Source of the DNA: Aliarcobacter lanthieri
Lineage (GTDB): Bacteria; Campylobacterota; Campylobacteria; Campylobacterales; Arcobacteraceae
Length of the DNA: 64,000 bases
NCBI RefSeq assembly: GCF_013201625.1
Contig: NZ_CP053839.1
Coordinates: 1,302,001 to 1,366,000 of the forward strand
Reading direction: 5' to 3'
The translations under genes and the position numbers were made by a program. The number at the start of each line of letters is the position of its first letter. Position 1 is the stretch's first letter. The notes below the pieces were generated by a model that did not search any database, was not told the DNA's origin, and was given only the letters and a program-made list of their open reading frames with translations. Positions 1 to 64,000 of the stretch are shown piece by piece.

Positions 1-94
1 TATCACCTTTATCAAAATATCTAAAAGCACTATTTTTAGGTGTACAAGATATCATTAAAAATGAAACTGCACATAAAAATAAAAAATTTTTCAT
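1..94 (-). CDS. Putative lipoprotein, N-terminal part only
   Basis: The reverse strand opens with ATG at 94 behind a strong AGGGGG ribosome site and stays open to the left edge, giving 31 residues. The start is a signal peptide, MKNFLFLCAVSFLMISC, ending in a lipobox-like MISC with Cys17 as the expected lipidated residue, followed by TPKNSAFRYFDKGD. The mature part is outside the window, so no family or function can be given. It is divergent from mobB. Confidence 0.7.
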   Translation of the reverse strand, partial: MKNFLFLCAVSFLMISCTPKNSAFRYFDKGD

Positions 95-178
95 AAAACC
101 CCCTGTTTATATGGTAAAGATTATACATAAACTACACTTTAAAATATATTTTTATATAAATAGAGTTTAACTATTCTT

Positions 179-188
179 TAGATAAAAT
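179..188 (+). promoter_or_regulatory. Probable promoter -10 region of mobB-fbp
   Basis: TAGATAAAAT lies 8 nt before the mobB start. The identical decamer precedes pckA (6123) and tatB (17220). It resembles the extended -10 of campylobacterial sigma-70 promoters, which often lack a clear -35. A start site 6-8 nt further on would fall almost on the ATG. Confidence 0.45.
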
Positions 189-195
189 CCACCTT

Positions 196-693
196 ATGAA
201 TAATAAAAGATTAGTAGTAGCATTTTCAGGTCCATCAAATAGTGGTAAAACAACTGCCATAGTAAAAGTTGCTAGTATTTTACAAGATAGCGGCTTTAAA
301 GTATGTATAATTAAGCATGATCCAAAAGACAAAGCAATGTTTGATAGAGAGGGAAAAGACTCTTTTAAATTTTCTCAAACTGGTGCAGATGTTGCTGTTG
401 TAAGTCCAAACAAAACAACAATTTTTAAAAAAACAACTTCATCAATAGATGAATTAATAGAAATTTTTGATGATTTTGACTATTTATTTGTTGAAGGTTT
501 AAAAACTTTAGAATTACCAAGAATTTCTATCTTTAGAACAAAACTTGATGAGAGTTATTTTAGTGTAACAGATGCATTGGCAATTGATGAAACAATAAAT
601 AAAAAAGATATTCCTAAGAGTTTAGATATTTTAGATTTAAATGATCCAATTAAAATTATTGAATGGATAGATAAAAATGCAAGAAGGGTATAA
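196..693 (+). CDS. mobB: Molybdopterin-guanine dinucleotide biosynthesis adaptor MobB
   Basis: This 165-residue P-loop GTP-binding protein is MobB-like. The Walker A motif GPSNSGKT is at residues 12-19, and FVEGLKTLELPRI near residue 98 matches the conserved (V)EG(F/L)K segment of the family. MobB is an accessory GTPase thought to help MobA attach GMP to molybdopterin in the cytoplasm. Length is normal for the family. The stop TAA abuts the ATG of fbp, so the two are probably cotranscribed. No good Shine-Dalgarno sequence precedes the ATG. Confidence 0.88.
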   Translation: MNNKRLVVAFSGPSNSGKTTAIVKVASILQDSGFKVCIIKHDPKDKAMFDREGKDSFKFSQTGADVAVVSPNKTTIFKKTTSSIDELIEIFDDFDYLFVEGLKTLELPRISIFRTKLDESYFSVTDALAIDETINKKDIPKSLDILDLNDPIKIIEWIDKNARRV

Positions 694-1536
694 ATGCAAG
701 AAATAATCAAAGCAATTGAAGAGAGTGCTAAAAAAATTAAGGTTTTAATAGAAACTGGGGATACTGGGAAAAGTGAATTTGAAAATTCAACTGGAGATAC
801 ACAGTTAAAATTGGATATTGAAAGTGATAAAATAATAGAAGATATTTTTGCAAAAATACCAACTATAAAAGCAATAGTTAGTGAAGAACAAGATGAAATA
901 AAAAAAATAAATGAAAATGGAAAATATTTAATAGCATATGATCCACTTGATGGTTCATCTTTAGTTGATGTAAATTTATCTGTTGGTTCAATATTTGGAA
1001 TTTATGAAAATGAGTTTAATGCAAAAAATATCATAGCTTCTGTTTATGTAGTATTTGGTCCAAGAGTTGAGATGGTTGTAACAACAAATGAAGTAAAAAT
1101 GTATAGATTACTAAATAATGAATTTAAATTTATACAAAATATAAAACTTAATGAAAAAGGTAAATTAAATGCACCTGGTTCTACTCAAAACTGCTGGACA
1201 ACTTTTCATAAACAACTAATTGATGATATTTTTAATGATGGATATAGATTAAGATATAGTGGGGGAATGGTTCCTGATTTACACCAAATTTTATTAAAAG
1301 GTGGAGGTCTTTTTTCATATCCAGCAACAAGTGATAGACCAAAAGGGAAACTAAGACAATTATTTGAAGTATTTCCTTTTGCTCTAACTTTTGAAAAAGC
1401 TGGAGGAAAAGCAATAAATGGTAAAAAACGAGTTTTAGAGATTTCTACAACTCATATTCATGATACAACAGCTTGTTTTTTTGGTTCAAATACTGAAATA
1501 AATAGAGTTTTAGAAGTTTATAGTAAAAATGCCTGA
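694..1536 (+). CDS. fbp: Class I fructose-1,6-bisphosphatase
   Basis: The enzyme hydrolyses fructose 1,6-bisphosphate to fructose 6-phosphate in gluconeogenesis. At 280 residues it is shorter than the enterobacterial enzyme (about 330). Family signatures are visible: GDTQLKLD at 34-41, the metal-binding SEE at 63-65, DPLDGSS at 83-89 and [14 protein letters not shown] in the sugar-phosphate region. It starts directly after the mobB stop and its end overlaps the next small gene by 8 nt. Its place near metG and pckA fits an organism that makes sugars from C3/C4 acids, which is an inference. Confidence 0.95.
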
Positions 1537-1732
1537 AGAAAGTAAAATTTTAGATGAATGGGAAGAAAAGCTTGAAAAGATGATTGTTGAATTAAACAAT
1601 TGTCAAAATGAAAAAAGCTTAAAATCTTGTACTCCTTGTAGTGCTTTTTTTGAGTGTAGTTTAAGAAAAAAATATGTTATTGCCGTATATGAATCTATGA
1701 ATAAAGGTTCTGGTGGTGGATTTGAATTTTAA
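1529..1732 (+). CDS. Conserved Cys-rich microprotein, unknown function
   Basis: This 67-residue protein begins inside the last codons of fbp (ATGCCTGA overlap), so it is translationally linked to it. The first 30 residues are charged and helical. They are followed by [17 protein letters not shown], where three cysteines (C-x2-C-x5-C) could hold metal or form a disulfide, and a Gly-rich tail GSGGGFEF. I do not recognise a family. Proximity to metG, which starts 16 nt later, suggests one operon and nothing more. Confidence 0.75.
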
Positions 1733-1747
1733 AAGAAGAGGTAAAGA

Positions 1748-3697
1748 ATGCAAGAGAATTGTAAAAATGTTTATATTACAACTCCAATATATTATGTAAA
1801 TGATGTGGCTCATATAGGACATGCTTATACAACAATAATAGCTGATATGTTAGCTAGATATTCAAGATTATCAGGATTAAATACTTTCCTTTTAACTGGA
1901 ACTGATGAACACGGACAAAAAATTGCTCAAAGTGCAGAAGCTAGAGGAAAAACTCCTAAAGAGTATGCAGATGAAATATCTGGAAAATTTAGAGCCTTAT
2001 GGGATGATTTTGATATAACTTATGATAAATTCATAAGAACAACAGATGAAGAACATAAAATAGGTGTTCAAAAAGCATTTGATGAAATGTACAAAAAAGG
2101 TGATATTTATAAAGGAGAATATGAAGGTTTTTATTGTGTTCCTTGTGAAACTTTTTTCCCAGAATCTCAACTAGTAGATGGTCAATTTTGTCCTGAATGT
2201 GGTAGATCAACAGTTGTAGTAAAAGAAGAAAGCTATTTTTTCAAACTATCTGAATATGAAAACAAACTTTTAAAATGGTATGAAGAGAATGAAAATTGTA
2301 TTTTACCAAGAGCTAAAAAGAATGAAATTGTAAATTTTGTAAAAAATGGATTAAAAGATTTATCTATTTCAAGAACTTCATTTGATTGGGGTATTAAATT
2401 ACCAGAATCTATGAATGAACCAAAGCATGTTATGTACGTTTGGCTCGATGCACTTTTAAACTATACAACAGCTTTAGGTTATGGAACTGATGAGAAAAAT
2501 ATGAATTTTTGGCCTGCAAATATTCATTTAGTAGGAAAAGATATTTTAAGATTTCATGCAATCTATTGGCCAGCATTTTTAATGAGTTTAGGTTTACCTT
2601 TACCAAAGCATATAGCTGCTCATGGTTGGTGGACTAGAGATGGTGAAAAAATGAGCAAATCAAAAGGAAATGTTGTAAATCCAAAAGAAGTAGCTGATGC
2701 TTATGGTCTTGATGCATTTAGATATTTTCTTTTAAGAGAGGTTCCTTTTGGTCAAGATGGAGACTTTTCACAAAAAGCTTTAATAGATAGAATAAATTCT
2801 GATTTAGGAAATGATTTAGGAAATTTATTAAATAGAATTATGGGTATGAGTGGAAAATATTTTGACTATAATGTAACTTCTAAAGATGTAGAAAAATTCC
2901 ATAAAAAAGAATTAGATGAAGTAAATAGTATAATTGATACCCTTGAAAGCTATATTTTTAATATGCAAATAAATAAATATTTAGAAGAGATTTGGAAAAT
3001 ATTAACTATTGCAAATAAAGCTATAAATGACTATGAACCTTGGAATTTAATAAAAGATGGAAAAAATGATGAAGCTATGGCACTTGTAGCTTTAATCACG
3101 AATATTATGGCAAAAGTTGCTCTATTACTTGATAGTGTAATGCCACATAAAATAAAAAATATTGCTTCTTGTTTAGGAATTGAAATATCAACGAAAAATT
3201 ATAATAAATTAATTTTAAATAAAGAACTTTTAGATGATGTAAAAATTACAAAAATAGATGCTCTATTCCCAAGAGTTGAAGATATATTACTAGAACAACC
3301 AAATGTTAGTGATGTATCAAAAAGTGAAATTGAAAATAAACCAAAAAATGAAAAAATAATTGAAGATGATAATCTTATTACTATTGATAAATTCTTTGAA
3401 ACTACTATAAAAGTAGGAACTATTGTTGAAGCTATTGAAGTTCCAAAATCTGCAAAACTTTTAAAATTACAAGTTGATTTAGGAGAAGGAAGAAATAGAC
3501 AAATTTTAGCTGGGATAAAAGAGTTTTATAAACCAGAGGATTTAGTAGGAACTCAAGCTTGTGTTGTTGCAAATTTAAAACCAGCAAAACTCATGGGAAT
3601 GCTAAGTGAAGGAATGCTTTTAGCAGCAAAAGATGAAGATGGACTATGCCTTATTCGTCCAGAAAAACAAAAAAAATCTGGAACAAAAATAAGCTAG
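1748..3697 (+). CDS. metG: Methionyl-tRNA synthetase with C-terminal tRNA-binding domain
   Basis: This class I synthetase charges tRNA-Met. The HIGH motif is at residues 22-25 and KMSKS is at about 301-305. The zinc knuckle has cysteines at 130, 133, 148 and 151, placing it with the MetG1 type with one CxxC pair on each side. Residues from about 545 to the end form the Trbp111/EMAP-like OB fold seen in dimeric bacterial enzymes. At 649 residues it is full length. The AAGAAGAGG ribosome site just upstream supports the ATG. Its stop overlaps the GTG of the next gene by one base. Confidence 0.97.
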   Translation: MQENCKNVYITTPIYYVNDVAHIGHAYTTIIADMLARYSRLSGLNTFLLTGTDEHGQKIAQSAEARGKTPKEYADEISGKFRALWDDFDITYDKFIRTTDEEHKIGVQKAFDEMYKKGDIYKGEYEGFYCVPCETFFPESQLVDGQFCPECGRSTVVVKEESYFFKLSEYENKLLKWYEENENCILPRAKKNEIVNFVKNGLKDLSISRTSFDWGIKLPESMNEPKHVMYVWLDALLNYTTALGYGTDEKNMNFWPANIHLVGKDILRFHAIYWPAFLMSLGLPLPKHIAAHGWWTRDGEKMSKSKGNVVNPKEVADAYGLDAFRYFLLREVPFGQDGDFSQKALIDRINSDLGNDLGNLLNRIMGMSGKYFDYNVTSKDVEKFHKKELDEVNSIIDTLESYIFNMQINKYLEEIWKILTIANKAINDYEPWNLIKDGKNDEAMALVALITNIMAKVALLLDSVMPHKIKNIASCLGIEISTKNYNKLILNKELLDDVKITKIDALFPRVEDILLEQPNVSDVSKSEIENKPKNEKIIEDDNLITIDKFFETTIKVGTIVEAIEVPKSAKLLKLQVDLGEGRNRQILAGIKEFYKPEDLVGTQACVVANLKPAKLMGMLSEGMLLAAKDEDGLCLIRPEKQKKSGTKIS

Positions 3698-4695
3698 TGA
3701 AAATATCTTCTATTTTAGATATTGTTGATGGAAAGCTTTTAAACTCTCCATCAATATCTTTTATTTATTCAATAAAAACTAATTCAAAAAAAATAAAAGA
3801 ATCTGATCTTTTTATTGCAAAAGATGAAGAATCATTAGAAGAAGCAATAAGAAATGGTGCTTTTGCTATTTTATATGATAAAGATTTTATCATAAATGAT
3901 AGTGAAATAGCTTGGATTAAAGTAGAAAATCTAGAATTAGCAATAATCAAACTTATTCGTTTTAAATTATCAGCTTTAAATTTAGAAAGTTTTTATTGTA
4001 ATAGTTCTTTATATGATATTCTTAAAATTTATCAAAATAATTTTAAAAAGAATATCTTTTTTATTCCAAATAAGATAGAAAAAGTTTTTTCTTATTTAGA
4101 TAATATAAGAGAAAATGATATTATAATATCTAAAGATAAAAATTTATTAGATAAAATTTATCCAAATAATAAAAACTTTGAAAAAAAAATAAATCAAAAA
4201 GATATATCAAACCTAATAGAACACTCTTTATTTGAAACGACTTTTTCATATAAAGAAAACTTTTTCTTACGAATAAAAATTTCAAGTTTATATATAAATG
4301 ATTTTATAAATATTTTTAACTTCTTTAAAAAAGATATAGATTTATCAAAATTAAGAAATTTTTTAAATATGAAAGCTATTTTTTTTAATAAAAGTTTTGA
4401 AATAGTAGAATTTGGTAAAAGTGATAGATTTATTATTTGTCAACATGATAATTCATTAATTGAAAATGAAATAAAATATATTAATCTCAAATTTAAATAT
4501 GCAAAATCTATATTTATTTCAAAGAATAGTATTAATTTCTTAGAAAAAAATGAACAAATTATAATTGATAATTTAAATGAACTAAAACCTACTATAAAAA
4601 ACAAAGATTTTCATTGTATTTATCTAGCAAATTTTAGTTATAAAGAAGTTTTAGAATATTTTATAAAATCTCAAGAACAAGCAACTCTATTTTAA
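3697..4695 (+). CDS. Mur-ligase N-terminal-domain-like protein, no visible ATP site
   Basis: I start it at the GTG that overlaps the metG stop (TAGTG) rather than at an ATG 51 nt earlier inside metG, giving 332 residues. The first 80 residues (SILDIVDGKLL, then SIKTNSKKIKESDLFIA and AIRNGAFAILYD) follow the pattern of MurE/MurF N-terminal domains, which bind the UDP-sugar part of muropeptides. The Mur P-loop (GxxGKT) is not present and the rest is Lys/Asn/Phe rich and unrecognised. It may be a divergent or inactive paralogue. The last four bases overlap the convergent repressor gene. Confidence 0.6.
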   Translation: MKISSILDIVDGKLLNSPSISFIYSIKTNSKKIKESDLFIAKDEESLEEAIRNGAFAILYDKDFIINDSEIAWIKVENLELAIIKLIRFKLSALNLESFYCNSSLYDILKIYQNNFKKNIFFIPNKIEKVFSYLDNIRENDIIISKDKNLLDKIYPNNKNFEKKINQKDISNLIEHSLFETTFSYKENFFLRIKISSLYINDFINIFNFFKKDIDLSKLRNFLNMKAIFFNKSFEIVEFGKSDRFIICQHDNSLIENEIKYINLKFKYAKSIFISKNSINFLEKNEQIIIDNLNELKPTIKNKDFHCIYLANFSYKEVLEYFIKSQEQATLF

Positions 4696-5348
4696 TAAAT
4701 AAGCCCAAAAGAACTTATAACTTTACCTAAAATATCAAGGTCTTCTTTATTTAGAATTTGAAGAGGGTAATCTTTATTATCTGAAATAATATCAAGTTTT
4801 CCATCTACTCTCTTTTGAATTCTTTTTACAAAAAGTCCATGTATGGTAGTAAAAGCATAGATTCCATCTCTTGAAATATTATTTTTTGTTTTATCAATAA
4901 ATATAATATTATCACTATTTAGTGTAGGTTCCATTGAATCCCCAACTACATTTATAGCATCAATATTTTTTAGATTTTCTTTTCCACCAAGCATATTAAC
5001 AAAATAACCAGGTAGCTCTAAAGACTCAAATTCATCTTCATTTTCATAAGCTCCTCCACCAGCACTAACACTAACACTAGGATAATATTTAATCCAATAC
5101 CTATCTGTACTATCTATCAAGGAATCTGGATTTTGATTAAATAAAAGCCAATTTATAGATATTTTTCTTTTTGCACAAAAATTTAAAATATTTGAATATG
5201 GTATTTTACCTCTATTTTTCATAGTTGCAAAATTAGCTTGAGATAATTCTAATGATTTAGCTACATCTTTGTCAAAAACTTTTTTATTCTTTTCATCTGT
5301 ACTTATTATAGTTTTTAATTTATTTATAATTTCTTCTACCATAAACAT
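4692..5348 (-). CDS. HTH and S24-peptidase repressor (CI/LexA-like)
   Basis: The N-terminal part (to about residue 70) is a phage-repressor-type helix-turn-helix; the C-terminal part is an S24 self-cleaving peptidase. With the start at 5348 (218 residues), the catalytic serine is Ser138 in GDSMEPT, the lysine is Lys175 in LFVKR, and a likely Ala-Gly cleavage pair is at 96-97. An ATG four codons earlier (5360) contains the GGAG ribosome site of the chosen start, so the shorter form is preferred. Such proteins act as damage- or stress-inducible repressors; the targets are unknown. No phage genes are adjacent, so it may be a chromosomal regulator. Confidence 0.82.
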   Translation of the reverse strand: MFMVEEIINKLKTIISTDEKNKKVFDKDVAKSLELSQANFATMKNRGKIPYSNILNFCAKRKISINWLLFNQNPDSLIDSTDRYWIKYYPSVSVSAGGGAYENEDEFESLELPGYFVNMLGGKENLKNIDAINVVGDSMEPTLNSDNIIFIDKTKNNISRDGIYAFTTIHGLFVKRIQKRVDGKLDIISDNKDYPLQILNKEDLDILGKVISSFGLIY

Positions 5349-5535
5349 TTTATTCTCCATTTTTTATTAATTGGATAATTATATTACAATTTGAAATATT
5401 TTTCAAGTTATTCCATAAAAAACTATAAAATTGCAATATTTACAATATTATAAAATTTACTAAAAAAGTAACTTCTAATAAAGCTATTTTTTTATATCAT
5501 TATATTTGTAACAAAATATAAATTTGGAGAAAATT

Positions 5536-5730
5536 TTGAGTATTACAAAAAAAGACGAAAATATTATTGTTTCAATTGATGCAAAAAAAATAGCAGTTAT
5601 AACAGCTGCTGTAAAACAGCACCAAAAACTAAGAGTTGCAGCTATAATAGCAGCAATAAAACATCATAAGAAATTAACAACTGCAGCTATAGTAGCAGCA
5701 TTAGAACATCACAATAGAATAATTAATTAA
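5536..5730 (+). CDS. Three-repeat OadG/epsilon-like microprotein of a biotin decarboxylase
   Basis: A TTG start at 5536 is chosen because GGAG lies 8 nt upstream; the upstream TTG at 5524 would put that site inside the gene. The 64-residue product has three 15-residue units starting at residues 19, 34 and 49 (IAVITAAVKQHQKL, VAAIIAAIKHHKKL, TAAIVAALEHHNRI). Ala/Ile-rich AAI-AAI helices of this kind occur at the C-terminus of the small subunit of sodium-pumping oxaloacetate and methylmalonyl-CoA decarboxylases. The biotin carrier follows 11 nt later, which supports that role. The N-terminal membrane helix of a normal OadG is missing. Confidence 0.7.
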   Translation: MSITKKDENIIVSIDAKKIAVITAAVKQHQKLRVAAIIAAIKHHKKLTTAAIVAALEHHNRIIN

Positions 5731-5741
5731 AAGGAGTAAAA

Positions 5742-6098
5742 ATGGCAAATTATACAGTAATAGTTGATGGACAAAAATTCAATGTAACAGTAGAAGATGG
5801 TATTGTAGATAATATTCAAGTGGCACAACCAGTAATACAAGAAGTACCTACTACACAAACACCTGTAGCAAAACCAGTATTTAATGGAACAGAAGTAGCA
5901 GCATTAGTAAATGGTAATGTTTGGAAAATACTTGTAAAAGAAGGTGATAGAGTAGAAAAAGATCAACAACTTATAATCTTGGAAGCAATGAAGATGGAAA
6001 TAGATATAACTGCACCAGTTGCTGGAATAGTATCAAAAATATTAGTTGAAACATCATCTTATGTTGATGAAGGTCAAACTTTAGCAGTTATTGCTTAA
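5742..6098 (+). CDS. Biotin carboxyl carrier protein of a decarboxylase or carboxylase
   Basis: This 118-residue biotinyl-lipoyl domain protein has the biotin attachment sequence EAMKMEI with Lys84 as the modified residue. Residues 1-25 (YTVIVDGQKFNVTVE) match the N-terminus of acetyl- or propionyl-CoA carboxylase and OadA carrier domains, and a Pro/Thr/Val linker at 28-45 gives mobility. A GGAG site precedes the ATG. It would carry the carboxyl group between a carboxyltransferase and a carboxylase or decarboxylase whose other subunits are not in the window. The pckA gene downstream places it at the oxaloacetate/pyruvate node. Confidence 0.88.
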   Translation: MANYTVIVDGQKFNVTVEDGIVDNIQVAQPVIQEVPTTQTPVAKPVFNGTEVAALVNGNVWKILVKEGDRVEKDQQLIILEAMKMEIDITAPVAGIVSKILVETSSYVDEGQTLAVIA

Positions 6099-6122
6099 AT
6101 TTCAGAAAGTTTTATCTTTTTT

Positions 6123-6132
6123 TAGATAAAAT
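6123..6132 (+). promoter_or_regulatory. Probable -10 region of pckA
   Basis: TAGATAAAAT within TTTTTTTAGATAAAATTC, 33 nt before the pckA ATG. It leaves room for a leader with the AGGATAGGA ribosome site. The same decamer is seen before mobB and tatB. pckA may therefore have its own promoter besides read-through from the biotin carrier gene. Confidence 0.5.
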
Positions 6133-6165
6133 TCGACATTAAAAATTAGGATAGGAATTTAAATT

Positions 6166-7743
6166 ATGTCTAATATCAAAGACTCATTAGGTTTGGAAAA
6201 CGTTGGTACTGTATTTAGAAATTCGGATATTGACTTTTTAATCGATTTTGCAGTTAAAAATGAAGGTGCGAAGATATCTTCAACAGGTGCTTTAATGATT
6301 GATACAGGAATTTTCACAGGAAGAAGTCCTAAAGATAAATTCTTTGTTAATCAAGACCCTTCAAATAAATATATTGCTTGGGGAGACATAAATCGAAAAG
6401 TTTCAAAAGAGGTTTATGAAGATTTATTTACACTTTCAAAAAAACAACTAAGTAACAAAGATATTTTTGTAACAGATGTTTACTGTGGATCTTCACTAGA
6501 TTCAAGAAGAGCAGTTAGATTTATAACTGAAGTTGCTTGGCAAGCTCATTTTATTCAAAATATGTTTATATTACCAACAAAAGAAGAATTAGAAAACTTT
6601 AAACCTGAGTTTACAGTTTATAATGCTTGTAAAACTGTTGATATGTCTTATGTGAGTCATGGATTACACTCTGAAGTATATGTAATATTCAATGTTGAAG
6701 ATAATACTTCTATTATTGGTGGAACATGGTATGCTGGTGAAATGAAAAAAGGTGTATTCTCTATGATGAATTACTGGCTTCCACTTGAAGGAAAACTACC
6801 AATGCACTGTTCTGCAAACATCGGTAAAGATGGAGACACTGCATTATTCTTTGGTTTAAGTGGTACAGGAAAAACTACACTTTCAACAGATCCAAATAGA
6901 GCATTAATTGGAGATGATGAGCATGGTTGGGATGATCATGGAGTTTTCAACTTTGAAGGTGGTTGTTATGCAAAAGTAATTAATCTTGATAAAGATAGTG
7001 AACCTGAAATTTTTAATGCCATTAAAAAAGGTGCTATATTAGAAAATGTAGTTGCTGATGACAATGGCTTAGTTGATTATAGTGATAAATCAAAAACTGA
7101 AAACACAAGAGTTTCTTATCCAATTGAACATATAGAAAATCACGCTCCTACTATGAGAGGAAATCACCCAAAAAATATTATCTTTTTATGTGCTGATGCA
7201 TTTGGAGTTTTACCACCAGTTGCAAAACTAAATAAGCAGCAAGCAATGTACTATTTCTTAAGTGGATATACAGCAAAAGTTGCTGGAACTGAAAGAGGAA
7301 TAACTGAGCCAATAGCTACATTCTCATCTTGTTTTGGAGAAGCATTTTTACCTTTAAATCCAACAGTTTATGCTGAACTGTTAGGTAAAAAAATAGATAA
7401 ACACAATGTAAATGTATTCTTAGTAAATACTGGATGGACGGGTGGTCCTTATGGTATTGGAAAAAGAATGAGTATTAAAAATACAAGAGCTTGTATTAAT
7501 GCTATTTTAGATGGTTCTATAAATGAATCAGAATTCCAAAATATGACAATATTTAACTTACAAATCCCAAAAACATTAAAAGGTGTAGATACTCATGTAT
7601 TAACTCCTAGATATACTTGGTCAGATCCTTTAGAGTATGATAAAGCAAAAAAACAATTAGCAGAAATGTATATTGAAAACTTTAAAAAATATCTAACTTT
7701 AGAAAGTGAATATGACTTTACTGCAGCTGGTCCTCAACTGTAA
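6166..7743 (+). CDS. pckA: Phosphoenolpyruvate carboxykinase (ATP)
   Basis: PckA converts oxaloacetate and ATP to phosphoenolpyruvate, CO2 and ADP, the first committed step of gluconeogenesis. The 525-residue length is usual. Signatures are TGRSPKDKF at 51-59 for substrate binding, the kinase loop GLSGTGKTT at 230-238, the metal-binding GDDEHGW at 249-255, and [10 protein letters not shown] near 420. It has its own likely promoter and a strong terminator shared with ribBA. Together with fbp in this window it completes an outline of acid-fed gluconeogenesis. Confidence 0.97.
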
Positions 7744-7758
7744 GTAAAAATTAAATAA

Positions 7759-7789
7759 AGAAGAATAAAACTTTTAGTTTTATTCTTCT
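7759..7789. terminator. Bidirectional terminator between pckA and ribBA
   Basis: A perfect 13-bp inverted repeat (AGAAGAATAAAAC and GTTTTATTCTTCT) with a 5-nt loop TTTTA. It lies between convergent genes and its right arm encodes the last residues of RibBA, so it can serve both strands. Confidence 0.75.
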
Positions 7790-8811
7790 ATTTGAATCTC
7801 TTCAACAATTTCTAATCCAAATCCTTGCAATCCTACAAACAAGTGTTTACCTCCACTTGTCATTAGTTTAACTTTCTTAATATTTAGTGTATTTAAAATT
7901 TGAGCACCAATACCATAATTTTTTTCTAACTCTTTATTTTTACCTTGACTATCTAAAAATATTAGAACTCCACCTTTACTCTGTAAAAAGTTTATAGTTT
8001 TTAACATAGAACTTAATTTATTATCATTTAAAAATATTTTTATATCTGGTCTAATTGTATGAAATTTAACATGATTTATTTCATTTAGATTTCCAAAGAT
8101 TATAGCTGTATGAATATTCCCTATATGATCTTTAAACTCTTTTTTAATAACTTCTTGAGAAAAGAACTTAGTTTTCATACTTGATATTTCACTAACAAGT
8201 TTATCATTTGCAAGTCTGTACTCAACTAAATCAGATATATATATCTGTTTTAAGTTGTGTTTTTGTGCAAATATATCCAAATCATCACGTCTAGCCATTG
8301 TTCCATCATCTTTTAAAATTTCACAAATAACTGCTTCACCTTTTAATCCAGCCAATTTACATAAATCAACACTTCCTTCAGTATGTCCTGTTCTTACTAA
8401 AACCCCTCCTTCTTTAGCAATAAGGGGGAAAATATGTCCTGGTCTAACTAACTCATCTGCTTTTGAAATAGGATTAGCTAATATTTTAATAGTATCATCT
8501 CTTTCTATTGCACTAATTCCTGTTGCGGCACTTGCAGCATCAACAGATATTGTAAAAGCTGTCTCATAAGATGATGTATTTGATGTAACCATAGGATTTA
8601 AATCAAGTCTTTTTGCTGTATCAGTTGTAACAGATACACATACTAAACCTCTAGCATGTGTTACCATAAAATTTACAAGTTCAGGTGTGCTTAAGGCTGC
8701 TGAATATACTAAATCACCTTCATTTTCTCTATCTTCATCATCAAGCATAATTACCATATTACCTTTTTGAATCTCTTTTATTGCTTCTTGTACTCTTTGT
8801 ATTGCATTCAT
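7780..8811 (-). CDS. ribB: 3,4-dihydroxy-2-butanone 4-phosphate synthase with degenerate GTP cyclohydrolase II half
   Basis: The first about 200 residues are a full RibB domain making 3,4-dihydroxy-2-butanone 4-phosphate from ribulose 5-phosphate for riboflavin synthesis: DEDRENEGD at 25-33, THARGLVCVSV, and RTGHTEGSVDLCKLAG. The remaining 140 residues align with the end of GTP cyclohydrolase II (KNYGIGAQILNTLNIKKVKL) but contain no cysteine at all, so the zinc site and catalytic CDCG region are lost. A separate RibA must supply that step. Length 343 is near that of fused RibBA (about 360-400). Confidence 0.92.
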   Translation of the reverse strand: MNAIQRVQEAIKEIQKGNMVIMLDDEDRENEGDLVYSAALSTPELVNFMVTHARGLVCVSVTTDTAKRLDLNPMVTSNTSSYETAFTISVDAASAATGISAIERDDTIKILANPISKADELVRPGHIFPLIAKEGGVLVRTGHTEGSVDLCKLAGLKGEAVICEILKDDGTMARRDDLDIFAQKHNLKQIYISDLVEYRLANDKLVSEISSMKTKFFSQEVIKKEFKDHIGNIHTAIIFGNLNEINHVKFHTIRPDIKIFLNDNKLSSMLKTINFLQSKGGVLIFLDSQGKNKELEKNYGIGAQILNTLNIKKVKLMTSGGKHLFVGLQGFGLEIVEEIQIEE

Positions 8812-8861
8812 ATCTACTCTTTTATATTTTATAAATTTTGTTGGATTATATCAAAATAACT

Positions 8862-9833
8862 TTAAAACGGTAAAATACTTACCTCTTCTTTCTCTTTTTG
8901 AAGCTTTTGTAGTAAATTTAATCTTGCATCATCAAAATTATTAGAAGATGCTCCTTTTAATTGAATTGTATTACTTAGAATCTGATTATTTTTACTATTT
9001 ATAATTTTTATATTTAAAATATTCTCTATAATATAAAGACCATAAGAGTTACTTTCTGAAGATTTTGAACTTAAATTTAGTTCATAAATATTTTTATTTT
9101 TTATATTTGCTTCTACAACTTTGAATCCTTCTCTTACTAAAATATCTTTTAAAGTATCTTCAAATTTTTTTGAATTATTATCAGAACTTATAAAAAATTC
9201 CATATCATTTTGTAGATTAGATTCTAAAATCTTTAGTTCTTCAATTACTTTTATATATTTATCATTGTCATTTAAAAAAGATGATAAAATTTGAGCTTTA
9301 TTATAGTTTTTATAAAAAATTTCTAATAACTTTTTATATTTAATATATAAAATTAAAGAATCAATACTTTGGCTTTTAAGTAAATAAAACTCTTTATATA
9401 AAAAATCTATTTCTTTTTTCAAAGAATCAAATAATTTAGACTTATTAATACTAACTAAAACTATAATTTGTCTATCAAATAAAGAGGAATCTTCTATTAT
9501 ATAATTTTGTAAACTTAACTTTTCAATCTCACTTTTTATATCTTGTGTTACAGTTTTTTGAGTATATTCTCTAAAGTCTCTATAAGATTTTGATGAAATT
9601 GTTATATCTGAACTAATAGTTACTAATAGACGTGATGATAAGTTTTCTAAAGCATTTTGAATTGCTTCGTTATGACTAAATCCCATTCCAACTCCATATA
9701 GATTTATATCTGTATTTTGAGGAGGAGTTATATACCAATTTGGGTATTGTAAATTTTCTTTTGTAATATCAACTTTGTTAGTACAACCTATAAATATAAA
9801 CATAATTATAAATATTAAACATGCTTTTATCAT
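8862..9833 (-). CDS. LPP20-family lipoprotein
   Basis: The signal peptide ends in a lipobox-like FIGC (Cys17). YPNWYITPPQ followed by LYGVGMGFSHNEAIQNALENLSSRL is the typical start of the LPP20 (Helicobacter membrane lipoprotein) domain, where a PxW motif leads into G-x-G and a helix with Ala-rich heptads. After about residue 150 the protein is longer than simple LPP20 members and unrecognised, 323 residues in all. Its ATG overlaps the stop of the CsgG-like gene (ATGA), so the two are translationally coupled. Outer-membrane location is inferred. Confidence 0.78.
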   Translation of the reverse strand: MIKACLIFIIMFIFIGCTNKVDITKENLQYPNWYITPPQNTDINLYGVGMGFSHNEAIQNALENLSSRLLVTISSDITISSKSYRDFREYTQKTVTQDIKSEIEKLSLQNYIIEDSSLFDRQIIVLVSINKSKLFDSLKKEIDFLYKEFYLLKSQSIDSLILYIKYKKLLEIFYKNYNKAQILSSFLNDNDKYIKVIEELKILESNLQNDMEFFISSDNNSKKFEDTLKDILVREGFKVVEANIKNKNIYELNLSSKSSESNSYGLYIIENILNIKIINSKNNQILSNTIQLKGASSNNFDDARLNLLQKLQKEKEEVSILPF

Positions 9834-10831
9834 TTTTTTATATTTATTTGCTCTTCTAATTTTTTATGATTTGTAATTTGTGTATTAATCCTATTAATTG
9901 ATTCAATTATTGCTTTATCTGGTTTTTCTATTAATTTATCAGATAGAGTATATAACTCTTTTGCATTCTGATATTCTCCTTTACTCTCTTTAATAACTCC
10001 TAAATTATAAGCTGCTAAATAGCACCTATCATTTGTAGAATTTAAAAGTTGACTAAAAATCTCTTCTGCTCTATCTAAATGGTTATGTTTTAGATATTCT
10101 AAACCATTTTTTAAAAGTACTTCTTGTTCTTTTGTATATTTTATTTGAGGATCCTCAAATATTTTTATATAATATTTTTCTTCAGTTGGAGATATATTTG
10201 GTAAAAACTCATTTACAATATTATTAGATAAATAATCAAATACTGCACTTTTAGAAGGTAATCCTCCACCATAATCTAAACAAGATCTATAACTTGTATT
10301 TTCAAAGTAATTATTTGTATAAATAACATCACCTTTTTCTACATCAATCATTGATATATTAGCTTTTAAAGAGTATCTTGCATTTGTACACTGTACAAAA
10401 TATTCTTGTTGTCTATAACAATATATATCTATACATCTATATCTTCTTTCATAGTAATAATCTTTTTGAACATCTGCATTATCTATTTTTCCAGTTATAA
10501 GTGCTTGTGCACCTAAAAGTTCACCTACTTCTACACTATTATTTTTATTTGCTAAACCAGAATATTGAAATTTTTGTTCATTTAAAATATTATCTCTATC
10601 TTTACTAATAACAGTAAAATATGGCTTATCATCTACTTCTACTTTATATAAAGCTGACTCTATTTTCGATCCTAATGATATATCATTGTCATTCTCAAAT
10701 TTTAAAACTGCTATTTTTTTAGTTTTTGAAGCTCTATCGACTAAAGCTGGTTTAGTAGCTGTTATTAAAACTTTTTGACTACATCCTGATAATATAAATA
10801 TTAGTAGTATAGGTATTAAAACTATTTTCAT
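9830..10831 (-). CDS. CsgG-like outer-membrane lipoprotein with C-terminal helical repeats
   Basis: Lipobox LSGC (Cys17) follows a short signal. Residues 35-200 (KTKKIAVLKFENDND, LLGAQALITGKIDNADV, YSLKANISMIDVEKGDVIY) carry the CsgG/curli-assembly fold pattern: a beta strand with an F-x-N turn, an ALITGxI strand and an A-x-I-x-M-I-D-V strand. From about 240, LLKNGLEYLKHNHLDRAEEIFSQLL and AAYNLGVIKESKGEYQNAKELY look like two tetratricopeptide repeats. In curli systems CsgG forms a secretion pore; other members are LpoB- or FlgO-like structural lipoproteins. Neighbouring LPP20 proteins favour an envelope-structure role over curli export. Confidence 0.75.
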   Translation of the reverse strand: MKIVLIPILLIFILSGCSQKVLITATKPALVDRASKTKKIAVLKFENDNDISLGSKIESALYKVEVDDKPYFTVISKDRDNILNEQKFQYSGLANKNNSVEVGELLGAQALITGKIDNADVQKDYYYERRYRCIDIYCYRQQEYFVQCTNARYSLKANISMIDVEKGDVIYTNNYFENTSYRSCLDYGGGLPSKSAVFDYLSNNIVNEFLPNISPTEEKYYIKIFEDPQIKYTKEQEVLLKNGLEYLKHNHLDRAEEIFSQLLNSTNDRCYLAAYNLGVIKESKGEYQNAKELYTLSDKLIEKPDKAIIESINRINTQITNHKKLEEQINIKK

Positions 10832-10956
10832 AAATCTTTTAATGCATCTTTAGCATTATTTTGTTGAATTTTTGTATCTATTAAAGTTGTATCTTTTGAA
10901 GAACAAGCATTAAAAATTATAGATACTATAAATAAAAGAATAAATATTTTTTTCAT
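10828..10956 (-). CDS. 42-residue small lipoprotein
   Basis: A short gene in the gap between the two larger lipoprotein genes. The ATG at 10956 has an AGGAAA ribosome site and the TGA overlaps the ATG of the CsgG-like gene. MKKIFILLFIVSIIFNAC is a lipoprotein signal, with Cys18 followed by SSKDTTLIDTKIQQNNAKDALKDL. The mature peptide is only 25 residues and could act as a small outer-membrane partner, as with the tiny lipoproteins found with other CsgG proteins. No family is recognised. Confidence 0.7.
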   Translation of the reverse strand: MKKIFILLFIVSIIFNACSSKDTTLIDTKIQQNNAKDALKDL

Positions 10957-10964
10957 AAAATTTC

Positions 10965-11486
10965 CTAAATTAAATCTAATTCATTAAGTGCTTTTTGGAC
11001 TTCATCATCTATATTTTTATCAATATTTGATTTTTCTATTCCAATTAAAACATATAGATAATTGTCATTTATATTTTCCCAAAAACTTAATTGTTTTGAT
11101 TCTCTTAAAGTAATATTTGAAGTCTGTTTTGAAACCATTGTAGTAACTTTTTGTACAGATTCATTTTCTTTTAATCCAGCTGTATTCATATATGTTTCAA
11201 CTTTTGACTTAACTTCTAATTCTATTTGTTGTGATAAACTAGCTCTTGCATTTGCAATTGCTTCTTTTCTTGTAAAATCATAACCAAGTTTTGACATAGG
11301 AGCTGAACCAACTGCTAAAAGTTTATTATCTTCATGATATGTTCCACAAGCCCAAGAAGGAGCTTTGAGTCCAGCAATTACACAATCTGGAATTTCAATA
11401 TTTTGCTCATTTTTTGAAGAACAAGATATAAAAATCATAGTCAAACAAGTTATAAAAACTATAGATAATACTTTATTTATTTTCAT
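10965..11486 (-). CDS. LPP20-like lipoprotein
   Basis: This is a 173-residue protein with lipobox FISC (Cys22). APSWACGTYHEDNKLLAVGSAP, then FTRKEAIANARASLSQQI, is the standard LPP20 layout of PxW motif, glycine strand and Ala-rich helix; the C-terminal strand FWENINDNYLYVLIGIEK completes the domain. Two extra cysteines (34 and 47) may pair in the periplasm. It is first in a four-gene set with the 42-residue lipoprotein, the CsgG-like protein and the long LPP20 protein. Related sets (FlgO, FlgP, FlgT) stabilise flagella in Vibrio and Campylobacter, but no flagellar gene is here. Confidence 0.8.
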   Translation of the reverse strand: MKINKVLSIVFITCLTMIFISCSSKNEQNIEIPDCVIAGLKAPSWACGTYHEDNKLLAVGSAPMSKLGYDFTRKEAIANARASLSQQIELEVKSKVETYMNTAGLKENESVQKVTTMVSKQTSNITLRESKQLSFWENINDNYLYVLIGIEKSNIDKNIDDEVQKALNELDLI

Positions 11487-11547
11487 AATATTTCCTAAAT
11501 ATTTAAATTGTATATTTTTATGAAAAAATCATATATAAATTGTGAAT

Positions 11548-13080
11548 TTATAATGATAAACTGCTAACTTTATCTCTTCCTGTACCTTTTGATTGATATA
11601 ATGCTTCATCAGATCTTTTTAATAACATTTCAGGAGTAATGTCATTATTAGGAATAACAAATGATAATCCTAAACTAATAGTTACAACATTGCTTACATC
11701 AGAATTTTTATGTGGAATATTAAGCGCTTTAATACTATTTCTTAAGATTTCTGCAATTTTTATTGCTCCTTCAAAATTTGTATCAGGAAGAACAACAACA
11801 AACTCTTCTCCTCCATATCTAGCTACAAAATCATGAGAGCGATTTAAACTATTTTTTAAAGTTTGTGCAACTTTTTTTAAACACTCATCACCAACTTGAT
11901 GTCCATAAAAATCATTATACTTTTTAAAAAAATCAATATCAATAAGAATAATACAAAGTGTTTTATTGTTTCTTAAACAATATTTCCATTCTTTTTCAAA
12001 AATTTGATCAAAATGTCTACGATTTGGTATTTCTGTAAGTCCATCTATATAAGCAAATGCTTCTAATTTTTCTTTTAAAATCCTATCTGTTTCTATTTCA
12101 TCTAATTTTAGTTTATATCTTCTTTTTTGTAATATATATAAAATTGGAACAAGAACTATAGATAAAATAAAATATAAAAATACATAAATAGATATTTCTT
12201 CTTCAAAATTTTCATATAAGATATCAATATCTCTACTAATAGCTACATAAATAGGTTGGTTAATATCTAAGTATTCAGGCTTTAATTTTAAAAATCCAAC
12301 TAGCCTATTTACATTTGAAATATAAATTTTACCATTTAATATAGTTGATTTTTCATTTTTTACTAAATATTGACTAAATAAACTATCTTCTTGATTTATT
12401 TTTGTACCTAAGATTTCAGGAAAATCTGGTGTAGTTAAAAAAATAGTTCCATCTGCAGATATTATTGAAGTTCTCATATCTTTTGAATAAGATACAGAAT
12501 CTAAAATTTGTTTAATCATAATAGGATTTAATGTAGCTATCATAACTCCATCAAAATTACCATTTTTATCTTCTAACATCATAGATAGTGTTATTGTCCA
12601 AGTCCCTAATGAAGTCACATAAGGAGTACTAATATATAGTCTATTTTTTATTTGATTATTTTTAATAATTGAAAAATAATCTCTATTAGTAGAATCAAAG
12701 TCTAAAAGTTCTTCTCTATTTGAAACAGTAATCTTTCCATCTTTATTTATGATTGCAAAAGTACGAGCAATAGGTACAGCTTTTGTAAAAAATTTAAACT
12801 CTTGAATTAACTCATCTTTATTATTTAATATCCCCTGATTGATTCTATCCTGAGTATATATAAATACTTCATTTAATGAATTTATTCTTAGAGAAATACT
12901 ATTATCTATAATTCTTGCTTGAGTTAATAATCTATCTTCTTCTCTTTTTGATATATTTTCTATTTCTACAATAATAGTCCAAAGAATAATTAGTCCTAAT
13001 AGGACTAAACTAATTACTAATAAAATCCATTCAAATATATATGATTTTATTAATTCAAAACTAACAAATTTTTTAAACAC
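11548..13080 (-). CDS. Membrane diguanylate cyclase with periplasmic Cache sensor
   Basis: A GTG start with an AAAGG site gives 510 residues. A membrane helix at about 15-38, a periplasmic region to about 295 with a double-Cache pattern (TNRDYFSIIKNN, LYISTPYV, ADGTIFLTT), a second helix, and a GGDEF domain from 340 follow in order. The active loop is RYGGEEF, and RSHD five residues before it is the inhibitory c-di-GMP site, so it should make c-di-GMP with feedback control. The ligand is unknown. It lies between lpxK and the lipoprotein cluster with 60 nt to the latter. Confidence 0.93.
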   Translation of the reverse strand: MFKKFVSFELIKSYIFEWILLVISLVLLGLIILWTIIVEIENISKREEDRLLTQARIIDNSISLRINSLNEVFIYTQDRINQGILNNKDELIQEFKFFTKAVPIARTFAIINKDGKITVSNREELLDFDSTNRDYFSIIKNNQIKNRLYISTPYVTSLGTWTITLSMMLEDKNGNFDGVMIATLNPIMIKQILDSVSYSKDMRTSIISADGTIFLTTPDFPEILGTKINQEDSLFSQYLVKNEKSTILNGKIYISNVNRLVGFLKLKPEYLDINQPIYVAISRDIDILYENFEEEISIYVFLYFILSIVLVPILYILQKRRYKLKLDEIETDRILKEKLEAFAYIDGLTEIPNRRHFDQIFEKEWKYCLRNNKTLCIILIDIDFFKKYNDFYGHQVGDECLKKVAQTLKNSLNRSHDFVARYGGEEFVVVLPDTNFEGAIKIAEILRNSIKALNIPHKNSDVSNVVTISLGLSFVIPNNDITPEMLLKRSDEALYQSKGTGRDKVSSLSL

Positions 13081-13093
13081 AATAAAACCTTTA

Positions 13094-14035
13094 TTAATAT
13101 TTATTTATATAAAGTTCAAGCTTATCAAAACTAATCTTATTATCAAATTCTATTGATAAATCCATCAAAAAAATATTTTCTAAATTAAACTCTTTTAACT
13201 TCACAAAATCTTTTCTAGTAGTAACTATTGCAAAATCACTATATCTTTTCAAAATATTATAAATATCATCATTTGTAAAAGTATAATGATCAGGATATGA
13301 TAACATTTCTATATTATCTGGTAAAAATTCTAAAAGTCTTTTAGGCTTTGAAATAGCTGTTAGAAGTATACATTTTTGTGGTAAGGATACAGTTTTTTCA
13401 TCTTTTTTTATGGTTACAACTCTTCTAAATTCTATCCCTTCTTGAAAAATTAAATCACTATATTTATAAAAACTTCTAGGTTCTCTATATCCACCACTTG
13501 GAATGCAAAATATATTTGTAGGATCAATTTTTGGTTTTAAAAGAATATCAAATTTTAAAATATTATACTTTGAAAAACCATCATCTAAAAAAATAAGCTT
13601 AGCCCCTAATTCTTTTGCTTTATGTATAGCTTCTACTCTATTCTCACTTACAATTACAGAAGAATTTGGCAAACTTTGTGCTAAAAGCATAGCTTCATCA
13701 CCACTTGTTTTTACATCAGTTAATATTTTTCCATGTAAAGATACTAATTGTAAGCCTTTTGAAAATCTTCCATATCCTCTTAAAATTATACAAGTATTAT
13801 TATATTTTGAAGCTAACTTTATTGTAATTGGAGTTTTACCACTTCCTCCAATAATTAAATTACCAATAGAAATAATAGGAATACCAAAATCTATTTTTTT
13901 TGAAAATATTCTTTTTGTAATAATAATAAATATATAAATAAATGTGATAGGTAGAAGAAAAAAAGATACTATTCTTTGAAAATTATTTGGAAAAAATAGA
14001 TAATCTTCTATCCATAAAATAAGCTTTTGCTTCAT
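13094..14035 (-). CDS. lpxK: Tetraacyldisaccharide 4'-kinase
   Basis: LpxK phosphorylates the 4' position of the lipid A precursor at the inner membrane. An N-terminal membrane helix (about 22-40) is followed by SIGNLIIGGSGKTP with the Walker A GGSGKT at 63-68. LDDGFSKYNILKFDILL and TTRKDFVKL are family signatures: the usual LDDGFQH is here LDDGFSK. The 313-residue length is normal. It follows the aminotransferase gene by 5 nt and so sits in an operon with nadE. Confidence 0.94.
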   Translation of the reverse strand: MKQKLILWIEDYLFFPNNFQRIVSFFLLPITFIYIFIIITKRIFSKKIDFGIPIISIGNLIIGGSGKTPITIKLASKYNNTCIILRGYGRFSKGLQLVSLHGKILTDVKTSGDEAMLLAQSLPNSSVIVSENRVEAIHKAKELGAKLIFLDDGFSKYNILKFDILLKPKIDPTNIFCIPSGGYREPRSFYKYSDLIFQEGIEFRRVVTIKKDEKTVSLPQKCILLTAISKPKRLLEFLPDNIEMLSYPDHYTFTNDDIYNILKRYSDFAIVTTRKDFVKLKEFNLENIFLMDLSIEFDNKISFDKLELYINKY

Positions 14036-14040
14036 AAACT

Positions 14041-15183
14041 TTATATCCAGTCAGAAGCAACTTCAATCACTTGATCACAAATATAATTTACATCTTCATC
14101 GCTAAGTCCAGCATAAATAGGTAAAGATAATATTTGCTGATAGTTATATAATGCATTTGGAAATGCTGTTATTTTAATAGAGTATTTATTTTTGTAATAA
14201 GACAAAAGATGAAGAGGAATATAGTTTAAAGCAGTAGAAACTCCACGCTCTTTTAGTGCTCTTGCAAACGCATCACGATTTCTAGATATTTTGATAATAA
14301 ATTGTGTATAAATATGACCTTCTTTGAATGGTGACAAAGTTATATGTTTTACACCATTTAATCTTTCTTGATATATTTTTACTATTTCTTGTCTTCTTTT
14401 TATAAAACTATCAGTTTTCTTAAGTTGTGCTATTGCATAAGCAGCATCTAACTCTGATAAATCAAATTTATGACCTATATCATCAACATCATAAACATAA
14501 TCTAAATTTCCATAATTATCATAAGTAGTTGTTATTGCATGAGTTCTTAAAAGTTTTGCTCTTTTTGCTAATTCTTCATTATTAGTAATTAAAACTCCCG
14601 AACGGCTAATAGCATATTTTGATGGAGATGGATTAGTAGAAAATATTGTCATATCAGCATTTAAATTCCCTACTTTTTTACCTTTATATGTAGAACCTAA
14701 AGCAGCCCTACAATCTTCTATAATTAATATATTATATTTTTTAGCTATCTCATAAATTTTGTCTAAATTTGGAGCTAATCCTCCAATAAAAGTTATAATT
14801 GCAGCTCTTAGTTTTTTTGATTTATTTGCTAATAAAACTTCTTCAAATTTATCTATATCAATATTCATATCTTCTAAATTTATATCTACAAATATAGGTT
14901 CTGCATCAAAATGTCTTACTGTTTCAGGTAAGTTTACAAAAGAGTTTACAGACATTAAAATTTTATCACCTCTTTTTAATTTCATAGAACTAAGTGCAAG
15001 ATGCAAAGCAGCAGAAGAAGTTGCTGTTGCAATAGCATATTTTGCACCTATGTATTCAGCCATCCTTTCTTCAAACTCTAAAACTTTAGATAAATCATCT
15101 TTTGCTTCAAGAACTGATCTAATTTGATTTAATTCTTCATTATCTAAAGTTGCTTTATAAATTGCAATTTTCCTACTACTCAT
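14041..15183 (-). CDS. DegT/DnrJ/EryC1-type aminotransferase
   Basis: A 380-residue PLP-dependent sugar aminotransferase-like protein. Asp157 in IIEDCRAALG is the ring-nitrogen ligand, and Lys189 in NPSPSKYAISRSG is the Schiff-base lysine, followed by the usual G-V-L loop. TATSSAALHLAL at 53-64 is the phosphate-binding start. Such enzymes transfer an amino group to a nucleotide-linked keto sugar for surface glycans. The usual TTGEGG after the lysine is changed to AISRSG, so the substrate class is unsure. No sugar dehydratase is next to it; lpxK is, suggesting envelope sugar work. Confidence 0.85.
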   Translation of the reverse strand: MSSRKIAIYKATLDNEELNQIRSVLEAKDDLSKVLEFEERMAEYIGAKYAIATATSSAALHLALSSMKLKRGDKILMSVNSFVNLPETVRHFDAEPIFVDINLEDMNIDIDKFEEVLLANKSKKLRAAIITFIGGLAPNLDKIYEIAKKYNILIIEDCRAALGSTYKGKKVGNLNADMTIFSTNPSPSKYAISRSGVLITNNEELAKRAKLLRTHAITTTYDNYGNLDYVYDVDDIGHKFDLSELDAAYAIAQLKKTDSFIKRRQEIVKIYQERLNGVKHITLSPFKEGHIYTQFIIKISRNRDAFARALKERGVSTALNYIPLHLLSYYKNKYSIKITAFPNALYNYQQILSLPIYAGLSDEDVNYICDQVIEVASDWI

Positions 15184-15194
15184 TTTTTCCCTTT

Positions 15195-15947
15195 TTATAT
15201 TTTTGCTATCGTTGGAAGACGTCTTTTGAATTCATTTATTTTTACTCTTTTAGAAATCTTTTCTATAAAGTCTTCTTCAAAACCTAAATTTAATAACTCT
15301 TCTTTAGTTTTATTTTCATCTATCATAACTTTTAATAGGCTATCGATTTTTGAATAACTAAATCCTAAATCAGATTCATCACTTTGCCCTTCCCATAAAT
15401 CAGCACTAGGTTTTTTATCCATAATATTTTGTGTAACACCTAAAAATTTAGCAAATTCAAATAAATCACTTTTATAAATATTTCCTATAGGATTAATAGC
15501 ACAAGCTGTATCTCCAAAAATAGTTCCATATCCTAAAAGTATCTCACTTCTATTTGAAGTTCCAATAACCAAAGATTTTTCTCTTGCACTGATATCATAT
15601 AGAATTGTCATCCTAAGCCTTGCACAAAAATTTCCTATTCTTAGGTTATCATTTTTCATATTATCTAAATAAGTACTTAAAATTGGTTCCAATTTTACTA
15701 TCTCATATTTTATATCAAATTTATCACAAAGTTCTAAAGCATCATCAACTGAAGCTTTTGATGAAAATTGAGATGGCATCAAAACACAATTTAGATTATC
15801 TTTAAATGCTTCTTTACATAATATTGCAACAATAGCTGAATCAAGTCCACCAGAAAGTCCTAAAATAACTCTATTTAATCCCGTTTTATTAACTTCATCA
15901 ACTAAAAATTTTATTAAATTTTGCTTAATTTTTTTCCAATATTCCAT
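15195..15947 (-). CDS. nadE: NH3-dependent NAD+ synthetase
   Basis: NadE amidates nicotinate adenine dinucleotide with ammonia and ATP. The ATP-pyrophosphatase P-loop LSGGLDS is at residues 31-37, with RLRMTILYDIS and TSNRSEILLGYGTIFGD marking the deamido-NAD pocket. At 250 residues it lacks the glutaminase domain of the long form, so free ammonia is the donor. It lies in a compact minus-strand group, 11 nt from the aminotransferase. Confidence 0.96.
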   Translation of the reverse strand: MEYWKKIKQNLIKFLVDEVNKTGLNRVILGLSGGLDSAIVAILCKEAFKDNLNCVLMPSQFSSKASVDDALELCDKFDIKYEIVKLEPILSTYLDNMKNDNLRIGNFCARLRMTILYDISAREKSLVIGTSNRSEILLGYGTIFGDTACAINPIGNIYKSDLFEFAKFLGVTQNIMDKKPSADLWEGQSDESDLGFSYSKIDSLLKVMIDENKTKEELLNLGFEEDFIEKISKRVKINEFKRRLPTIAKI

Positions 15948-15967
15948 TTTTAAACCTTAAATTAAGA

Positions 15968-16189
15968 TTATATCTTATCTTCTTTTGTTTTATTATAAAT
16001 TTCATCTAAATAATCTAAATTTCTATTATTAAACTCTTTTTTCTTAATTTCTAAAGTATATTTTATATCTTCTAGTTCATTTTCACTAAAATAGTTTAAA
16101 TAGCTTGGATTTATAAAAACATTCTCATCTTTATTCGTTTTAATAAGCTCTTTTATCTCTTTTATTAATTCTTCTTTTAAACTTTTCAC
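15968..16189 (-). CDS. Small charged hypothetical protein
   Basis: A 73-residue Lys/Glu-rich helical protein (LKEELIKEIKELIK, then YLNYFSENELEDIKYTLEIKKKEF). No cysteine, signal or membrane segment is seen. It sits 2 nt after the BFD-like gene and 20 nt before nadE, so it is translated in the same operon, which is the main evidence that it is real. No family recognised. Confidence 0.65.
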   Translation of the reverse strand: MKSLKEELIKEIKELIKTNKDENVFINPSYLNYFSENELEDIKYTLEIKKKEFNNRNLDYLDEIYNKTKEDKI

Positions 16190-16191
16190 TT

Positions 16192-16422
16192 TTACTCTTT
16201 TACAAATTTATTCAAAATTTCATCTAAATACAATTCCATCTTTTTTTCACCAATATCATCTGCGGCACTTCTACAACATCCACAAGAACTTCCAGCATCT
16301 GTTATATCTTCAATATCTTCTAAAGTTTTTGCACCTTTTTCTTTTATTGCATATATGATTTCTCCTAAACTTACTCTTTTGCATTCACAAACAATAAATG
16401 AGTGTGGGAAATTTCTAGCCAT
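16192..16422 (-). CDS. BFD-like [2Fe-2S]-binding protein
   Basis: This is a 76-residue protein with the bacterioferritin-associated ferredoxin pattern: Cys12 and Cys14 (VCECKRVSLGEI), and Cys47 and Cys50 (GSSCGCCRS). The spacing CxC ... CxxC and the helical middle match the BFD domain also found in NifU and nitrite reductase. Known members pass electrons or hold a 2Fe-2S cluster. Its ATG overlaps the stop of the TerB-DnaJ gene by one base, so they are coupled, though a functional link is not established. Confidence 0.85.
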   Translation of the reverse strand: MARNFPHSFIVCECKRVSLGEIIYAIKEKGAKTLEDIEDITDAGSSCGCCRSAADDIGEKKMELYLDEILNKFVKE

Positions 16423-17180
16423 TAAATACCTCTTGATTTTTTAATAATTTCATAAGCTTCATTAATTTCTTGAAGTTTTTTTGTAGCTTCATCTATGATA
16501 TTTTGACTTTCACCTTTTCCTTCTAAGATATCAGGATGATATTTTTTTACTAAATTTCTATAATTTTTCTTTAAAGTCTGCTCATCATCACTTGAATTTG
16601 AATCCAAAATTTCATAAGCTTTTTCAATTGTTATAGCTTTTTCATTTGCTCTAGTTTTATAAAAATTTTCAAAATTTAAAACAATATTAATATAATCTTT
16701 TTGATCTATTTTCAATGCCTGTGCAATATCTTCAGTTATTTCTTGCTCTTGTTTTGAAAAATCACCATCAATAAATGCAAGATTTAATAAATACTCCATA
16801 ATTTTTAATCTTTTAGAGTAATCATTTCTTGTTAAAGAATACAATCTATCACAAATTATAATTAGATTTGAAAAATTTTCTTTTTCATTATCATATAAAT
16901 CTTTTAACTTTTCTCTAACTTCAATAAAATTATGAAAATGACTTGAAATATCTGTAAAAGTATGTTTTAAAATTTCAGCTTCAAGCTCTCCTACTTTTCC
17001 ATCTGCTTTTGCAACTTTTGACATCAAAGCTACTAAAAGCCCTGCTTCATGATTTAATAAATCTCCACTAAAAATCTCTTTTTGTTTTAAATTAATATTC
17101 TTAAAATCTTCTGTTTTATAATTTTTACCAATAATAAATAATATTATGATAATAACTGCTAAAACTAATACTTCAATCAT
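16422..17180 (-). CDS. Membrane-anchored TerB and DnaJ-domain protein (DjlA-like)
   Basis: Residues 1-20 form a membrane helix (MIEVLVLAVIIIILFIIG), residues about 45-170 a TerB-like all-helical domain (MSKVAKADGKVGELEAEI, then AFIDGDFSKQEQEI), and residues 185-252 a J domain with the HPD triad in KKYHPDIL. This order is that of DjlA, a membrane DnaK co-chaperone. At 252 residues it is close to the 270 of the enterobacterial protein. It heads the minus-strand operon that runs on to nadE and lpxK. A GGGAAGA ribosome site supports the start. Confidence 0.85.
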   Translation of the reverse strand: MIEVLVLAVIIIILFIIGKNYKTEDFKNINLKQKEIFSGDLLNHEAGLLVALMSKVAKADGKVGELEAEILKHTFTDISSHFHNFIEVREKLKDLYDNEKENFSNLIIICDRLYSLTRNDYSKRLKIMEYLLNLAFIDGDFSKQEQEITEDIAQALKIDQKDYINIVLNFENFYKTRANEKAITIEKAYEILDSNSSDDEQTLKKNYRNLVKKYHPDILEGKGESQNIIDEATKKLQEINEAYEIIKKSRGI

Positions 17181-17219
17181 TCTCTTCCCTTATTAATTTT
17201 GCTTGATTTTATCAAAGTT

Positions 17220-17229
17220 TAGATAAAAT
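17220..17229 (+). promoter_or_regulatory. Probable -10 region of the tatB-tatC-queA operon
   Basis: TAGATAAAAT, the same decamer as before mobB and pckA, 30 nt before the tatB start. A second TATATAAAT-like stretch at about 17239 could also serve. Confidence 0.45.
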
Positions 17230-17259
17230 CTCTACCCTATATAAATTATGGAGTTAAAT

Positions 17260-17643
17260 ATGTTTGGTATGGGTATCACAGAAATTTTACTTATTGCAAT
17301 AGTTGCTATCATAGCTCTTGGACCTGATAAACTTCCTGATGCAATGGTTAAAATTGCAAAACTTTTTAATTCAGTTAAAAAAGGTTTAAATGAAGCAAAA
17401 ACTACTTTAGATAATGAATTAAATATTAGTGAATTAAAAAATGAAGCAAATAAATTCAAAGCTCAAATAGAAGACACAAAAAACTCTTTAATGTCTGAAT
17501 CAAAAATAGATTTAGGATTGGATGAAATTTTAAATGATGATTTAAAAAGTTCAAAATCAACAAATGAAAAAGATTTTATTGAAAGAAAAAGAGAAATTGA
17601 TGAAGTAAAAGCACAAAAAAGTTCTGTAAGTGAGGACAAATAA
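17260..17643 (+). CDS. tatB: Twin-arginine translocation subunit TatB
   Basis: An ATG at 17248 holds the GGAG ribosome site for the next ATG at 17260, so I use 17260 (127 residues). MFGMGITEILLIAIVAII is the membrane helix, followed by ALGPDKLP, the TatA/TatB hinge; LGP with a long charged amphipathic tail (helix to about 90 then acidic and Lys-rich) favours TatB over TatA. It would form the substrate-receptor complex with TatC at the inner membrane. tatC follows after 2 nt. Confidence 0.9.
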   Translation: MFGMGITEILLIAIVAIIALGPDKLPDAMVKIAKLFNSVKKGLNEAKTTLDNELNISELKNEANKFKAQIEDTKNSLMSESKIDLGLDEILNDDLKSSKSTNEKDFIERKREIDEVKAQKSSVSEDK

Positions 17644-17645
17644 AA

Positions 17646-18380
17646 ATGTTTGATGATTTAAAACCACATATTGCTGATTTAAGAAAAAGATTAGTATTTT
17701 CAAGCATTTGTATTGTTGTTATGTTCTTTGTATGTTTTTCATTTTATGAACCAATTTTAGATTGGATGACACTTCCAGTAAAACAAGCACTTCCTATTGG
17801 TACTAATATGATTGCAGTATCTATTGAAGAAACTTTTTTTACAGCTATGAAAGTTGCTTTCTTTGCTGGTTTTATAGCTTCACTTCCAGTTATTTTTTGG
17901 CAAATGTGGTTATTTTTAGCACCTGGACTTTATGACCATGAAAAAAAACTTGTAATTCCTTTTGTATTTTTTGCTACTTTAATGTTTCTTTGTGGAGCTG
18001 GTTTTGCTTATTATATAGTTGTTCCTCTAGGTTTTAAATTCTTAATTGCTTTTGGTTCAACTGTTGTAACGGTATTACCTAGTATTGGAACTTATGTAGG
18101 ATTTTTTACAAAAATAATGATTGGATTTGGAATAGCTTTTGAGTTACCTGTTGTTACTTTTTTCCTTGCAAAAATAGGACTTGTTGATGACCAAATGCTA
18201 AAAAGTTTCTTTAGATATGCAATAGTTCTTATTTTTATTGTTGCAGCTATATTAACTCCACCTGATGTTATAAGCCAAATTCTTATGGCTGTACCATTAA
18301 TCATTTTATATGGTGTATCAATATACATTGCAAAAGTATTTAATCCAGCACAAAAAGATGATGAAGAAGAGGAAGAATAA
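17646..18380 (+). CDS. tatC: Sec-independent translocase TatC
   Basis: This 244-residue protein has six predicted membrane helices. LKPHIADLRKRLVFS is the TatC cytoplasmic start (HLxELRxRL in other bacteria) that binds the twin-arginine signal, and FWQMWLFLAPGLYDHEKK is the conserved FxxWxFxxPGLYxxE segment. The acidic tail DDEEEEE is at the end. It pairs with TatB directly upstream for export of folded proteins, including molybdenum enzymes that MobB would help mature. Confidence 0.97.
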   Translation: MFDDLKPHIADLRKRLVFSSICIVVMFFVCFSFYEPILDWMTLPVKQALPIGTNMIAVSIEETFFTAMKVAFFAGFIASLPVIFWQMWLFLAPGLYDHEKKLVIPFVFFATLMFLCGAGFAYYIVVPLGFKFLIAFGSTVVTVLPSIGTYVGFFTKIMIGFGIAFELPVVTFFLAKIGLVDDQMLKSFFRYAIVLIFIVAAILTPPDVISQILMAVPLIILYGVSIYIAKVFNPAQKDDEEEEE

Positions 18381-18382
18381 AC

Positions 18383-19411
18383 TTGCTAGATGTTTTAAAA
18401 ACTTCAAGCTATGATTTTAATCTTCCACAAAATCAAATAGCTTCTTATCCTATAAATCCTCCAGATAGTGCAAAACTTTTAGTTTTTAATAGAGAAAAAA
18501 ATGAAGTTTTCCACTCTACTTTTAAAAATATTTTAGAGTTTTTACCAAAAGATTTATCAATATTTTTAAATGATACAAAAGTTATAAAGGCTAGAATTTT
18601 TGGTAAAAAAGATACAGGTGCTAAAGTAGAGCTACTCCTAAACAAACCCCTTTTTATGAATAGATATTTAGTAATGATTAGAGGAAAAGTAAAAATTGGA
18701 ACTAAGATATTTTTTAATGAAAATTTAGTTGCTAAAATTTTAGAACTAAATGAAGATGGAAGTAGAATAGTAGAATTTTTTAAAGATAATGATAATAAAA
18801 AATTAGATTTTCTATCTTTAGTAGATATTTTAAATCAAATTGGACATATTCCACTTCCACCATATATGCAGCGAAATGATGAAAAGGAAGATGAAACAAA
18901 CTATCAAACTTTATTTGCAAAAAATTATGGTGCAGTTGCAGCTCCTACTGCATCACTTCACTTCACACCTGAACTATTAAAAAAATTAGAAACAAAATAT
19001 GGATTAAATTATCTTACACTTCATGTAGGAGCTGGAACTTTTAAGCCAGTTGATGTTGAAGATATTTTATCTCATCCAATGCATAGTGAATATTTTGAAA
19101 TAGGAATTGAAGCTAAAAAAAATTTGGATAATGCTAAAAAAATTTTAGCTGTAGGAACTACTGTAACAAGAACAATTGAATATTACTCAAGAACAAATAA
19201 AATTCAAGGTGAATGTGATTTATTTTTAAATCCTCTAAATAAACCTATAAAAGTTGATTATTTACTTACAAATTTTCATTTACCAAAATCAACTTTGATT
19301 ATGTTAGTTGCTTCATTTATAGGACTTGAAAAAACTTTGGAACTTTACAATATTGCTATAAAAGAAAATTATAGATTTTACTCTTATGGCGATGGAATGT
19401 TAATAATTTAA
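18383..19411 (+). CDS. queA: tRNA preQ1 S-adenosylmethionine ribosyltransferase-isomerase
   Basis: QueA transfers and isomerises the ribosyl part of SAM to make epoxyqueuosine in tRNA wobble position 34. A TTG start 2 nt after tatC is supported by GAGGAAGAA upstream. Signatures are FLNDTKVIKARIFG near residue 53, IPLPPYMQR, and AAPTASLHFTPELL and LHVGAGTFKPV in the centre, then LLTNFHLPKSTL near the end. At 342 residues it is full length. Confidence 0.96.
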   Translation: MLDVLKTSSYDFNLPQNQIASYPINPPDSAKLLVFNREKNEVFHSTFKNILEFLPKDLSIFLNDTKVIKARIFGKKDTGAKVELLLNKPLFMNRYLVMIRGKVKIGTKIFFNENLVAKILELNEDGSRIVEFFKDNDNKKLDFLSLVDILNQIGHIPLPPYMQRNDEKEDETNYQTLFAKNYGAVAAPTASLHFTPELLKKLETKYGLNYLTLHVGAGTFKPVDVEDILSHPMHSEYFEIGIEAKKNLDNAKKILAVGTTVTRTIEYYSRTNKIQGECDLFLNPLNKPIKVDYLLTNFHLPKSTLIMLVASFIGLEKTLELYNIAIKENYRFYSYGDGMLII

Positions 19412-19425
19412 AAGGATATTTTAAT

Positions 19426-20172
19426 ATGGCTTATTATGTACTATTCGATACAGAAACAACTGGAGCTGCTCAAGAAGATAGAGTTATTCAATTTGGAAGT
19501 ATGATTGTAAATCAAAAAGGAGAATTGGAACTATTTGATGAACTTTGTTCTAGTGAAATTCCTATAAAACTTGAAGCTATGGAAGTTCATAATATCACAC
19601 CAGATTTATTAGAAAATAAGCCAAAAGCTACTGATACAAACTTTTATAAAAGGTTAGAAGAGTTAAATAGTAGTGAAAACTATTTAATTGCTCATAATAT
19701 AAACTTTGATTTAGATATGATAAAAAAAGAAGGCTTTGAAAACAGCTATAAATTAATAGATACTTTAAGATGTGCAAAACATCTATTTAGCGAACTTCCT
19801 TATCATAGATTGCAATATTTAAGATATGCCCTAGAATTATATAAAAGTGAAGAAAGAGAAGCTTCAAAACATAATATCACTATAAAAGCACATGATGCAA
19901 TAGGCGATGTACTTGTGATGAAACTATTTTTATCAAAACTTGTGGCAAAAGCAAGAGAGAATTTCCCAAACAAAAATCCTATGGAAACACTTGTTGAATT
20001 GACTAAAACACCTGTATTTATAAATACTTTTAAATTTGGGAAATACAAAGGACAAAATATAGAAGAAGTTGCAAAAATAGATGCAAACTATCTAAATTGG
20101 ATGAGAACTTCTATGAATGATTTAGATGAAGATATGAAGTTTACTTTGGATAAAGTTTTAGGAACTAACTAA
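19426..20172 (+). CDS. DnaQ-type 3'-5' exonuclease with exonuclease-X-like C-terminus
   Basis: The N-terminal 175 residues are a DEDDh exonuclease: FDTETTG at 7-13 (Asp8 and Glu10), HNINFDLDMI for the second aspartate, and KAHDAIGDV with the His-Asp pair. Residues about 195-230 (FKFGKYKGQNIEEVAKIDANY) match the DUF3820 module found after exonuclease domains, as in ExoX. It would degrade single-stranded DNA ends in repair. 248 residues. It follows queA by 14 nt and its stop overlaps the next ATG. Confidence 0.9.
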   Translation: MAYYVLFDTETTGAAQEDRVIQFGSMIVNQKGELELFDELCSSEIPIKLEAMEVHNITPDLLENKPKATDTNFYKRLEELNSSENYLIAHNINFDLDMIKKEGFENSYKLIDTLRCAKHLFSELPYHRLQYLRYALELYKSEEREASKHNITIKAHDAIGDVLVMKLFLSKLVAKARENFPNKNPMETLVELTKTPVFINTFKFGKYKGQNIEEVAKIDANYLNWMRTSMNDLDEDMKFTLDKVLGTN

Positions 20173-20900
20173 TGATATTTAAGATTATTTTTTTAGTGAT
20201 ATTTAGTTTTTTATTTGGAAATAGCGATGAATTAAAAGTATCTCAAATTGAAAATATCCAAAAAACTATAAAAGCTTTTCAAGAAAATGATATAGAATAC
20301 ATCTCTAACAATCTAATAAAATATCCTTTAAAAAGACAATACCCTATCCCTAGTATAAAAAACCAAGAAGAGTTAAAAAAAAGGTTTAGTGAAGTTTTTG
20401 ATGATGAGTTAATCAAAGAGATTAAAAACTCAAAAATAGAAGATTGGTCAGAAATGGGTTGGAGAGGTATTATGTTAAATCAGGGAACTCTTTGGTTAAA
20501 TTTTGATCAAATAATAATAGCAATAAACTATCAAAGTGATTTTGAAAAAAGACTTAGAGAGAATCTAATAAAACAAGACAAAGAACAACTACACTCTTCA
20601 TTAAAAGATTTTATAGAACCAACATATAAAATAAAAACTAAAAATTTTTTAATTAGAATAGATAAAATAGATGATTCTAAATATAGATATAGCTCTTGGA
20701 AAATAGGTAGAAGTCAATCTTCAAAACCAGATTTAGTCCTATTGAATGGAGAAATAGAATATCAAGGGACTATTGGATATCAATATTTTACTTTTAAAAA
20801 TAGAAACTACACATATGAAATAGATATAGATGCAACATCTTTAGAAGTTATGAAAGATAATAAAACTATTCTTTTTGAAAAAGGTGAACTTTTAAACTAA
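20172..20900 (+). CDS. Secreted protein of unknown function
   Basis: This 242-residue protein starts with a short signal peptide (MIFKIIFLVIFSFLFGNSD) and no lipobox, so it is likely periplasmic. The body mixes helices and strands with several Trp and Tyr residues (MGWRGIMLNQGTLWLNFDQ). No family is recognised. The ATG overlaps the exonuclease stop (TAATG). The last 9 nt overlap the convergent comEC end. Confidence 0.75.
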   Translation: MIFKIIFLVIFSFLFGNSDELKVSQIENIQKTIKAFQENDIEYISNNLIKYPLKRQYPIPSIKNQEELKKRFSEVFDDELIKEIKNSKIEDWSEMGWRGIMLNQGTLWLNFDQIIIAINYQSDFEKRLRENLIKQDKEQLHSSLKDFIEPTYKIKTKNFLIRIDKIDDSKYRYSSWKIGRSQSSKPDLVLLNGEIEYQGTIGYQYFTFKNRNYTYEIDIDATSLEVMKDNKTILFEKGELLN

Positions 20901-22127
20901 TAAATACATATAAATATTAAACCCTATCATAAAAATATTTAGTACTATAAAAGCCTTTTTACTCCAAATCGATAAAAATGAAACTAAAAGATATAAAATA
21001 TAAAAATAAAGTGGTGTAAAAACTTCATAAACATATATTTTATACTCTATAAATATCTTTAAATATTCATCAAAAAATGATGATATATAAAAGAAATGTG
21101 CCAAAATTTGTGCTGGATAAAAGATATTAAATAGTATTGTAATAGGAATTGAGTAAAACTGTTCATAAGAAGTTTGAGGGAAATAGTAGTGAACTATTGG
21201 GTTAAATATCAAAAACATCCAGATATTAAAAAAGATAAATAAAAACCATTTATTATAGTTTTTAAAATATTGAATAAACAAATAGATATAAAAAACTGCA
21301 AATATAGAAAACCAAAAACCAATAGAAAAAATATATTGTGGGAAAAATGCAATAACTATCAAAAAAGTATATAACAAAGTCAAATATGATAGGATTTTGA
21401 TATTGCTTCTAAGTAAATAAATTCCCAAACAATACATTACAAAAGCCCTTAAAAGTGAAGGTACAATATCAGTTAAGATAAGATAATAAAACAAAATAGC
21501 CATAGTTATAAGTAAAATATCGAACTTTCGGTTTCTGTAAGGGAAATATCTATTTTGAAAAAAACTATATGGAAAATATAAAAGCCAATAGATAACAAAA
21601 GATAGGACAACTAAGTGAAATCCAGAAAGTGCTACAACATGAGTTATTGCATAGTTTACAAAAACATCTCTTAACTCTTTTGATACATTTACAGCTAAGA
21701 ATAAAGCATTGTATAGCTCTATTATTTTCTCATCTTCATGATTTTCTTCAATATTCTTTAGTATTTTATCTTTAAAAGTTGATTTTCTATCTAATTTATC
21801 AAAATATAAAATAGTTGTAAAAAAACCTTTTAAATAATCTATAAAAGTTACTTTTCTAGTATCAATAACAACATTTAAAACATCAAATTTCTTTAAAGTC
21901 TCATCTTTTGTTATAGTTGTAAAAAACTCAAAATCTGATGTTTTTAATTTTAAAATATTATATTTATCTTTTTTATAAATATTTATAACTTCTGCTCTTA
22001 TTTCAAAGACATTCTCTGATTTAAACTCAAAGTAGTTACTATATTGATAAATCATATTTGACAAAAATACAAATATTAATATAAAAATAAATACCAATTG
22101 TCTATTTTTTATATTTAGACTTATCAT
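20892..22127 (-). CDS. comEC: ComEC/Rec2-like DNA-uptake channel, short form
   Basis: This integral membrane protein would carry single-stranded DNA across the inner membrane during transformation. The competence-domain signature YAITHVVALSGFHLVVLSF is present at about 158, and at least seven further helices follow. A small N-terminal soluble part (EIRAEVINIYKKDKYNILKLK) matches the DUF4131 segment. At 411 residues it lacks the metallo-beta-lactamase-like C-terminal domain of Bacillus and Neisseria ComEC, as is common in Campylobacterota. It is 7 nt from the unknown gene upstream. Confidence 0.87.
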   Translation of the reverse strand: MISLNIKNRQLVFIFILIFVFLSNMIYQYSNYFEFKSENVFEIRAEVINIYKKDKYNILKLKTSDFEFFTTITKDETLKKFDVLNVVIDTRKVTFIDYLKGFFTTILYFDKLDRKSTFKDKILKNIEENHEDEKIIELYNALFLAVNVSKELRDVFVNYAITHVVALSGFHLVVLSFVIYWLLYFPYSFFQNRYFPYRNRKFDILLITMAILFYYLILTDIVPSLLRAFVMYCLGIYLLRSNIKILSYLTLLYTFLIVIAFFPQYIFSIGFWFSIFAVFYIYLFIQYFKNYNKWFLFIFFNIWMFLIFNPIVHYYFPQTSYEQFYSIPITILFNIFYPAQILAHFFYISSFFDEYLKIFIEYKIYVYEVFTPLYFYILYLLVSFLSIWSKKAFIVLNIFMIGFNIYMYLLV

Positions 22128-22134
22128 AATAGAA

Positions 22135-24333
22135 TTACTCTAAAAATTGAATTCTAACTATTTTATCATCTTTTCTAAATACATTATAAATTTCTTTTAT
22201 CTGTTTATATTCACTTTTGGAAAAATTTAAAATATTTCTTTCTAATTTTAAAATAATATCTTCATAATCTAATTTTAGTAAGCTTCTTGCTATATAGTTT
22301 TCGATTAAGACCATCCCTAATCTTTTTATAGATTTTGTCTCTTCTAAAATTTCTAAAGCTTCATTTGTTACTTCTAAAACTTCAAAACACTGCTTTTCAT
22401 CATATGATATTGATATTTTATATAAAATATTTAAAGCAAAATTATGTAAAACAATAGGCATTTCATCTCTATCTCCTACGGATTCTTTTAAAATAACCCC
22501 TAGTTTTCCTAGTTTTATAGCTTTATCTATAATTTCATTATCTTTATTCATTTCTACAAGATACTTTAATCTATATGAAATTGCCATATTTACAAATGTT
22601 GCTCCATATTCAAAAGCACCTAATGCTGGAATAGATAAACACTTTAAATAAAATTTTATTGCTTCATCATAATCTTCTTCCCATTCACACAGATTTGCTT
22701 TAATATTATAAAAATGCCATAACCATAATGGATTATTATCTTCATTATGAGAGAAAAGTAAATTTTCTAAATTTTCTAAAGCTTTTATTCCTTCAGTTTT
22801 TAGTTTATTCTCTCTTTGAAAGATAATTATCCATGATTTTCTTTGATAATATTTTATTTCAATATCTAATGGTTTAATATTTTTTCCAATACTAAATTCT
22901 TTTGGCAAAAACTTATATGCAAGATCAAAATTACCCATTCTCTCATATAAAGAACATATATTTAAAATATATTTATTTGGATTTATCTCATACAAATATT
23001 GATTGATAAGAATAGATTGTTCAAAATATCCATTTCTTTCAAATAAAAAGGCTAAATCATTTAAAGCTAAAATTGATATTTTTCTATAATATGATTTTGT
23101 AGAGTCTTCAAAACTATTTATATCATTTGAATCAAACATAAATCCTGCAATATCAAACCAATAATCATTTATCAATTCATATTGTTGTTTCTCTTTTATA
23201 GAATTTATAAATTTTTCTAAAATTTTTATAACTCTCTTTTCATCTAAAACTAAATCTTTAACATAATAATATAAAATTAAAAGTGAAATAGGATTTTCAA
23301 AAGTTGAAATACAATCTTCAAGATGATTTCTTAAATATTGAGACAATTCTTTTTTTTGAGTATTTAATTCTTTAAATTTTACATTTTTTGTAAAATATAT
23401 CTGTAAAGATTTCTCTTGAGATAAAAAACCAAAATCATCAAAACTTCTACTTATAAAGCTTTGGAAGCCAAAACTTAAACTATTTTTATCTTTATATAAA
23501 TTAAAATTATTCCCACAATATTCAAAAATTTCTAATGATATAAATCTATTTATATCACTATTTTTTATAATATTAGTGGAACAAAGTTGAAGTAAAGAAT
23601 AAAAAATTTGCTCTTTTTTTGATAATAATATATCTACATCAAAATTATTGTCTGGTATAGAATATCTAAGCACTTTTACATTAGATATTCCTAAATTAAT
23701 TAATTGTTTTTCAAGTATTTCTACTTTATCACTTCTAACATAAAAATAAATATTTATAAATTTATGTAAAATTATTTCTATAAAATTACTCCAAAGCCAA
23801 TGTCTCTCATCTTCTAAATCAAAATTATACAAATGAATCTCTATTTTTTTATCAAAATTTGAATATGCAAATTTTAATCTTTTTATTTTTCTAATCTCTT
23901 TATTAAACCAAGAACTAATAAGATTTCTAAATTCATTTCCAGAAGAATCTAAAATTTTTGGCATAAAAAGAAGACAAAAAAATAAAAAAACAACAAAGAA
24001 TAAAGATATATAATCTTTTAAATCAAAGTTTGTAGGCATTTCAAGTACAATTTTCTTTAAAAAGTCCTCATAAATAGCAATAGTTAAAAACGCTAATAAT
24101 ATTACAAATACTGAAATTAAAGATATAGCTAAAGGAATTAATCTCTTATTTAAAGTATATAAAAAACTAGTATTTTTACCTACTAATAAATTTATATCTG
24201 CTTCAAATTTATCTAAAGTATCATTTTCACAATATGTTATATGTAAAGATTTATCATCTTTAAAAATAGAACTATAGTTTATAGAAACTCTTTTGTTATT
24301 TGCTAATTTTGAAGTAATTATTGTGCAATTCAT
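22135..24333 (-). CDS. Large membrane-anchored protein with tetratricopeptide-like repeats
   Basis: This 732-residue protein has two membrane helices (about 66-90 and 108-126) near the N-terminus. After them comes a long cytoplasmic region of helical hairpins; LNDLAFLFERNGYFEQSILINQYLYEIN and ILNICSLYERMGNFDLAYKFL look like tetratricopeptide repeats around residues 425-490, with more near 560-590. It is Lys/Glu/Ile rich and matches no named family known to me. Its ATG overlaps the stop of the GGCT-fold gene. Role unknown, perhaps a scaffold. Confidence 0.7.
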   Translation of the reverse strand: MNCTIITSKLANNKRVSINYSSIFKDDKSLHITYCENDTLDKFEADINLLVGKNTSFLYTLNKRLIPLAISLISVFVILLAFLTIAIYEDFLKKIVLEMPTNFDLKDYISLFFVVFLFFCLLFMPKILDSSGNEFRNLISSWFNKEIRKIKRLKFAYSNFDKKIEIHLYNFDLEDERHWLWSNFIEIILHKFINIYFYVRSDKVEILEKQLINLGISNVKVLRYSIPDNNFDVDILLSKKEQIFYSLLQLCSTNIIKNSDINRFISLEIFEYCGNNFNLYKDKNSLSFGFQSFISRSFDDFGFLSQEKSLQIYFTKNVKFKELNTQKKELSQYLRNHLEDCISTFENPISLLILYYYVKDLVLDEKRVIKILEKFINSIKEKQQYELINDYWFDIAGFMFDSNDINSFEDSTKSYYRKISILALNDLAFLFERNGYFEQSILINQYLYEINPNKYILNICSLYERMGNFDLAYKFLPKEFSIGKNIKPLDIEIKYYQRKSWIIIFQRENKLKTEGIKALENLENLLFSHNEDNNPLWLWHFYNIKANLCEWEEDYDEAIKFYLKCLSIPALGAFEYGATFVNMAISYRLKYLVEMNKDNEIIDKAIKLGKLGVILKESVGDRDEMPIVLHNFALNILYKISISYDEKQCFEVLEVTNEALEILEETKSIKRLGMVLIENYIARSLLKLDYEDIILKLERNILNFSKSEYKQIKEIYNVFRKDDKIVRIQFLE

Positions 24334-24890
24334 TATTTTTCTTGTTTTGAAGCTTGATTTTGTAAAGTATCACTAAAACTATATACTCCATCTTTTAATG
24401 GAAAAGGGAAATTATTTAAAATATCATCAAAATTTATTTGAAAATCTTTTGAAAAATCTTTTATTCCTTCTTTTACTATATCAATATATCTTTTTGGAAT
24501 AAAAGTATTAATATCTCCAATATTAGCTATTTTATCTTCATTCGTAGTCATAAAAGCCACTAAATTATCTTCAAGTTCTAAATTTAAAATATCTTCTTTT
24601 TTTATAGTAATACAACTGTAATTTTTTTCCCTTTGTTTTAAAACCTCAAACTCTTCTTCAGTTATTTTTATTACAACTCCAAATATAGTTGAATTTTTAT
24701 CTTTTTGTATATTTAAAAATACTCCATTTACTTCTACATTATCAAATTTTATTGATTCAAGTGCATTCCAAACTCTTTTATATCCTCTTATTTCTATAGG
24801 TAATAAATCTTCTTTTTTTAACTCTCTTTTTTTAAATGAGTTTTGAGCACTTTTTATATTTACTAATGATCCAAAGCCAAATAAATACAT
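24333..24890 (-). CDS. Gamma-glutamylcyclotransferase-fold protein
   Basis: MYLFGFGSLVN is the YGSL-type start of the AIG2/GGCT fold, and GYKRVWN, GVFLNIQ and LKQREKNYSCI match further strands; the glutamate in LKQREKNY is where the catalytic acid of the family sits. Known members cleave gamma-glutamyl amines or glutathione. The substrate is not evident. 185 residues. It overlaps the membrane protein gene by one base and precedes it in the operon. An AGAGG site supports the start. Confidence 0.8.
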   Translation of the reverse strand: MYLFGFGSLVNIKSAQNSFKKRELKKEDLLPIEIRGYKRVWNALESIKFDNVEVNGVFLNIQKDKNSTIFGVVIKITEEEFEVLKQREKNYSCITIKKEDILNLELEDNLVAFMTTNEDKIANIGDINTFIPKRYIDIVKEGIKDFSKDFQINFDDILNNFPFPLKDGVYSFSDTLQNQASKQEK

Positions 24891-25027
24891 AAAAAACCTC
24901 TCTTTACTAGATGATAAATTCTATCCTTTTTTGCTTTAAGATAGGAGAAAATGCCAATTTAACAACTTTTAACTATTTTTTTTGTATATTAAATCTTTTA
25001 TTATAGAATTTATAAGGCTTTTTTTAA

Positions 25028-26308
25028 ATGGAAAAATTCGATTATACAAAGATATCAGATGATTGTGTTAAGTGTGGAAAATGTAAACCAGTTTGTACAA
25101 TTTTTAATATCAATCAAGATGAAGCAACAAGCCCTAGAGGATTTATAGATCTATTAGGAGCTTACAAAAGAGATGAACTTGAACTAGATGATACAGCAAA
25201 AAATATTTTTGAATCATGTTTTTTGTGTACAAACTGTGTTGAAGTCTGTCCAAATGATTTACCAACAGATATGATAATAGAACAAGTAAGAAGTGATATT
25301 GCAAAAAAATATGGAATTGCTTGGTATAAAAGGCTATTCTTCTTTCTTTTAAGACATAGAAAAATTATGGATTTTATGTCAAAACTAGGATATATGTTTC
25401 AAACATGTGCTATAAAAATAGATGAAGCTAAAAAGAGTGCAGTTCCACGATTTTCTCTTCCAATAGTAAAGAAAAATCGAGCATTACCTTATGCTGATAG
25501 TACGAGTTTTTTAAATAAATATCCAGAAAATATCATTGTAAAAGATGAGAATAGAAAAGGAAAAGTAGCAATTTTTATAGGCTGTATGAGTAACTATACA
25601 TATACAAATACTGGTGATAGTTTGGTAAAAATATTAAAAAAATTAGAGCTTGACATTTTTATACCTAAAAAACAACTTTGCTGTGGAGCACCTGCATATT
25701 TTACAGGTGCTTTTGATACTGTTGATTATTTAACTAAAAAAAATATTGAGTATTTTGAATCATGGATAGATGATGTTGATGCTGTAATAATTCCAGAAGC
25801 AACTTGTAGTGCAATGATAAATAAAGATTGGGAGCATTATTTACATAACCAACCTGAATGGAAAGAAAGAGCCATAAAATTATCTAAAAAAATATTTTTA
25901 GCTACAAAATGGCTAGAAAATAATACTGAACTCAAAAATTTATTAGCAAAAAGTGGAAAAAAGTTTGACCAAATGGTAACATACCATGATCCATGTCATG
26001 CTAAAAAAATGCAAGGAGTTTGGAAAGAGCCAAGAGAACTTCTAAAACAAAACTATGTTTTAAAAGAGATGAGTGATTCAAATAGATGTTGTGGATTTGG
26101 TGGAGTTACTATGCAAACTGAAAAGTATGAATTTTCTAAAGCTGCTGGAGCACCAAAAGCAGCAATGATAAGAGATACTAAAGCACAAATAGTTAGTGCA
26201 GAGTGTAGTGCCTGTAGAATGCAAATAACAAACTCTTTATATTTAGCAGATGTTGATGTTGTATTTAAAAACCCTATAGAATTAATAGCTGAAGCATTGG
26301 AAGATTAA
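25028..26308 (+). CDS. Fe-S oxidoreductase subunit (GlpC/GlcF/HdrB type)
   Basis: Two ferredoxin-type motifs are at the start (CVKCGKCKPVC at 15-25 and CFLCTNCVEVCP near 65), then two CCG domains with CCGAPAYFTG near 220 and CCGFGGV near 357, plus YHDPCHAKKM. This is the layout of the Fe-S subunit of glycolate oxidase and anaerobic glycerol-3-phosphate dehydrogenase, which pass electrons to quinone. No flavin dehydrogenase partner is adjacent, so its substrate is open. 426 residues. It ends 1 nt before lgt. A 137-nt divergent promoter region separates it from the GGCT-fold gene. Confidence 0.88.
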   Translation: MEKFDYTKISDDCVKCGKCKPVCTIFNINQDEATSPRGFIDLLGAYKRDELELDDTAKNIFESCFLCTNCVEVCPNDLPTDMIIEQVRSDIAKKYGIAWYKRLFFFLLRHRKIMDFMSKLGYMFQTCAIKIDEAKKSAVPRFSLPIVKKNRALPYADSTSFLNKYPENIIVKDENRKGKVAIFIGCMSNYTYTNTGDSLVKILKKLELDIFIPKKQLCCGAPAYFTGAFDTVDYLTKKNIEYFESWIDDVDAVIIPEATCSAMINKDWEHYLHNQPEWKERAIKLSKKIFLATKWLENNTELKNLLAKSGKKFDQMVTYHDPCHAKKMQGVWKEPRELLKQNYVLKEMSDSNRCCGFGGVTMQTEKYEFSKAAGAPKAAMIRDTKAQIVSAECSACRMQITNSLYLADVDVVFKNPIELIAEALED

Positions 26309-26309
26309 T

Positions 26310-27122
26310 ATGGAATTTTGGCAAAATATATACTCTAATTTTAATCCAGTAGCATTTAATATTGGAGAAATAGCAGTTCATTGGTATGGAATAATGTATG
26401 CTCTAGCACTCTTGAGTGCTATATTTATTGCAAAATGGTTTATAAAATATGATAATATAAATATTAGTCAAGATATATTTGATTCATATATATGGTGGGC
26501 TGAAATTGGTGTTATTTTAGGAGCAAGACTTGGTTATGTATTATTTTATGATACACAAACAATGTTCTACCTTACACATCCTTGGCAAATCTTCAATCCT
26601 TATGTAAATGGTTCTTATGTTGGTATTTCTGGGATGAGCTACCATGGGGCATTTTTAGGATTTATAATAGCGTCATATTTATTCTCTATTAGAAAAAAAG
26701 TGTCTTTTTGGTTTATAACTGATATTGCAGTTCTTGGAATTAGTGCTGCATATATTTTTGGAAGAATTGGAAACTTCTTTAATCAAGAATTAGTAGGAAG
26801 AATTACAGATGTTCCCTGGGGAATATATGTTGAAGGGATATTAAGACATCCTTCACAAATTTATGAAGCAATATTAGAAGGATTAATTGTATTCTTAATA
26901 TTAGTATATTTTAGAAAAAGAAAAAGCTTTGATGGTCAATTAGCCTTAATGTATGGAATTTTATATGCAATTGCTAGAATTATTGCAGAATTTTATAGAG
27001 AACCTGATTCTCAATTAGGATTTTTAGCTGGGAATTGGTTAACAATGGGGATTTTACAATCTTTAGTAATATTAGTTGTTTGCTTAGGTATTTATAGTGT
27101 GAGAAGAAATACAAACAAGTAA
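26310..27122 (+). CDS. lgt: Prolipoprotein diacylglyceryl transferase
   Basis: Lgt moves diacylglycerol from phosphatidylglycerol to the lipobox cysteine of prolipoproteins, such as those at 8.9-11.5 kb. Seven membrane helices are predicted. HWYGIMYALALLSA near residue 24 and SGMSYHGAFLG near 103 match conserved catalytic segments, and GRIGNFFNQELVGR near 151 is the Lgt signature. The 270-residue length is typical. It follows the Fe-S gene directly and ends at a strong hairpin. Confidence 0.96.
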   Translation: MEFWQNIYSNFNPVAFNIGEIAVHWYGIMYALALLSAIFIAKWFIKYDNINISQDIFDSYIWWAEIGVILGARLGYVLFYDTQTMFYLTHPWQIFNPYVNGSYVGISGMSYHGAFLGFIIASYLFSIRKKVSFWFITDIAVLGISAAYIFGRIGNFFNQELVGRITDVPWGIYVEGILRHPSQIYEAILEGLIVFLILVYFRKRKSFDGQLALMYGILYAIARIIAEFYREPDSQLGFLAGNWLTMGILQSLVILVVCLGIYSVRRNTNK

Positions 27123-27138
27123 GATAATACTTGTTTGT
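27111..27138. terminator. Bidirectional terminator after lgt
   Basis: An 11-bp perfect inverted repeat (ACAAACAAGTA, loop AGATAA, TACTTGTTTGT). It includes the last lgt codons and touches the end of the convergent small gene at 27139. Confidence 0.7.
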
Positions 27139-27336
27139 TTAATAAAGAGGTTTCTTTTTAATTATTTTATAAAGTTTTGCATTTGCAATATCTTGAAGAA
27201 ATTTTGGTTCGATTTCATGAAGGGCAACAATATCAACAATACTATTATCCATATACCAACCTTTACCAGTATCCACAATTTTCTCTGATTCAAACATTTC
27301 AATCAGTTCTTCTTTTGAGACTATAATTTCTTCCAA
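27139..27336 (-). CDS. Small hypothetical protein
   Basis: A 65-residue protein (MEEIIVSKEELIEMFESEK, later WYMDNSIVDIVALHEI). No signal or membrane helix, and no family I know. It follows the response regulator by 17 nt on the same strand and ends at a terminator, so it is likely the last gene of that transcript. Confidence 0.65.
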   Translation of the reverse strand: MEEIIVSKEELIEMFESEKIVDTGKGWYMDNSIVDIVALHEIEPKFLQDIANAKLYKIIKKKPLY

Positions 27337-27353
27337 ATCACACCTATCAAAAT

Positions 27354-28052
27354 TTAATTTTTTATAATATCTATTGTATAACCTCTTCCCGAGTGGTTTT
27401 TAATAATTTCATAATAAGTCTTTTGTCTAATTTTATTTACAATATTTCTCATAGTATAAATTGACATTTCCTTACCTTTCCAAACAACATCTTTTATCAT
27501 ATCATAATCTGTAATTTCATCTTTTCTGCTTATTAGAAGTTTTAAGAAAGATTTTTCAAGTCTAGTGAAGTCTATAATAGCACCACCTTTTTTGAAAAAT
27601 TGATCTCTATATTCGTCAAAATAGATTCCATGACTCAATTCTATTTTATCAGATCTTTTTGTTTGGTTAATACACATAACTATTGATAACTTTAAATTTA
27701 TTAAATCAAGTGGTTTTAATAAAAAAGTATATGCTTGAATATTAACCGCGTCAAAAATCTTATCTTCACTATCTTCTGAAGATATAACTATTTTTGGAAT
27801 AAATGAAGCTACACTCTGAATTTTTGAAGTTAATTCTTCAAAAATTCCTTTTTGTATATCTAAATCAACTATAATGATATCTGATGAAGATATACTTTTT
27901 GAATTTATTTCATCATTACTTGAAATAAGCTTTATATCTTTAAATTTAGATCCAAACTCTTTTTTTATAGATTCTTTAGTAGTAGTATCATCACTTATAA
28001 CAAATACCCTTATATTACTTACTTTTCTAATATTTTTTAAACTTCTTTCCAT
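27354..28052 (-). CDS. OmpR-type response regulator
   Basis: 232 residues. The receiver domain keeps the acidic pair (SDD near residue 20), the phospho-acceptor in IIIVDLD, a Ser in VISSEDS and the Lys in LLKPLD. The C-terminal domain from about 145 is a winged helix (LEKSFLKLLISRKDEITDYDMIKDVVWKG, YTMRNIVNKIRQK, GRGYTID). No sensor kinase is adjacent; a chemoreceptor gene lies 73 nt upstream. The partner and targets cannot be read from the sequence. Confidence 0.87.
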   Translation of the reverse strand: MERSLKNIRKVSNIRVFVISDDTTTKESIKKEFGSKFKDIKLISSNDEINSKSISSSDIIIVDLDIQKGIFEELTSKIQSVASFIPKIVISSEDSEDKIFDAVNIQAYTFLLKPLDLINLKLSIVMCINQTKRSDKIELSHGIYFDEYRDQFFKKGGAIIDFTRLEKSFLKLLISRKDEITDYDMIKDVVWKGKEMSIYTMRNIVNKIRQKTYYEIIKNHSGRGYTIDIIKN

Positions 28053-28125
28053 GTTCTCTCTTTATATAAATAATTTTATCTTTAGAATAATAACAAAAAA
28101 GATACTAAATTGTCAAAGTTTTTTA

Positions 28126-30675
28126 TTATTTTCTTTTATTACAATTTATTTCTCTAATACTATCTAAAGAATGGAATACCTTTGTAGTATTAGCTTCTAT
28201 ATGATTAGATACTTCTAATATCTCACTATTTGGACTATTTTTTTCATATAAATTTATTGTTTTTTGAACAAAACTATGTACATTATCATGAGCTTTCTTC
28301 AATTCTTCCCACTCTTGTGACTGTGCAAACTCATGATTTTCATGAGAAGCCAACCATTTACCAAGATTGCACTCTTTTGAATTTGTTACAGTAAAACTAT
28401 TACCTACTTTACATTGTGAAAAACTTTTGTTCTTAAAGTTAATATGATCTGATTTTAATCTATTTATCTCAACAATCATACTTGAATCACAAATTCTTTT
28501 ACTAGCTGATTTATCAAAACTTGTTTGATTTATAGCTTCATTTAACTCTTCTGCAAGTTGAGAAGTTTTTGCTGCCATTTCATTAATAGTTGATGCTAAA
28601 GAAGCATTTTTTTGAGTAGCTTGGTCTAAGCTATTCACTGTAGCACTAATCTGACTCATAGCTTGTTGTTGTTCTTTAGAAGCAGTAGAAACATCTTCAA
28701 TTAATCTTATTGTAACATCAATATTCTCGTTTAATTCATTAAACCCTTCAATCATACTTGTAGTTACTTCTTTTCCTTCATTTGCTTTTGATGTTGCATG
28801 TTCTACTAAATCTTTTATCTCTTTAGCTGCTTCTGCACTTCTTGCTGCTAGATTTCTTACTTCTTGTGCTACAACTGCGAAACCTTTTCCTGCTTCTCCT
28901 GCTGTTGCTGCTTCTACTGCTGCATTTAAACTTAGGATATTTGTTTGAAATGCTATATTATCTATCACAGATATTGCTTCATTTATTCTATTTACTTGAC
29001 TATTTATATCATCCATAGAAGTAGCTGTTTTTTGAGCTAATTCTTTTCCTATTTGAGTAGATTTTGTTACATTTTCTGCATATTTTGCCATATTTATAGC
29101 ATTTTCTGTACTTCTTGTAATTGTTGCGCTAATTTCTTCTATTGCAGCTGCCGTTTCTTCAAGACTAGCTGCTTGAATATTAGAAGAATTACTTAAATTT
29201 GAAGATGCTTCAGCTAATTCTTTTGAACTATGAGTTAATTCTACATTAGATTTTTCTATTAAACACATAATTTCATTAACAGTTGATTGAGTTACTAAAA
29301 TTCCATTTAATAAAGATGCCATCAATCCTGTAATGTTATTTATTTTAGGAATTTCATAGTCAAATTTAGCATTTGACAGTGCAATTAAAGCCTCATTTAT
29401 AACTAATAGATTTGTTCCCATTTTATCTATCAATCCATTTATTTCTGAAATCAGTGAATTAACTCTATCAGAGTTACCTTTACTTTCTATTTTTTCATTA
29501 AATAATCCAGCATTTACCATTTCAATAATATCTTTTGCTTCTTGAATCACTAGATTATCTTTTTGTAATCCAACTTCAATAGAGTCTAAATAGTTATTAA
29601 AACTTGTAACAACATCCCCTATTTCATCATTTGATGTAACTTCAATTCTTATATTATCTCCTGAAGAATTTTTTGCTACTTCATCAATAGATTTTTTTAG
29701 TTTAAATATAGGCTTAATAATTCCATTTTTCATATTTAGTAAAGAAATAAGCATAGTTATTAAAAGTGATGCAACTAAAATAGTTAAAGCAATAAATATT
29801 ATCCTTGAAGCTTGATCTATTTCATTTGTAACATCTGATATTGGCTCAGCAATTAAACTAATTCCAAGATTTTTACTATTAAAATCTTTAACTTCTGAAT
29901 ATGTATAAAAATATTTTTTAGTTATAAAATATTTATCTTTTAAAAGTTTATCAAAATTAATTTTTTTAGTATCTTCTAAAAAATCTTGATTTATAAATTT
30001 TTGTGATATTAAATATCTATCAAGTTTATTTTCATCTTTAATTTTAGTAGTTGCTAAACTTGCATCCATTAAAAGTAAAAATGCTTTATTCTCTTCATCA
30101 AAAGATTTTGCAACAGAATTAATACCTTGCATAAATTCCATAGAACCTACATGATTTTTATTTTCATCAAAGATAGGAACAACTGAACGAATACTTAAAC
30201 CATCATTTCCTATTTCAAAACTATTTATAGCTTTTTTATCACTATTTACTTTAACAACACTTGCTCTAAAAGAACTTAAATCATCACCAAAATCTGTTGG
30301 TTTCCAAGAACGTAGAAAAGATTTATTATCTTTTGTGTGAAGATGAATCTGAATATTTTGAAATGGTGTAGATTCTTTCATTTTAATAGATAGTTCAGAT
30401 AAAGTTTTTATAGCTAACTCTCTATTATTAGTAGCTAAAGCTTCTTTTATAGATGAATCATTTGCTATTGAGATTGCATTTGAAATACCAACATCTAGTT
30501 TAGCTTCAATTTTTAAAGCACTCAAAGAATTTAAATTATCTATAACTTTGTACTGGATATCTTCCGTTAAGTCATTTTTATATTTATTTAAAATTAAATA
30601 CCCAAATACTAAAACCAATATAGTAACTGCTATATTGATAATAGTAAATTTCCAACTAATAGTCAAGTTTTTCAT
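28126..30675 (-). CDS. Methyl-accepting chemotaxis protein with CZB zinc-binding tail
   Basis: 849 residues, in order: a membrane helix (10-30), a periplasmic double-Cache domain with [17 protein letters not shown] (like dCache_3), a second helix near 295, a HAMP region, and a signalling domain with the tip [20 protein letters not shown]. From about 735 a chemoreceptor zinc-binding (CZB) domain follows: [21 protein letters not shown] and AHDNVHSFV supply the three His and one Cys ligands. CZB receptors respond to zinc and to oxidants such as HOCl in other species. Confidence 0.93.
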
Positions 30676-30745
30676 TATACCCCTTTTATGTAGATTAGGG
30701 CATTTTAATTTATAATTAGTTAAATATTAATAAAAATTATATTTA

Positions 30746-31765
30746 TTAACCCATAGGGTATAAAATCTCTTTCTGTATTTGCTCAATTTTACTCAATAAT
30801 TCATCATTTATATTAAAATCAAAAGCTTTTAAAGAATCATCTAACTGCTCTATTTTTCTAGCTCCAATTATAGTTGAAGCTACAAAATCAAAGTGCTTAG
30901 AATATGAAATAGCTAAAGTAACAGGACTTACTTCATACTCTTTTGCTAATTTTAAATATTTTTGAGTAGCTTGTAAAGTTTTATCATTTACAAATCTATT
31001 TGCCATAGCCTGGACTCTTTTACTTTTTTCTTTTAGATAAATAGAAAATCTTACATCTGGTGATACAAATTCATTATTATATTTTCCACTTAAAACTCCT
31101 CCAGCCATAGGAGAATATGGTAATAATGATATATTTTCTCTTCTACAAACATTTGCTAATTCATCATGAAATCTTGGATTTAATAATGAAAAATTATTTT
31201 GAATAGACTCAAATCGAACAAGACCTTTATATTTACTAACTTCATTTGCTTTTGTAAGTCCATAAGCACTATCATTTGAAGTTCCAATATATCGCACTTT
31301 TCCTTCACGAACAAGTTCATCAAAAGCTTTTAAGCTCTCTTCAATTGGCACAATAGTATCAGGCCAATGCATTTGATATAAATCTACATAATCAGTTTGA
31401 AGTCTTTTTAAGCTATCTTCAATAGCCTTTTTTATATGAAAACTATCTATAGCAGTAAATCCATGACGTACTGGTGGAACAAACCAACCAGAAGCTGCTC
31501 CTGCTATTTTTGTTGCTAAAATCACACTATATCTTGGTTTTGTTTTTAGCCATTCTCCAACAATAAGTTCTGTATTCCCAATAGTATCTTTTTTGGGAGT
31601 TACAGGATAAAGTTCTGCCGTATCAAAAAAATTTATTCCTCTATCATAAGCTTTATCTAAAATTTTAAATGCTTCATCTTTAGAAGTACTACTTCCAAAA
31701 GTCATAGTTCCTAAACATATAGAACTAACTCTAAGTCCACTTTTTCCAATATATCTAAATTCCAT
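30746..31765 (-). CDS. Aldo/keto reductase (Tas-like)
   Basis: A 339-residue NADPH-dependent TIM-barrel oxidoreductase. FFDTAELYPVTPKKDTIGNTE near residue 46 holds the Asp and Tyr of the catalytic tetrad and resembles the Tas subgroup; LATKI supplies the Lys and YQMHWPD the His. SPMAGGVLSGKY and STIIGARKIEQL are cofactor-binding parts. The natural substrate is unknown. An inverted repeat lies 19 nt upstream of the start. It is monocistronic by spacing. Confidence 0.88.
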   Translation of the reverse strand: MEFRYIGKSGLRVSSICLGTMTFGSSTSKDEAFKILDKAYDRGINFFDTAELYPVTPKKDTIGNTELIVGEWLKTKPRYSVILATKIAGAASGWFVPPVRHGFTAIDSFHIKKAIEDSLKRLQTDYVDLYQMHWPDTIVPIEESLKAFDELVREGKVRYIGTSNDSAYGLTKANEVSKYKGLVRFESIQNNFSLLNPRFHDELANVCRRENISLLPYSPMAGGVLSGKYNNEFVSPDVRFSIYLKEKSKRVQAMANRFVNDKTLQATQKYLKLAKEYEVSPVTLAISYSKHFDFVASTIIGARKIEQLDDSLKAFDFNINDELLSKIEQIQKEILYPMG

Positions 31766-31783
31766 AGAAAATCCTTTAAATAA

Positions 31784-31803
31784 GTTTCTTATATAGAAGA
31801 AAC
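31784..31803. promoter_or_regulatory. Inverted repeat upstream of the aldo/keto reductase
   Basis: GTTTCTT-ATATAG-AAGAAAC, a perfect 7-bp inverted repeat with a 6-nt gap, 19 nt before the ATG on the minus strand. It could be an operator for a dimeric regulator overlapping the promoter. No T-run favours it being a terminator. Confidence 0.35.
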
Positions 31804-31855
31804 CAATAATTTTATACTACTTAATAAAAGTAGAAAAGCCTATTAATATCTTATC

Positions 31856-32830
31856 CTATTCCATAATACAAATTTCTTGTTTTAAGATATGTTGTACTGT
31901 TTTAAAAGCAACTAAAAGTACTATTATAGTTGTAATTACACTAAAGATGTAAGACAAAACCTCATAAAAAAAGTTTTGTGTTAAATCATACATTAAAATT
32001 GTACTAAGTGTAACTGCAGCCATAGGAAATGTAAATGCCCACCAAGATATAAAAAACTTTATTTTTACAAAATTTTTATACATAAAAAATAGTAAAATCA
32101 CAAAAAATATTCCTAAACTAAATAAAATTTGGGAAAAGAAATCTAAACTAGAAGTCAATTTTATATATGAAATAAATCCTATAGCTGGTGGAGCTATTAG
32201 AATAAACATTGTTGGTAAAAATTTAGGAGCAAAAGGGTTATGAAAAATAATTCTATTTAAAATAATAGAAAATAGAATTATCCAAAAAAATACTCCTACT
32301 GCAAAGTAAAAAATCAAAATCTGATTATCAACAAAACCTGTTCCTGCTATTGGAACTATCAGATTTCCAACAATTGGTATAAACCATGCTGGATTTGAAT
32401 GAATTATTTCAAGATTATTATTTATCCAAAATCTAATTGTATAAAAAGTAAAAAATATATGTAAACTTGCACCAACATAAAAAAATATCTCTGATGCTTC
32501 CATATAATAGTCTTTATAAGTTGCTGACAAAATAAGCATTGATATTGAGATAGCTGCAAAGAAATTTATTCTTATAGGATGATTTAGTTCTTTTAGAACC
32601 TCCTCTTTATATTTTATAATTTTTAATAAATACGTAAAAATTAGAATAAAAAATAAAATTGTTGTAATAGTTATTAATGTTGTAGCAAAAAATTTTGGAA
32701 AATTAAAAGTTGAATACAATCTCTCAAAAACTAAAGTCAAACCACCAAGTCCCATAATAGTAGCAAACATCATTATTGGGAAAAACTGCAATCTATTTGA
32801 AGGAATTGCTTTAATACTCTCTTGTTGCAT
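31856..32830 (-). CDS. SLAC1/TDT-family anion channel or transporter
   Basis: I start at the ATG at 32830 because AGGATTTAAA lies just upstream; an earlier TTG (32887) lacks a site and would overlap the divergent gene. The product has 324 residues and about ten predicted membrane helices, with FFPIMMFATIMGLGGLTLVF as the first, a pattern of the tellurite-resistance/dicarboxylate transporter (TehA/SLAC1) family. Members carry anions. The substrate is not predictable. Confidence 0.8.
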   Translation of the reverse strand: MQQESIKAIPSNRLQFFPIMMFATIMGLGGLTLVFERLYSTFNFPKFFATTLITITTILFFILIFTYLLKIIKYKEEVLKELNHPIRINFFAAISISMLILSATYKDYYMEASEIFFYVGASLHIFFTFYTIRFWINNNLEIIHSNPAWFIPIVGNLIVPIAGTGFVDNQILIFYFAVGVFFWIILFSIILNRIIFHNPFAPKFLPTMFILIAPPAIGFISYIKLTSSLDFFSQILFSLGIFFVILLFFMYKNFVKIKFFISWWAFTFPMAAVTLSTILMYDLTQNFFYEVLSYIFSVITTIIVLLVAFKTVQHILKQEICIME

Positions 32831-32880
32831 TTTAAATCCTATTTTTGTAAAATTATTTAATATTAAATTTTGGAGTAAAT

Positions 32881-33090
32881 TTGGCAAAAATAAAAAAAAT
32901 AGTAGATTTAAAAAATGAAAATCTTACTTTCATACAAAAAGATGAAACAATAAAACTACTAAATTTTAACCAAAATTCTATGAGTTTGGATATTGCTATT
33001 TTTAAAAATGATAAATTTATAAAAAATAGCAAAATTGTTTTTGCTCATTTACCCAAAAAGCTAAAAGCAAAATTAAATCCTAAAGCTTAA
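32881..33090 (+). CDS. Small hypothetical protein
   Basis: 69 residues from a TTG start with GGAG 5 nt upstream (TTTTGGAGTAAATTTG). Lys-rich, with FAHLPKKLKAKLNPKA at the end. No recognised family, no signal or membrane segment. The good ribosome site and its own terminator support it. It is divergent from the SLAC1-like gene and convergent to the dUTPase gene. Confidence 0.65.
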   Translation: MAKIKKIVDLKNENLTFIQKDETIKLLNFNQNSMSLDIAIFKNDKFIKNSKIVFAHLPKKLKAKLNPKA

Positions 33091-33106
33091 AATCTATTAA
33101 GCTTTA
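33081..33106. terminator. Bidirectional terminator between the small gene and the dUTPase gene
   Basis: A 10-bp perfect inverted repeat (TAAAGCTTAA, loop AATCTA, TTAAGCTTTA) in which each arm carries the stop region of one of the two convergent genes. Confidence 0.6.
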
Positions 33107-34020
33107 TTATATTCAATACCTAATTGTTTATAAAGTTCTTCAAAACTCACATCTTCAATCTTTTCAAGTAAGTTTACCATTACAACATTATCTTCATTTC
33201 CATTCCAAATTTTTTTGTAAGTTCCTTCTTTATAACCATTATCTTGTCTAAATTGATTTAAACAATTCTTTCCAATATATAATTTTTGAAGCCAAGTAAA
33301 AGATAAACCAGCAATTTTACAACATCTAAAATATTGTTCAATAAATCTTTCTATTCCACTAAAAGATGGCATATTTTTTGTATCTATTGCTAAAGATATA
33401 TAAGATAATTTTTCTGCTTCTTTTACAACAAGTTTTATATCTATATTATTTGAAGCTTCATATATACAATGAGTATTTACTAAAGATACAGCTTTTGGAA
33501 CATTTGTTTCTTGTAAAATATAAGACATTAAGAAATGCCAAATATCAACTAATTCAACATGAATATTATTCATATCTGGACTTGAATTTATATTTTTCCA
33601 GTGTTTCCAAGGAGTTGAATCTATAAGTTCTGCAACTTCCATATGAATACATCTAAGCCAATTTATCTCTTTTCCAAATTTATTACTACCTAGTTCCCAA
33701 TTTTTACCATTTGTTGAATCATTTAGTTGTTTTTGTAATAAAAACATCTCTTCAAGTTTATGAGGGAAAGATGAAGCTTCTTCAAGAAGTGTTGCTAGAG
33801 GTAAACACTCTTCAACTATACTTTCTAAAGAAATACTAGCTGGTAGAACATCTTTATCACCTTTTAAAGTATGTAAAAGCAAAGATACTAAATATGGAAC
33901 TTCATCTTTTTCTATCCAAGCTAAAACTTCATTTGAGCTTATCTTTGCATAAGATATAAACTCATCAACAGAACTAAATCCTATACTTTTTATTGCCTCT
34001 TTAAAATCTTTATATAACAA
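33097..34020 (-). CDS. dut: Dimeric dUTPase with N-terminal extension
   Basis: The all-alpha NTP pyrophosphatase core lies from about residue 90: EINWLRCIHMEVAELIDS and WKHWK, then HVELVDIWHFLM, hold the E-x-x-E and E-x-x-D metal ligands of type 2 dUTPases, which hydrolyse dUTP to dUMP. I place the start at a TTG (34020) with AGGAG upstream, giving 307 residues. About 85 N-terminal residues (FKEAIKSIGFSSVDEFISYAK, then EVPYLVSLLL) resemble a small helix-turn-helix domain that the usual 230-residue enzyme lacks. It follows a zinc microprotein gene at a 1-nt gap. Confidence 0.85.
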   Translation of the reverse strand: MLYKDFKEAIKSIGFSSVDEFISYAKISSNEVLAWIEKDEVPYLVSLLLHTLKGDKDVLPASISLESIVEECLPLATLLEEASSFPHKLEEMFLLQKQLNDSTNGKNWELGSNKFGKEINWLRCIHMEVAELIDSTPWKHWKNINSSPDMNNIHVELVDIWHFLMSYILQETNVPKAVSLVNTHCIYEASNNIDIKLVVKEAEKLSYISLAIDTKNMPSFSGIERFIEQYFRCCKIAGLSFTWLQKLYIGKNCLNQFRQDNGYKEGTYKKIWNGNEDNVVMVNLLEKIEDVSFEELYKQLGIEYNKA

Positions 34021-34021
34021 A

Positions 34022-34204
34022 TCAACTCCTATTTTCAAATTTTTTTTCTATAAAAAGTTTACAATCTTCTCCACTACTATTTTTTACAACAATAGAAGGA
34101 AGAACTCTTGATTTAAAACCATAAGATTTACATCCATGTGGTTTATTTTGCTCCCAAGTAACAAAATAGTGTATACATTTTTGGCATACAACTCTTTTTT
34201 GCAT
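34022..34204 (-). CDS. Small zinc-ribbon-like protein
   Basis: 60 residues with four likely metal ligands: CQKCIHYFVTWEQNKPHGC (Cys8, Cys11, then His and Cys about 14 on), and a Cys near residue 48. CxxC-HYFVTW and PHGCKSYGFKS are a conserved microprotein pattern in Campylobacterota, often mislabelled as a uracil-DNA glycosylase. The ATG lies 1 nt after the recR stop, with AGAGG in front. The gene order recR, this, dut suggests a link with DNA metabolism, which is inference. Confidence 0.75.
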   Translation of the reverse strand: MQKRVVCQKCIHYFVTWEQNKPHGCKSYGFKSRVLPSIVVKNSSGEDCKLFIEKKFENRS

Positions 34205-34205
34205 T

Positions 34206-34778
34206 CTAAACCTCTACTCTACTTTGAATAGCTTTAGATAAAGATAATAAATCAACATTCTCAAGACTTACACCTGTTGGAACACCTTGTGCTATTTTTG
34301 TAAAAGTTATATCAAAATCTTTTAATTTATCTTCAATAAATAGTATAAAAGCATCATTCGCAATAGATGGAGTAATAGCAAAAAGTATATTTTTAACTTC
34401 ATTATTTTTTATAAAATCTTGAAGTTTAATAATCTCATCAATAACTAATTCATCTATTACAAAATATCTTCCATCAAACTCTTTTGATTCTTCAATTATA
34501 AATATATCTTTTGCACTTTGAACAATACAAAGTTTTGTTTTATCTCTACTCTCATCCAAACAATATTCACAGATTTCATGTTCACTCATAGAACCACACC
34601 TCTTACATTTTTTTATACTTTTTAGTGCATTTTCTATACTATGAGCTATTTTTATTCCACAATAATTGTCATTCATAACAATATGATAAGCAAGTCTTAA
34701 AGCTGATTTTTTACCAATAGTTGGTAAAGACTCAAAAGCTTCAACTAATTCATAAAATTTTTCTAATCCTCTATTCAT
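34206..34778 (-). CDS. recR: Recombination mediator RecR
   Basis: 190 residues. A helix-hairpin-helix region (LPTIGKKSALRLAYHIV near 14-30), a four-cysteine zinc finger (CKRCGSMSEHEICEYC near 57-72), and a Toprim domain (LCIVQSAKDIFIIEES) are in order. RecR with RecO and RecF loads RecA on gapped DNA. Slightly shorter than the 200 of other species. It heads the recR-microprotein-dut group. Confidence 0.95.
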   Translation of the reverse strand: MNRGLEKFYELVEAFESLPTIGKKSALRLAYHIVMNDNYCGIKIAHSIENALKSIKKCKRCGSMSEHEICEYCLDESRDKTKLCIVQSAKDIFIIEESKEFDGRYFVIDELVIDEIIKLQDFIKNNEVKNILFAITPSIANDAFILFIEDKLKDFDITFTKIAQGVPTGVSLENVDLLSLSKAIQSRVEV

Positions 34779-34838
34779 TTTGGGATTATATCGAAATAAA
34801 AATTAATCAGCTTAATAAGAAATTATTTACTTTTTAGT

Positions 34839-34844
34839 TAGAAT
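34839..34844 (+). promoter_or_regulatory. Probable -10 element of dnaJ
   Basis: TAGAAT within TTTTTAGTTAGAATATTC, 44 nt before the chosen dnaJ start and facing away from recR. The T-rich flank is typical of campylobacterial promoters. No CIRCE or other heat-shock operator was seen. Confidence 0.4.
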
Positions 34845-34887
34845 ATTCACTTTATAAAATTTTATTATATTTTTGGGAGATTGCAAA

Positions 34888-35997
34888 TTGCTTGAAGTTG
34901 ATTATTATGAATTATTAGAAGTTAGTAAGACATCAGACAAATCTACTATTAAAAAAGCCTATAGAAAACTGGCTATGCAGTATCATCCTGATAAAAATCC
35001 AGATGATCAAGAAGCTGAAGAAAAATTCAAAGCTATAAATGAAGCTTATCAAGTATTGAGTGATGAAGAAAAAAGAGCTTTATATGATAGATATGGTAAA
35101 GCTGGACTAGAAGGGCATGGTCAAAGAGGTGGTTTTAGTGGTTTTGATGATTTAGGTTCAATGTTTGAAGAGATGTTTGGTTTTGGAGGAAGAAGTAGCA
35201 AGAAGGAAAGAAAAACTTATAACTATAATTTAGATACAGTTATTAGTATATCTTTAGAGTTTAATGAGGCAGTTTTTGGGTGTAAAAAAGAGATAACATA
35301 CAAATATAAAACTGCTTGTAAATCTTGTAGTGGAACTGGTGCAAAAGATGGTAAGTTAGCTACTTGTAAAACTTGTGGAGGAGTTGGTCAAGTTCACTCA
35401 AGACAAGGATTTATGACTTTTGCACAAACTTGTCCAAACTGTTCTGGAACAGGACAATCAAAAGCAGAAGCTTGTAGTTCTTGCAAAGGCGTTGGATATG
35501 AAGAAGTTAAAGATAGTTTCAAAGTTGATATCCCTGAGGGTGTAAATGATGGAATGAGAATAAGAGTTTCAAATAGAGGAAATATTGCACCAAATGGTCA
35601 AAGAGGAGATCTATATTTAGAAGTTAATGTAAAAGAAGATTCTCACTTTGTAAGACATGATGATGATATCTATTTTGAAGCACCTATTTTCTTTACTCAA
35701 GTTATTTTAGGAGCAAAAATAAAAATACCTAGTTTAAGAGGAGAATTAGAGCTCGAAATTCCAAAAGGCGTAAAAGACAAACAACAATTTACATTTAGGA
35801 ATGAAGGTGTCAAATCTGTTCAAGGATATGGAAAGGGTAATTTAATTGTTCAAGTTAAAATAGAATATCCAAAAAGTTTAAATAGTGAACAAAAAGAACT
35901 TCTAGAAAAACTTCAAGAAAGTTTTGGATTAGAGAGTACTCCACATGAAACAAAATTTGAAGGAGTATTTGATAAAGTTAAGAAATGGTTTTCTTAA
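34888..35997 (+). CDS. dnaJ: Chaperone DnaJ
   Basis: Full DnaJ: a J domain with YHPDKNP (HPD), a Gly/Phe-rich stretch ([20 protein letters not shown]), four zinc repeats ([32 protein letters not shown]) and a C-terminal substrate domain. It stimulates DnaK ATPase and holds unfolded proteins. I choose a TTG at 34888 because GGGAG lies 8 nt upstream (369 residues); a TTG at 34873 would bury that site. It is separated from dnaK in this region. Confidence 0.95.
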
Positions 35998-36026
35998 AAA
36001 ATTAAATAATACAAAGGAAACATAAT

Positions 36027-36620
36027 ATGAAATTAGAATATGTAGGATTTAGACCCATTATAAGTCAAAATGGTATATCTTTTAAACAAGGTAAAGATGA
36101 TAAATTCATCTATTTACCTTATGTATATGAAATTATTAATGCATTATCAAATAATTATGAAACAAACAAAAATTACTCATATAGTATAAAAGTAGGTTCA
36201 GATAATATTAGTAAGTTATATAATAGGATATTAGATCATTTCTCAAATTTAGATGAAGATATTGAAAAAAAATTAAATTCTTATGAAAAACATTTAGATT
36301 TGGAACTTGAAGATATTGAAAATAGAACTAATTTGAGTGATATAGAAAAAGATATTTATAAAACAAACTTAAATTTAATGAGAGATTATAGAATAAAAAG
36401 AGCAAAAAATAAAATTTTTTACTATTATAGTGTATTATCTATTGCTGAAACTATAAAAACCAATAAAATAAAAGAGATAAATATACCTTTTAATGAAAAG
36501 TTTTGGCATGTTATTAAAACTTTACAAGGTGTTTTAGCATCTGAAAAAATAAATAGTAATATAAAAGTAGAATATATCGATTCTAATTTAAGACTAAAAT
36601 TCTTAACGTCAATATACTAA
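36027..36620 (+). CDS. Hypothetical protein
   Basis: 197 residues, mostly helical, with a charged middle (LEDIENRTNLSDIEKDIYK) and Tyr/Lys-rich ends. AAAGGAAAC precedes the ATG. It starts 29 nt after dnaJ and so may be read from the same promoter. No signal, membrane helix or family is evident. The last four bases overlap the convergent gene. Confidence 0.7.
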   Translation: MKLEYVGFRPIISQNGISFKQGKDDKFIYLPYVYEIINALSNNYETNKNYSYSIKVGSDNISKLYNRILDHFSNLDEDIEKKLNSYEKHLDLELEDIENRTNLSDIEKDIYKTNLNLMRDYRIKRAKNKIFYYYSVLSIAETIKTNKIKEINIPFNEKFWHVIKTLQGVLASEKINSNIKVEYIDSNLRLKFLTSIY

Positions 36621-37270
36621 AATTGTTTAATAATATCAAGATTAATCTTATCTATATTTTTATATTTATCGATTAAATCTTGGTATTCTAAAGTATAGTT
36701 CTTATATAAAAAAGAATATTTGTCATCATTTTTATACTTATCATAACCTTTCTTATAATTTTTTCCTAAAACACTTATAAAATCAAAAGAGTTTATTTCT
36801 AATAAAATATCATCCAAATCTTCTTTTGATGTTTGTGATTTTTCACCATCTAATCTATTTTTCATAGATTTATGAAGTAAATCAAATAATGAATTTGAAC
36901 CACCAAATTTTGATTTTAAGTAACTTCTTTTATCTTCATATTTATTACTTAAATAATCAAATCCTACATCAAAAGGTTGTCCTAATACTGTATTAAACAA
37001 AGCTTTGGATAGTTTTTCATCATTTGAAAACAATGTAGCAACACGTAGATTTTTTGCTATATTTTTTTTATCTTCATCTTTAAAATGTACTTCAATCTCT
37101 TCTAAACTTATTCCTTTAATATTTTCAAAAGTTAAACTATCATCTCTTGGTATATCTTTATTTATTATATTTTCAACATTCGATAAAAATCCACTTCCTA
37201 TATTTTTATCATTATTGTCATTTAAATTTTTTAATTTAAAAAAAGCAACATCATAATTTGAATTAATCAT
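36617..37270 (-). CDS. Hypothetical protein
   Basis: 217 residues, Asp/Lys/Asn rich and without signal or membrane segment. ALFNTVLGQPFDVGFDYLSNKYEDKRSY and LGKNYKKGYDKYKNDDKY show a Tyr/Lys-rich character. GAGG precedes the ATG. No family known to me. It follows the DUF455 gene on the same strand after 13 nt. Confidence 0.65.
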   Translation of the reverse strand: MINSNYDVAFFKLKNLNDNNDKNIGSGFLSNVENIINKDIPRDDSLTFENIKGISLEEIEVHFKDEDKKNIAKNLRVATLFSNDEKLSKALFNTVLGQPFDVGFDYLSNKYEDKRSYLKSKFGGSNSLFDLLHKSMKNRLDGEKSQTSKEDLDDILLEINSFDFISVLGKNYKKGYDKYKNDDKYSFLYKNYTLEYQDLIDKYKNIDKINLDIIKQF

Positions 37271-37283
37271 ATTTAACCTCTAT

Positions 37284-38108
37284 CTAAAAACAATCATCTT
37301 TTTTTGATAATGTCTTTAATTCATTACAAGAGAATCCTGCTTCTTTTCTAGCACTAAAATTTAAATCCATCTTTCTTTTTGAACTACCAGGGAAAACTTT
37401 TTCTATTAATTCTAAATATGTGCTTTCTGGTTCTAAATTTAGTCTTTGACACTCATATTTAAACCAAATATCGCCTTTTTTTACATGATCAACTTCTTCT
37501 TTTAGTATAATTTCTAAGGCTTTTATAAATTTTGTATTAAACTCATCTTTATTTGAATTAAGTTTTTGCATAATTTTTGGATTTTGGTCAAGTCCATTTG
37601 CTTCTAAATACCTTGGAACACAAGCCATTCTACTTAAAAAATCTGGTGTTTGTTGCATAGCTTCAAAAAGATTTTTATGTACATCAAAATCTCCATATTT
37701 ACCACCTAATTCTTTTAATAATTCTTCTAGCATTAAAAAATGCCTTATTTCATCATTAGCAACTTCAAGCCAATCTTGATAATATTTTAGTGGCAAATTT
37801 TTAAATCTTAAACTAGCATCAAGTGCTAAATCAATAGCAGAATACTCTATATGTAAAATAGTATGAACTAAATACTTTTTACCTTCGATACTCTTAAAAT
37901 TCTTTATTTCAGGTAAAGCTGTAGGTTTTAAAATATTTAGAAATGTTGAATATGATGGTTCTTGTTCTTTTAAACTTGGTGGGTTATAATCATTAGTGAA
38001 GTGAAAATTACCACTTAAAAAATCATTATAGAAAATTCTAAATTTTTCTATCTTTTCATTTGGTAATCTTGTTAATAAAATATCTTCAAGAACCTTATAA
38101 TAATTCAT
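37284..38108 (-). CDS. DUF455 ferritin-like protein
   Basis: This 274-residue protein belongs to the DUF455 group of ferritin-like di-iron helical-bundle proteins. IEYSAIDLALDASLRF, NDEIRHFLMLEELL and EVDHVKKGDIWF carry the Glu and ExxH ligands expected for two iron atoms. Some relatives are tRNA hydroxylase-like, but the reaction for this group is not known. It is divergent from the hydrolase gene at 38163. Confidence 0.82.
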   Translation of the reverse strand: MNYYKVLEDILLTRLPNEKIEKFRIFYNDFLSGNFHFTNDYNPPSLKEQEPSYSTFLNILKPTALPEIKNFKSIEGKKYLVHTILHIEYSAIDLALDASLRFKNLPLKYYQDWLEVANDEIRHFLMLEELLKELGGKYGDFDVHKNLFEAMQQTPDFLSRMACVPRYLEANGLDQNPKIMQKLNSNKDEFNTKFIKALEIILKEEVDHVKKGDIWFKYECQRLNLEPESTYLELIEKVFPGSSKRKMDLNFSARKEAGFSCNELKTLSKKDDCF

Positions 38109-38127
38109 AGATTAACCTTTTTTTAGT

Positions 38128-38133
38128 TATAAT
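38128..38133 (+). promoter_or_regulatory. Probable -10 element before the metallo-hydrolase gene
   Basis: A consensus TATAAT in TTTTTTTAGTTATAATGG, 29 nt before the ATG at 38163, with AAGG as ribosome site. It would drive the hydrolase and the two GGDEF-like genes behind it. Confidence 0.55.
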
Positions 38134-38162
38134 GGAGTAATTTTAGCAAACTAAGGTTTAAA

Positions 38163-38759
38163 ATGCAGATTAAAGTTCATCCTATGGGTGATTATCAAAC
38201 AAATTGCTATATAATAACTATTGAAGGTAAAGATATCATAATTGATCCAGGATATGAAGCTACTACTTGGATTAAATATAATACTACAAATCCTATTGCT
38301 GTTTTAAATACACATGGTCACTTTGACCATATTTGGTCAAACCAAGAAGTAAAAGAACTATTTAATATAAGCTTATATACTCCAAAAGATGATGAATTTA
38401 TGCTAACGTTAAATCCTTATAATCTAGGAATGCCTCCTTCATATGCTGATATTTTAGTAAATCCAGATGAAGAAATTGAAATTGATAACATCAAAATAAA
38501 ATTCCACCATTTTCCAGGTCATACTCCAGGTTGTAGTGTTATAGAAATAAATGAAACTTTATTTAGTGGAGATTTTATTTTTAAAGGTACTATTGGAAGA
38601 TTTGATTTTCCAATGTCAAATGCAAAAGATATGAAAAATAGTATAAATAAAATTTTAAAATGGAATAAAGATTTCCATATCTATCCAGGACATGGTCAAA
38701 AAACAACTTTAAACAATGAAATAGAAAATCTTAGACAATGGGAAAAGCATATAAGATGA
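38163..38759 (+). CDS. Metallo-beta-lactamase-fold hydrolase (glyoxalase II-like)
   Basis: 198 residues. The zinc motif THGHFDH (HxHxDH) is near residue 43, with GHTPGCS, FSGDFIFKGTIGRFD and YPGHG supplying the further His and Asp ligands. This short form resembles the YcbL-type hydrolases, some of which cleave S-lactoylglutathione. Substrate not certain. Its stop overlaps the ATG of the next gene (ATGA). Confidence 0.85.
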   Translation: MQIKVHPMGDYQTNCYIITIEGKDIIIDPGYEATTWIKYNTTNPIAVLNTHGHFDHIWSNQEVKELFNISLYTPKDDEFMLTLNPYNLGMPPSYADILVNPDEEIEIDNIKIKFHHFPGHTPGCSVIEINETLFSGDFIFKGTIGRFDFPMSNAKDMKNSINKILKWNKDFHIYPGHGQKTTLNNEIENLRQWEKHIR

Positions 38760-39655
38760 ACCTATCTTTTGAAAATATTACAAATCTAAACCAAAAACTA
38801 ATTTCATTTGATAATAATAAATCATATATTAAAATATTTCATTTTTTAGAAGAAAATTTTAAAGTAGATTCAATAAAAATCTATATCAAAGAAAATGGTA
38901 AAAATAGAAATATTTTTGATAATTCTCAAGATAACAATCAGTTTTTTTATACACAAAAATTTAAATTATCAAATGAAATTGAACTAATATTTGGACTAAT
39001 TTTTTTAAATATTGAGAATTTGAAAAATATACAAAATAATGTAGAAAAGATAAATCTACTTTTAAAAAATTTTTCAAATATAATATATATAAAAATTTTA
39101 GAAAATAAGTTAAATAGTTCATTAATTATAGATAGTTTAACAAATTGCTATAATAGGACTTATTTAAACCATTGTATTCCACCTCTATTTAGTCTTGCAC
39201 TAAGAGAAGGGAATAAAATAGCTTTTTTAGTAGTAGAAGTTGACCATTTTAAAGCAGTACTAGATGAATTTAACTATGAAATTGGGGATAAAGTTATATT
39301 AACTCTAGCTAATGTATTAAAATCTCAAGTAAGAGAATCTGATTTAATTATTAGAATGGCAAATGATACTTTTTTTGTAATTTTACAAAATATTGTAAAA
39401 GAAGAAAATGCTCTACTTGTAGCAAATAAATTAATAGCTACTTTTAAAAATGAACAAGTAGTTGTAAATCAACAAACAGGGCAAGTTTTAATGAAAACTA
39501 TCTCTATAGGAATTACTTTTTATCCAAAAGATGGCTTAGATTTAGATACAATTATAAGAAAGTCAGATATTGCTGTAAGAGAAGCGAAAAATAATTCTAG
39601 AGGTAGTGCATTTTTATTTAACGAAGAAGAAACATCAAAAATTGAACTTTTTTAG
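38756..39655 (+). CDS. Degenerate GGDEF protein with intact c-di-GMP I-site
   Basis: The ATG at 38756 overlaps the hydrolase stop (299 residues). The N-terminal about 130 residues are unrecognised; the rest is a GGDEF fold (DSLTNCYNRTYLN, LVVEVDHFKAVLDE, ITFYPKDGLDLDTIIRKSDIAVREAK). The active loop is ANDTF instead of GGDEF, so no cyclase activity is expected. RESD, five residues before the loop, keeps the RxxD inhibitory-site pattern, so it may be a c-di-GMP receptor. The next gene is a diverged copy. Confidence 0.8.
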   Translation: MNLSFENITNLNQKLISFDNNKSYIKIFHFLEENFKVDSIKIYIKENGKNRNIFDNSQDNNQFFYTQKFKLSNEIELIFGLIFLNIENLKNIQNNVEKINLLLKNFSNIIYIKILENKLNSSLIIDSLTNCYNRTYLNHCIPPLFSLALREGNKIAFLVVEVDHFKAVLDEFNYEIGDKVILTLANVLKSQVRESDLIIRMANDTFFVILQNIVKEENALLVANKLIATFKNEQVVVNQQTGQVLMKTISIGITFYPKDGLDLDTIIRKSDIAVREAKNNSRGSAFLFNEEETSKIELF

Positions 39656-39662
39656 GGAACAT

Positions 39663-40637
39663 ATGAAAAATAGTATTTTAAATTTAATAAAAAGATCAGC
39701 AAGTGATCCAGAGTCTTTTGAAGCTATACAAAGCATTTTTAAGTTATATGAACAACTACAATATGCAACAAATTTAAACCAAGTTGCTGTTGATATTTTT
39801 GATTGGTTAGAAAGAGAATTTGATGTAAAGAATTTAGTATTTTCTCTATTTGATATCAATAAAAATGAAAAACTAGATGTATTATCAAGAGGAAAAGATT
39901 TTTTTTTAGATGATGATCTATCTCACTATTTTATAGTAAATACTCATACAAATATGAATGCTACAGTGTCTTTTTGTGCATCTTCAGTTGAACACTCTAA
40001 TTTTTTAGAAGAAAATTATAATACTATTGATTCAGCATTTTTTATAATATCTACAATAGTTCAAAACTCTATTTTAAAGAAAAATTTCATAGAATCAGCA
40101 TCTTTAGATTCTGTTACAAATGTTTTAACGAGACAATATATGATTGAAAATTTATCTTCTTATTTAAAATTATCAAATAATAAACAAAATGAAATTTACC
40201 TACTTATGATAGGTATTGATAGATTTAAATCAGTTATTGATGAATTTGATTATGAGATATCAGATAAAATGTTAGTTCAACTAGCAAGAGTTATTCACTC
40301 AAATATAAATGAATTTGATTTAGTTGGACGATTAGAGTCTGATACTTTTTTAGTATCAATTTTAAGTCATGAAGATGAACACCAAGCCTGTGAAATAGCA
40401 AAAAAGATAATCTCTGATTTTTCACAAGTTGAAGTTGTTGTAGATGAAAATAGTGGTCAAACTTTGAAAAAAAGTATAAGTATAGGATTTGAAAGATTTG
40501 AACTTAATTCTAGTAAAACAGTCAATGATGCAATAAAAAATGCAGATATAGCTTTATATGAAGCCAAAAATAAAGGTAGAGGGCAATTTTTTAAATTTTC
40601 CCAAATATCTACTATTAGTAATGTTGAACTATTTTAG
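39663..40637 (+). CDS. Second degenerate GGDEF protein
   Basis: The ATG at 39663 has AGGGA in front; earlier in-frame ATG codons lie inside the preceding gene. It has 324 residues, an unrecognised N-terminal half (FDWLEREFDVKNLVF) and a GGDEF fold (DSVTNVLTRQYMIEN, LMIGIDRFKSVIDE, IKNADIALYEAK). The active loop reads ESDTF and the I-site position reads NEFD, so both functions look lost. It is similar to its neighbour throughout and both end in ELF, which suggests a tandem duplication. Confidence 0.8.
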   Translation: MKNSILNLIKRSASDPESFEAIQSIFKLYEQLQYATNLNQVAVDIFDWLEREFDVKNLVFSLFDINKNEKLDVLSRGKDFFLDDDLSHYFIVNTHTNMNATVSFCASSVEHSNFLEENYNTIDSAFFIISTIVQNSILKKNFIESASLDSVTNVLTRQYMIENLSSYLKLSNNKQNEIYLLMIGIDRFKSVIDEFDYEISDKMLVQLARVIHSNINEFDLVGRLESDTFLVSILSHEDEHQACEIAKKIISDFSQVEVVVDENSGQTLKKSISIGFERFELNSSKTVNDAIKNADIALYEAKNKGRGQFFKFSQISTISNVELF

Positions 40638-41552
40638 TTATAAAACTTTTCTAGCTTTAACATAAACTCTTTTTGGTGCTGGATAACCTTCTACTGTTTT
40701 TGTACTATCTTCTTTATCTAAAAAGTCTTCTAAACTTTCATCAAAACTCCAAGGCGTTTTTCTTTGCTCACTAGATGTTGTAACTACTGTTGCTAATATT
40801 TCTATATTTTCAAATCCAGCTCGTTCAAGCCAATTCTTAAGTGCAGAAATTGTAGGAATAAAATATATATTTGGAATCTTTGAATATCTTTTATTTGGAG
40901 TTAAACATATTTCATCTTCTCCATCTATCATAAAAGTATCAATTAATATCTCTCCTTTACTATTTAATCCTCGAGCTAGTGATTTTAAAGTTCCAACAGG
41001 ATCTGCTCTATGATATAAAACTCCTAGCATAAAGATAAAATCAAATTTATGATTATAAAATTCTAAATGTTCAACTCCAAGCATTTCATAAATAATATCT
41101 GATTTTACAAAATGATTTATAAATTCAAATTGGTGTAAAGTCAAAGGTGAAGGATCAAATCCAACTAATCTTTTAGGACAATCTTCAAGCATTCTAAACA
41201 TATAATATCCATTGTTACATCCAATATCTGCAACAATTTTATCTTTTAAATTAAAATATGGTCGAATAAGATTATATTTTATATTACTTTGCCATTCACT
41301 ATCGATTTCTAAATCAAAAATTTTAAATGGTCCTTTTCTCCAAGGAATTAGCTTTTTAGCTGTTTTAAGTATAACTTCATACTCATCATCACTTAAATCT
41401 ACCCTATTCCCAATACTAAACCAATCACCATAATCTATATTTAAATCTTTTTTTTCTATTTTACAAGCTTCTTTTAGTTGTAAAAACCATGGTTCAACAT
41501 TTTTCCAAGTTCGACAATCGTCTTTTTTCTTTTTTAGCTCTTCTAAATTCAT
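40638..41552 (-). CDS. cmoB: tRNA U34 carboxymethyltransferase
   Basis: CmoB uses carboxy-SAM to turn 5-hydroxyuridine into 5-carboxymethoxyuridine at tRNA position 34. The SAM loop VADIGCNNGYYMFRM is near residue 115. WQSNIKYNLIRPYFNLK, MLGVLYHRADP and NWLERAGFENI are family segments. 304 residues, a little shorter than the 323 of Escherichia coli. CmoA is not in the window. It abuts the convergent GGDEF-like gene without a gap. Confidence 0.93.
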   Translation of the reverse strand: MNLEELKKKKDDCRTWKNVEPWFLQLKEACKIEKKDLNIDYGDWFSIGNRVDLSDDEYEVILKTAKKLIPWRKGPFKIFDLEIDSEWQSNIKYNLIRPYFNLKDKIVADIGCNNGYYMFRMLEDCPKRLVGFDPSPLTLHQFEFINHFVKSDIIYEMLGVEHLEFYNHKFDFIFMLGVLYHRADPVGTLKSLARGLNSKGEILIDTFMIDGEDEICLTPNKRYSKIPNIYFIPTISALKNWLERAGFENIEILATVVTTSSEQRKTPWSFDESLEDFLDKEDSTKTVEGYPAPKRVYVKARKVL

Positions 41553-41585
41553 AAATGCAATTATAGATAGTTTAGCTTAAAGTTA

Positions 41586-43337
41586 TTAAAAAATTTCAAC
41601 TCTATCTCTTCCACCTGCTTTTGCTATATATAAAGCTTTATCTGCATTTGATATAATCTCATCATAAGTTAGAACTCCTTGTTTATAAGAAGAACAACCA
41701 ATACTCATAGTTACACTATTTGGATAAGTAGAAAATTTATATTCTTTTATAGCTTTATTTAATTTTAAAGCCAATTCTCTTGCTCCTGTTAGAGGTGTTT
41801 CAGGGCATATAATCAAGAATTCTTCACCACCCCATCTTCCAAGGATATCAACATTTCTAATACTATTTTTTAAAATTTCTGCTGTCTCTTTTAATACATC
41901 ATCTCCTACTTGATGACCAAAATTATCATTTATCTTTTTAAAAAAATCTATATCTATAAGAATAATAGAAAAAATAGTATTATATCTTAGAGCTCTATCA
42001 ATATTTTCTTGTAAAACCTTATCAAGTTTTACACGGTTATATAATCCTGTCAATTTATCAGTAATAGATAAAGTTAAAAGCTCTTTATTTTTAAAAGACA
42101 ATTCTTTTGTTCTCTCTTCAACTTTTTGCTCTAATGAGTGTTGATACTCATGAATAGATTTTGCCATATCTAAAAAAGCATTAGATAAGATAGAAACTTC
42201 TAAAATTGAACTATTTACTTTAGATACTTCTTTATAATTTCTATTTTTTATTTTTACACTCTCTCTTACCAATCTATATATTGGTTTTACAATAATTTTT
42301 GAAAAATATAAAATAATTGGTATCATAAGAATACCTATTATTCCTAGAGTCATTACAAGTTTTAATGTTTGCATATGATACGGCTGTATCGTTTTTTTAT
42401 AATCAGCAAATAGTATTATATATTCATCTTGACTACTATTTTTTATAGGTATAATTTGTACAATATAACTATTATCTCTTAAATCAATTATCTTTATTTC
42501 TTTAAAATATAAAATATTTTCATAAGATTTAAAAAATTCTTCAAGTAAACTTTCATCTTTTGTAATAGAAGATATAGCCTGTTTATCATAGTTTCTAAAT
42601 AAAAATAAATCCATACTATTTTCATCAATATTATCTCTAAATAAATTTTTAAAATCTTCCATTAAAAAATCAATAGAAACAACATTTTCAGTATCAGCTA
42701 ACTTTTTAGAATAAGTTATTCCAAAAGTATCTATATTCGAAAATTTATATGGTGATGTTTTTACAGGACTTCCACTATTTTCTAATGCTAACTTATACCA
42801 AGGTCTTTTTGTAGCATCATAATTATTATTTAATTCAATTTTTTTTGAAGTTTGATTTAAATATTCATCATATAAATAAAGCTCTCTTTGTTTTATATTT
42901 TCACCATCAATTTTTATAAGTAGCCATTTGTCTGTATTTTTTGCATTATAAGTATCTCTTAAATTTTTATCTATGTCAAGACTTATAACTTCATAAAAAC
43001 TTCCATCACTATATCCTGTATATGCTGCATAATATTTTTTTTGTAATTTTAATATATCTACATAAGCTTTAAAATTTTCATCTTGTTCAATCTTATTCTT
43101 TTTATTTATAAAACTTAGCATTTCTATTGTATTAAAATTTGATTGTTCTGCACTTTTTATCGAAGATTCAACGTTATAAGCTAGACTTTCTAATTTAGTA
43201 TTAATACTTTTTTTGGCTAATTCATTATCTATATAAAGTAATTGTATCCCAAAAATAAAGATTAATAAAAATATTATAAATCCAAATAGAGATAAAACTG
43301 TTGTTTTTAATGATTTTTCTTTATTGAAAAAATTCAT
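41586..43337 (-). CDS. Membrane diguanylate cyclase with double-Cache sensor and HAMP
   Basis: 583 residues: a first helix (13-33), a periplasmic Cache region with YDATKRPWYKLA near 168, a second helix near 335, a HAMP-like linker, a coiled coil (LEQKVEERTKELSFKNKEL) and a GGDEF domain. The active loop is RWGGEEF with RNVD five residues ahead as the inhibitory site, so activity with feedback is expected. It lies 40 nt after the LuxR-type regulator and near the adhesin gene, consistent with c-di-GMP control of surface attachment (inference). Confidence 0.92.
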   Translation of the reverse strand: MNFFNKEKSLKTTVLSLFGFIIFLLIFIFGIQLLYIDNELAKKSINTKLESLAYNVESSIKSAEQSNFNTIEMLSFINKKNKIEQDENFKAYVDILKLQKKYYAAYTGYSDGSFYEVISLDIDKNLRDTYNAKNTDKWLLIKIDGENIKQRELYLYDEYLNQTSKKIELNNNYDATKRPWYKLALENSGSPVKTSPYKFSNIDTFGITYSKKLADTENVVSIDFLMEDFKNLFRDNIDENSMDLFLFRNYDKQAISSITKDESLLEEFFKSYENILYFKEIKIIDLRDNSYIVQIIPIKNSSQDEYIILFADYKKTIQPYHMQTLKLVMTLGIIGILMIPIILYFSKIIVKPIYRLVRESVKIKNRNYKEVSKVNSSILEVSILSNAFLDMAKSIHEYQHSLEQKVEERTKELSFKNKELLTLSITDKLTGLYNRVKLDKVLQENIDRALRYNTIFSIILIDIDFFKKINDNFGHQVGDDVLKETAEILKNSIRNVDILGRWGGEEFLIICPETPLTGARELALKLNKAIKEYKFSTYPNSVTMSIGCSSYKQGVLTYDEIISNADKALYIAKAGGRDRVEIF

Positions 43338-43377
43338 ACTTATCCTTAAATATTTATTTGTAAATATATTTTAATTA

Positions 43378-43965
43378 TTATATAAATAATTTTGTAAATG
43401 ATATCCTATCGTGAACATCTAGTTTGTTGTAAATATTTTTAATATGTTTTTTAACAGTATTTACTGATATATCCAACTCATAGCTTATTTCTTGATTTTT
43501 ATACCCTATTTTTAAAAATTCTGCTACTTTTTTTTCAGAAGAAGTTAGTTTTTCTAATATTTTATCATTAGCATTTTCAAATTTTGATATTTCTTTAATT
43601 AAACCTTGTGTTATATGTGGGAGGATCCATACATAATCATTCTTTACAGCTTCAATAGACGATTTAAAGAATGATAAACTCATAAAAGAGTTTCCATATC
43701 CATCTACTCCTAAATAAAGATATCTTTTAGCATTTAATATATTAGGTTCTCTTTCTAATAAAATAATTTTATTATTTTTATCTTTTATTTTTTTAAATTT
43801 TTGTATTTTGTTTTTTATATTCGTACAACTACTTAAAATCAAAATAGAATTTTTAATACTAAAAAGTTCATCTTCATTATATAATATAGATGATTCATTA
43901 TCTTGTATAAATTTTTCCCATCTTGAAATAAGAGCAATGTCACTACTAAAAAGTATAATTTTCAT
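43378..43965 (-). CDS. LuxR-type regulator with degenerate receiver (CsgD-like)
   Basis: The C-terminal 60 residues (LTSSEKKVAEFLKIGYKNQEI, VNTVKKHIKNIYNKL) are a LuxR-family helix-turn-helix. The first about 125 residues have the alternating pattern of a receiver domain, but the strand that should end in the phospho-acceptor Asp reads ILILSSC and the acidic pair is weak (SSD), so phosphorylation is unlikely. CsgD of enterobacteria has the same layout and controls curli and matrix. Downstream of the giant adhesin after a terminator. 195 residues. Confidence 0.8.
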   Translation of the reverse strand: MKIILFSSDIALISRWEKFIQDNESSILYNEDELFSIKNSILILSSCTNIKNKIQKFKKIKDKNNKIILLEREPNILNAKRYLYLGVDGYGNSFMSLSFFKSSIEAVKNDYVWILPHITQGLIKEISKFENANDKILEKLTSSEKKVAEFLKIGYKNQEISYELDISVNTVKKHIKNIYNKLDVHDRISFTKLFI

Positions 43966-44021
43966 TTAATTTTCTATCCCTACACTAATAATACATAATA
44001 TTATCTAATAATAATTAAGAA

Positions 44022-44058
44022 ATAAATAAAAAGAAGATTTTACTCTCTTTTTATTTAT
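44022..44058 (-). terminator. Terminator of the adhesin gene
   Basis: A 13-bp perfect inverted repeat (ATAAATAAAAAGA and TCTTTTTATTTAT) around an 11-nt loop. It overlaps the adhesin stop codon and separates it from the LuxR-type gene. Confidence 0.7.
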
Positions 44059-47000
44059 AATGGTTGTTCAATTTCTTGCTGAACTTTTACTTTAACAGTC
44101 GGATCTAATGTATTCGTATATTCATAATATCCATTAGTAATTTCAGATGATTTCAGCCATTGATTATCATCTGCAAATGTCACCTTATCCTTATTAGTTC
44201 CATTTCCACCACCTAAAATTGTAATATTTATCTCTCCATTTTCTTTTTTACCCATATCTAAAACATCTTTTAGCGTTAAGTTTAGCAGTTCATTTTTAGC
44301 ACCATTATTAGAACCCAAATTGATAGTTGTTATATCTTTTAATCCAATATTATAATTTTCTCCAGTTTTTATATCTCCAATATTATCAAAGTTCATATTA
44401 AGCTCTTTATCAAAAGTAAATGTTCCAGAAATAGATTTTATTTCTACAAGATCTCCAGATATATCAACTTTATTTGACTCATAGTTAGTACCAGTTAGAG
44501 GATTCCCACTTTCATCTAGTTCTTGTGTCCAAGCTTTTGCAGTTACACTAGTAGTAGCTTTTGTATCCATAAATTGGATTTTATTTATATCATCTACTTT
44601 TATACCTGAAATTGTCCATTTAGAGCCATCCCAAACTGCTTGATTTGTTAAGCTTCCATCTTTTAATTTAAACTGTGCATTTGAACTCAGTCCATTAAGT
44701 TCAAGATTCATAACCTCACTACCATCAACATCTTTCATATTTGCATTTAGTTGTAGATCTGCCCACTGGAATACATTTTTAGTAGCTTTTGTACCACTAA
44801 TACTTTCAAAACCATCTGCAACAGATTCTATTTTTCCAGTAGAATTTATAGTTTTTTCAATAGGAGTTGATAAATTTTGCTCATATATAGATAGACTAAC
44901 ATCAAAATTAAAAGTTCCTGCCCAGTTTTCTGGAGCGTTTACATATATTTCAGGGATTGTATTACTTCCATTTGTTGGGATTAACCATTTATTTACCCCT
45001 ACATTTACTTTATCCCCATTTGGATTTAAAGTATAGTTTCCAGTTGAAGTTCCAATATTTGTAGCCATTTTTAAAGTTGTGCCATCCATATACCAAACTG
45101 TCATACCATTTGGTATTTTATCTAATACTATATTTCCTAGAGTTTCAGATTTATCTGTTATTACTAGTGGAACAGTTCCATCTGTAATTGTTATTTTTAT
45201 TGGATTTGCAAGTCCTGCAATAGCTAAATCTTCTGTTCCTGTTGCTACAACTGTACTAGCATCTAAATTTGTATCAATAACGGGAGTTACAGTAATAGTT
45301 TTATCTCCTTTTGAGTCTAAAGTTACAGTGCTTCCTATTTCGTTATTTTGTACACTTACTTCAAACTTCACTTCACCATCTCTATTATTTGCTGATTTAT
45401 ATGTTAATCCATCTATATCTCCAACTGAAAAAACAGACTTATCGCTCTTTTGAATACTATACACAGTATTCCCATTTGAATCAGTAGATGTAGATGAAAT
45501 TATATACCCAGCTGGTACAGTAAATGTTCCATTAGTCCCACCACCATCTACTATATCTTTCCAAGTTTCAATAATAGTTATATTAATAGTATTTCCTAGC
45601 ACTGTTTTAGTACCATCACTTGGATTTGATAGATTTATATTTATAATACTTGTTCCATCTTCATTTATATTATTTGCTGTAATAGTTACAGTCATAGGGT
45701 CTGTTACAGGTGTAATATCATTTTGATGATTATTTATTGGTGTACCCTCTTTAAATGTACCACCATCCCAAGTAGAAATCATTGCACTAAATGTCATCTT
45801 TCCATTTATATCTCCACCTGTATTCATATCTTTTGGTGGAGTTACTATAACATTTGATAGTTTAGTCATAATATCTGCTGCATTTCCATTTCCTACAACT
45901 ACATAGAAAGTTTTTCCACCTTCAACATAAGAGTAATCATATCCAGTTACAACTGTTCCAGTAGGAAAATCTGTTATTGTTATAGCATAATTTCCATTGT
46001 CTGGATGTCCATTTTCAGCAGTTACAACTATTGATTTTCCTAGATTATATTCATCTTGTTTTCCATCAGTTTTTGGATCACTATCATTGTCTTCATAGAT
46101 AGTTGTTGGTTGTGTACTTAAATTAAATAGTGGTGGAGTTCCATGTCCAGTTCCTGGAGTATAATCGTGTCCTTTTTCAATTTTTATAGTTTGTGAATCA
46201 CTCTTTACTTCTGCATCTCCACTATCCTTTGTATAAGTTGTGATTTTTATATCTCTATCTTCAAAGTTTGAACCAGGATGTACTTTAAAAGTAATTTCTG
46301 ATGAAGCACCATCTATATTAAGTGCTTTATCAGTTGGATTATTTATAACCCAAATACCATTGTGTGGGCTTCCATTGTATCCATAATATGTAGCACCAAT
46401 AACTTCTACTCCTTGAGGTACACCACTTATAACTATTTCTTGTACAGTTTCACTACCATCTTTGTCATCACTTGTAGTTTTAAAAGATACTTTAAATTCT
46501 GCACTAGGTTCTTTTATAGTTACAGTTTTATCTGTAATAGTTACTTTTGAATTGTCTACAGTAGTTATAGTATCTAGAGTCAATTTAGGTATATCTGTAA
46601 CAGCTTTAATATTTAACTCATAATCAAAGTTTGATGTTTTTGTATCAGATACTCCATTCGCTGTATCTTTTACGATATATTTTACATCAAATTTGTAGTT
46701 TCCATGAGTATGTTCTGTTGTATTTAGTGCATATATATTTTCCCATTGAGCTTTTGTTAATTCATAATATCCATCTACATTTTGTATTAAAGTTGTTACT
46801 GCTACTTTATCTTCACCATTTCCAATATATAAAGTGAAATCTTTAGATAAAATATCAGAAGCTTTTATCATAATACTCTCTAAAGTTTCATCATTATCTC
46901 CATTTTTATGAGCAATATCAAAATCAACTTTAAATATGCTATCTTCATTTCCTGTTGTAGATTTAGAAATTTCAGCCTCTGCGACAGGTGATACAAACAA

Positions 47001-50000
47001 TTTAACAGTTTGCTCAAAGTGTGTTTTACTACTATTTTCTCCAGACTGTTCTGTTGTAATATATTTTAATTTTATATCTCCTAATGTTCCACTAAAGTTT
47101 TTATCAAATTGTAATTTAATTTTGTCTAAATCTGTAGATTTTATTACATACTCATTTCCATATACCCTATATGTTGCACCATCTACCATAGTAACACCAG
47201 AAGGAAGAGTGATTTTAATAGATAGAACTTCTGAACCATCATTGTCATATGAACTTGGAGTATTTTTATAAATATCTTTTAGATAAAACACCTCATCTTC
47301 TATAGCCTTGATATATTTTGTTCCACCAATAGTTACAACTTTATCATCACTATCTACAAGTTCAGTATTTATAGGCTCATCTGCAATATTCTTTACTATT
47401 ACACTCATATCAAGAGGATTTCCACTATTGTATTGTTCTTTACTAATTATAGTTTGTCCATCTATTATAGCACTTGATACTTTTTCTCCACTTATTTTGA
47501 AAGTATAATCTTTATCATCATTGTGTGGTGGTATAAATGTTGGTAGTTTTGAGTTTTGATAATCTAATATCTCTACTTTATAAGTACCATCACCATTTAA
47601 AGATACAGAAATATTCCCAGTTTTTCCATCTGTTAAAACTGTTTTTGTTGTCCATTCACTACCATTTTTTGTATATTCAATAACTTGTCCATTTTCAACA
47701 CCAATTAATTTATAATTTTTTGTACTATTATCAAATATATACAAACTTCCACCAACTGGTACTTTATCTATGAAAATAGTTGCAGTTTCACCTTTTGCCA
47801 CTAAATTTGAACCTTTTGGTTCAATATTTAATTTTAAACCTTTTGTTGGGTCTGTAATATTTCCACTACTTGAAACAGCTCCTCCTGTTGTATTTAATTT
47901 ATTGTTATTTTCTCTTCCTGCATCTTCATTTCCAATAGCTTGTGCTATTTGAATAGTTTGATTTGATGGATCACTTATAACAACTGGATTTACATTTATC
48001 TTAAAGTTTACAGAGTCTGTTTTTATATCCCCCCATTTACTGCTATCAGAAATCTCTTCTACTCCTTTGTCTTGTACTTTTAAAGTGATAGTTCCATTTA
48101 CAGTTCCTGCATAGTATTCTGGGAATTTTATACTAAAATCAGGATCAGCATTTTTATTGTTTGCATCATTAAATACTATTGTAGCTTTTCCATTATCACT
48201 TGCTGTTACTGTGTAACTTTGTCCACCAATAGTTACAACTGTGCCTTGTGGTAAACCTGTGATTTCATAAGTTCTTTTTTCACTTCCATCTAAATCACCT
48301 TTTGTTCCACCATCTCCATTTAAAGCTCCACTTGTAGGAGATAAAATATTTTTGATATTTAATACAGTATCTTTTTGTTTATTTACATCTGTAAACGTAT
48401 ATGTTTTATCTGCATTACTTATAGTTCCATTTGAGTTATTGTCCCATTTTATAGATATATTATCTGTAACTGGTAGAATATTTACTGTCATATCTGCTGA
48501 TGTTTCTGATTTATACTCATCTTCTCCAATCAATGGTTTATTGTCATCATCTAACTCATAAGATGTTACTTTTATAGTAATTTTTATATCTGTATCATTA
48601 TCTTCTGCATGTTGGATTTTTAAGTTTTCATACTCTGTTCTTGTAAGATATAAAACATTTCCACCTTTTGCTGGTAGTGTTCCACTATGATGATAAGATG
48701 TATCTATATCTGTTCCACCTGAAGTTTTTACTATTACAATTTTTATTTCTTGATTATTTGATGAAATAGTTAAAACTTCATCATTTTCACTATATAGTTT
48801 TGCACCATTTATAGCTGAACCATTTGTAAATGTAAGAGTTATTTCCCCATTTCTTTCAGGATGATCTCCATTAGCTCCATTTTTATCTACTTGATCTTTT
48901 GATAAACTTGGTACTTTAAGTTCTAAAGCTACTTTATTTGTACCTTCTTGAGTATTTTTATTATCCTCATAAGTTTCTACATTCTTTACAAAAATAGTTG
49001 GTGCATCAGCTACTGGTTTTACATTTACTGTAACTGTTGCTGTTGCTTCATCTCCATCAAAATCTGTTACTGTATATGAGAACTGTGGGCTTTTTGTAAA
49101 ATCATAATTACTATAATCAGGTGATGGAGTGAATTTTACTGTACCATCTCCATGATTTAAAAGTTTTCCAATAGGATATTCTTTATTCGTATCCGATGGT
49201 TCATAAATATCAATTTCTGCACCTTTTGCAAGATCAATACCATTAATTTTAATAGTTCCATCTTTAAATGCTTCATTTGAAAGTCTAATAGTTGTATCTG
49301 TATCTTCATTTGTACTTACTGTTATAGGTTGTGCTACAGGTACAGAATCTACTACTGTTACATTAAAAGTTTTATTCACCGATGTTGTTCCATTTGATGT
49401 TACATTAAATTGGAATGGTAAAACAAAACTTTCATCATTAGTTGGTTTAATATGATCCATTGTTTCTAAAAGTTTAAAATCATATACATCATTTCCACTG
49501 CCATCTTTTTTAAGTTCTACTGTAAATACTGTTTTTCCATCTGTTCTTTTTGCTGTTAATATTGTTCCACTTTCGTTATAGCTATAAGTAATGTCTTGTC
49601 CATTACTTTTCTCAGTAGAAGTTATAATAGATTTATCAAAAGATACTGTATATGTACCATTATTTGGATTTTTAATACCCAAAGAATTATCTTTAGAGTC
49701 CTCTCTATCATCTGAAGAATTATTTAATCCATCTTCATAAACTATTGTATCTACAGGATTTCCTAACGTAATACCATCTTTTATAGTTCCAGTTACTGAT
49801 CTTTCAGCACCGTTTGGATTACCAATAGCAATATTCTCAAATTTGCCATCTTTTTGAGCTACATTTGTGATAGTTAATGTATAAACTTCATCTCCTTCAG
49901 AAGTAAAATCATCAATTGTTTTATTTGTAATTGGTAATTTATAAATACCATTTTCATCTTTTGGTGTAGATGATGTTATTTTTACAGTTTCTAGTCTTAT

Positions 50001-52649
50001 ATTTGAGAAATCAGCATTTTCTACAGTTCCTGTTGTTGAAGTATATTGTAATGTTACAGTTATTTCTTCTCCATCAGGAATTATTACTGGATCTCCATTT
50101 TTATCTACAAGTTGTATATGATGAACTAAATCCCAACCTTCTACAGTTTCAGCATTATTTATAATTTTTACATATACCGTATCTTCTTTTCCATATCCTT
50201 GTCCATCTACTGTTGGATTTTCACTAATAGGTGCATTTGTTGTTGGATCATTATCTGTAATAGTTGAAGTTACTGTATCTCTTGTTGTATCTATAGATGG
50301 GTTTTCATATTTACTTCCATCTATGATAGAATCTATTTTTACAGTAAATATTTCATTATTATCTCTTACATAATCATCATTTGTTTGTACGTCAAATACT
50401 TCTCCAAGAGATACTTCTTTGTCTTTTAAATATTGATAATCTTCACTTCCATCAAGTTGAGGTTTAACAGAATTTCCACCTTTTGCACCATCAGCTACAT
50501 CATATGTTGAAACTTTTACTTTACCATCTTGTATAAGTACATTATTGTCTTTATCAACAGCAACTGCTACATAGTACAATTTACCACTTTCAGGAGTTAT
50601 ATTGTTATCATTGTATACTAATTTTCCATTGCTATCAGTAATATCTGCAATTGTAATTGCAGAAGAAGTTACAGCAACAAGTAGAATTTTTACTTCTGTA
50701 CCATTATCATTTATTTCTGTAGTTGTAGTATTTGATGGATTTGGTACTTTTATAGTGTCTAATCCTGTATATTCATTGAATTTAATATTTTCAAATTCAT
50801 TAGTATCTATATCTTCTATTTTTAATGTATAACTTTCTTTCCCTTCTGTATAAACATCATCTTTTGTTTCAATTGTGAAATCTATAGATGATTTATCTTT
50901 GGGAATTTCAATAGTAAAAGTATCTTTTGTAGTGTCAGTAACTTCTATACCATTAATTTTCAATAAATCTTTTAAATCAGCTGGATTTGTTGTTGAACCA
51001 GAAAATTTAATAGTTACATCTGTAGGATTTGAAACTTTTACTTCATTTCCTTTATAATCAACAAGTTTAACTGTGTATGTAACTACTTCACCTTCAACTA
51101 CTGAAGATTTATTTGCTGTAATTACTGCATATACTGTATCTTCTGCTCCATAAGTAATACTATTTGTATCCGAACCACCCGAAACAATATCTGCATTTTT
51201 TGTTGTTGTATTATCTAATATTGTTGTTGTTACATATTTTTGATTTCCATTTTTATCTCCAATTTTTATATTTTCGAATTCACCAGTTGATTCTACCCCT
51301 GCTATCTCAATACTAAAATTTTCTCCATTATCTGCTACATAATCATCTAATGTCTTTACTTCAAAAATTTGTGATTTTGAAGTTCCCTCTTTAATGATAA
51401 TATCTTCTTTTATATATTCACCATCTTTATACTCTGTATCATCATTTGAAGTTGTTATATTTTTGTATACTACTGTTACTTTTGTATCTTTTGTTACAAT
51501 TACTTCTTTTCCATCTTTATCTACAATTTGAACTATATATTTTGCTATATCACCTTCATTTACAATTTTATCACCACTAACAAGTACAAATACAGTATCT
51601 TCTTCTCCATAAGTTCCATATGCACTATCAGGTTTATTTGGATCAAGAGGGTTATTATTTGCTAAAGGATTATCTAAGATAGTCCCTATTCCCTCTGATT
51701 TTACTATATTTACATTTCCAATTGGATTTGTTAAAGTTACTTTAAATTGTTCACTTTTTTCATAATAGTAATCATCTTTTATAGGAATTTTTATTTCTCC
51801 TACAGAACTACCACTTAAAATTGTAACAACTCCTGTAGAATGGACATAATCTTTACCATCCTCAGCTGTAATATTACTTGTAGCAAAGTCTACAGAAATA
51901 TTCCCAGATGCTGGTCCATCTAAAGCTACAGTAAATACCATATATCCATCTTGTTCATACATAGTTACATCATCAATACTCAAATTTGCAGGGTGAATAG
52001 ATGTTGGTGGAGTTACTGTTGGTGGAGTTACTGTTGGTGGAGTTACATTTTCACCTGGTGTAGTAATTGGTCTATCACCTGGATTATTATTTCCTAAAGG
52101 TTTTGAATTTAAAGAATCATATTCATCTCCTTTTTCTACCTCTTTATAAGTTTGAGTTTTTACCCAAAATTTTTTTCTTAGATCACTTATAACATCTACA
52201 ATATCTCCATCTCTATTTGCAAAAGTACCGATACTTCCTTCTTCAATTTCTTCATCTTCTTCACCGGCTGTTGTTTCTTCTTCAGTTATATCTAGAAAAC
52301 CATCAAAATTGGCATCTGTTAAATCACTCCAAACATCAGTACTATTTTTATATGTATCTAAAATTTGTTCTATTCCTTCTCTTGTAAAAAACAACTCTTC
52401 ATTTCCAAATGCTGTTTCTATTAAAGAGCTATCTATTAATTGTTTTTGACCTTCAGATAAAACAATTACATCATTTCCATCTAAAACTATTTCTATCTTA
52501 GCAGAACTTGAATTTGAATCAACTCCATAAACTGTGTCATCTTCAAATATAATATCCCCTACTTTTAACTCATTTATATTATCATTTTTATCTTTTACTA
52601 AGAACTTTCCATTCTCTATAAATTGTACTTTTCCAGCTTGAGTTGACAT
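44055..52649 (-). CDS. Giant type I secreted adhesin with retention module (LapA-like)
   Basis: 2864 residues. Residues 1 to about 125 match the retention module that keeps LapA-type adhesins in their outer-membrane pore (GKVQFIENGKFLVKD, LSEGQKQLIDSSLI). An acidic linker and three VTPPT units (202-216) follow, then a Calx-beta domain (about 222-332), several long repeats starting YG-x-EDTVY, cadherin-like and VCBS-like repeats (SYTVTDFDGDEATATVTV), and a C-terminus (LTLKDVLDM, INITILGGGNG) typical of type I secretion targets. No RTX nonapeptide run, transporter, LapG or LapD gene is nearby. The start has AAGGA upstream. It would mediate attachment. Confidence 0.88.
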   Translation of the reverse strand: MSTQAGKVQFIENGKFLVKDKNDNINELKVGDIIFEDDTVYGVDSNSSSAKIEIVLDGNDVIVLSEGQKQLIDSSLIETAFGNEELFFTREGIEQILDTYKNSTDVWSDLTDANFDGFLDITEEETTAGEEDEEIEEGSIGTFANRDGDIVDVISDLRKKFWVKTQTYKEVEKGDEYDSLNSKPLGNNNPGDRPITTPGENVTPPTVTPPTVTPPTSIHPANLSIDDVTMYEQDGYMVFTVALDGPASGNISVDFATSNITAEDGKDYVHSTGVVTILSGSSVGEIKIPIKDDYYYEKSEQFKVTLTNPIGNVNIVKSEGIGTILDNPLANNNPLDPNKPDSAYGTYGEEDTVFVLVSGDKIVNEGDIAKYIVQIVDKDGKEVIVTKDTKVTVVYKNITTSNDDTEYKDGEYIKEDIIIKEGTSKSQIFEVKTLDDYVADNGENFSIEIAGVESTGEFENIKIGDKNGNQKYVTTTILDNTTTKNADIVSGGSDTNSITYGAEDTVYAVITANKSSVVEGEVVTYTVKLVDYKGNEVKVSNPTDVTIKFSGSTTNPADLKDLLKINGIEVTDTTKDTFTIEIPKDKSSIDFTIETKDDVYTEGKESYTLKIEDIDTNEFENIKFNEYTGLDTIKVPNPSNTTTTEINDNGTEVKILLVAVTSSAITIADITDSNGKLVYNDNNITPESGKLYYVAVAVDKDNNVLIQDGKVKVSTYDVADGAKGGNSVKPQLDGSEDYQYLKDKEVSLGEVFDVQTNDDYVRDNNEIFTVKIDSIIDGSKYENPSIDTTRDTVTSTITDNDPTTNAPISENPTVDGQGYGKEDTVYVKIINNAETVEGWDLVHHIQLVDKNGDPVIIPDGEEITVTLQYTSTTGTVENADFSNIRLETVKITSSTPKDENGIYKLPITNKTIDDFTSEGDEVYTLTITNVAQKDGKFENIAIGNPNGAERSVTGTIKDGITLGNPVDTIVYEDGLNNSSDDREDSKDNSLGIKNPNNGTYTVSFDKSIITSTEKSNGQDITYSYNESGTILTAKRTDGKTVFTVELKKDGSGNDVYDFKLLETMDHIKPTNDESFVLPFQFNVTSNGTTSVNKTFNVTVVDSVPVAQPITVSTNEDTDTTIRLSNEAFKDGTIKINGIDLAKGAEIDIYEPSDTNKEYPIGKLLNHGDGTVKFTPSPDYSNYDFTKSPQFSYTVTDFDGDEATATVTVNVKPVADAPTIFVKNVETYEDNKNTQEGTNKVALELKVPSLSKDQVDKNGANGDHPERNGEITLTFTNGSAINGAKLYSENDEVLTISSNNQEIKIVIVKTSGGTDIDTSYHHSGTLPAKGGNVLYLTRTEYENLKIQHAEDNDTDIKITIKVTSYELDDDNKPLIGEDEYKSETSADMTVNILPVTDNISIKWDNNSNGTISNADKTYTFTDVNKQKDTVLNIKNILSPTSGALNGDGGTKGDLDGSEKRTYEITGLPQGTVVTIGGQSYTVTASDNGKATIVFNDANNKNADPDFSIKFPEYYAGTVNGTITLKVQDKGVEEISDSSKWGDIKTDSVNFKINVNPVVISDPSNQTIQIAQAIGNEDAGRENNNKLNTTGGAVSSSGNITDPTKGLKLNIEPKGSNLVAKGETATIFIDKVPVGGSLYIFDNSTKNYKLIGVENGQVIEYTKNGSEWTTKTVLTDGKTGNISVSLNGDGTYKVEILDYQNSKLPTFIPPHNDDKDYTFKISGEKVSSAIIDGQTIISKEQYNSGNPLDMSVIVKNIADEPINTELVDSDDKVVTIGGTKYIKAIEDEVFYLKDIYKNTPSSYDNDGSEVLSIKITLPSGVTMVDGATYRVYGNEYVIKSTDLDKIKLQFDKNFSGTLGDIKLKYITTEQSGENSSKTHFEQTVKLFVSPVAEAEISKSTTGNEDSIFKVDFDIAHKNGDNDETLESIMIKASDILSKDFTLYIGNGEDKVAVTTLIQNVDGYYELTKAQWENIYALNTTEHTHGNYKFDVKYIVKDTANGVSDTKTSNFDYELNIKAVTDIPKLTLDTITTVDNSKVTITDKTVTIKEPSAEFKVSFKTTSDDKDGSETVQEIVISGVPQGVEVIGATYYGYNGSPHNGIWVINNPTDKALNIDGASSEITFKVHPGSNFEDRDIKITTYTKDSGDAEVKSDSQTIKIEKGHDYTPGTGHGTPPLFNLSTQPTTIYEDNDSDPKTDGKQDEYNLGKSIVVTAENGHPDNGNYAITITDFPTGTVVTGYDYSYVEGGKTFYVVVGNGNAADIMTKLSNVIVTPPKDMNTGGDINGKMTFSAMISTWDGGTFKEGTPINNHQNDITPVTDPMTVTITANNINEDGTSIININLSNPSDGTKTVLGNTINITIIETWKDIVDGGGTNGTFTVPAGYIISSTSTDSNGNTVYSIQKSDKSVFSVGDIDGLTYKSANNRDGEVKFEVSVQNNEIGSTVTLDSKGDKTITVTPVIDTNLDASTVVATGTEDLAIAGLANPIKITITDGTVPLVITDKSETLGNIVLDKIPNGMTVWYMDGTTLKMATNIGTSTGNYTLNPNGDKVNVGVNKWLIPTNGSNTIPEIYVNAPENWAGTFNFDVSLSIYEQNLSTPIEKTINSTGKIESVADGFESISGTKATKNVFQWADLQLNANMKDVDGSEVMNLELNGLSSNAQFKLKDGSLTNQAVWDGSKWTISGIKVDDINKIQFMDTKATTSVTAKAWTQELDESGNPLTGTNYESNKVDISGDLVEIKSISGTFTFDKELNMNFDNIGDIKTGENYNIGLKDITTINLGSNNGAKNELLNLTLKDVLDMGKKENGEINITILGGGNGTNKDKVTFADDNQWLKSSEITNGYYEYTNTLDPTVKVKVQQEIEQPL
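52003..52047 (-). repeat. Three tandem 15-bp repeats in the adhesin gene
   Basis: GTTGGTGGAGTTACT occurs three times without a gap (the last copy differs in its final base). On the coding strand each unit gives five residues, VTPPT. The in-frame unit could expand or contract by slippage and change the linker after the retention module. Confidence 0.85.
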
Positions 52650-52708
52650 GAGTATCCTTCTAATTTTTATATTTGGAAAAATATTATCTTTTAATATTAA
52701 TAAAAGAT

Positions 52709-52726
52709 AGTACCCCTTTGGGTACT
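52709..52726 (-). promoter_or_regulatory. Hairpin upstream of the adhesin gene
   Basis: AGTACCC-CTTT-GGGTACT, a perfect 7-bp stem about 60 nt before the adhesin ATG. It may lie in the mRNA leader or act as an operator. It has no T-run on either side, so a terminator is unlikely. Confidence 0.35.
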
Positions 52727-52791
52727 TATTACCATTTTAAAATCATTAGTTATCTATCTTTCAAGATTAAACTTCTATTGGATACCATTCC

Positions 52792-52806
52792 ATTAACATA
52801 TAATTA
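52792..52806. repeat. Left 15-bp direct repeat, candidate attL
   Basis: ATTAACATATAATTA, identical to 55926-55940. It lies between the adhesin leader and the element. A competing longer but imperfect repeat starts at 52921. Confidence 0.5.
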
Positions 52807-52920
52807 GAAAAGCAAATGATTAAAACATATTAAACAAACTAACAAAAGCCTTTAATAGCACTCTTACAGACATTCTTATTTTATTTAAAATTTTAAATAT
52901 ATGGTTTAATATTCTATTCT

Positions 52921-52957
52921 TTTGTACAAATTTAACACACTTTGTACAGTGTGTACA
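52921..52957. repeat. TGTACA box cluster
   Basis: TGTACA occurs at 52923, 52943 and 52952; TTTGTACA recurs with a 20-bp period, and CACACT/AGTGTG flank the second box as an inverted repeat. The first 20 bases match 18 of 20 at 55871-55890, across the integrase stop codon. Candidate integrase or Rep binding sites, or an alternative attachment core. Confidence 0.5.
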
Positions 52958-53155
52958 TACAATTATTTATATTACATATTGACAATACTAATAAATTTAA
53001 TTATAATTATTAAATTAGTCGTATAAGAAATATTTATATAAATCGATTAAGTCTTAATATATGTCGCAACAAATTTTTGTGTAGGTCGATAATTCATACA
53101 AACAAATCAAAAGTTATTTTTAAAGGCTCAATTTTTTATTTATAAAAAATGAGCA

Positions 53156-53205
53156 AACAAACGGTTTTTTAGTTATTTACACAATAATATTTTAATCCGT
53201 TTGTT
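53156..53205. repeat. 9-bp inverted repeat before rep
   Basis: AACAAACGG (53156-53164) and CCGTTTGTT (53197-53205) are exact complements with a 32-nt spacer. It lies 115 nt upstream of the rep start codon. May be part of an origin or an operator. Confidence 0.45.
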
Positions 53206-53223
53206 ACAGAGTACAGAAGTAAA

Positions 53224-53275
53224 AAGGCTTTTTTGACTTAATCGTGTAGGTTACGGAGCGATTGTCAAAAGCCCT
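53224..53275. repeat. Large imperfect hairpin before rep, candidate replication origin
   Basis: The arms 53224-53244 and 53259-53275 pair through AAGG, GGC/GCC, TTTTGAC/GTCAAAA and AATCG/CGATT around a 14-nt loop TGTAGGTTACGGAG. It lies 45 nt before the rep start, the place where rolling-circle elements often hold their nick or priming site. A related GTGTAGGTCGAT occurs at 53079. Confidence 0.4.
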
Positions 53276-53320
53276 TGATTACTTTTAAAAAAGTTACTAC
53301 ATAAATTAAAAGGAATAAAA

Positions 53321-54382
53321 ATGTATGGATTATCACAAGATGATTTTACTAGTATAGATAGTAAACTCATAAAACAAGAAAAATATATAAAAAATATGTT
53401 TTTTAATTTTGGAATTGAAAATGAACAAAAGTCTATTTTAGATTTTACATATTCAGCAAATTTAAATCCTAATAAATATTTTGCAGAAATGAATAATAGA
53501 ATAAATAGTATTTTCAAATATGCAAATGAAAAAAAGTTAAAACCAGTTTTTTGTACTATTACTGCACCTAGTAAATATCATCAAACTGATAAAAATAGAA
53601 AACTCATATTATCTCCAAATCAAACTGCAAAAGACTTAACTCAAACTTTTAATAAATTTACTAATATACAAGTTTTTCAAAAACTAAGAAAAGAGTTAGG
53701 AGAAAGTCTAACTTATTTTAGAGTAAATGAGCCACATAAGAGTGGAGTTCCACATACTCATATAATGCTATTTTTACCTAATCACTATATTTTAGAAGTA
53801 AAACAAAAATTTTATGAATATTTTACAAATAAAGTAAGATGGGGTAATAATGTAAAAAGCTTAGATTTTAGATATACATTTTACAATGTTAAAGGGGCTA
53901 TATCCTATTTAATGAAATATATAACTAAAACTTTTAAGAATGAGAATAACTCAAAGAATAAAGCTTGGTATTGGTATATAAAAAATAATGTAAGGCGATT
54001 TTCTTGTTCAAGAACTTTAGCCCCTTTAATGGTTTATAGAAAAATTAGATATTTTTTTAAAGATAAATATCAAGATGACTATTTAGAAATTTCAAAACTA
54101 TTAAAAGAAAAGAATATTCTTAGGTTATTTGATGATACAACTTATAATTATATGTTTTATAATAAATCAACTGGTGAAATAGAAGAAATAAATATATGGC
54201 AGAAAAATACAGATTTAATATTAAGGAGTAGAATAAAAAAAGATAAAATAATATCTTTAAAATATTCTAAAAAAGAATTTAAAACAAATTTAATAGCATT
54301 TGTATCAGATTTTGAAAAATATATTTATTCAAAAAAAATGAATAAATTCATTTTAATGCCAGTTATTCCATCTTTACTTTAA
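53321..54382 (+). CDS. Two-tyrosine HUH replication endonuclease (phiX174/P2 gpA type)
   Basis: 353 residues. FCTITAPSKYH at 78-88 is motif 1, VPHTHIMLFLP with His145 and His147 is the metal-binding HUH motif, and YLMKYITK with Tyr196 and Tyr200 is the two-tyrosine catalytic motif (compare YVAKYVNK in phiX174 gpA). Such proteins nick and religate one strand to start rolling-circle replication. AAAGGAATAAAA precedes the ATG. The gene ends at a TAA, after which the same frame stays open for 57 codons, so the native C-terminus is probably lost. It is the first of three genes. Confidence 0.85.
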   Translation: MYGLSQDDFTSIDSKLIKQEKYIKNMFFNFGIENEQKSILDFTYSANLNPNKYFAEMNNRINSIFKYANEKKLKPVFCTITAPSKYHQTDKNRKLILSPNQTAKDLTQTFNKFTNIQVFQKLRKELGESLTYFRVNEPHKSGVPHTHIMLFLPNHYILEVKQKFYEYFTNKVRWGNNVKSLDFRYTFYNVKGAISYLMKYITKTFKNENNSKNKAWYWYIKNNVRRFSCSRTLAPLMVYRKIRYFFKDKYQDDYLEISKLLKEKNILRLFDDTTYNYMFYNKSTGEIEEINIWQKNTDLILRSRIKKDKIISLKYSKKEFKTNLIAFVSDFEKYIYSKKMNKFILMPVIPSLL

Positions 54383-54556
54383 GATTATCAACTAAATAAT
54401 TATTTCAATATATTAAACAAAAATATAGATAATATAAATTTAATTCATTTTGGAATTACAAAAAATGAAATGATAAAAAGAGGTTTTTTACAAGAAGATT
54501 ATATTAATCCTGCTTTATATACTCCAATTTTAGGAGAATATAATGAGTTTAGTTGA
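54383..54556 (+). pseudogene. Detached C-terminal remnant of the rep gene
   Basis: Directly after the rep TAA the same frame reads 57 codons (starting DYQLNNYFNILNKN, ending PILGEYNEFS) to a TGA at 54554. A single change of CAA to TAA would explain the stop. Without internal start plus ribosome site it is not likely to be translated alone. It overlaps the next gene by 14 nt and holds its GGAG ribosome site, normal for a coupled pair. Confidence 0.5.
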
Positions 54557-54839
54557 TATTAGTACAATAAATTTAATTCCAAAAGTTCTTGAAGAAATGC
54601 AAAATCTTAAAAAAGATATACACGAATTAAAACAACATTTAAAACCTAAATATGATTTGAGTAGAAGAAATGGAGTTATGAAATATTTAAATATTTCAGA
54701 TAGTACAATATCTAAATATATAAAAGAAGGTACTTTTAAAGAAGGTTATCACTATTATAGAGAAATAAAGGGAAGAAAATCTATAATAAAATATGTAAGC
54801 GGTGCTATTGAAGAGTTCAAAAAGGACAAAACAAAATGA
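54543..54839 (+). CDS. Small coiled-coil and helix-turn-helix protein (excisionase-like)
   Basis: 98 residues. Residues 14-38 (LEEMQNLKKDIHELKQHLK) form a coiled coil, and from about 43 RRNGVMKYLNISDSTISKYI is a helix-turn-helix of the MerR/AlpA type common in excisionases and replication regulators, followed by a wing (HYYREIKGRKSIIKY). GGAG precedes the ATG. It overlaps the integrase start by 4 nt. Likely an excisionase or a repressor of rep. Confidence 0.72.
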   Translation: MSLVDISTINLIPKVLEEMQNLKKDIHELKQHLKPKYDLSRRNGVMKYLNISDSTISKYIKEGTFKEGYHYYREIKGRKSIIKYVSGAIEEFKKDKTK

Positions 54840-55885
54840 AACTTTACAATAGAAACGGGATTTTATACATCTATGTTAATGGTGTTCGTAAAAGTAGCGG
54901 TTTGAAAGATACAAAAGAAAATCGTAAACTACTAGAAAACCATTATAAAAATGATGAGTTCTATGAAAAATTTAATGTTAAAAATAAAGGTAAGACTATA
55001 ATTGAATTTTGTGAAGAAGTCTTGATTGAGAAAGAAAAAAGACTTCAACCAACGACAATAAATACCTACTATGGTTTATTTTCAAGTAGGATTATACCTT
55101 TTTTTGATAAAAAATATCCACATGAGATAAGCCCTTTTATGTTAAAAGAATGGTATAAAACTTTTAAAGATAGAAGTACATTAAATACTTGTGTAGCTGG
55201 AATTTTAAAACCAGCTTTTGAAAATGCCATTATAGATGGATATATAAAAACAAGCCCTTTTATAGTTAGCTTCCCTACTTTAAAAAGTGATTATGAAATA
55301 AAACCTTTTAATTTACAAGAAATAAAACTAATTTTAGATAATGCTGATGGTTGGTTTAAAAACTTTTTAGGTATTGCATTTTTTACTGGTGCAAGAACTG
55401 GTGAAATTCTAGCTTTAGAGTGGAAAGATATAAATTTTGAAGAGAATACTATATCTATAACGAAAACTAGAACTATGGGATTAACGAAAACTCCTAAAAC
55501 TAGGAGTAGTTACAGAACAATAGATATGCTTATACAATGCGAAACTTTTTTAAAAGAACAAAGAAAGATAACTGGACTAAGTGAAAGTTTGTTTGTTTTA
55601 AAAGGTTATAAAAACAAAAAGTTATATAATAGTTCCTCACTTATATTATATTGGAAAAAAATATTAGAAAAATGTAAGTTAGAATATAGAAGCATTTATC
55701 AAACCAGGCATAGTTTTGCTAGTAATATGCTATCTAACAAAGAAGATATATTTTGGGTTTCTCAGATGCTAGGTCATAAAAGTATAAATATAACAAGTGA
55801 AAAATATTCTAAATATATAAAAAGTAATAGAGATAAAAAAACTACTTTTTTAGACAATGAATATTTATATTTTGTACAAAATTGA
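54836..55885 (+). CDS. Tyrosine-type site-specific recombinase/integrase
   Basis: 349 residues. The catalytic set is readable: Arg187 in FTGARTGEIL, Lys221 in TPKTRSSYR, Arg291 in YQTRHSFAS (the usual first His is Tyr288, an accepted variant), His314 in MLGHKSINIT and the nucleophile Tyr324 in SEKYSKY. Residues 50-150 form the SAM-like core-binding domain. It would cut and join the element ends. The ATG overlaps the upstream stop, so the three genes are likely one transcript. Confidence 0.93.
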   Translation: MKLYNRNGILYIYVNGVRKSSGLKDTKENRKLLENHYKNDEFYEKFNVKNKGKTIIEFCEEVLIEKEKRLQPTTINTYYGLFSSRIIPFFDKKYPHEISPFMLKEWYKTFKDRSTLNTCVAGILKPAFENAIIDGYIKTSPFIVSFPTLKSDYEIKPFNLQEIKLILDNADGWFKNFLGIAFFTGARTGEILALEWKDINFEENTISITKTRTMGLTKTPKTRSSYRTIDMLIQCETFLKEQRKITGLSESLFVLKGYKNKKLYNSSSLILYWKKILEKCKLEYRSIYQTRHSFASNMLSNKEDIFWVSQMLGHKSINITSEKYSKYIKSNRDKKTTFLDNEYLYFVQN

Positions 55886-55890
55886 CACAC
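55871..55890. repeat. Right copy of an imperfect 20-bp repeat at the integrase 3' end
   Basis: TTTGTACAAAATTGACACAC matches 52921-52940 at 18 of 20 positions in the same orientation. It contains the integrase stop codon, as attachment sites often do. It competes with the 15-bp repeat as the crossover site. Confidence 0.45.
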
Positions 55891-55925
55891 CAATATCTTT
55901 AAACACCAACATATAATGATAGTCT

Positions 55926-55940
55926 ATTAACATATAATTA
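55926..55940. repeat. Right 15-bp direct repeat, candidate attR
   Basis: ATTAACATATAATTA, identical to 52792-52806, 41 nt after the integrase stop. A partial copy, AACATATAAT, lies 21 bp upstream at 55908. Confidence 0.5.
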
Positions 55941-55986
55941 ATCTATTAGTTATAAAATCTCGTAAAAATCTAACAAAGGATACTTT

Positions 55987-58734
55987 TTGAATTTAAAAAA
56001 TATTTTGTTCTCTTTTAAAACCACCCTGCTATTACTGGCTATTTTGGGTATGGGAGCTGGAGTTGCTACATTCATAGAAAATGATTATGGTACATCATCA
56101 GCTAGAGTTTTAGTATATAATAATCTTTGGTATGAAATTATTATGGTTTTAACTACTATAAATCTAATAGGAATAATCTATAGATTTAAAATGTGGAAGA
56201 ATCTTCCTAGGTTTCTATTTCACTTCTCATTTGTAGTTATCTTAGTAGGTGCAATAATTACTAGGTATGTTGGATATGAAGGTGTTATGCAAATACCAGA
56301 AGGTGATACAACAAATCAAATGATTTCACTAGATCCTTATTTACAAGTAACAGTAAAAGATGGTGAGAGAGTAATTGCTTATGAAGAATATCAAAAAGAA
56401 TTCACTTCATTACTTCCTGAAATAAATAACTTCTCTCACACAATATCTTTTGATAATAACAAATTAATTTTAGATTATAAAAACTTCCAATTTGAAAAAA
56501 AAGAACAAGCTAGTATGGGATTACTTAGCCTTGAAGTTAGTTTAAATGATAAAAAAGAGTTTATTCGTGTTCCAGGGCAAAGAGGACAAATAGGGATACC
56601 AAGAGAACTACAATTTGATAAATATACAGTTATCTTAGAATATGGTTCAAAATTTATTGAATTACCATTTTCAATAAGATTAAATGAATTTCAATTAGAT
56701 AGATATCCTGGAAGTATGGCTCCATCATCTTATGCTAGTGAAGTTACAGTTATAAAAGATGAAAAAACTTATGACTATAGAATCTTTATGAATAGAACTT
56801 TAAGTGAAGGGAATTTTTTATTTTTCCAAAGTTCATATTTTCCAGATGAGTCAGGAACAGTACTATCTGTAAATAATGACCCAGGTAAATGGCCAACATA
56901 TTTTGGATATTTTTTACTTACTTTAGGATTAGTTTTAAACTTCTTTGATAAAAAATCAAGATTTAGGAAACTTATAAAATATGTAGGTGATAAAAACATA
57001 GCTATATTTGTTTTAGCACTCTGTATTAGCTTAGGTTCACCTCTACAAGCAGTTGAACCAACAGAACAAGGAGATGTAGATAGAATCAATATAACAGTTG
57101 ATTATCTAAATAAATTAAAAGATGAATCTAATTTAACAGCAGATAAATTCGGACATTTAATTGTACAAAGTAGTGGTGGAAGAATGAAACCATTAGCAAC
57201 TTTAAATCGAGAGATTGTTCAAAAGCTAAGTGGAAGTGCATCATTTTTAGGTATGAATTCAGATCAAATAATATTAGGAATGCTTTCTCGTCCTGATGTT
57301 TGGAAAGATGTAAAAATTATAAAAATCCAAACTCCAAAATTAAAAAAATTCTTAGGAATTGATGAAAAAGAGCAATATATGTCTTTTTCAGAAGCTTTTG
57401 ATGAAAAAGGTGAATATATTTTAACTAGTGAATCTGAAAAAGCATTCCAAACAAAACCAATTGAACGTGGAACTTATGAAAAGGATATCATAAAAGTTGA
57501 AGAAAAATTAAATATTATTTATTCTGTTTTTAATGGTGCTTTATTAAATATTTTTCCAAGAGTTTATGATGAACATAGCCCTGATGATAACTTTAAATGG
57601 TATTCTCCAATAGAAGCTATGCAAGAATTTACTGGACAAAATCAAGCAGCTATAAACTCTGTAATTAGAGGATTAATGAACTCTTTAGTTGAAAGTGATT
57701 GGGAAAGTGCGAATAACTATATAGATATGATAGCTTTATATCAAGATAAAGTTGGAGATAATATAAAACCTTCAAAATCAAAAGTTAATGCAGAAATCAT
57801 ATTCAATAAATTAGATATATTCTTTAAATTAACTGGTGCATATATGCTTTTAGGTCTTGTGATGGTTGTCTTAGCATTTATAATTATATTCAAACCAGAA
57901 TTCAAAGCTCAGAAAACAACAAAAATTATATTTATTATATTATCAATTTTATTTGCTATACAAACTTTTGGTATGGGATATAGATGGTACTTATCAGGAC
58001 ATGCTCCATGGAGTGATATATATGAAACTTTAGTTTATATCTCTTGGTCAGCTATTTTTGCTGGAGTAATATTTTTTAGAAAATCTTTATTGGCTTTAGG
58101 TGCAGCAGTTATAATTGCAGGAATTTTTATGTTTACTGCTCACTTAACAGATGTTGATCCACAAATTACAAATTTAGTTCCAGTTTTAAAATCATATTGG
58201 TTAACTATCCACGTATCTATTTTAACTGCTTCTTATGGTTTCTTTGGACTTAGTGCAATATTAGGGTTTTTAACTTTAATTATGTTTATGTTCAGAAAAA
58301 ACAAACCTCATTTAGATGATATTATCAAACATATTAGTGCAATAAATGAAATATCTTTAATTATTGGTTTAGCTTGTATTACAATAGGAAACTTTCTTGG
58401 TGGAGTTTGGGCAAATGAATCATGGGGAAGATATTGGGGATGGGATCCAAAAGAGACTTGGGCTTATGTTTCAATAGTTGTTTATGCAATAGTTATTCAC
58501 TTAAGATTTGTAAAATCTTTAAATACTCCTTATGTTTTAGCAACTGCTTCTCTTTTAGCATTTAGTTCAATTATGATGACTTATTTAGGAGTAAATTTCT
58601 ATTTATCTGGAATGCACTCTTATGCAACAGGTGATCCTGTTCCTATTCCTACATGGGCGTATGTAACAGTTACAACAGCCTTTATTGCTATATTATTAGC
58701 TTATAGAAATAGAGATTTAAGAAATATTGAATAA
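55987..58734 (+). CDS. ccsBA: Fused cytochrome c maturation protein CcsBA (ResB-ResC)
   Basis: 915 residues joining both halves of the System II heme lyase. The N-terminal part is ResB/CcsB-like (TM helices, periplasmic region). The C-terminal part (from about 625) is CcsA with the tryptophan-rich heme motif WGRYWGWDPKETWAYV. The fusion carries heme across the inner membrane and attaches it to apocytochromes c. The TTG start has AAAGGATAC in front. It ends at a strong terminator. The fused form is typical of Campylobacter, Helicobacter and Arcobacter. Confidence 0.94.
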   Translation: MNLKNILFSFKTTLLLLAILGMGAGVATFIENDYGTSSARVLVYNNLWYEIIMVLTTINLIGIIYRFKMWKNLPRFLFHFSFVVILVGAIITRYVGYEGVMQIPEGDTTNQMISLDPYLQVTVKDGERVIAYEEYQKEFTSLLPEINNFSHTISFDNNKLILDYKNFQFEKKEQASMGLLSLEVSLNDKKEFIRVPGQRGQIGIPRELQFDKYTVILEYGSKFIELPFSIRLNEFQLDRYPGSMAPSSYASEVTVIKDEKTYDYRIFMNRTLSEGNFLFFQSSYFPDESGTVLSVNNDPGKWPTYFGYFLLTLGLVLNFFDKKSRFRKLIKYVGDKNIAIFVLALCISLGSPLQAVEPTEQGDVDRINITVDYLNKLKDESNLTADKFGHLIVQSSGGRMKPLATLNREIVQKLSGSASFLGMNSDQIILGMLSRPDVWKDVKIIKIQTPKLKKFLGIDEKEQYMSFSEAFDEKGEYILTSESEKAFQTKPIERGTYEKDIIKVEEKLNIIYSVFNGALLNIFPRVYDEHSPDDNFKWYSPIEAMQEFTGQNQAAINSVIRGLMNSLVESDWESANNYIDMIALYQDKVGDNIKPSKSKVNAEIIFNKLDIFFKLTGAYMLLGLVMVVLAFIIIFKPEFKAQKTTKIIFIILSILFAIQTFGMGYRWYLSGHAPWSDIYETLVYISWSAIFAGVIFFRKSLLALGAAVIIAGIFMFTAHLTDVDPQITNLVPVLKSYWLTIHVSILTASYGFFGLSAILGFLTLIMFMFRKNKPHLDDIIKHISAINEISLIIGLACITIGNFLGGVWANESWGRYWGWDPKETWAYVSIVVYAIVIHLRFVKSLNTPYVLATASLLAFSSIMMTYLGVNFYLSGMHSYATGDPVPIPTWAYVTVTTAFIAILLAYRNRDLRNIE

Positions 58735-58756
58735 AAGGGCTTTCAAGCCCTTTTTT
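58733..58756 (+). terminator. Terminator after ccsBA
   Basis: AAAAGGGCTT, loop TC, AAGCCCTTTT and a T-run: a classic Rho-independent hairpin beginning at the ccsBA stop. Confidence 0.9.
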
Positions 58757-58776
58757 ATTTATAAAGGAAAATAATT

Positions 58777-60063
58777 ATGTCAAAAGTAATAGATATATTT
58801 AAAGAAATCACAGCTATTCCTAGATGTTCAGGAACACATGAACCATTTATAAATTATATGAATAAAATAGCTACAAAACTTGGATATTTATGTCTAATTG
58901 ATGAAAATAAAAATATTCTATGTAAAAAAGAGAATTCAAAAGCAAAAATAGTTTTTCAATCTCACTATGATATCGTTTGTTTAAAAGATAATTGTGTACC
59001 ACAAATAGTTGAAGAAGATGAAATATTAAAAGCACTAGATTCTACTTTAGGTGCAGATAATGGTATTGGTTGTTCATATATGATAGCTTTAATGTATGAA
59101 GATTTTGATGGAGAATTTTTATTTACAAGTGATGAAGAAATAGGACTTATTGGAGCAAATGGTTTAAATTTACCTATAAAGGCACAATATATGCTAAATC
59201 TTGATAGTGAAGATGAAGGTGAAATTTTTATTGGTTGTGCTGGTGGAGTTGATATTATTGCCAAAAATTCAAATAAAAAAATAGTTCCAAATATTGAAAA
59301 TCTAGAACTTTATGAAATAAGCCTTTTTAATCTTCAAGGTGGACACAGTGGAGTTGATATTAATAAAAATATACCAAATGCTATCAAACTTCTTGTTCAA
59401 AGTATCAAAGAATGTGATGGAAAACTTCTTGATATAAATGGTGGAGAGCGTATAAATTCTATCCCTGCAAATGTAAAAGCAATAATTGCTTCAAAAAATA
59501 TACCACAAAAAACTCATGAAAATATGAATATTATTAAAATAGATACAAAAAGTGAACATTTAAATATTTATGATGATAGTATTGTAGATTTTATTTATAA
59601 TTTTTCAAATGGAGTAAGAGAATTAAATAGTGAATTAAATGTAGTTCAAGACTCTATAAATTTAGCAATTATAAATACTTCAATAGATGATATTACAATC
59701 GAATTGAGTGCTAGATCAATGAATAATGAAAATTTAGAAAAACTAAAAAATGATACTAAAAAAGAGCTTGAAAAAATTGGATTTAGTGTAGAAACTTTTG
59801 GAAAATATCCAGCTTGGAAACCAGATATAAACGAATTTACAGAAAAAGTTTTAGATATTTACAAAACATTTACTCCAAATGCATCATTAAAAGCTATTCA
59901 TGCTGGTTTAGAATGTGCTATTTTCAAGGATAAACTACCAAATCTTAAAATTGCATCTATTGGTCCAACTATAAAATTTCCTCATTCAAAAAAAGAGTTT
60001 GTATATAAACAATCTATTGAAAATGTATATGAAATAGTTAAGAAAATAGCTTTTAATTTATAA
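58777..60063 (+). CDS. pepD: Aminoacyl-histidine dipeptidase (M20, PepD-like)
   Basis: 428 residues of the M20 zinc peptidase family. QSHYDIVC gives the first His and Asp, GADNGIGCS the bridging Asp, TSDEEIGLIGA the catalytic Glu pair, LNLDSEDEGE and GGHSGVDINKNIPNAI the lid-domain contacts. PepD cleaves Xaa-His and other dipeptides in the cytosol. It is about 60 residues shorter than the E. coli enzyme but keeps all visible motifs. AAAGGAAA precedes the ATG. Confidence 0.9.
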   Translation: MSKVIDIFKEITAIPRCSGTHEPFINYMNKIATKLGYLCLIDENKNILCKKENSKAKIVFQSHYDIVCLKDNCVPQIVEEDEILKALDSTLGADNGIGCSYMIALMYEDFDGEFLFTSDEEIGLIGANGLNLPIKAQYMLNLDSEDEGEIFIGCAGGVDIIAKNSNKKIVPNIENLELYEISLFNLQGGHSGVDINKNIPNAIKLLVQSIKECDGKLLDINGGERINSIPANVKAIIASKNIPQKTHENMNIIKIDTKSEHLNIYDDSIVDFIYNFSNGVRELNSELNVVQDSINLAIINTSIDDITIELSARSMNNENLEKLKNDTKKELEKIGFSVETFGKYPAWKPDINEFTEKVLDIYKTFTPNASLKAIHAGLECAIFKDKLPNLKIASIGPTIKFPHSKKEFVYKQSIENVYEIVKKIAFNL

Positions 60064-60072
60064 CTTCTCTTA

Positions 60073-60102
60073 AAAAAAGGAGAGATAATAATCTCCTTTT
60101 TT
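60073..60102 (+). terminator. Terminator after pepD
   Basis: AAAAAAGGAGA, 8-nt loop, TCTCCTTTTTT, an 11-bp hairpin with a built-in T-run. Confidence 0.88.
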
Positions 60103-60406
60103 AATATAAAATCTTTTTTACCAAAATATAATAATTAAATATTTTAATTGGTTTCTAAAATACTCATAAACAAATATCATCAAAATAATTTGGGCTCATA
60201 ATGGAAAGATAAGATAAGATACTACTATTAATATAATAGGATAGATAGAATAGTGAAAAAGAATTGTAATAAAGATTTAAAAAAATTAGAAAATATACTA
60301 ATAAATTTTCAGTCAATACAATTATCTGACTGTATACAAAGTAAAGATATCAAATATAACTATAACTTCAAAAAACATAAAAAGAAATTAGAAAACAAAA
60401 GGGGAA
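60103..60406 (+). other. 304-bp upstream region of the chemoreceptor
   Basis: It holds no convincing gene. It includes purine-rich GAAAGATAAGATAAGATA at about 60203 and a T-rich stretch near the pepD terminator. A 57-codon reading frame from GTG 60253 to TAA 60424 is treated separately. Confidence 0.5.
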
Positions 60407-60426
60407 ATGATGAAATTAAAAAGTAA
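60253..60426 (+). CDS. Possible small reading frame upstream of the chemoreceptor
   Basis: From GTG at 60253 the frame runs 57 codons (MKKNCNKDLKKLENILINFQ, then QSKDIKYNYNFKKHKKK) and overlaps the chemoreceptor start by 20 nt. The nearest AGGA is 13 nt from the GTG, too far to be convincing. Lys/Asn-rich composition is what random AT-rich DNA gives. Low confidence. Confidence 0.2.
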   Translation: MKKNCNKDLKKLENILINFQSIQLSDCIQSKDIKYNYNFKKHKKKLENKRGNDEIKK

Positions 60427-62556
60427 GATATTTGTACCAGTTGCAATACTAATTGCAGTTTCGTACACGTACATTATATTAGGATATTTTAATCTATCAA
60501 ATAATTATGAAACAAGATATACAAATATTAAAGAAAAAGAGATAGGAATAGCTTCAAGAGAAGCACATATTATAGATGAGTTTTTAAAATTTAGGAAAAA
60601 TCTAATTTTTTCTATGTCAAGTAAAGTTATGATTTTTGATAAAAATGAAGAACTTGAAAAAATTAGAACTATCTCAAATTTATCAAAAGATACAGGAGGC
60701 TTTAGTTCTGTTTATATTGGTTATGAAGAAGATGGTTTAATGACAAGATGGAGTGGTAAAGATAGTTCTCCAAAAATAGATAACTATGACTCAAGAACAA
60801 GACCTTGGTATAAAGATGCAAAGGAAACTTTACAAACAGGTTTTACAAAACCTTACTTAGATAGTTCTACAAAAAAATTAGCTATTTCAATATATTCTCC
60901 TATTATAAATAATATAGATAAAAGTTTCATTGGTGTTGTAAGTTCAGATTTACTTCTAGAAGATATTGTAAATACTGTTTTAAATATAGATTTAGGAGCT
61001 GAAGGCTTTGCTTATTTAGTTGATAAAGATGGAAATTATTTAGTTCATAAAAATGAAGAATTAATAGGTAAAGAAAGTACTATCTTTAAAGAATTAAAAT
61101 CATCTAATCAAAATTTTGCTGAAGTATATTCAAATGATAGAAAAGTCTTAGCTTCAATAGCTTCAATACCTACAAGTTCTTGGTCTTTAGTTCTACAAAT
61201 TGATAAAACAAAAGCTTTCTATCCAATTTATGAAGATTTAATTAAATTCTTTTTAATTTCTTTAGTATTTTTAATTATAACAATTATTGGATTTATATAT
61301 TTTATTATCATACATTATCACCTCTTCCAAAACTTCAAGAAGGAGTTATAAATTTCTTTGAATATTTAAAAGGCAATACAAATAATCTTGAAAAGATTAT
61401 AATAGATACAAAAGATGAATTTAATTCTATGGCAAGTAGGATAAATGAAGGTATTTCATCAGTACAACAAACGTTACTAAGTGATAGAGAGTTTTTAGAT
61501 AATGTTCAAGATGTAATGTCAAAAATTGAACTTGGCTATTTTAATCAAGAAATAAAAGTAAACCCTACAACAAAAACTCTAATTCATTTAAAAGATACTA
61601 TAAATGCTGGGCTAAAAAATTTAAAACTGAATTTTGAAGAAATAAATGATACTTTAGATGGTTATATATCAATGAACTATATAAAAAAACTAGATATATG
61701 TAGTGTAGATAAAAATAGTACAGTAGAACAACTTATTTGTAAAATTGATATTTTAAGAGAAACGATTATAGATATGTTGAAAGAAAATAAGAAAAATGGA
61801 ATTACTTTAAATAATAGTGCTAGCTCTTTATTAAAGAATGTAGATGTATTAAATATTGCTTCAAATACTGCTGCTACTTCGCTTGAAGAAACTGCAGCTG
61901 CATTAGAAGAAATTATGAGTACTGTTAGTTCAAATACTCAAAATGTTATGATAATGTCACAAAATGCACAAAATTTAAGAGACTCAGTAAAAAAAGGTGA
62001 ATCTTTAGCTACTAAAACTAATCAATCAATGGACGAAATAAATTCTCAAGTTAGTTCTATTACAGAAGCAATAGAAGTAATTGATCAAATTGCATTTCAA
62101 ACAAATATTTTAAGCTTAAATGCTGCTGTTGAAGCAGCAACAGCTGGAGAAGTTGGTAAAGGATTTGCAGTAGTTGCGCAAGAAGTAAGAAATCTAGCTA
62201 GTAGAAGTGCAGAAGCTGCAAAACAAATAAAAGAATTAGTTGAAACAGCAACAAATAAAGCAAATAGTGGTAAAGATATAGCTAATAATATGATTGAAGA
62301 TTATAAAATTTTAAATGATAATATAACAAAAACTTTAGATTTATTAGAGGATGTTGCAACATCTTCTAAAGAACAACAATTGGGAATTGAACAAATAACT
62401 AATGCTATAAATAATTTAGATATTCAAACACAAAAAAATGCTCAAACTGCTGCAGATACACATAATATTGCAAGAGAAACTCTAAATATTTCAAGTACAG
62501 TTTTAACAAATATAGAAAATAAGTTTTTTGAAGAGCAATCTAATAAGATAAATTAA
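60407..62556 (+). pseudogene. Methyl-accepting chemotaxis protein interrupted by a frameshift
   Basis: The first part (60407-61351, 314 residues) has a membrane helix, a periplasmic double-Cache domain with YDSRTRPWYKDA, and a second helix, then stops. The second part (open from 61429) gives the cytoplasmic signalling domain with [20 protein letters not shown]. Around 61316-61318 the upstream frame leaves and the -1 frame continues as [20 protein letters not shown], the expected receptor linker. One missing base explains it. No homopolymer is there. GGGG precedes the start. Confidence 0.85.
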
Positions 62557-62567
62557 ATAAGATAGAA

Positions 62568-62597
62568 TAAAAATTTAAGAGTTAAACTCTTAAATTT

Positions 62598-62600
<3 letters not shown>
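62568..62600. terminator. Bidirectional terminator between the chemoreceptor and guaB
   Basis: A perfect 15-bp inverted repeat (TAAAAATTTAAGAGT, loop TAA, ACTCTTAAATTTTTA). It reaches the guaB stop codon. Confidence 0.85.

Positions 62601-64000
<1,400 letters not shown>

What the first reader, a model, noticed from the sequence alone, without database searches (positions are those of the whole stretch)
52792..55940. A three-gene integrated element (rep, HTH, integrase) bracketed by a 15-bp direct repeat
Seen: all three genes are on one strand, overlap or nearly abut, and lie between identical ATTAACATATAATTA copies with core genes outside. Known: gpA-type HUH proteins replicate circular elements; tyrosine integrases insert them. 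Inference: this is a minimal self-replicating and integrating unit, perhaps a plasmid or phage satellite, with neither transfer nor capsid genes. At about 3.1 kb it would be among the smaller of such units.
Basis: partly seen in the sequence, partly recalled or inferred. Interest (0 to 1): 0.72.

Follow-up and report, generated by a model that had tools for sequence, protein, structure and literature searches.

The report
Tiny capsid-less phage-derived integrated element
A 3.1-kb mobile DNA element has inserted itself into the promoter of a cytochrome-assembly gene in an Aliarcobacter-like bacterium; it carries the copying machinery of a filamentous phage and an integrase from another kind of element but no coat genes, and its copying gene is cut short by a stop codon.

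Summary
Rep (Phage_GPA), an HTH protein and a tyrosine integrase lie between two identical 15-mers that occur nowhere else in the 2.28-Mb genome. In the sister species G030 the two flanks, joined at the 15-mer, align without a break: a clean empty site.

Three things were missed. (1) Rep has an in-frame TAA at codon 354 of 411; the frame stays open for 57 more codons that still match relatives. (2) Rep groups with Zot- and secretin-bearing inovirus prophages of the same genus. A hairpin followed by CTTGATTACTTTTAAAAAAGTTACTACA just upstream is the likely nicking origin; its core occurs 7 times in 31 genomes, always beside such a Rep. (3) The integrase, HTH protein and left end match a different, capsid-less element, so the unit is a hybrid.

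The target is a TTAA-N7-TTAA site in the ccsBA promoter, present in 27 of 28 assessable congeners; the exception, G006, carries another element there.

Relatives include a monophyletic set of 26 capsid-less elements across Campylobacterota.

Most likely it is an integrative rolling-circle element built from inovirus parts, now impaired or helper-dependent. Excision, replication and packaging are untested.

The parts
52792..52806 (+). attL, ATTAACATATAATTA (core TTAA-CATATAA-TTAG)
   Evidence: exact repeat; junction with the empty site of G030
52816..52939 (.). left-end DNA 73% identical to the DNA just inside attL of the G005 mini-element (L085)
   Evidence: blastn E 2e-11
52920..52940 (+). 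putative integrase arm site TTTTGTACAAATTTAACACAC
   Evidence: 90% direct repeat with 55870-55890 at the other end; role inferred
53156..53205 (+). hairpin AACAAACGG/CCGTTTGTT in the non-coding leader
   Evidence: DNA fold of 53120-53320, z = -4.4; no homologue found in relatives; role unknown
53226..53273 (+). origin hairpin (GGCTTTT...AAAAGCC with an inner AATCG/CGATT stem)
   Evidence: 84% identical over 43 nt to a stretch of inovirus locus L098
53274..53301 (+). putative double-strand origin CTTGATTACTTTTAAAAAAGTTACTACA; nick inferred between G53277 and A53278
   Evidence: 0 mismatches in inovirus loci L137, L139, L143, L144, L145; core found 7 times in 31 genomes, each beside this Rep family
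53321..54382 (+). rep, gpA-type HUH replication endonuclease, 353 aa, truncated by TAA; HUH H145/H147, Y196/Y200
   Evidence: PF05840 E 2.7e-20, phrog_91 1.6e-23; invariant residues
54383..54556 (+). read-through tail of rep: 57 sense codons, then TGA
   Evidence: in-frame; about 60% identical to its two nearest relatives with third-position excess
54543..54839 (+). HTH protein, 98 aa, likely excisionase/regulator
   Evidence: weak HTH_17, excisionase and AlpA hits; always next to this integrase family; function inferred
54836..55885 (+). tyrosine integrase, 349 aa; R187, K221, R291, H314, Y324
   Evidence: PF00589 2.1e-20, phrog_1 2e-54; residues invariant in alignment A2
55870..55890 (+). 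putative right arm site TTTTGTACAAAATTGACACAC
55926..55942 (+). attR, ATTAA-CATATAA-TTAAT: 5-bp inverted arms around a 7-bp overlap, 42 nt after the int stop
   Evidence: same spacing in L085 and L086; TTAA-N7-TTAA in 11 of 14 related integrase loci
55987..58734 (+). ccsBA (cytochrome c biogenesis), host gene whose promoter is the target; not part of the element
   Evidence: TTAA-N7-TTAA about 60-70 nt upstream in 27 of 28 assessable congeners

Best explanation
A 3.1-kb cargo-free integrative element made of two modules: an origin plus Rep from the inovirus lineage of this genus, and an HTH-integrase cassette with attachment ends from a small capsid-less element. SHOWN by sequence: precise insertion at a TTAA-N7-TTAA site in the ccsBA promoter, an empty site in the sister species, the truncated Rep, the conserved origin-like motif, and conflicting ancestries of Rep and Int. 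INFERRED: Int recombines attP with the promoter site and leaves a promoter-like sequence in front of ccsBA; the HTH protein steers excision; the excised circle is nicked by Rep at CTTG^A and copied as a rolling circle. The present copy has lost Rep's C-terminal 57 residues and carries no ssDNA-binding gene. It is therefore probably impaired for independent replication, either a decaying element or one that needs a related inovirus Rep in trans.
For: Empty site. 15-mer unique in the genome. Rep tree: window sister to inovirus L088 (100/98) inside a set of one window row plus eight inoviruses (100/99). Int tree: window with L105, L085, L086, L087 (100/99), far from the integrase of L088. Left end 73% identical to L085. 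Origin motif and hairpin. Stop codon and open tail. No Zot hit and only one Phage_GPA protein in this genome.
Against: No circular junction, transcript or nicking was observed. The in-frame TAA could be a sequencing error, although the genome is a single contig. The truncated Rep may still work: the L085 Rep ends even earlier and keeps the catalytic motifs. The 7-bp overlap (CATATAA) differs from that of the G030 empty site (CTAAGAG), so the target in the recipient had either diverged or been matched loosely. Only one copy of this exact three-gene form was found.
Confidence: 0.7

Rival explanations
1. Remnant of a complete integrase-bearing inovirus prophage that lost its coat and assembly genes by deletion.
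For: Rep and origin are inovirus-type; G018 (L090) carries an inovirus with the same Rep, HTH and Int families.
Against: The left end matches a capsid-less mini-element, not an inovirus; in the 513-nt leader only the origin region has strong matches to inovirus loci; Int is closest to mini or other elements, and only 49% identical to that of L090.
Confidence: 0.2
2. Active helper-dependent satellite of Aliarcobacter inoviruses, using the helper's Rep, coat and export proteins (RS1 or TLC-phi logic).
For: 28-bp origin motif identical to that of five inovirus loci, so a helper Rep could plausibly act on it; a replication module without morphogenesis genes is how TLC-phi is described (PMC4246890).
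Against: No Zot-bearing inovirus in this genome; no packaging signal shown; gpA-type Reps often act in cis (own knowledge).
Confidence: 0.15
3. Fully autonomous integrative plasmid; the truncated Rep is functional and the missing genes are dispensable.
For: Catalytic HUH and tyrosine residues lie well before the stop; the L085 Rep is naturally shorter.
Against: The lost tail is conserved in the window's own Rep clade and shows third-position excess like the rest of rep.
Confidence: 0.1
4. No mobile element: genes resident at this locus and a chance repeat.
For: A shared 15-mer arises in 4 of 2000 shuffles of the AT-rich flanks.
Against: Gap-free empty site in G030, conserved promoter motif in 27 congeners, same-family element in the same promoter in G006.
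Confidence: 0.01

Closest known systems
Inovirus prophages of Aliarcobacter/Arcobacter (L088, L089, L090, L137, L143-L145)
   Same: Rep clade, origin motif, Rep-HTH-Int gene order in several
   Different: They have Zot ATPase, secretin and coat-region genes; the window element has none, its integrase is of another clade than most of theirs, and its Rep is truncated
Capsid-less Campylobacterota mini-elements (L085, L152-L157, L162, L164-L168, L174-L176, L180, L182)
   Same: No Zot or secretin, Rep-HTH-Int at the right end, direct-repeat ends where tested, about 3-4 kb; L085 shares integrase (76%), HTH (72%) and left end
   Different: They carry an RHH protein and an OB-fold protein, and a different Rep clade with the origin variant CTTGACTACTTATAAAAAAGTTGTGGAC or similar
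Filamentous-phage satellites RS1 and TLC-phi of Vibrio cholerae (PMC4246890, PMC11389934)
   Same: Replication module without structural genes; integrates in the chromosome
   Different: TLC-phi uses host XerC/XerD at dif; here the element encodes its own tyrosine integrase and uses a promoter site. Helper dependence is not shown
phiX174/P2 gpA replication initiators
   Same: Phage_GPA family, HUH plus paired tyrosines; CTTG^A resembles the phiX174 nick site (own knowledge)
   Different: Short protein (353 aa) in an integrative element
Pf prophages of Pseudomonas (PMC7379572)
   Same: Filamentous phage that carries its own HTH excisionase
   Different: Pf is a complete phage; the role of the HTH here is inferred

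Membership tests
Integrative element moved by a tyrosine recombinase | Direct-repeat ends and an empty site in relatives | tested here: met
Integrative element moved by a tyrosine recombinase | Integrase with complete R-K-R-H-Y set | tested here: met
   R187, K221, R291, H314, Y324 invariant
Integrative element moved by a tyrosine recombinase | Excised circle with attP junction | not testable with these tools
   no reads or DNA at hand
gpA-type rolling-circle replicon | Phage_GPA/HUH protein with two tyrosines | tested here: met
   H145, H147, Y196, Y200
gpA-type rolling-circle replicon | Full-length initiator | tested here: not met
   TAA at codon 354 of 411
gpA-type rolling-circle replicon | Conserved nick-site motif beside rep | tested here: met
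   cleavage itself not tested
Inovirus (filamentous phage) | Zot/pI ATPase (hallmark, PMC6813254) and coat genes | tested here: not met
   none between the att sites; no Zot hit in the genome
Filamentous-phage satellite | Replication module without morphogenesis genes | tested here: met
Filamentous-phage satellite | Packaging and transfer by a helper phage | not testable with these tools
   no helper in this genome; needs experiment
RHH-OB-Rep-HTH-Int mini-elements (class described here) | Rep in the capsid-less Rep clade | tested here: not met
   window Rep is in the inovirus clade
RHH-OB-Rep-HTH-Int mini-elements (class described here) | RHH and OB-fold genes left of rep | tested here: not met
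   no ORF on the rep strand and no credible tblastn trace in 52807-53320

The most novel reading that the evidence does not exclude
The 26-member capsid-less clade and the window hybrid are a family of integrase-bearing satellites of Campylobacterota inoviruses. They spread in the helper's filamentous particles, and the window element has captured a helper-type origin that lets a phage Rep copy it even though its own Rep is truncated.
Probability: 0.15. Interest if true: 0.7.

Novelty: new variant of a known kind. Interest (0 to 1): 0.45.

Why it matters
It shows the replication half of filamentous phages living apart from the virion half and recombining with a free-standing integrase cassette, and it points to a recurring class of 3.6-4.0 kb elements. 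Surveys keyed on the Zot/pI gene, such as PMC6813254, would by design not see it. The conserved 28-bp origin motif and the TTAA-N7-TTAA promoter target give direct, testable handles on both replication and integration, and integration in the ccsBA promoter raises a simple question about cytochrome c maturation.

Tried and rejected
Chance repeat: rejected by the empty site. tRNA or tmRNA target: no such gene in the window. Known plasmid or phage record: the listed Rep matches in the phage and plasmid collections are below 30% identity (P2-like, PM2), the listed integrase matches at most about 36%. Single-protein scans of viral contigs and genome contigs with Rep found nothing; the alignment query was needed. 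Traces of the RHH and OB-fold genes in the leader: none credible. Circular contigs among short relatives: no terminal overlap in 12 checked. Solved relatives by sequence: none credible for Rep or the OB-fold protein. Zot hits near 20-23 bits in most congeners lie in frames of about 785-813 aa and are not inovirus Zot. Charybdis elements (PMC12324425, abstract read) carry no hallmark Rep and are unrelated. Schmid et al. 2024 (plasmid as inovirus satellite) is not held, so it was not compared.

Full report
WHAT IS THERE. The 15-mer ATTAACATATAATTA occurs at 52792-52806 and 55926-55940 and nowhere else exactly in the 2.28-Mb single-contig genome. Between the copies lie a Phage_GPA Rep (53321-54382), a 98-aa HTH protein (54543-54839) and a 349-aa tyrosine integrase (54836-55885). 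Named homologues place the window in the genus Aliarcobacter or close to it.

EMPTY SITE. A shared 15-mer between AT-rich flanks is not overwhelming by itself (4 of 2000 shuffles). But in G030, the congener with the closest CcsBA protein (91%), the adhesin and ccsBA genes are neighbours without the element, and 366 nt of the window's joined flanks align to it end to end at 82% with no break at the joint. Upstream of ccsBA, 27 of 28 assessable congeners keep a TTAA-N7-TTAA motif about 60-70 nt before the start codon, some with a second copy one period (11 bp) away; one more genome (G024) is cut by its contig end. The exception is G006: there a different, 7.9-kb element with an integrase 55% identical to the window's sits in the same promoter.

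INTEGRATION SITE. In the window attR reads ATTAA-CATATAA-TTAAT, 42 nt after the int stop. L085 and L086 have the motif at the same +42. Over 14 members of the integrase family, 11 have TTAA-N7-TTAA within 140-160 nt after int, against about 8% expected per 140 nt. A second copy of the 7-bp core bounds the element in five: window (3134 bp), G005 (3612), G006 (7877), G002 (7682) and G067 (8146). The core looks like a tyrosine-recombinase site with a 7-bp overlap; that the overlap is 7 bp is inferred from these comparisons. The G030 motif has a different middle (CTAAGAG), so the ancestral target is not fixed. After insertion the TTAAC-N6-TTAAT spacing and the promoter-proximal DNA of ccsBA remain, so a promoter probably survives (inference).

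REP IS TRUNCATED. The rep frame meets TAA at 54380-54382, then stays open for 57 codons to TGA at 54554-54556, overlapping the HTH start as in several relatives. Relatives read PVVPSKLKDYQLNNYY or similar where the window reads PVIPSLL*DYQLNNYF. The tail keeps about 60% identity and third-position excess (10/6/21 differences by codon position against L088, compared with 93/55/137 in the body), so the stop is recent or a sequencing error. HUH (H145, H147) and Y196/Y200 precede it. A naturally shorter Rep exists in L085, so loss of function is likely but not certain.

ORIGIN. Immediately upstream of rep is a hairpin (53226-53273) followed by CTTGATTACTTTTAAAAAAGTTACTACA (53274-53301). The motif is identical in inovirus loci L137, L139, L143, L144 and L145 (L143 and L145 are the same loci as L089 and L090); capsid-less elements have CTTGACTACTTATAAAAAAGTTGTGGAC or near variants. 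Of 45 loci with the motif, 39 have an upstream 70-mer that folds better than shuffles (z < -2), with differing stem sequences. With one mismatch allowed, the core is found 7 times in 31 genomes, each time next to this Rep family. It resembles the phiX174 gpA nick site (own knowledge). Cleavage is not shown.

TWO ANCESTRIES. In a 55-row Rep tree the window is sister to the inovirus L088 (100/98) within an otherwise all-inovirus set of nine (100/99); 26 Reps from loci without Zot or secretin form one clade (100/99) elsewhere. In the Int tree the window groups with L105, L085, L086 and L087 (100/99), none of them an inovirus, while the integrase of L088 is far away. The DNA just inside attL is 73% identical to the same place in L085. 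Hence the element joins an inovirus origin and Rep to the integrase, HTH and end of a mini-element. The direction of the exchange is not known.

THE CAPSID-LESS CLASS. Most of the 26 have the order RHH (about 125 aa), an 88-94 aa protein, Rep, HTH, Int. The 88-94 aa protein is predicted as a beta-rich OB-like fold (pLDDT 80; 16 sequences), and its top PDB matches are almost all single-stranded-DNA-binding proteins, though no match reaches E 0.001. Eight of the elements show 17-29 bp direct repeats 3.6-4.0 kb apart. They come from Sulfurimonas, Sulfurovum, Arcobacteraceae and other, mostly metagenome-assembled, genomes. Flanks of up to 6 kb were read, so 'no Zot' is firm where both ends are seen and weaker on short contigs.

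FUNCTION. Integration by Int is strongly supported. Excision, Rep nicking, HTH as excisionase and helper use are inferred. There is no Zot hit and only one Phage_GPA protein in this genome, so no resident helper. The best reading is a hybrid integrative rolling-circle element that is now impaired or depends on a visiting inovirus.

NOVELTY. Satellites of filamentous phages without structural genes are known (RS1 and TLC-phi; PMC4246890, PMC11389934), and an inovirus survey used the pI/Zot gene as marker (PMC6813254). In the papers that could be searched I found no description of integrase-bearing capsid-less elements of this kind in Campylobacterota; the library is partial. I rate it a new variant of a known kind.

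Noticed in passing
L094 (G006:C1:1206000-1225000), core at about 10088-10102 and second core at 2215: A different 7.9-kb element with a 55%-identical integrase and a weak Rep_trans-like protein sits in the same ccsBA promoter of another species: a recurrent integration hotspot.
   Followed up: partly
L152-L157, L162, L164-L168, L174-L176, L180, L182, L085: Monophyletic set of capsid-less RHH/OB-fold/Rep/HTH/Int elements in Campylobacterota, bounded at about 3.6-4.0 kb in eight cases; repeats in L165 and L167 look like tRNA gene ends.
   Followed up: partly
55908-55920: Partial copy of the att core (CAACATATAATGA) shortly before attR, possibly a second half-site.
   Followed up: no
upstream of ccsBA in L064-L067, L070, L073, L074: The att motif is part of TTAAC repeats at 11-bp spacing near the -10 box, as expected for a response-regulator operator; the integrase may target a regulator binding site.
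   Followed up: no
G005 (L085 and L101): One genome carries both a mini-element and a Zot-bearing inovirus, a natural system for testing helper use.
   Followed up: no
44055-52649: 2864-aa adhesin-like protein with a VTPPT repeat near its N-terminus, neighbour of the element.
   Followed up: no

Follow-up and report, generated by a model that had tools for sequence, protein, structure and literature searches.

The window analysed here, a stretch of 64,000 nucleotides from Aliarcobacter lanthieri, carries an integrated element of about 3.13 kb, inserted between ccsA and the gene of a large adhesin. This Aliarcobacter element has the order att - origin - rep - xis - int - att and contains only the genes rep, xis and int, plus a leader of 0.5 kb, with the following features:

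52789-52806, no strand: left attachment repeat (attL core), TCCATTAACATATAATTA, one of a pair of 18-nt direct repeats that share 94% identity.
52920-52940, no strand: left inner repeat, a possible arm-type site of the integrase, 21 nt, 90% identical to 55870-55890.
53226-53273, plus strand: hairpin upstream of rep, candidate part of a rolling-circle origin, in a 90-nt stretch with a predicted folding energy of -18.6 kcal/mol.
53273-53301, plus strand: conserved element of 29 nt, CCTTGATTACTTTTAAAAAAGTTACTACA, candidate double-strand origin or nick region.
53321-54382, plus strand: rep, a truncated rolling-circle initiator of the GPA/HUH type (Pfam Phage_GPA, 2.7e-20; PHROG 91, nicking at origin, 1.6e-23).
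54383-54556, plus strand: untranslated remainder of rep, encoding a conserved two-helix tail (core 54383-54505) and ending with TGA at 54554-54556.
54520-54530, no strand: mosaic junction between the rep side and the xis-int side; the DNA match to prophage L031 ends at 54519 and that to element L045 starts at 54531.
54543-54839, plus strand: xis-like HTH protein of 98 aa, with a weak match to HTH_17 (8.5e-4) that is below the Pfam cut-off.
54836-55885, plus strand: intact tyrosine integrase of 349 aa (Phage_integrase, 2.1e-20; PHROG 1, 2.1e-54).
55870-55890, no strand: right inner repeat, a possible arm-type site of the integrase, pairing with 52920-52940.
55923-55940, no strand: right attachment repeat (attR core), TCTATTAACATATAATTA, a direct repeat.

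An integrative mobile element is indicated by the integrase, by the flanking direct repeats and by an empty site in the nearest species (G030), which the joined flanks of the window match at 82% over 562 nt. Full-length relatives of the integrase are 70-76% identical to it, and L045, a related element, has a sequence similar to the left inner repeat close to its end; judging from their sequence, the inner repeats are possible arm-type integrase sites. No recognisable virion genes (Zot, secretin, coat) were found in the element, and no Zot gene was detected in the 19 kb of the window that were examined or, over the cut-off, in the whole genome. With a rep and an origin common to phage and with virion genes absent, the element has the make-up of a satellite of filamentous phages; no helper phage was seen in this genome.

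The attR core contains TTAACATATAATTAA, a 15-bp pattern also present upstream of ccsA in 28 of the 30 genus loci, the window's included; there TTAAY-N5-RTTAA lies at most 120 nt upstream of the gene, mostly near -60, and is sometimes repeated in tandem with 11-bp steps. The same pattern occurs within 260 nt after int in nine of the 15 elements checked. From the sequences of the window (52789-52806 and 55923-55940), L069, L045, L098, L100-L102, L104 and L106, TTAAY-N5-RTTAA seems to be the target of this integrase family. Across the genus its strict form, TTAAC-N5-GTTAA, is rare (75 occurrences versus 421 of a reversed control in 31 genomes; 0 versus 8 in this genome) and may be the operator of a regulator; the NssR site given in the available excerpt of PMC1274295, TTAAC-N4-GTTAA, is one base shorter.

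The hairpin and CCTTGATTACTTTTAAAAAAGTTACTACA in the leader form a candidate rolling-circle origin, with a putative nicking function deduced from the sequence. Upstream of rep, 17-29 nt of CCTTGATTACTTTTAAAAAAGTTACTACA are found exactly in 11 of 14 other loci and a near copy is present in a twelfth (L046), while L040 and L041 do not have it; in several homologous loci, hairpins of differing sequence were seen by eye to precede the conserved element.

The Rep protein matches the Phage_GPA family profile with 73.1 bits against a curated cut-off of 31.4, the catalytic domain corresponding to residues 7-204. Residues H145, H147, Y196, K199 and Y200 are invariant in 11 Rep sequences, and we take H145 and H147 to be the HUH motif, and the tyrosines the catalytic Tyr region, of the window Rep. 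Initiators of the GPA type nick the origin and start rolling-circle replication. When the model of a homologue was compared by Foldseek with the PDB, the top matches were HUH nucleases (AAV Rep) with an E-value of 5.9e-3, none reaching 1e-3. The window Rep shares its catalytic domain with the PF05840/PHROG 91 initiators of P2, PM2 and HP1 (by tblastn it is similar to P12 of PM2, at 29.6%, and to the P2-like Rep A of Mannheimia, at 26.1%), but is truncated and much shorter than these gpA-type proteins. No second such Rep and no second tail was found in the genome.

Translation of rep gives 353 aa closed by TAA at 54380-54382, past which the frame stays open for 57 codons (54383-54553) up to the TGA at 54554-54556. 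The extended frame overlaps the xis-like ORF (ATG at 54543) by 14 nt, and AGGAG at 54532-54536, the ribosome site of the xis-like gene, lies within the extension; all these points of the initial annotation were confirmed on the sequence. By itself, the openness over 57 codons is only modestly unusual. When the 171-nt extension was base-shuffled, a fraction of 0.0012 of the versions stayed open, and at least 57 open codons follow the stop of 3 of the 47 window ORFs of at least 150 aa and of 39 out of 500 ORFs in 48 sequences (the window and 47 loci), many of these continuations probably being due to a neighbouring gene that shares the frame.

A Rep protein search in 104 genomes of the family gave matches in 31, and the 12 full-length homologues that were aligned all continue through the stop column of the alignment. 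Alignment-based scans of genome contigs and viral contigs (12 and 5 loci, respectively) added six homologues, five of which also continue; the Rep of the sixth, L181, ends at residue 337, with its continuation carried in other frames, an apparent frameshift. Single-sequence scans of the genome and viral contigs confirmed no relative, and phage and plasmid records held distant matches only (215 and 24 records, all below 60% identity). The alignment of 18 homologues excludes L011/L046 (contig end at residue 176), the relic of G031 and the distant Reps L015-L030. It is homology that places the extension beyond chance, because 17 of the 18 homologues align across the stop and a tail profile of 41 positions, built without the window, matches the extension with an E-value of 2.2e-21 (6.0e-21 in a further run). 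Accordingly, the claim that Rep is cut by one in-frame stop holds, and none of the close homologues ends at residue 353, L181 breaking earlier. A change from Gln (CAA) had been supposed at this position; the column instead holds Lys in eight homologues, Ser in five, Asn in three and Glu in one, with Gln in none of the 17 and no stop, the near-identical pairs L004/L178 and L165/L177 being entered separately in this count.

The two sides of the element match different relatives. The window matches prophage L031, which carries Zot (3.8e-10) and Secretin (4.2e-29) by Pfam, over 53265-54519, and the small element L045 over 54531-55888 and 52815-52938, from which we read 54520-54530 as the point where an inovirus-type origin and rep were joined to the xis-int module of another small element. 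This joining gave the extended frame the end that it has now, together with its overlap with xis. Two earlier suggestions are consequently not supported: an ancestral Rep of about 411 residues, since homologues measure 388-470 aa and the end of the extension was created at the junction, and a 14-nt overlap reflecting native gene coupling, since the last codons and the overlap derive from the same junction.

Arcobacteraceae inovirus-type prophages such as L031 (Zot, secretin, rep, xis, int) have the rep family, the origin element and the rep-xis-int order in common with the window, but they carry Zot and secretin, whereas the window element lacks both and has no coat gene either. L045 (genome G005), a minimal rep-xis-int element with xis and int 72% and 76% identical to those of the window, has left-arm sequence and the kind of target site in common with it, but possesses a short tail-less Rep (341 aa) of another group and, upstream, a regulator-like gene and an 88-aa gene, which are missing from the window element. 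The compact 3.6-kb L045 element (L045:6628-9963, plus strand) has identical 19-nt ends and the order repressor-like gene, 88-aa unknown gene, short GPA-type Rep, xis, int. Another locus, L046 (genome G024), matches the left half of the window element (52792-53847) up to a contig end within rep, and may be a second element of the same build. According to the available excerpt of PMC6668415, five HUH clusters contain inovirus Reps, and exchange of these with plasmids is frequent; the mosaic in the window fits such integrated rolling-circle plasmids and inoviruses with exchangeable HUH Reps; among the systems covered by that excerpt no nonsense-truncated Rep is described, whereas the window Rep is truncated. 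In an inovirus survey, pI is given as the sole near-universal marker gene (excerpt of PMC6813254).

In the AF2 model of an intact homologue, L167 (mean pLDDT 68.5, pTM 0.55, 12 sequences), a HUH nickase region (1-262) and a low-confidence linker (291-343) are followed by two helices (354-365 and 374-386) in blocks with pLDDT of 74-83. The stop column of the window corresponds to residue 353 of L167 (A3 numbering) and, on this predicted structure, the stop removes just the two-helix tail module and spares the nickase domain. The tail lies outside the Pfam Phage_GPA model, and no match to it was found among Pfam and PHROG families. We rejected the idea that the window tail is translated as a gene of its own, as inspection by eye revealed no in-frame ATG, GTG or TTG upstream of the ATG in the KNEM motif, which is already beyond the midpoint of the tail.

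Across 398 genomes of the order, the tail profile identified 44 places in 38 genomes (E-value of at most 1e-3), 42 of them without interruption, the exceptions being the window and G031. Forty places lie in frames of at least 386 aa, 39 of these in frames of 386-563 aa and nearly all at the C-terminal end; the fortieth, in G342, is a weak match within a frame of 849 aa. The remaining four places are in the window, where the frame has 57 aa, in G031, where it contains one TAA, in G099 (a stand-alone 121-aa frame) and in G351 (a weak match in a 50-aa frame). In G031 a second broken Rep was observed (L043:6350-6988, plus strand), with residues 79-327 missing and an in-frame TAA within the tail. 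In the G099 element (L103:6292-6642, minus strand) the tail ends a 116-aa ORF located directly upstream of xis, at the position of rep; no Rep was recognised in the ORF listing of this element, and Pfam and PHROG gave nothing useful for the stand-alone tail protein.

The tail and Zot co-occur in 24 of the 28 tailed Rep frames, which include the duplicates L165/L177 and L039/L201 and the near-identical L033/L178. A tailed-type Rep without Zot is found in L043, L186, L187 and L193, and the tail is unbroken in the last three, which led us to reject the view that it marks virion-producing elements alone. No tail was called in 15 Rep frames, the window included, and 13 of them belong to loci in which Zot was not detected, among them L046 and L189, which are cut by a contig end; the Rep of L190 was called tail-less, yet a divergent tail is visible by eye.

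We consider it likely that a recent nonsense mutation truncated the Rep of a mosaic element just before its tail, impairing replication while excision may persist. The chief rival, in our estimate an unlikely one, is that the 353-aa Rep is a working tail-less initiator, tail loss having been tolerated or favoured in an element with no virion genes. The nickase domain of the window Rep is intact, and tail-less short Reps of about 340-350 aa do occur in other small Zot-less elements, for example the 341-aa Rep of L045, whose xis and int are the closest to those of the window; tail loss therefore need not be fatal. Of the 15 tail-less frames, the 13 mentioned above lie in loci without a detected Zot. 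These short Reps, however, form a distant group, with about 36% identity, ending at about window residue 300 and not 353, and the unbroken tail in three of the four Zot-less loci with tailed-type Reps (L043 being the fourth) argues that the tail is still needed where virion genes are absent.

The window tail is undecayed: it retains 11 of 12 conserved columns, and its branch, with a length of 0.272 versus 0.503 for L002, shows no acceleration. A recent stop is consistent with this result, which readthrough or a sequencing error would give as well. In the latter case the gene would really be uninterrupted, with an assembly or sequencing error at 54380-54382, in keeping with a single lesion in an otherwise undamaged frame and tail; against it, the genome is one complete contig, and we regard this as very improbable. 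Still more improbable is a low-level, perhaps regulated, readthrough yielding Reps of both 353 and about 411 aa, to which the in-frame TAA in the tail of the G031 relic might lend weight: the two stops differ in place (the codon before the tail in the window, inside the tail in G031), the G031 Rep in addition lacks residues 79-327, and neither the other 42 tail places nor the 17 homologues at the window's column have a stop, leaving no conserved stop position, so that programmed readthrough appears unlikely from these comparisons. As to the rest of the gene, Tajima relative-rate tests with four outgroups gave a faster N-terminal Rep part than in the sister (for example L004, 49 versus 23 unique changes, chi2 9.4), whereas rates were equal with outgroups L009 (32 versus 33) and L012 (24 versus 24), and relaxed constraint on the whole rep gene is thus only partly supported. 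Since the nearest homologue is only 66-68% identical to the window Rep, the age of the stop cannot be bounded.

In the preferred reading of a recent nonsense truncation, Rep comes from an inovirus-type (filamentous-phage) lineage, and xis and int from another kind of small element. The 353-aa protein may still nick without its tail, which is probably a module for docking or oligomerisation that full replication requires. The element would then be impaired as a replicon, and the proposal that it is replication-defective is plausible, though it may still be excised. The conserved C-terminal tail is lost, but the nickase domain, the origin and the att sites look intact, and so do xis and int. By analogy with Pf phage, which requires UvrD and an initiator with a SIYNK module (available excerpt of PMC4863604), one may guess that the tail docks a helicase. 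In L182 (L182:14150-15484, minus strand), a 445-aa frame with a tail-like C-terminal end (E-value 0.0088) contains an RIYNK motif, which is similar to the SIYNK module found in the initiators of Pf and CTXphi (same excerpt). This protein has no Pfam match at 0.01 and PHROG gave nothing useful; it may represent an initiator of another family that has the tail in common with the GPA-type Reps.

A broader proposal, which we hold to be rather doubtful, is that the tail (LxHYGLxKNEMIKRG) constitutes a portable docking module of two helices, used by rolling-circle initiators of the Campylobacterales, which operates via a host or phage partner common to them and is able to do so in trans. If so, the tail would end GPA-type Reps across the order and perhaps also the initiator of L182, the stand-alone tail of L103 would suit a satellite hijacking the replication of its helper, and the stop in the window would fall exactly between the half of Rep that nicks and the half, now lost, that recruits the partner. 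The finding is mainly one of correct annotation: in an integrated element of mosaic make-up, rep is interrupted at the edge of a domain, and homologues bear out the expected continuation. The truncation has the look of ordinary wear in DNA assembled from two sources. The broken copy points to a tail module that recurs at the ends of Campylobacterales rolling-circle initiators, and once alone, and the broken rep offers a natural test of the requirement of this tail for replication.
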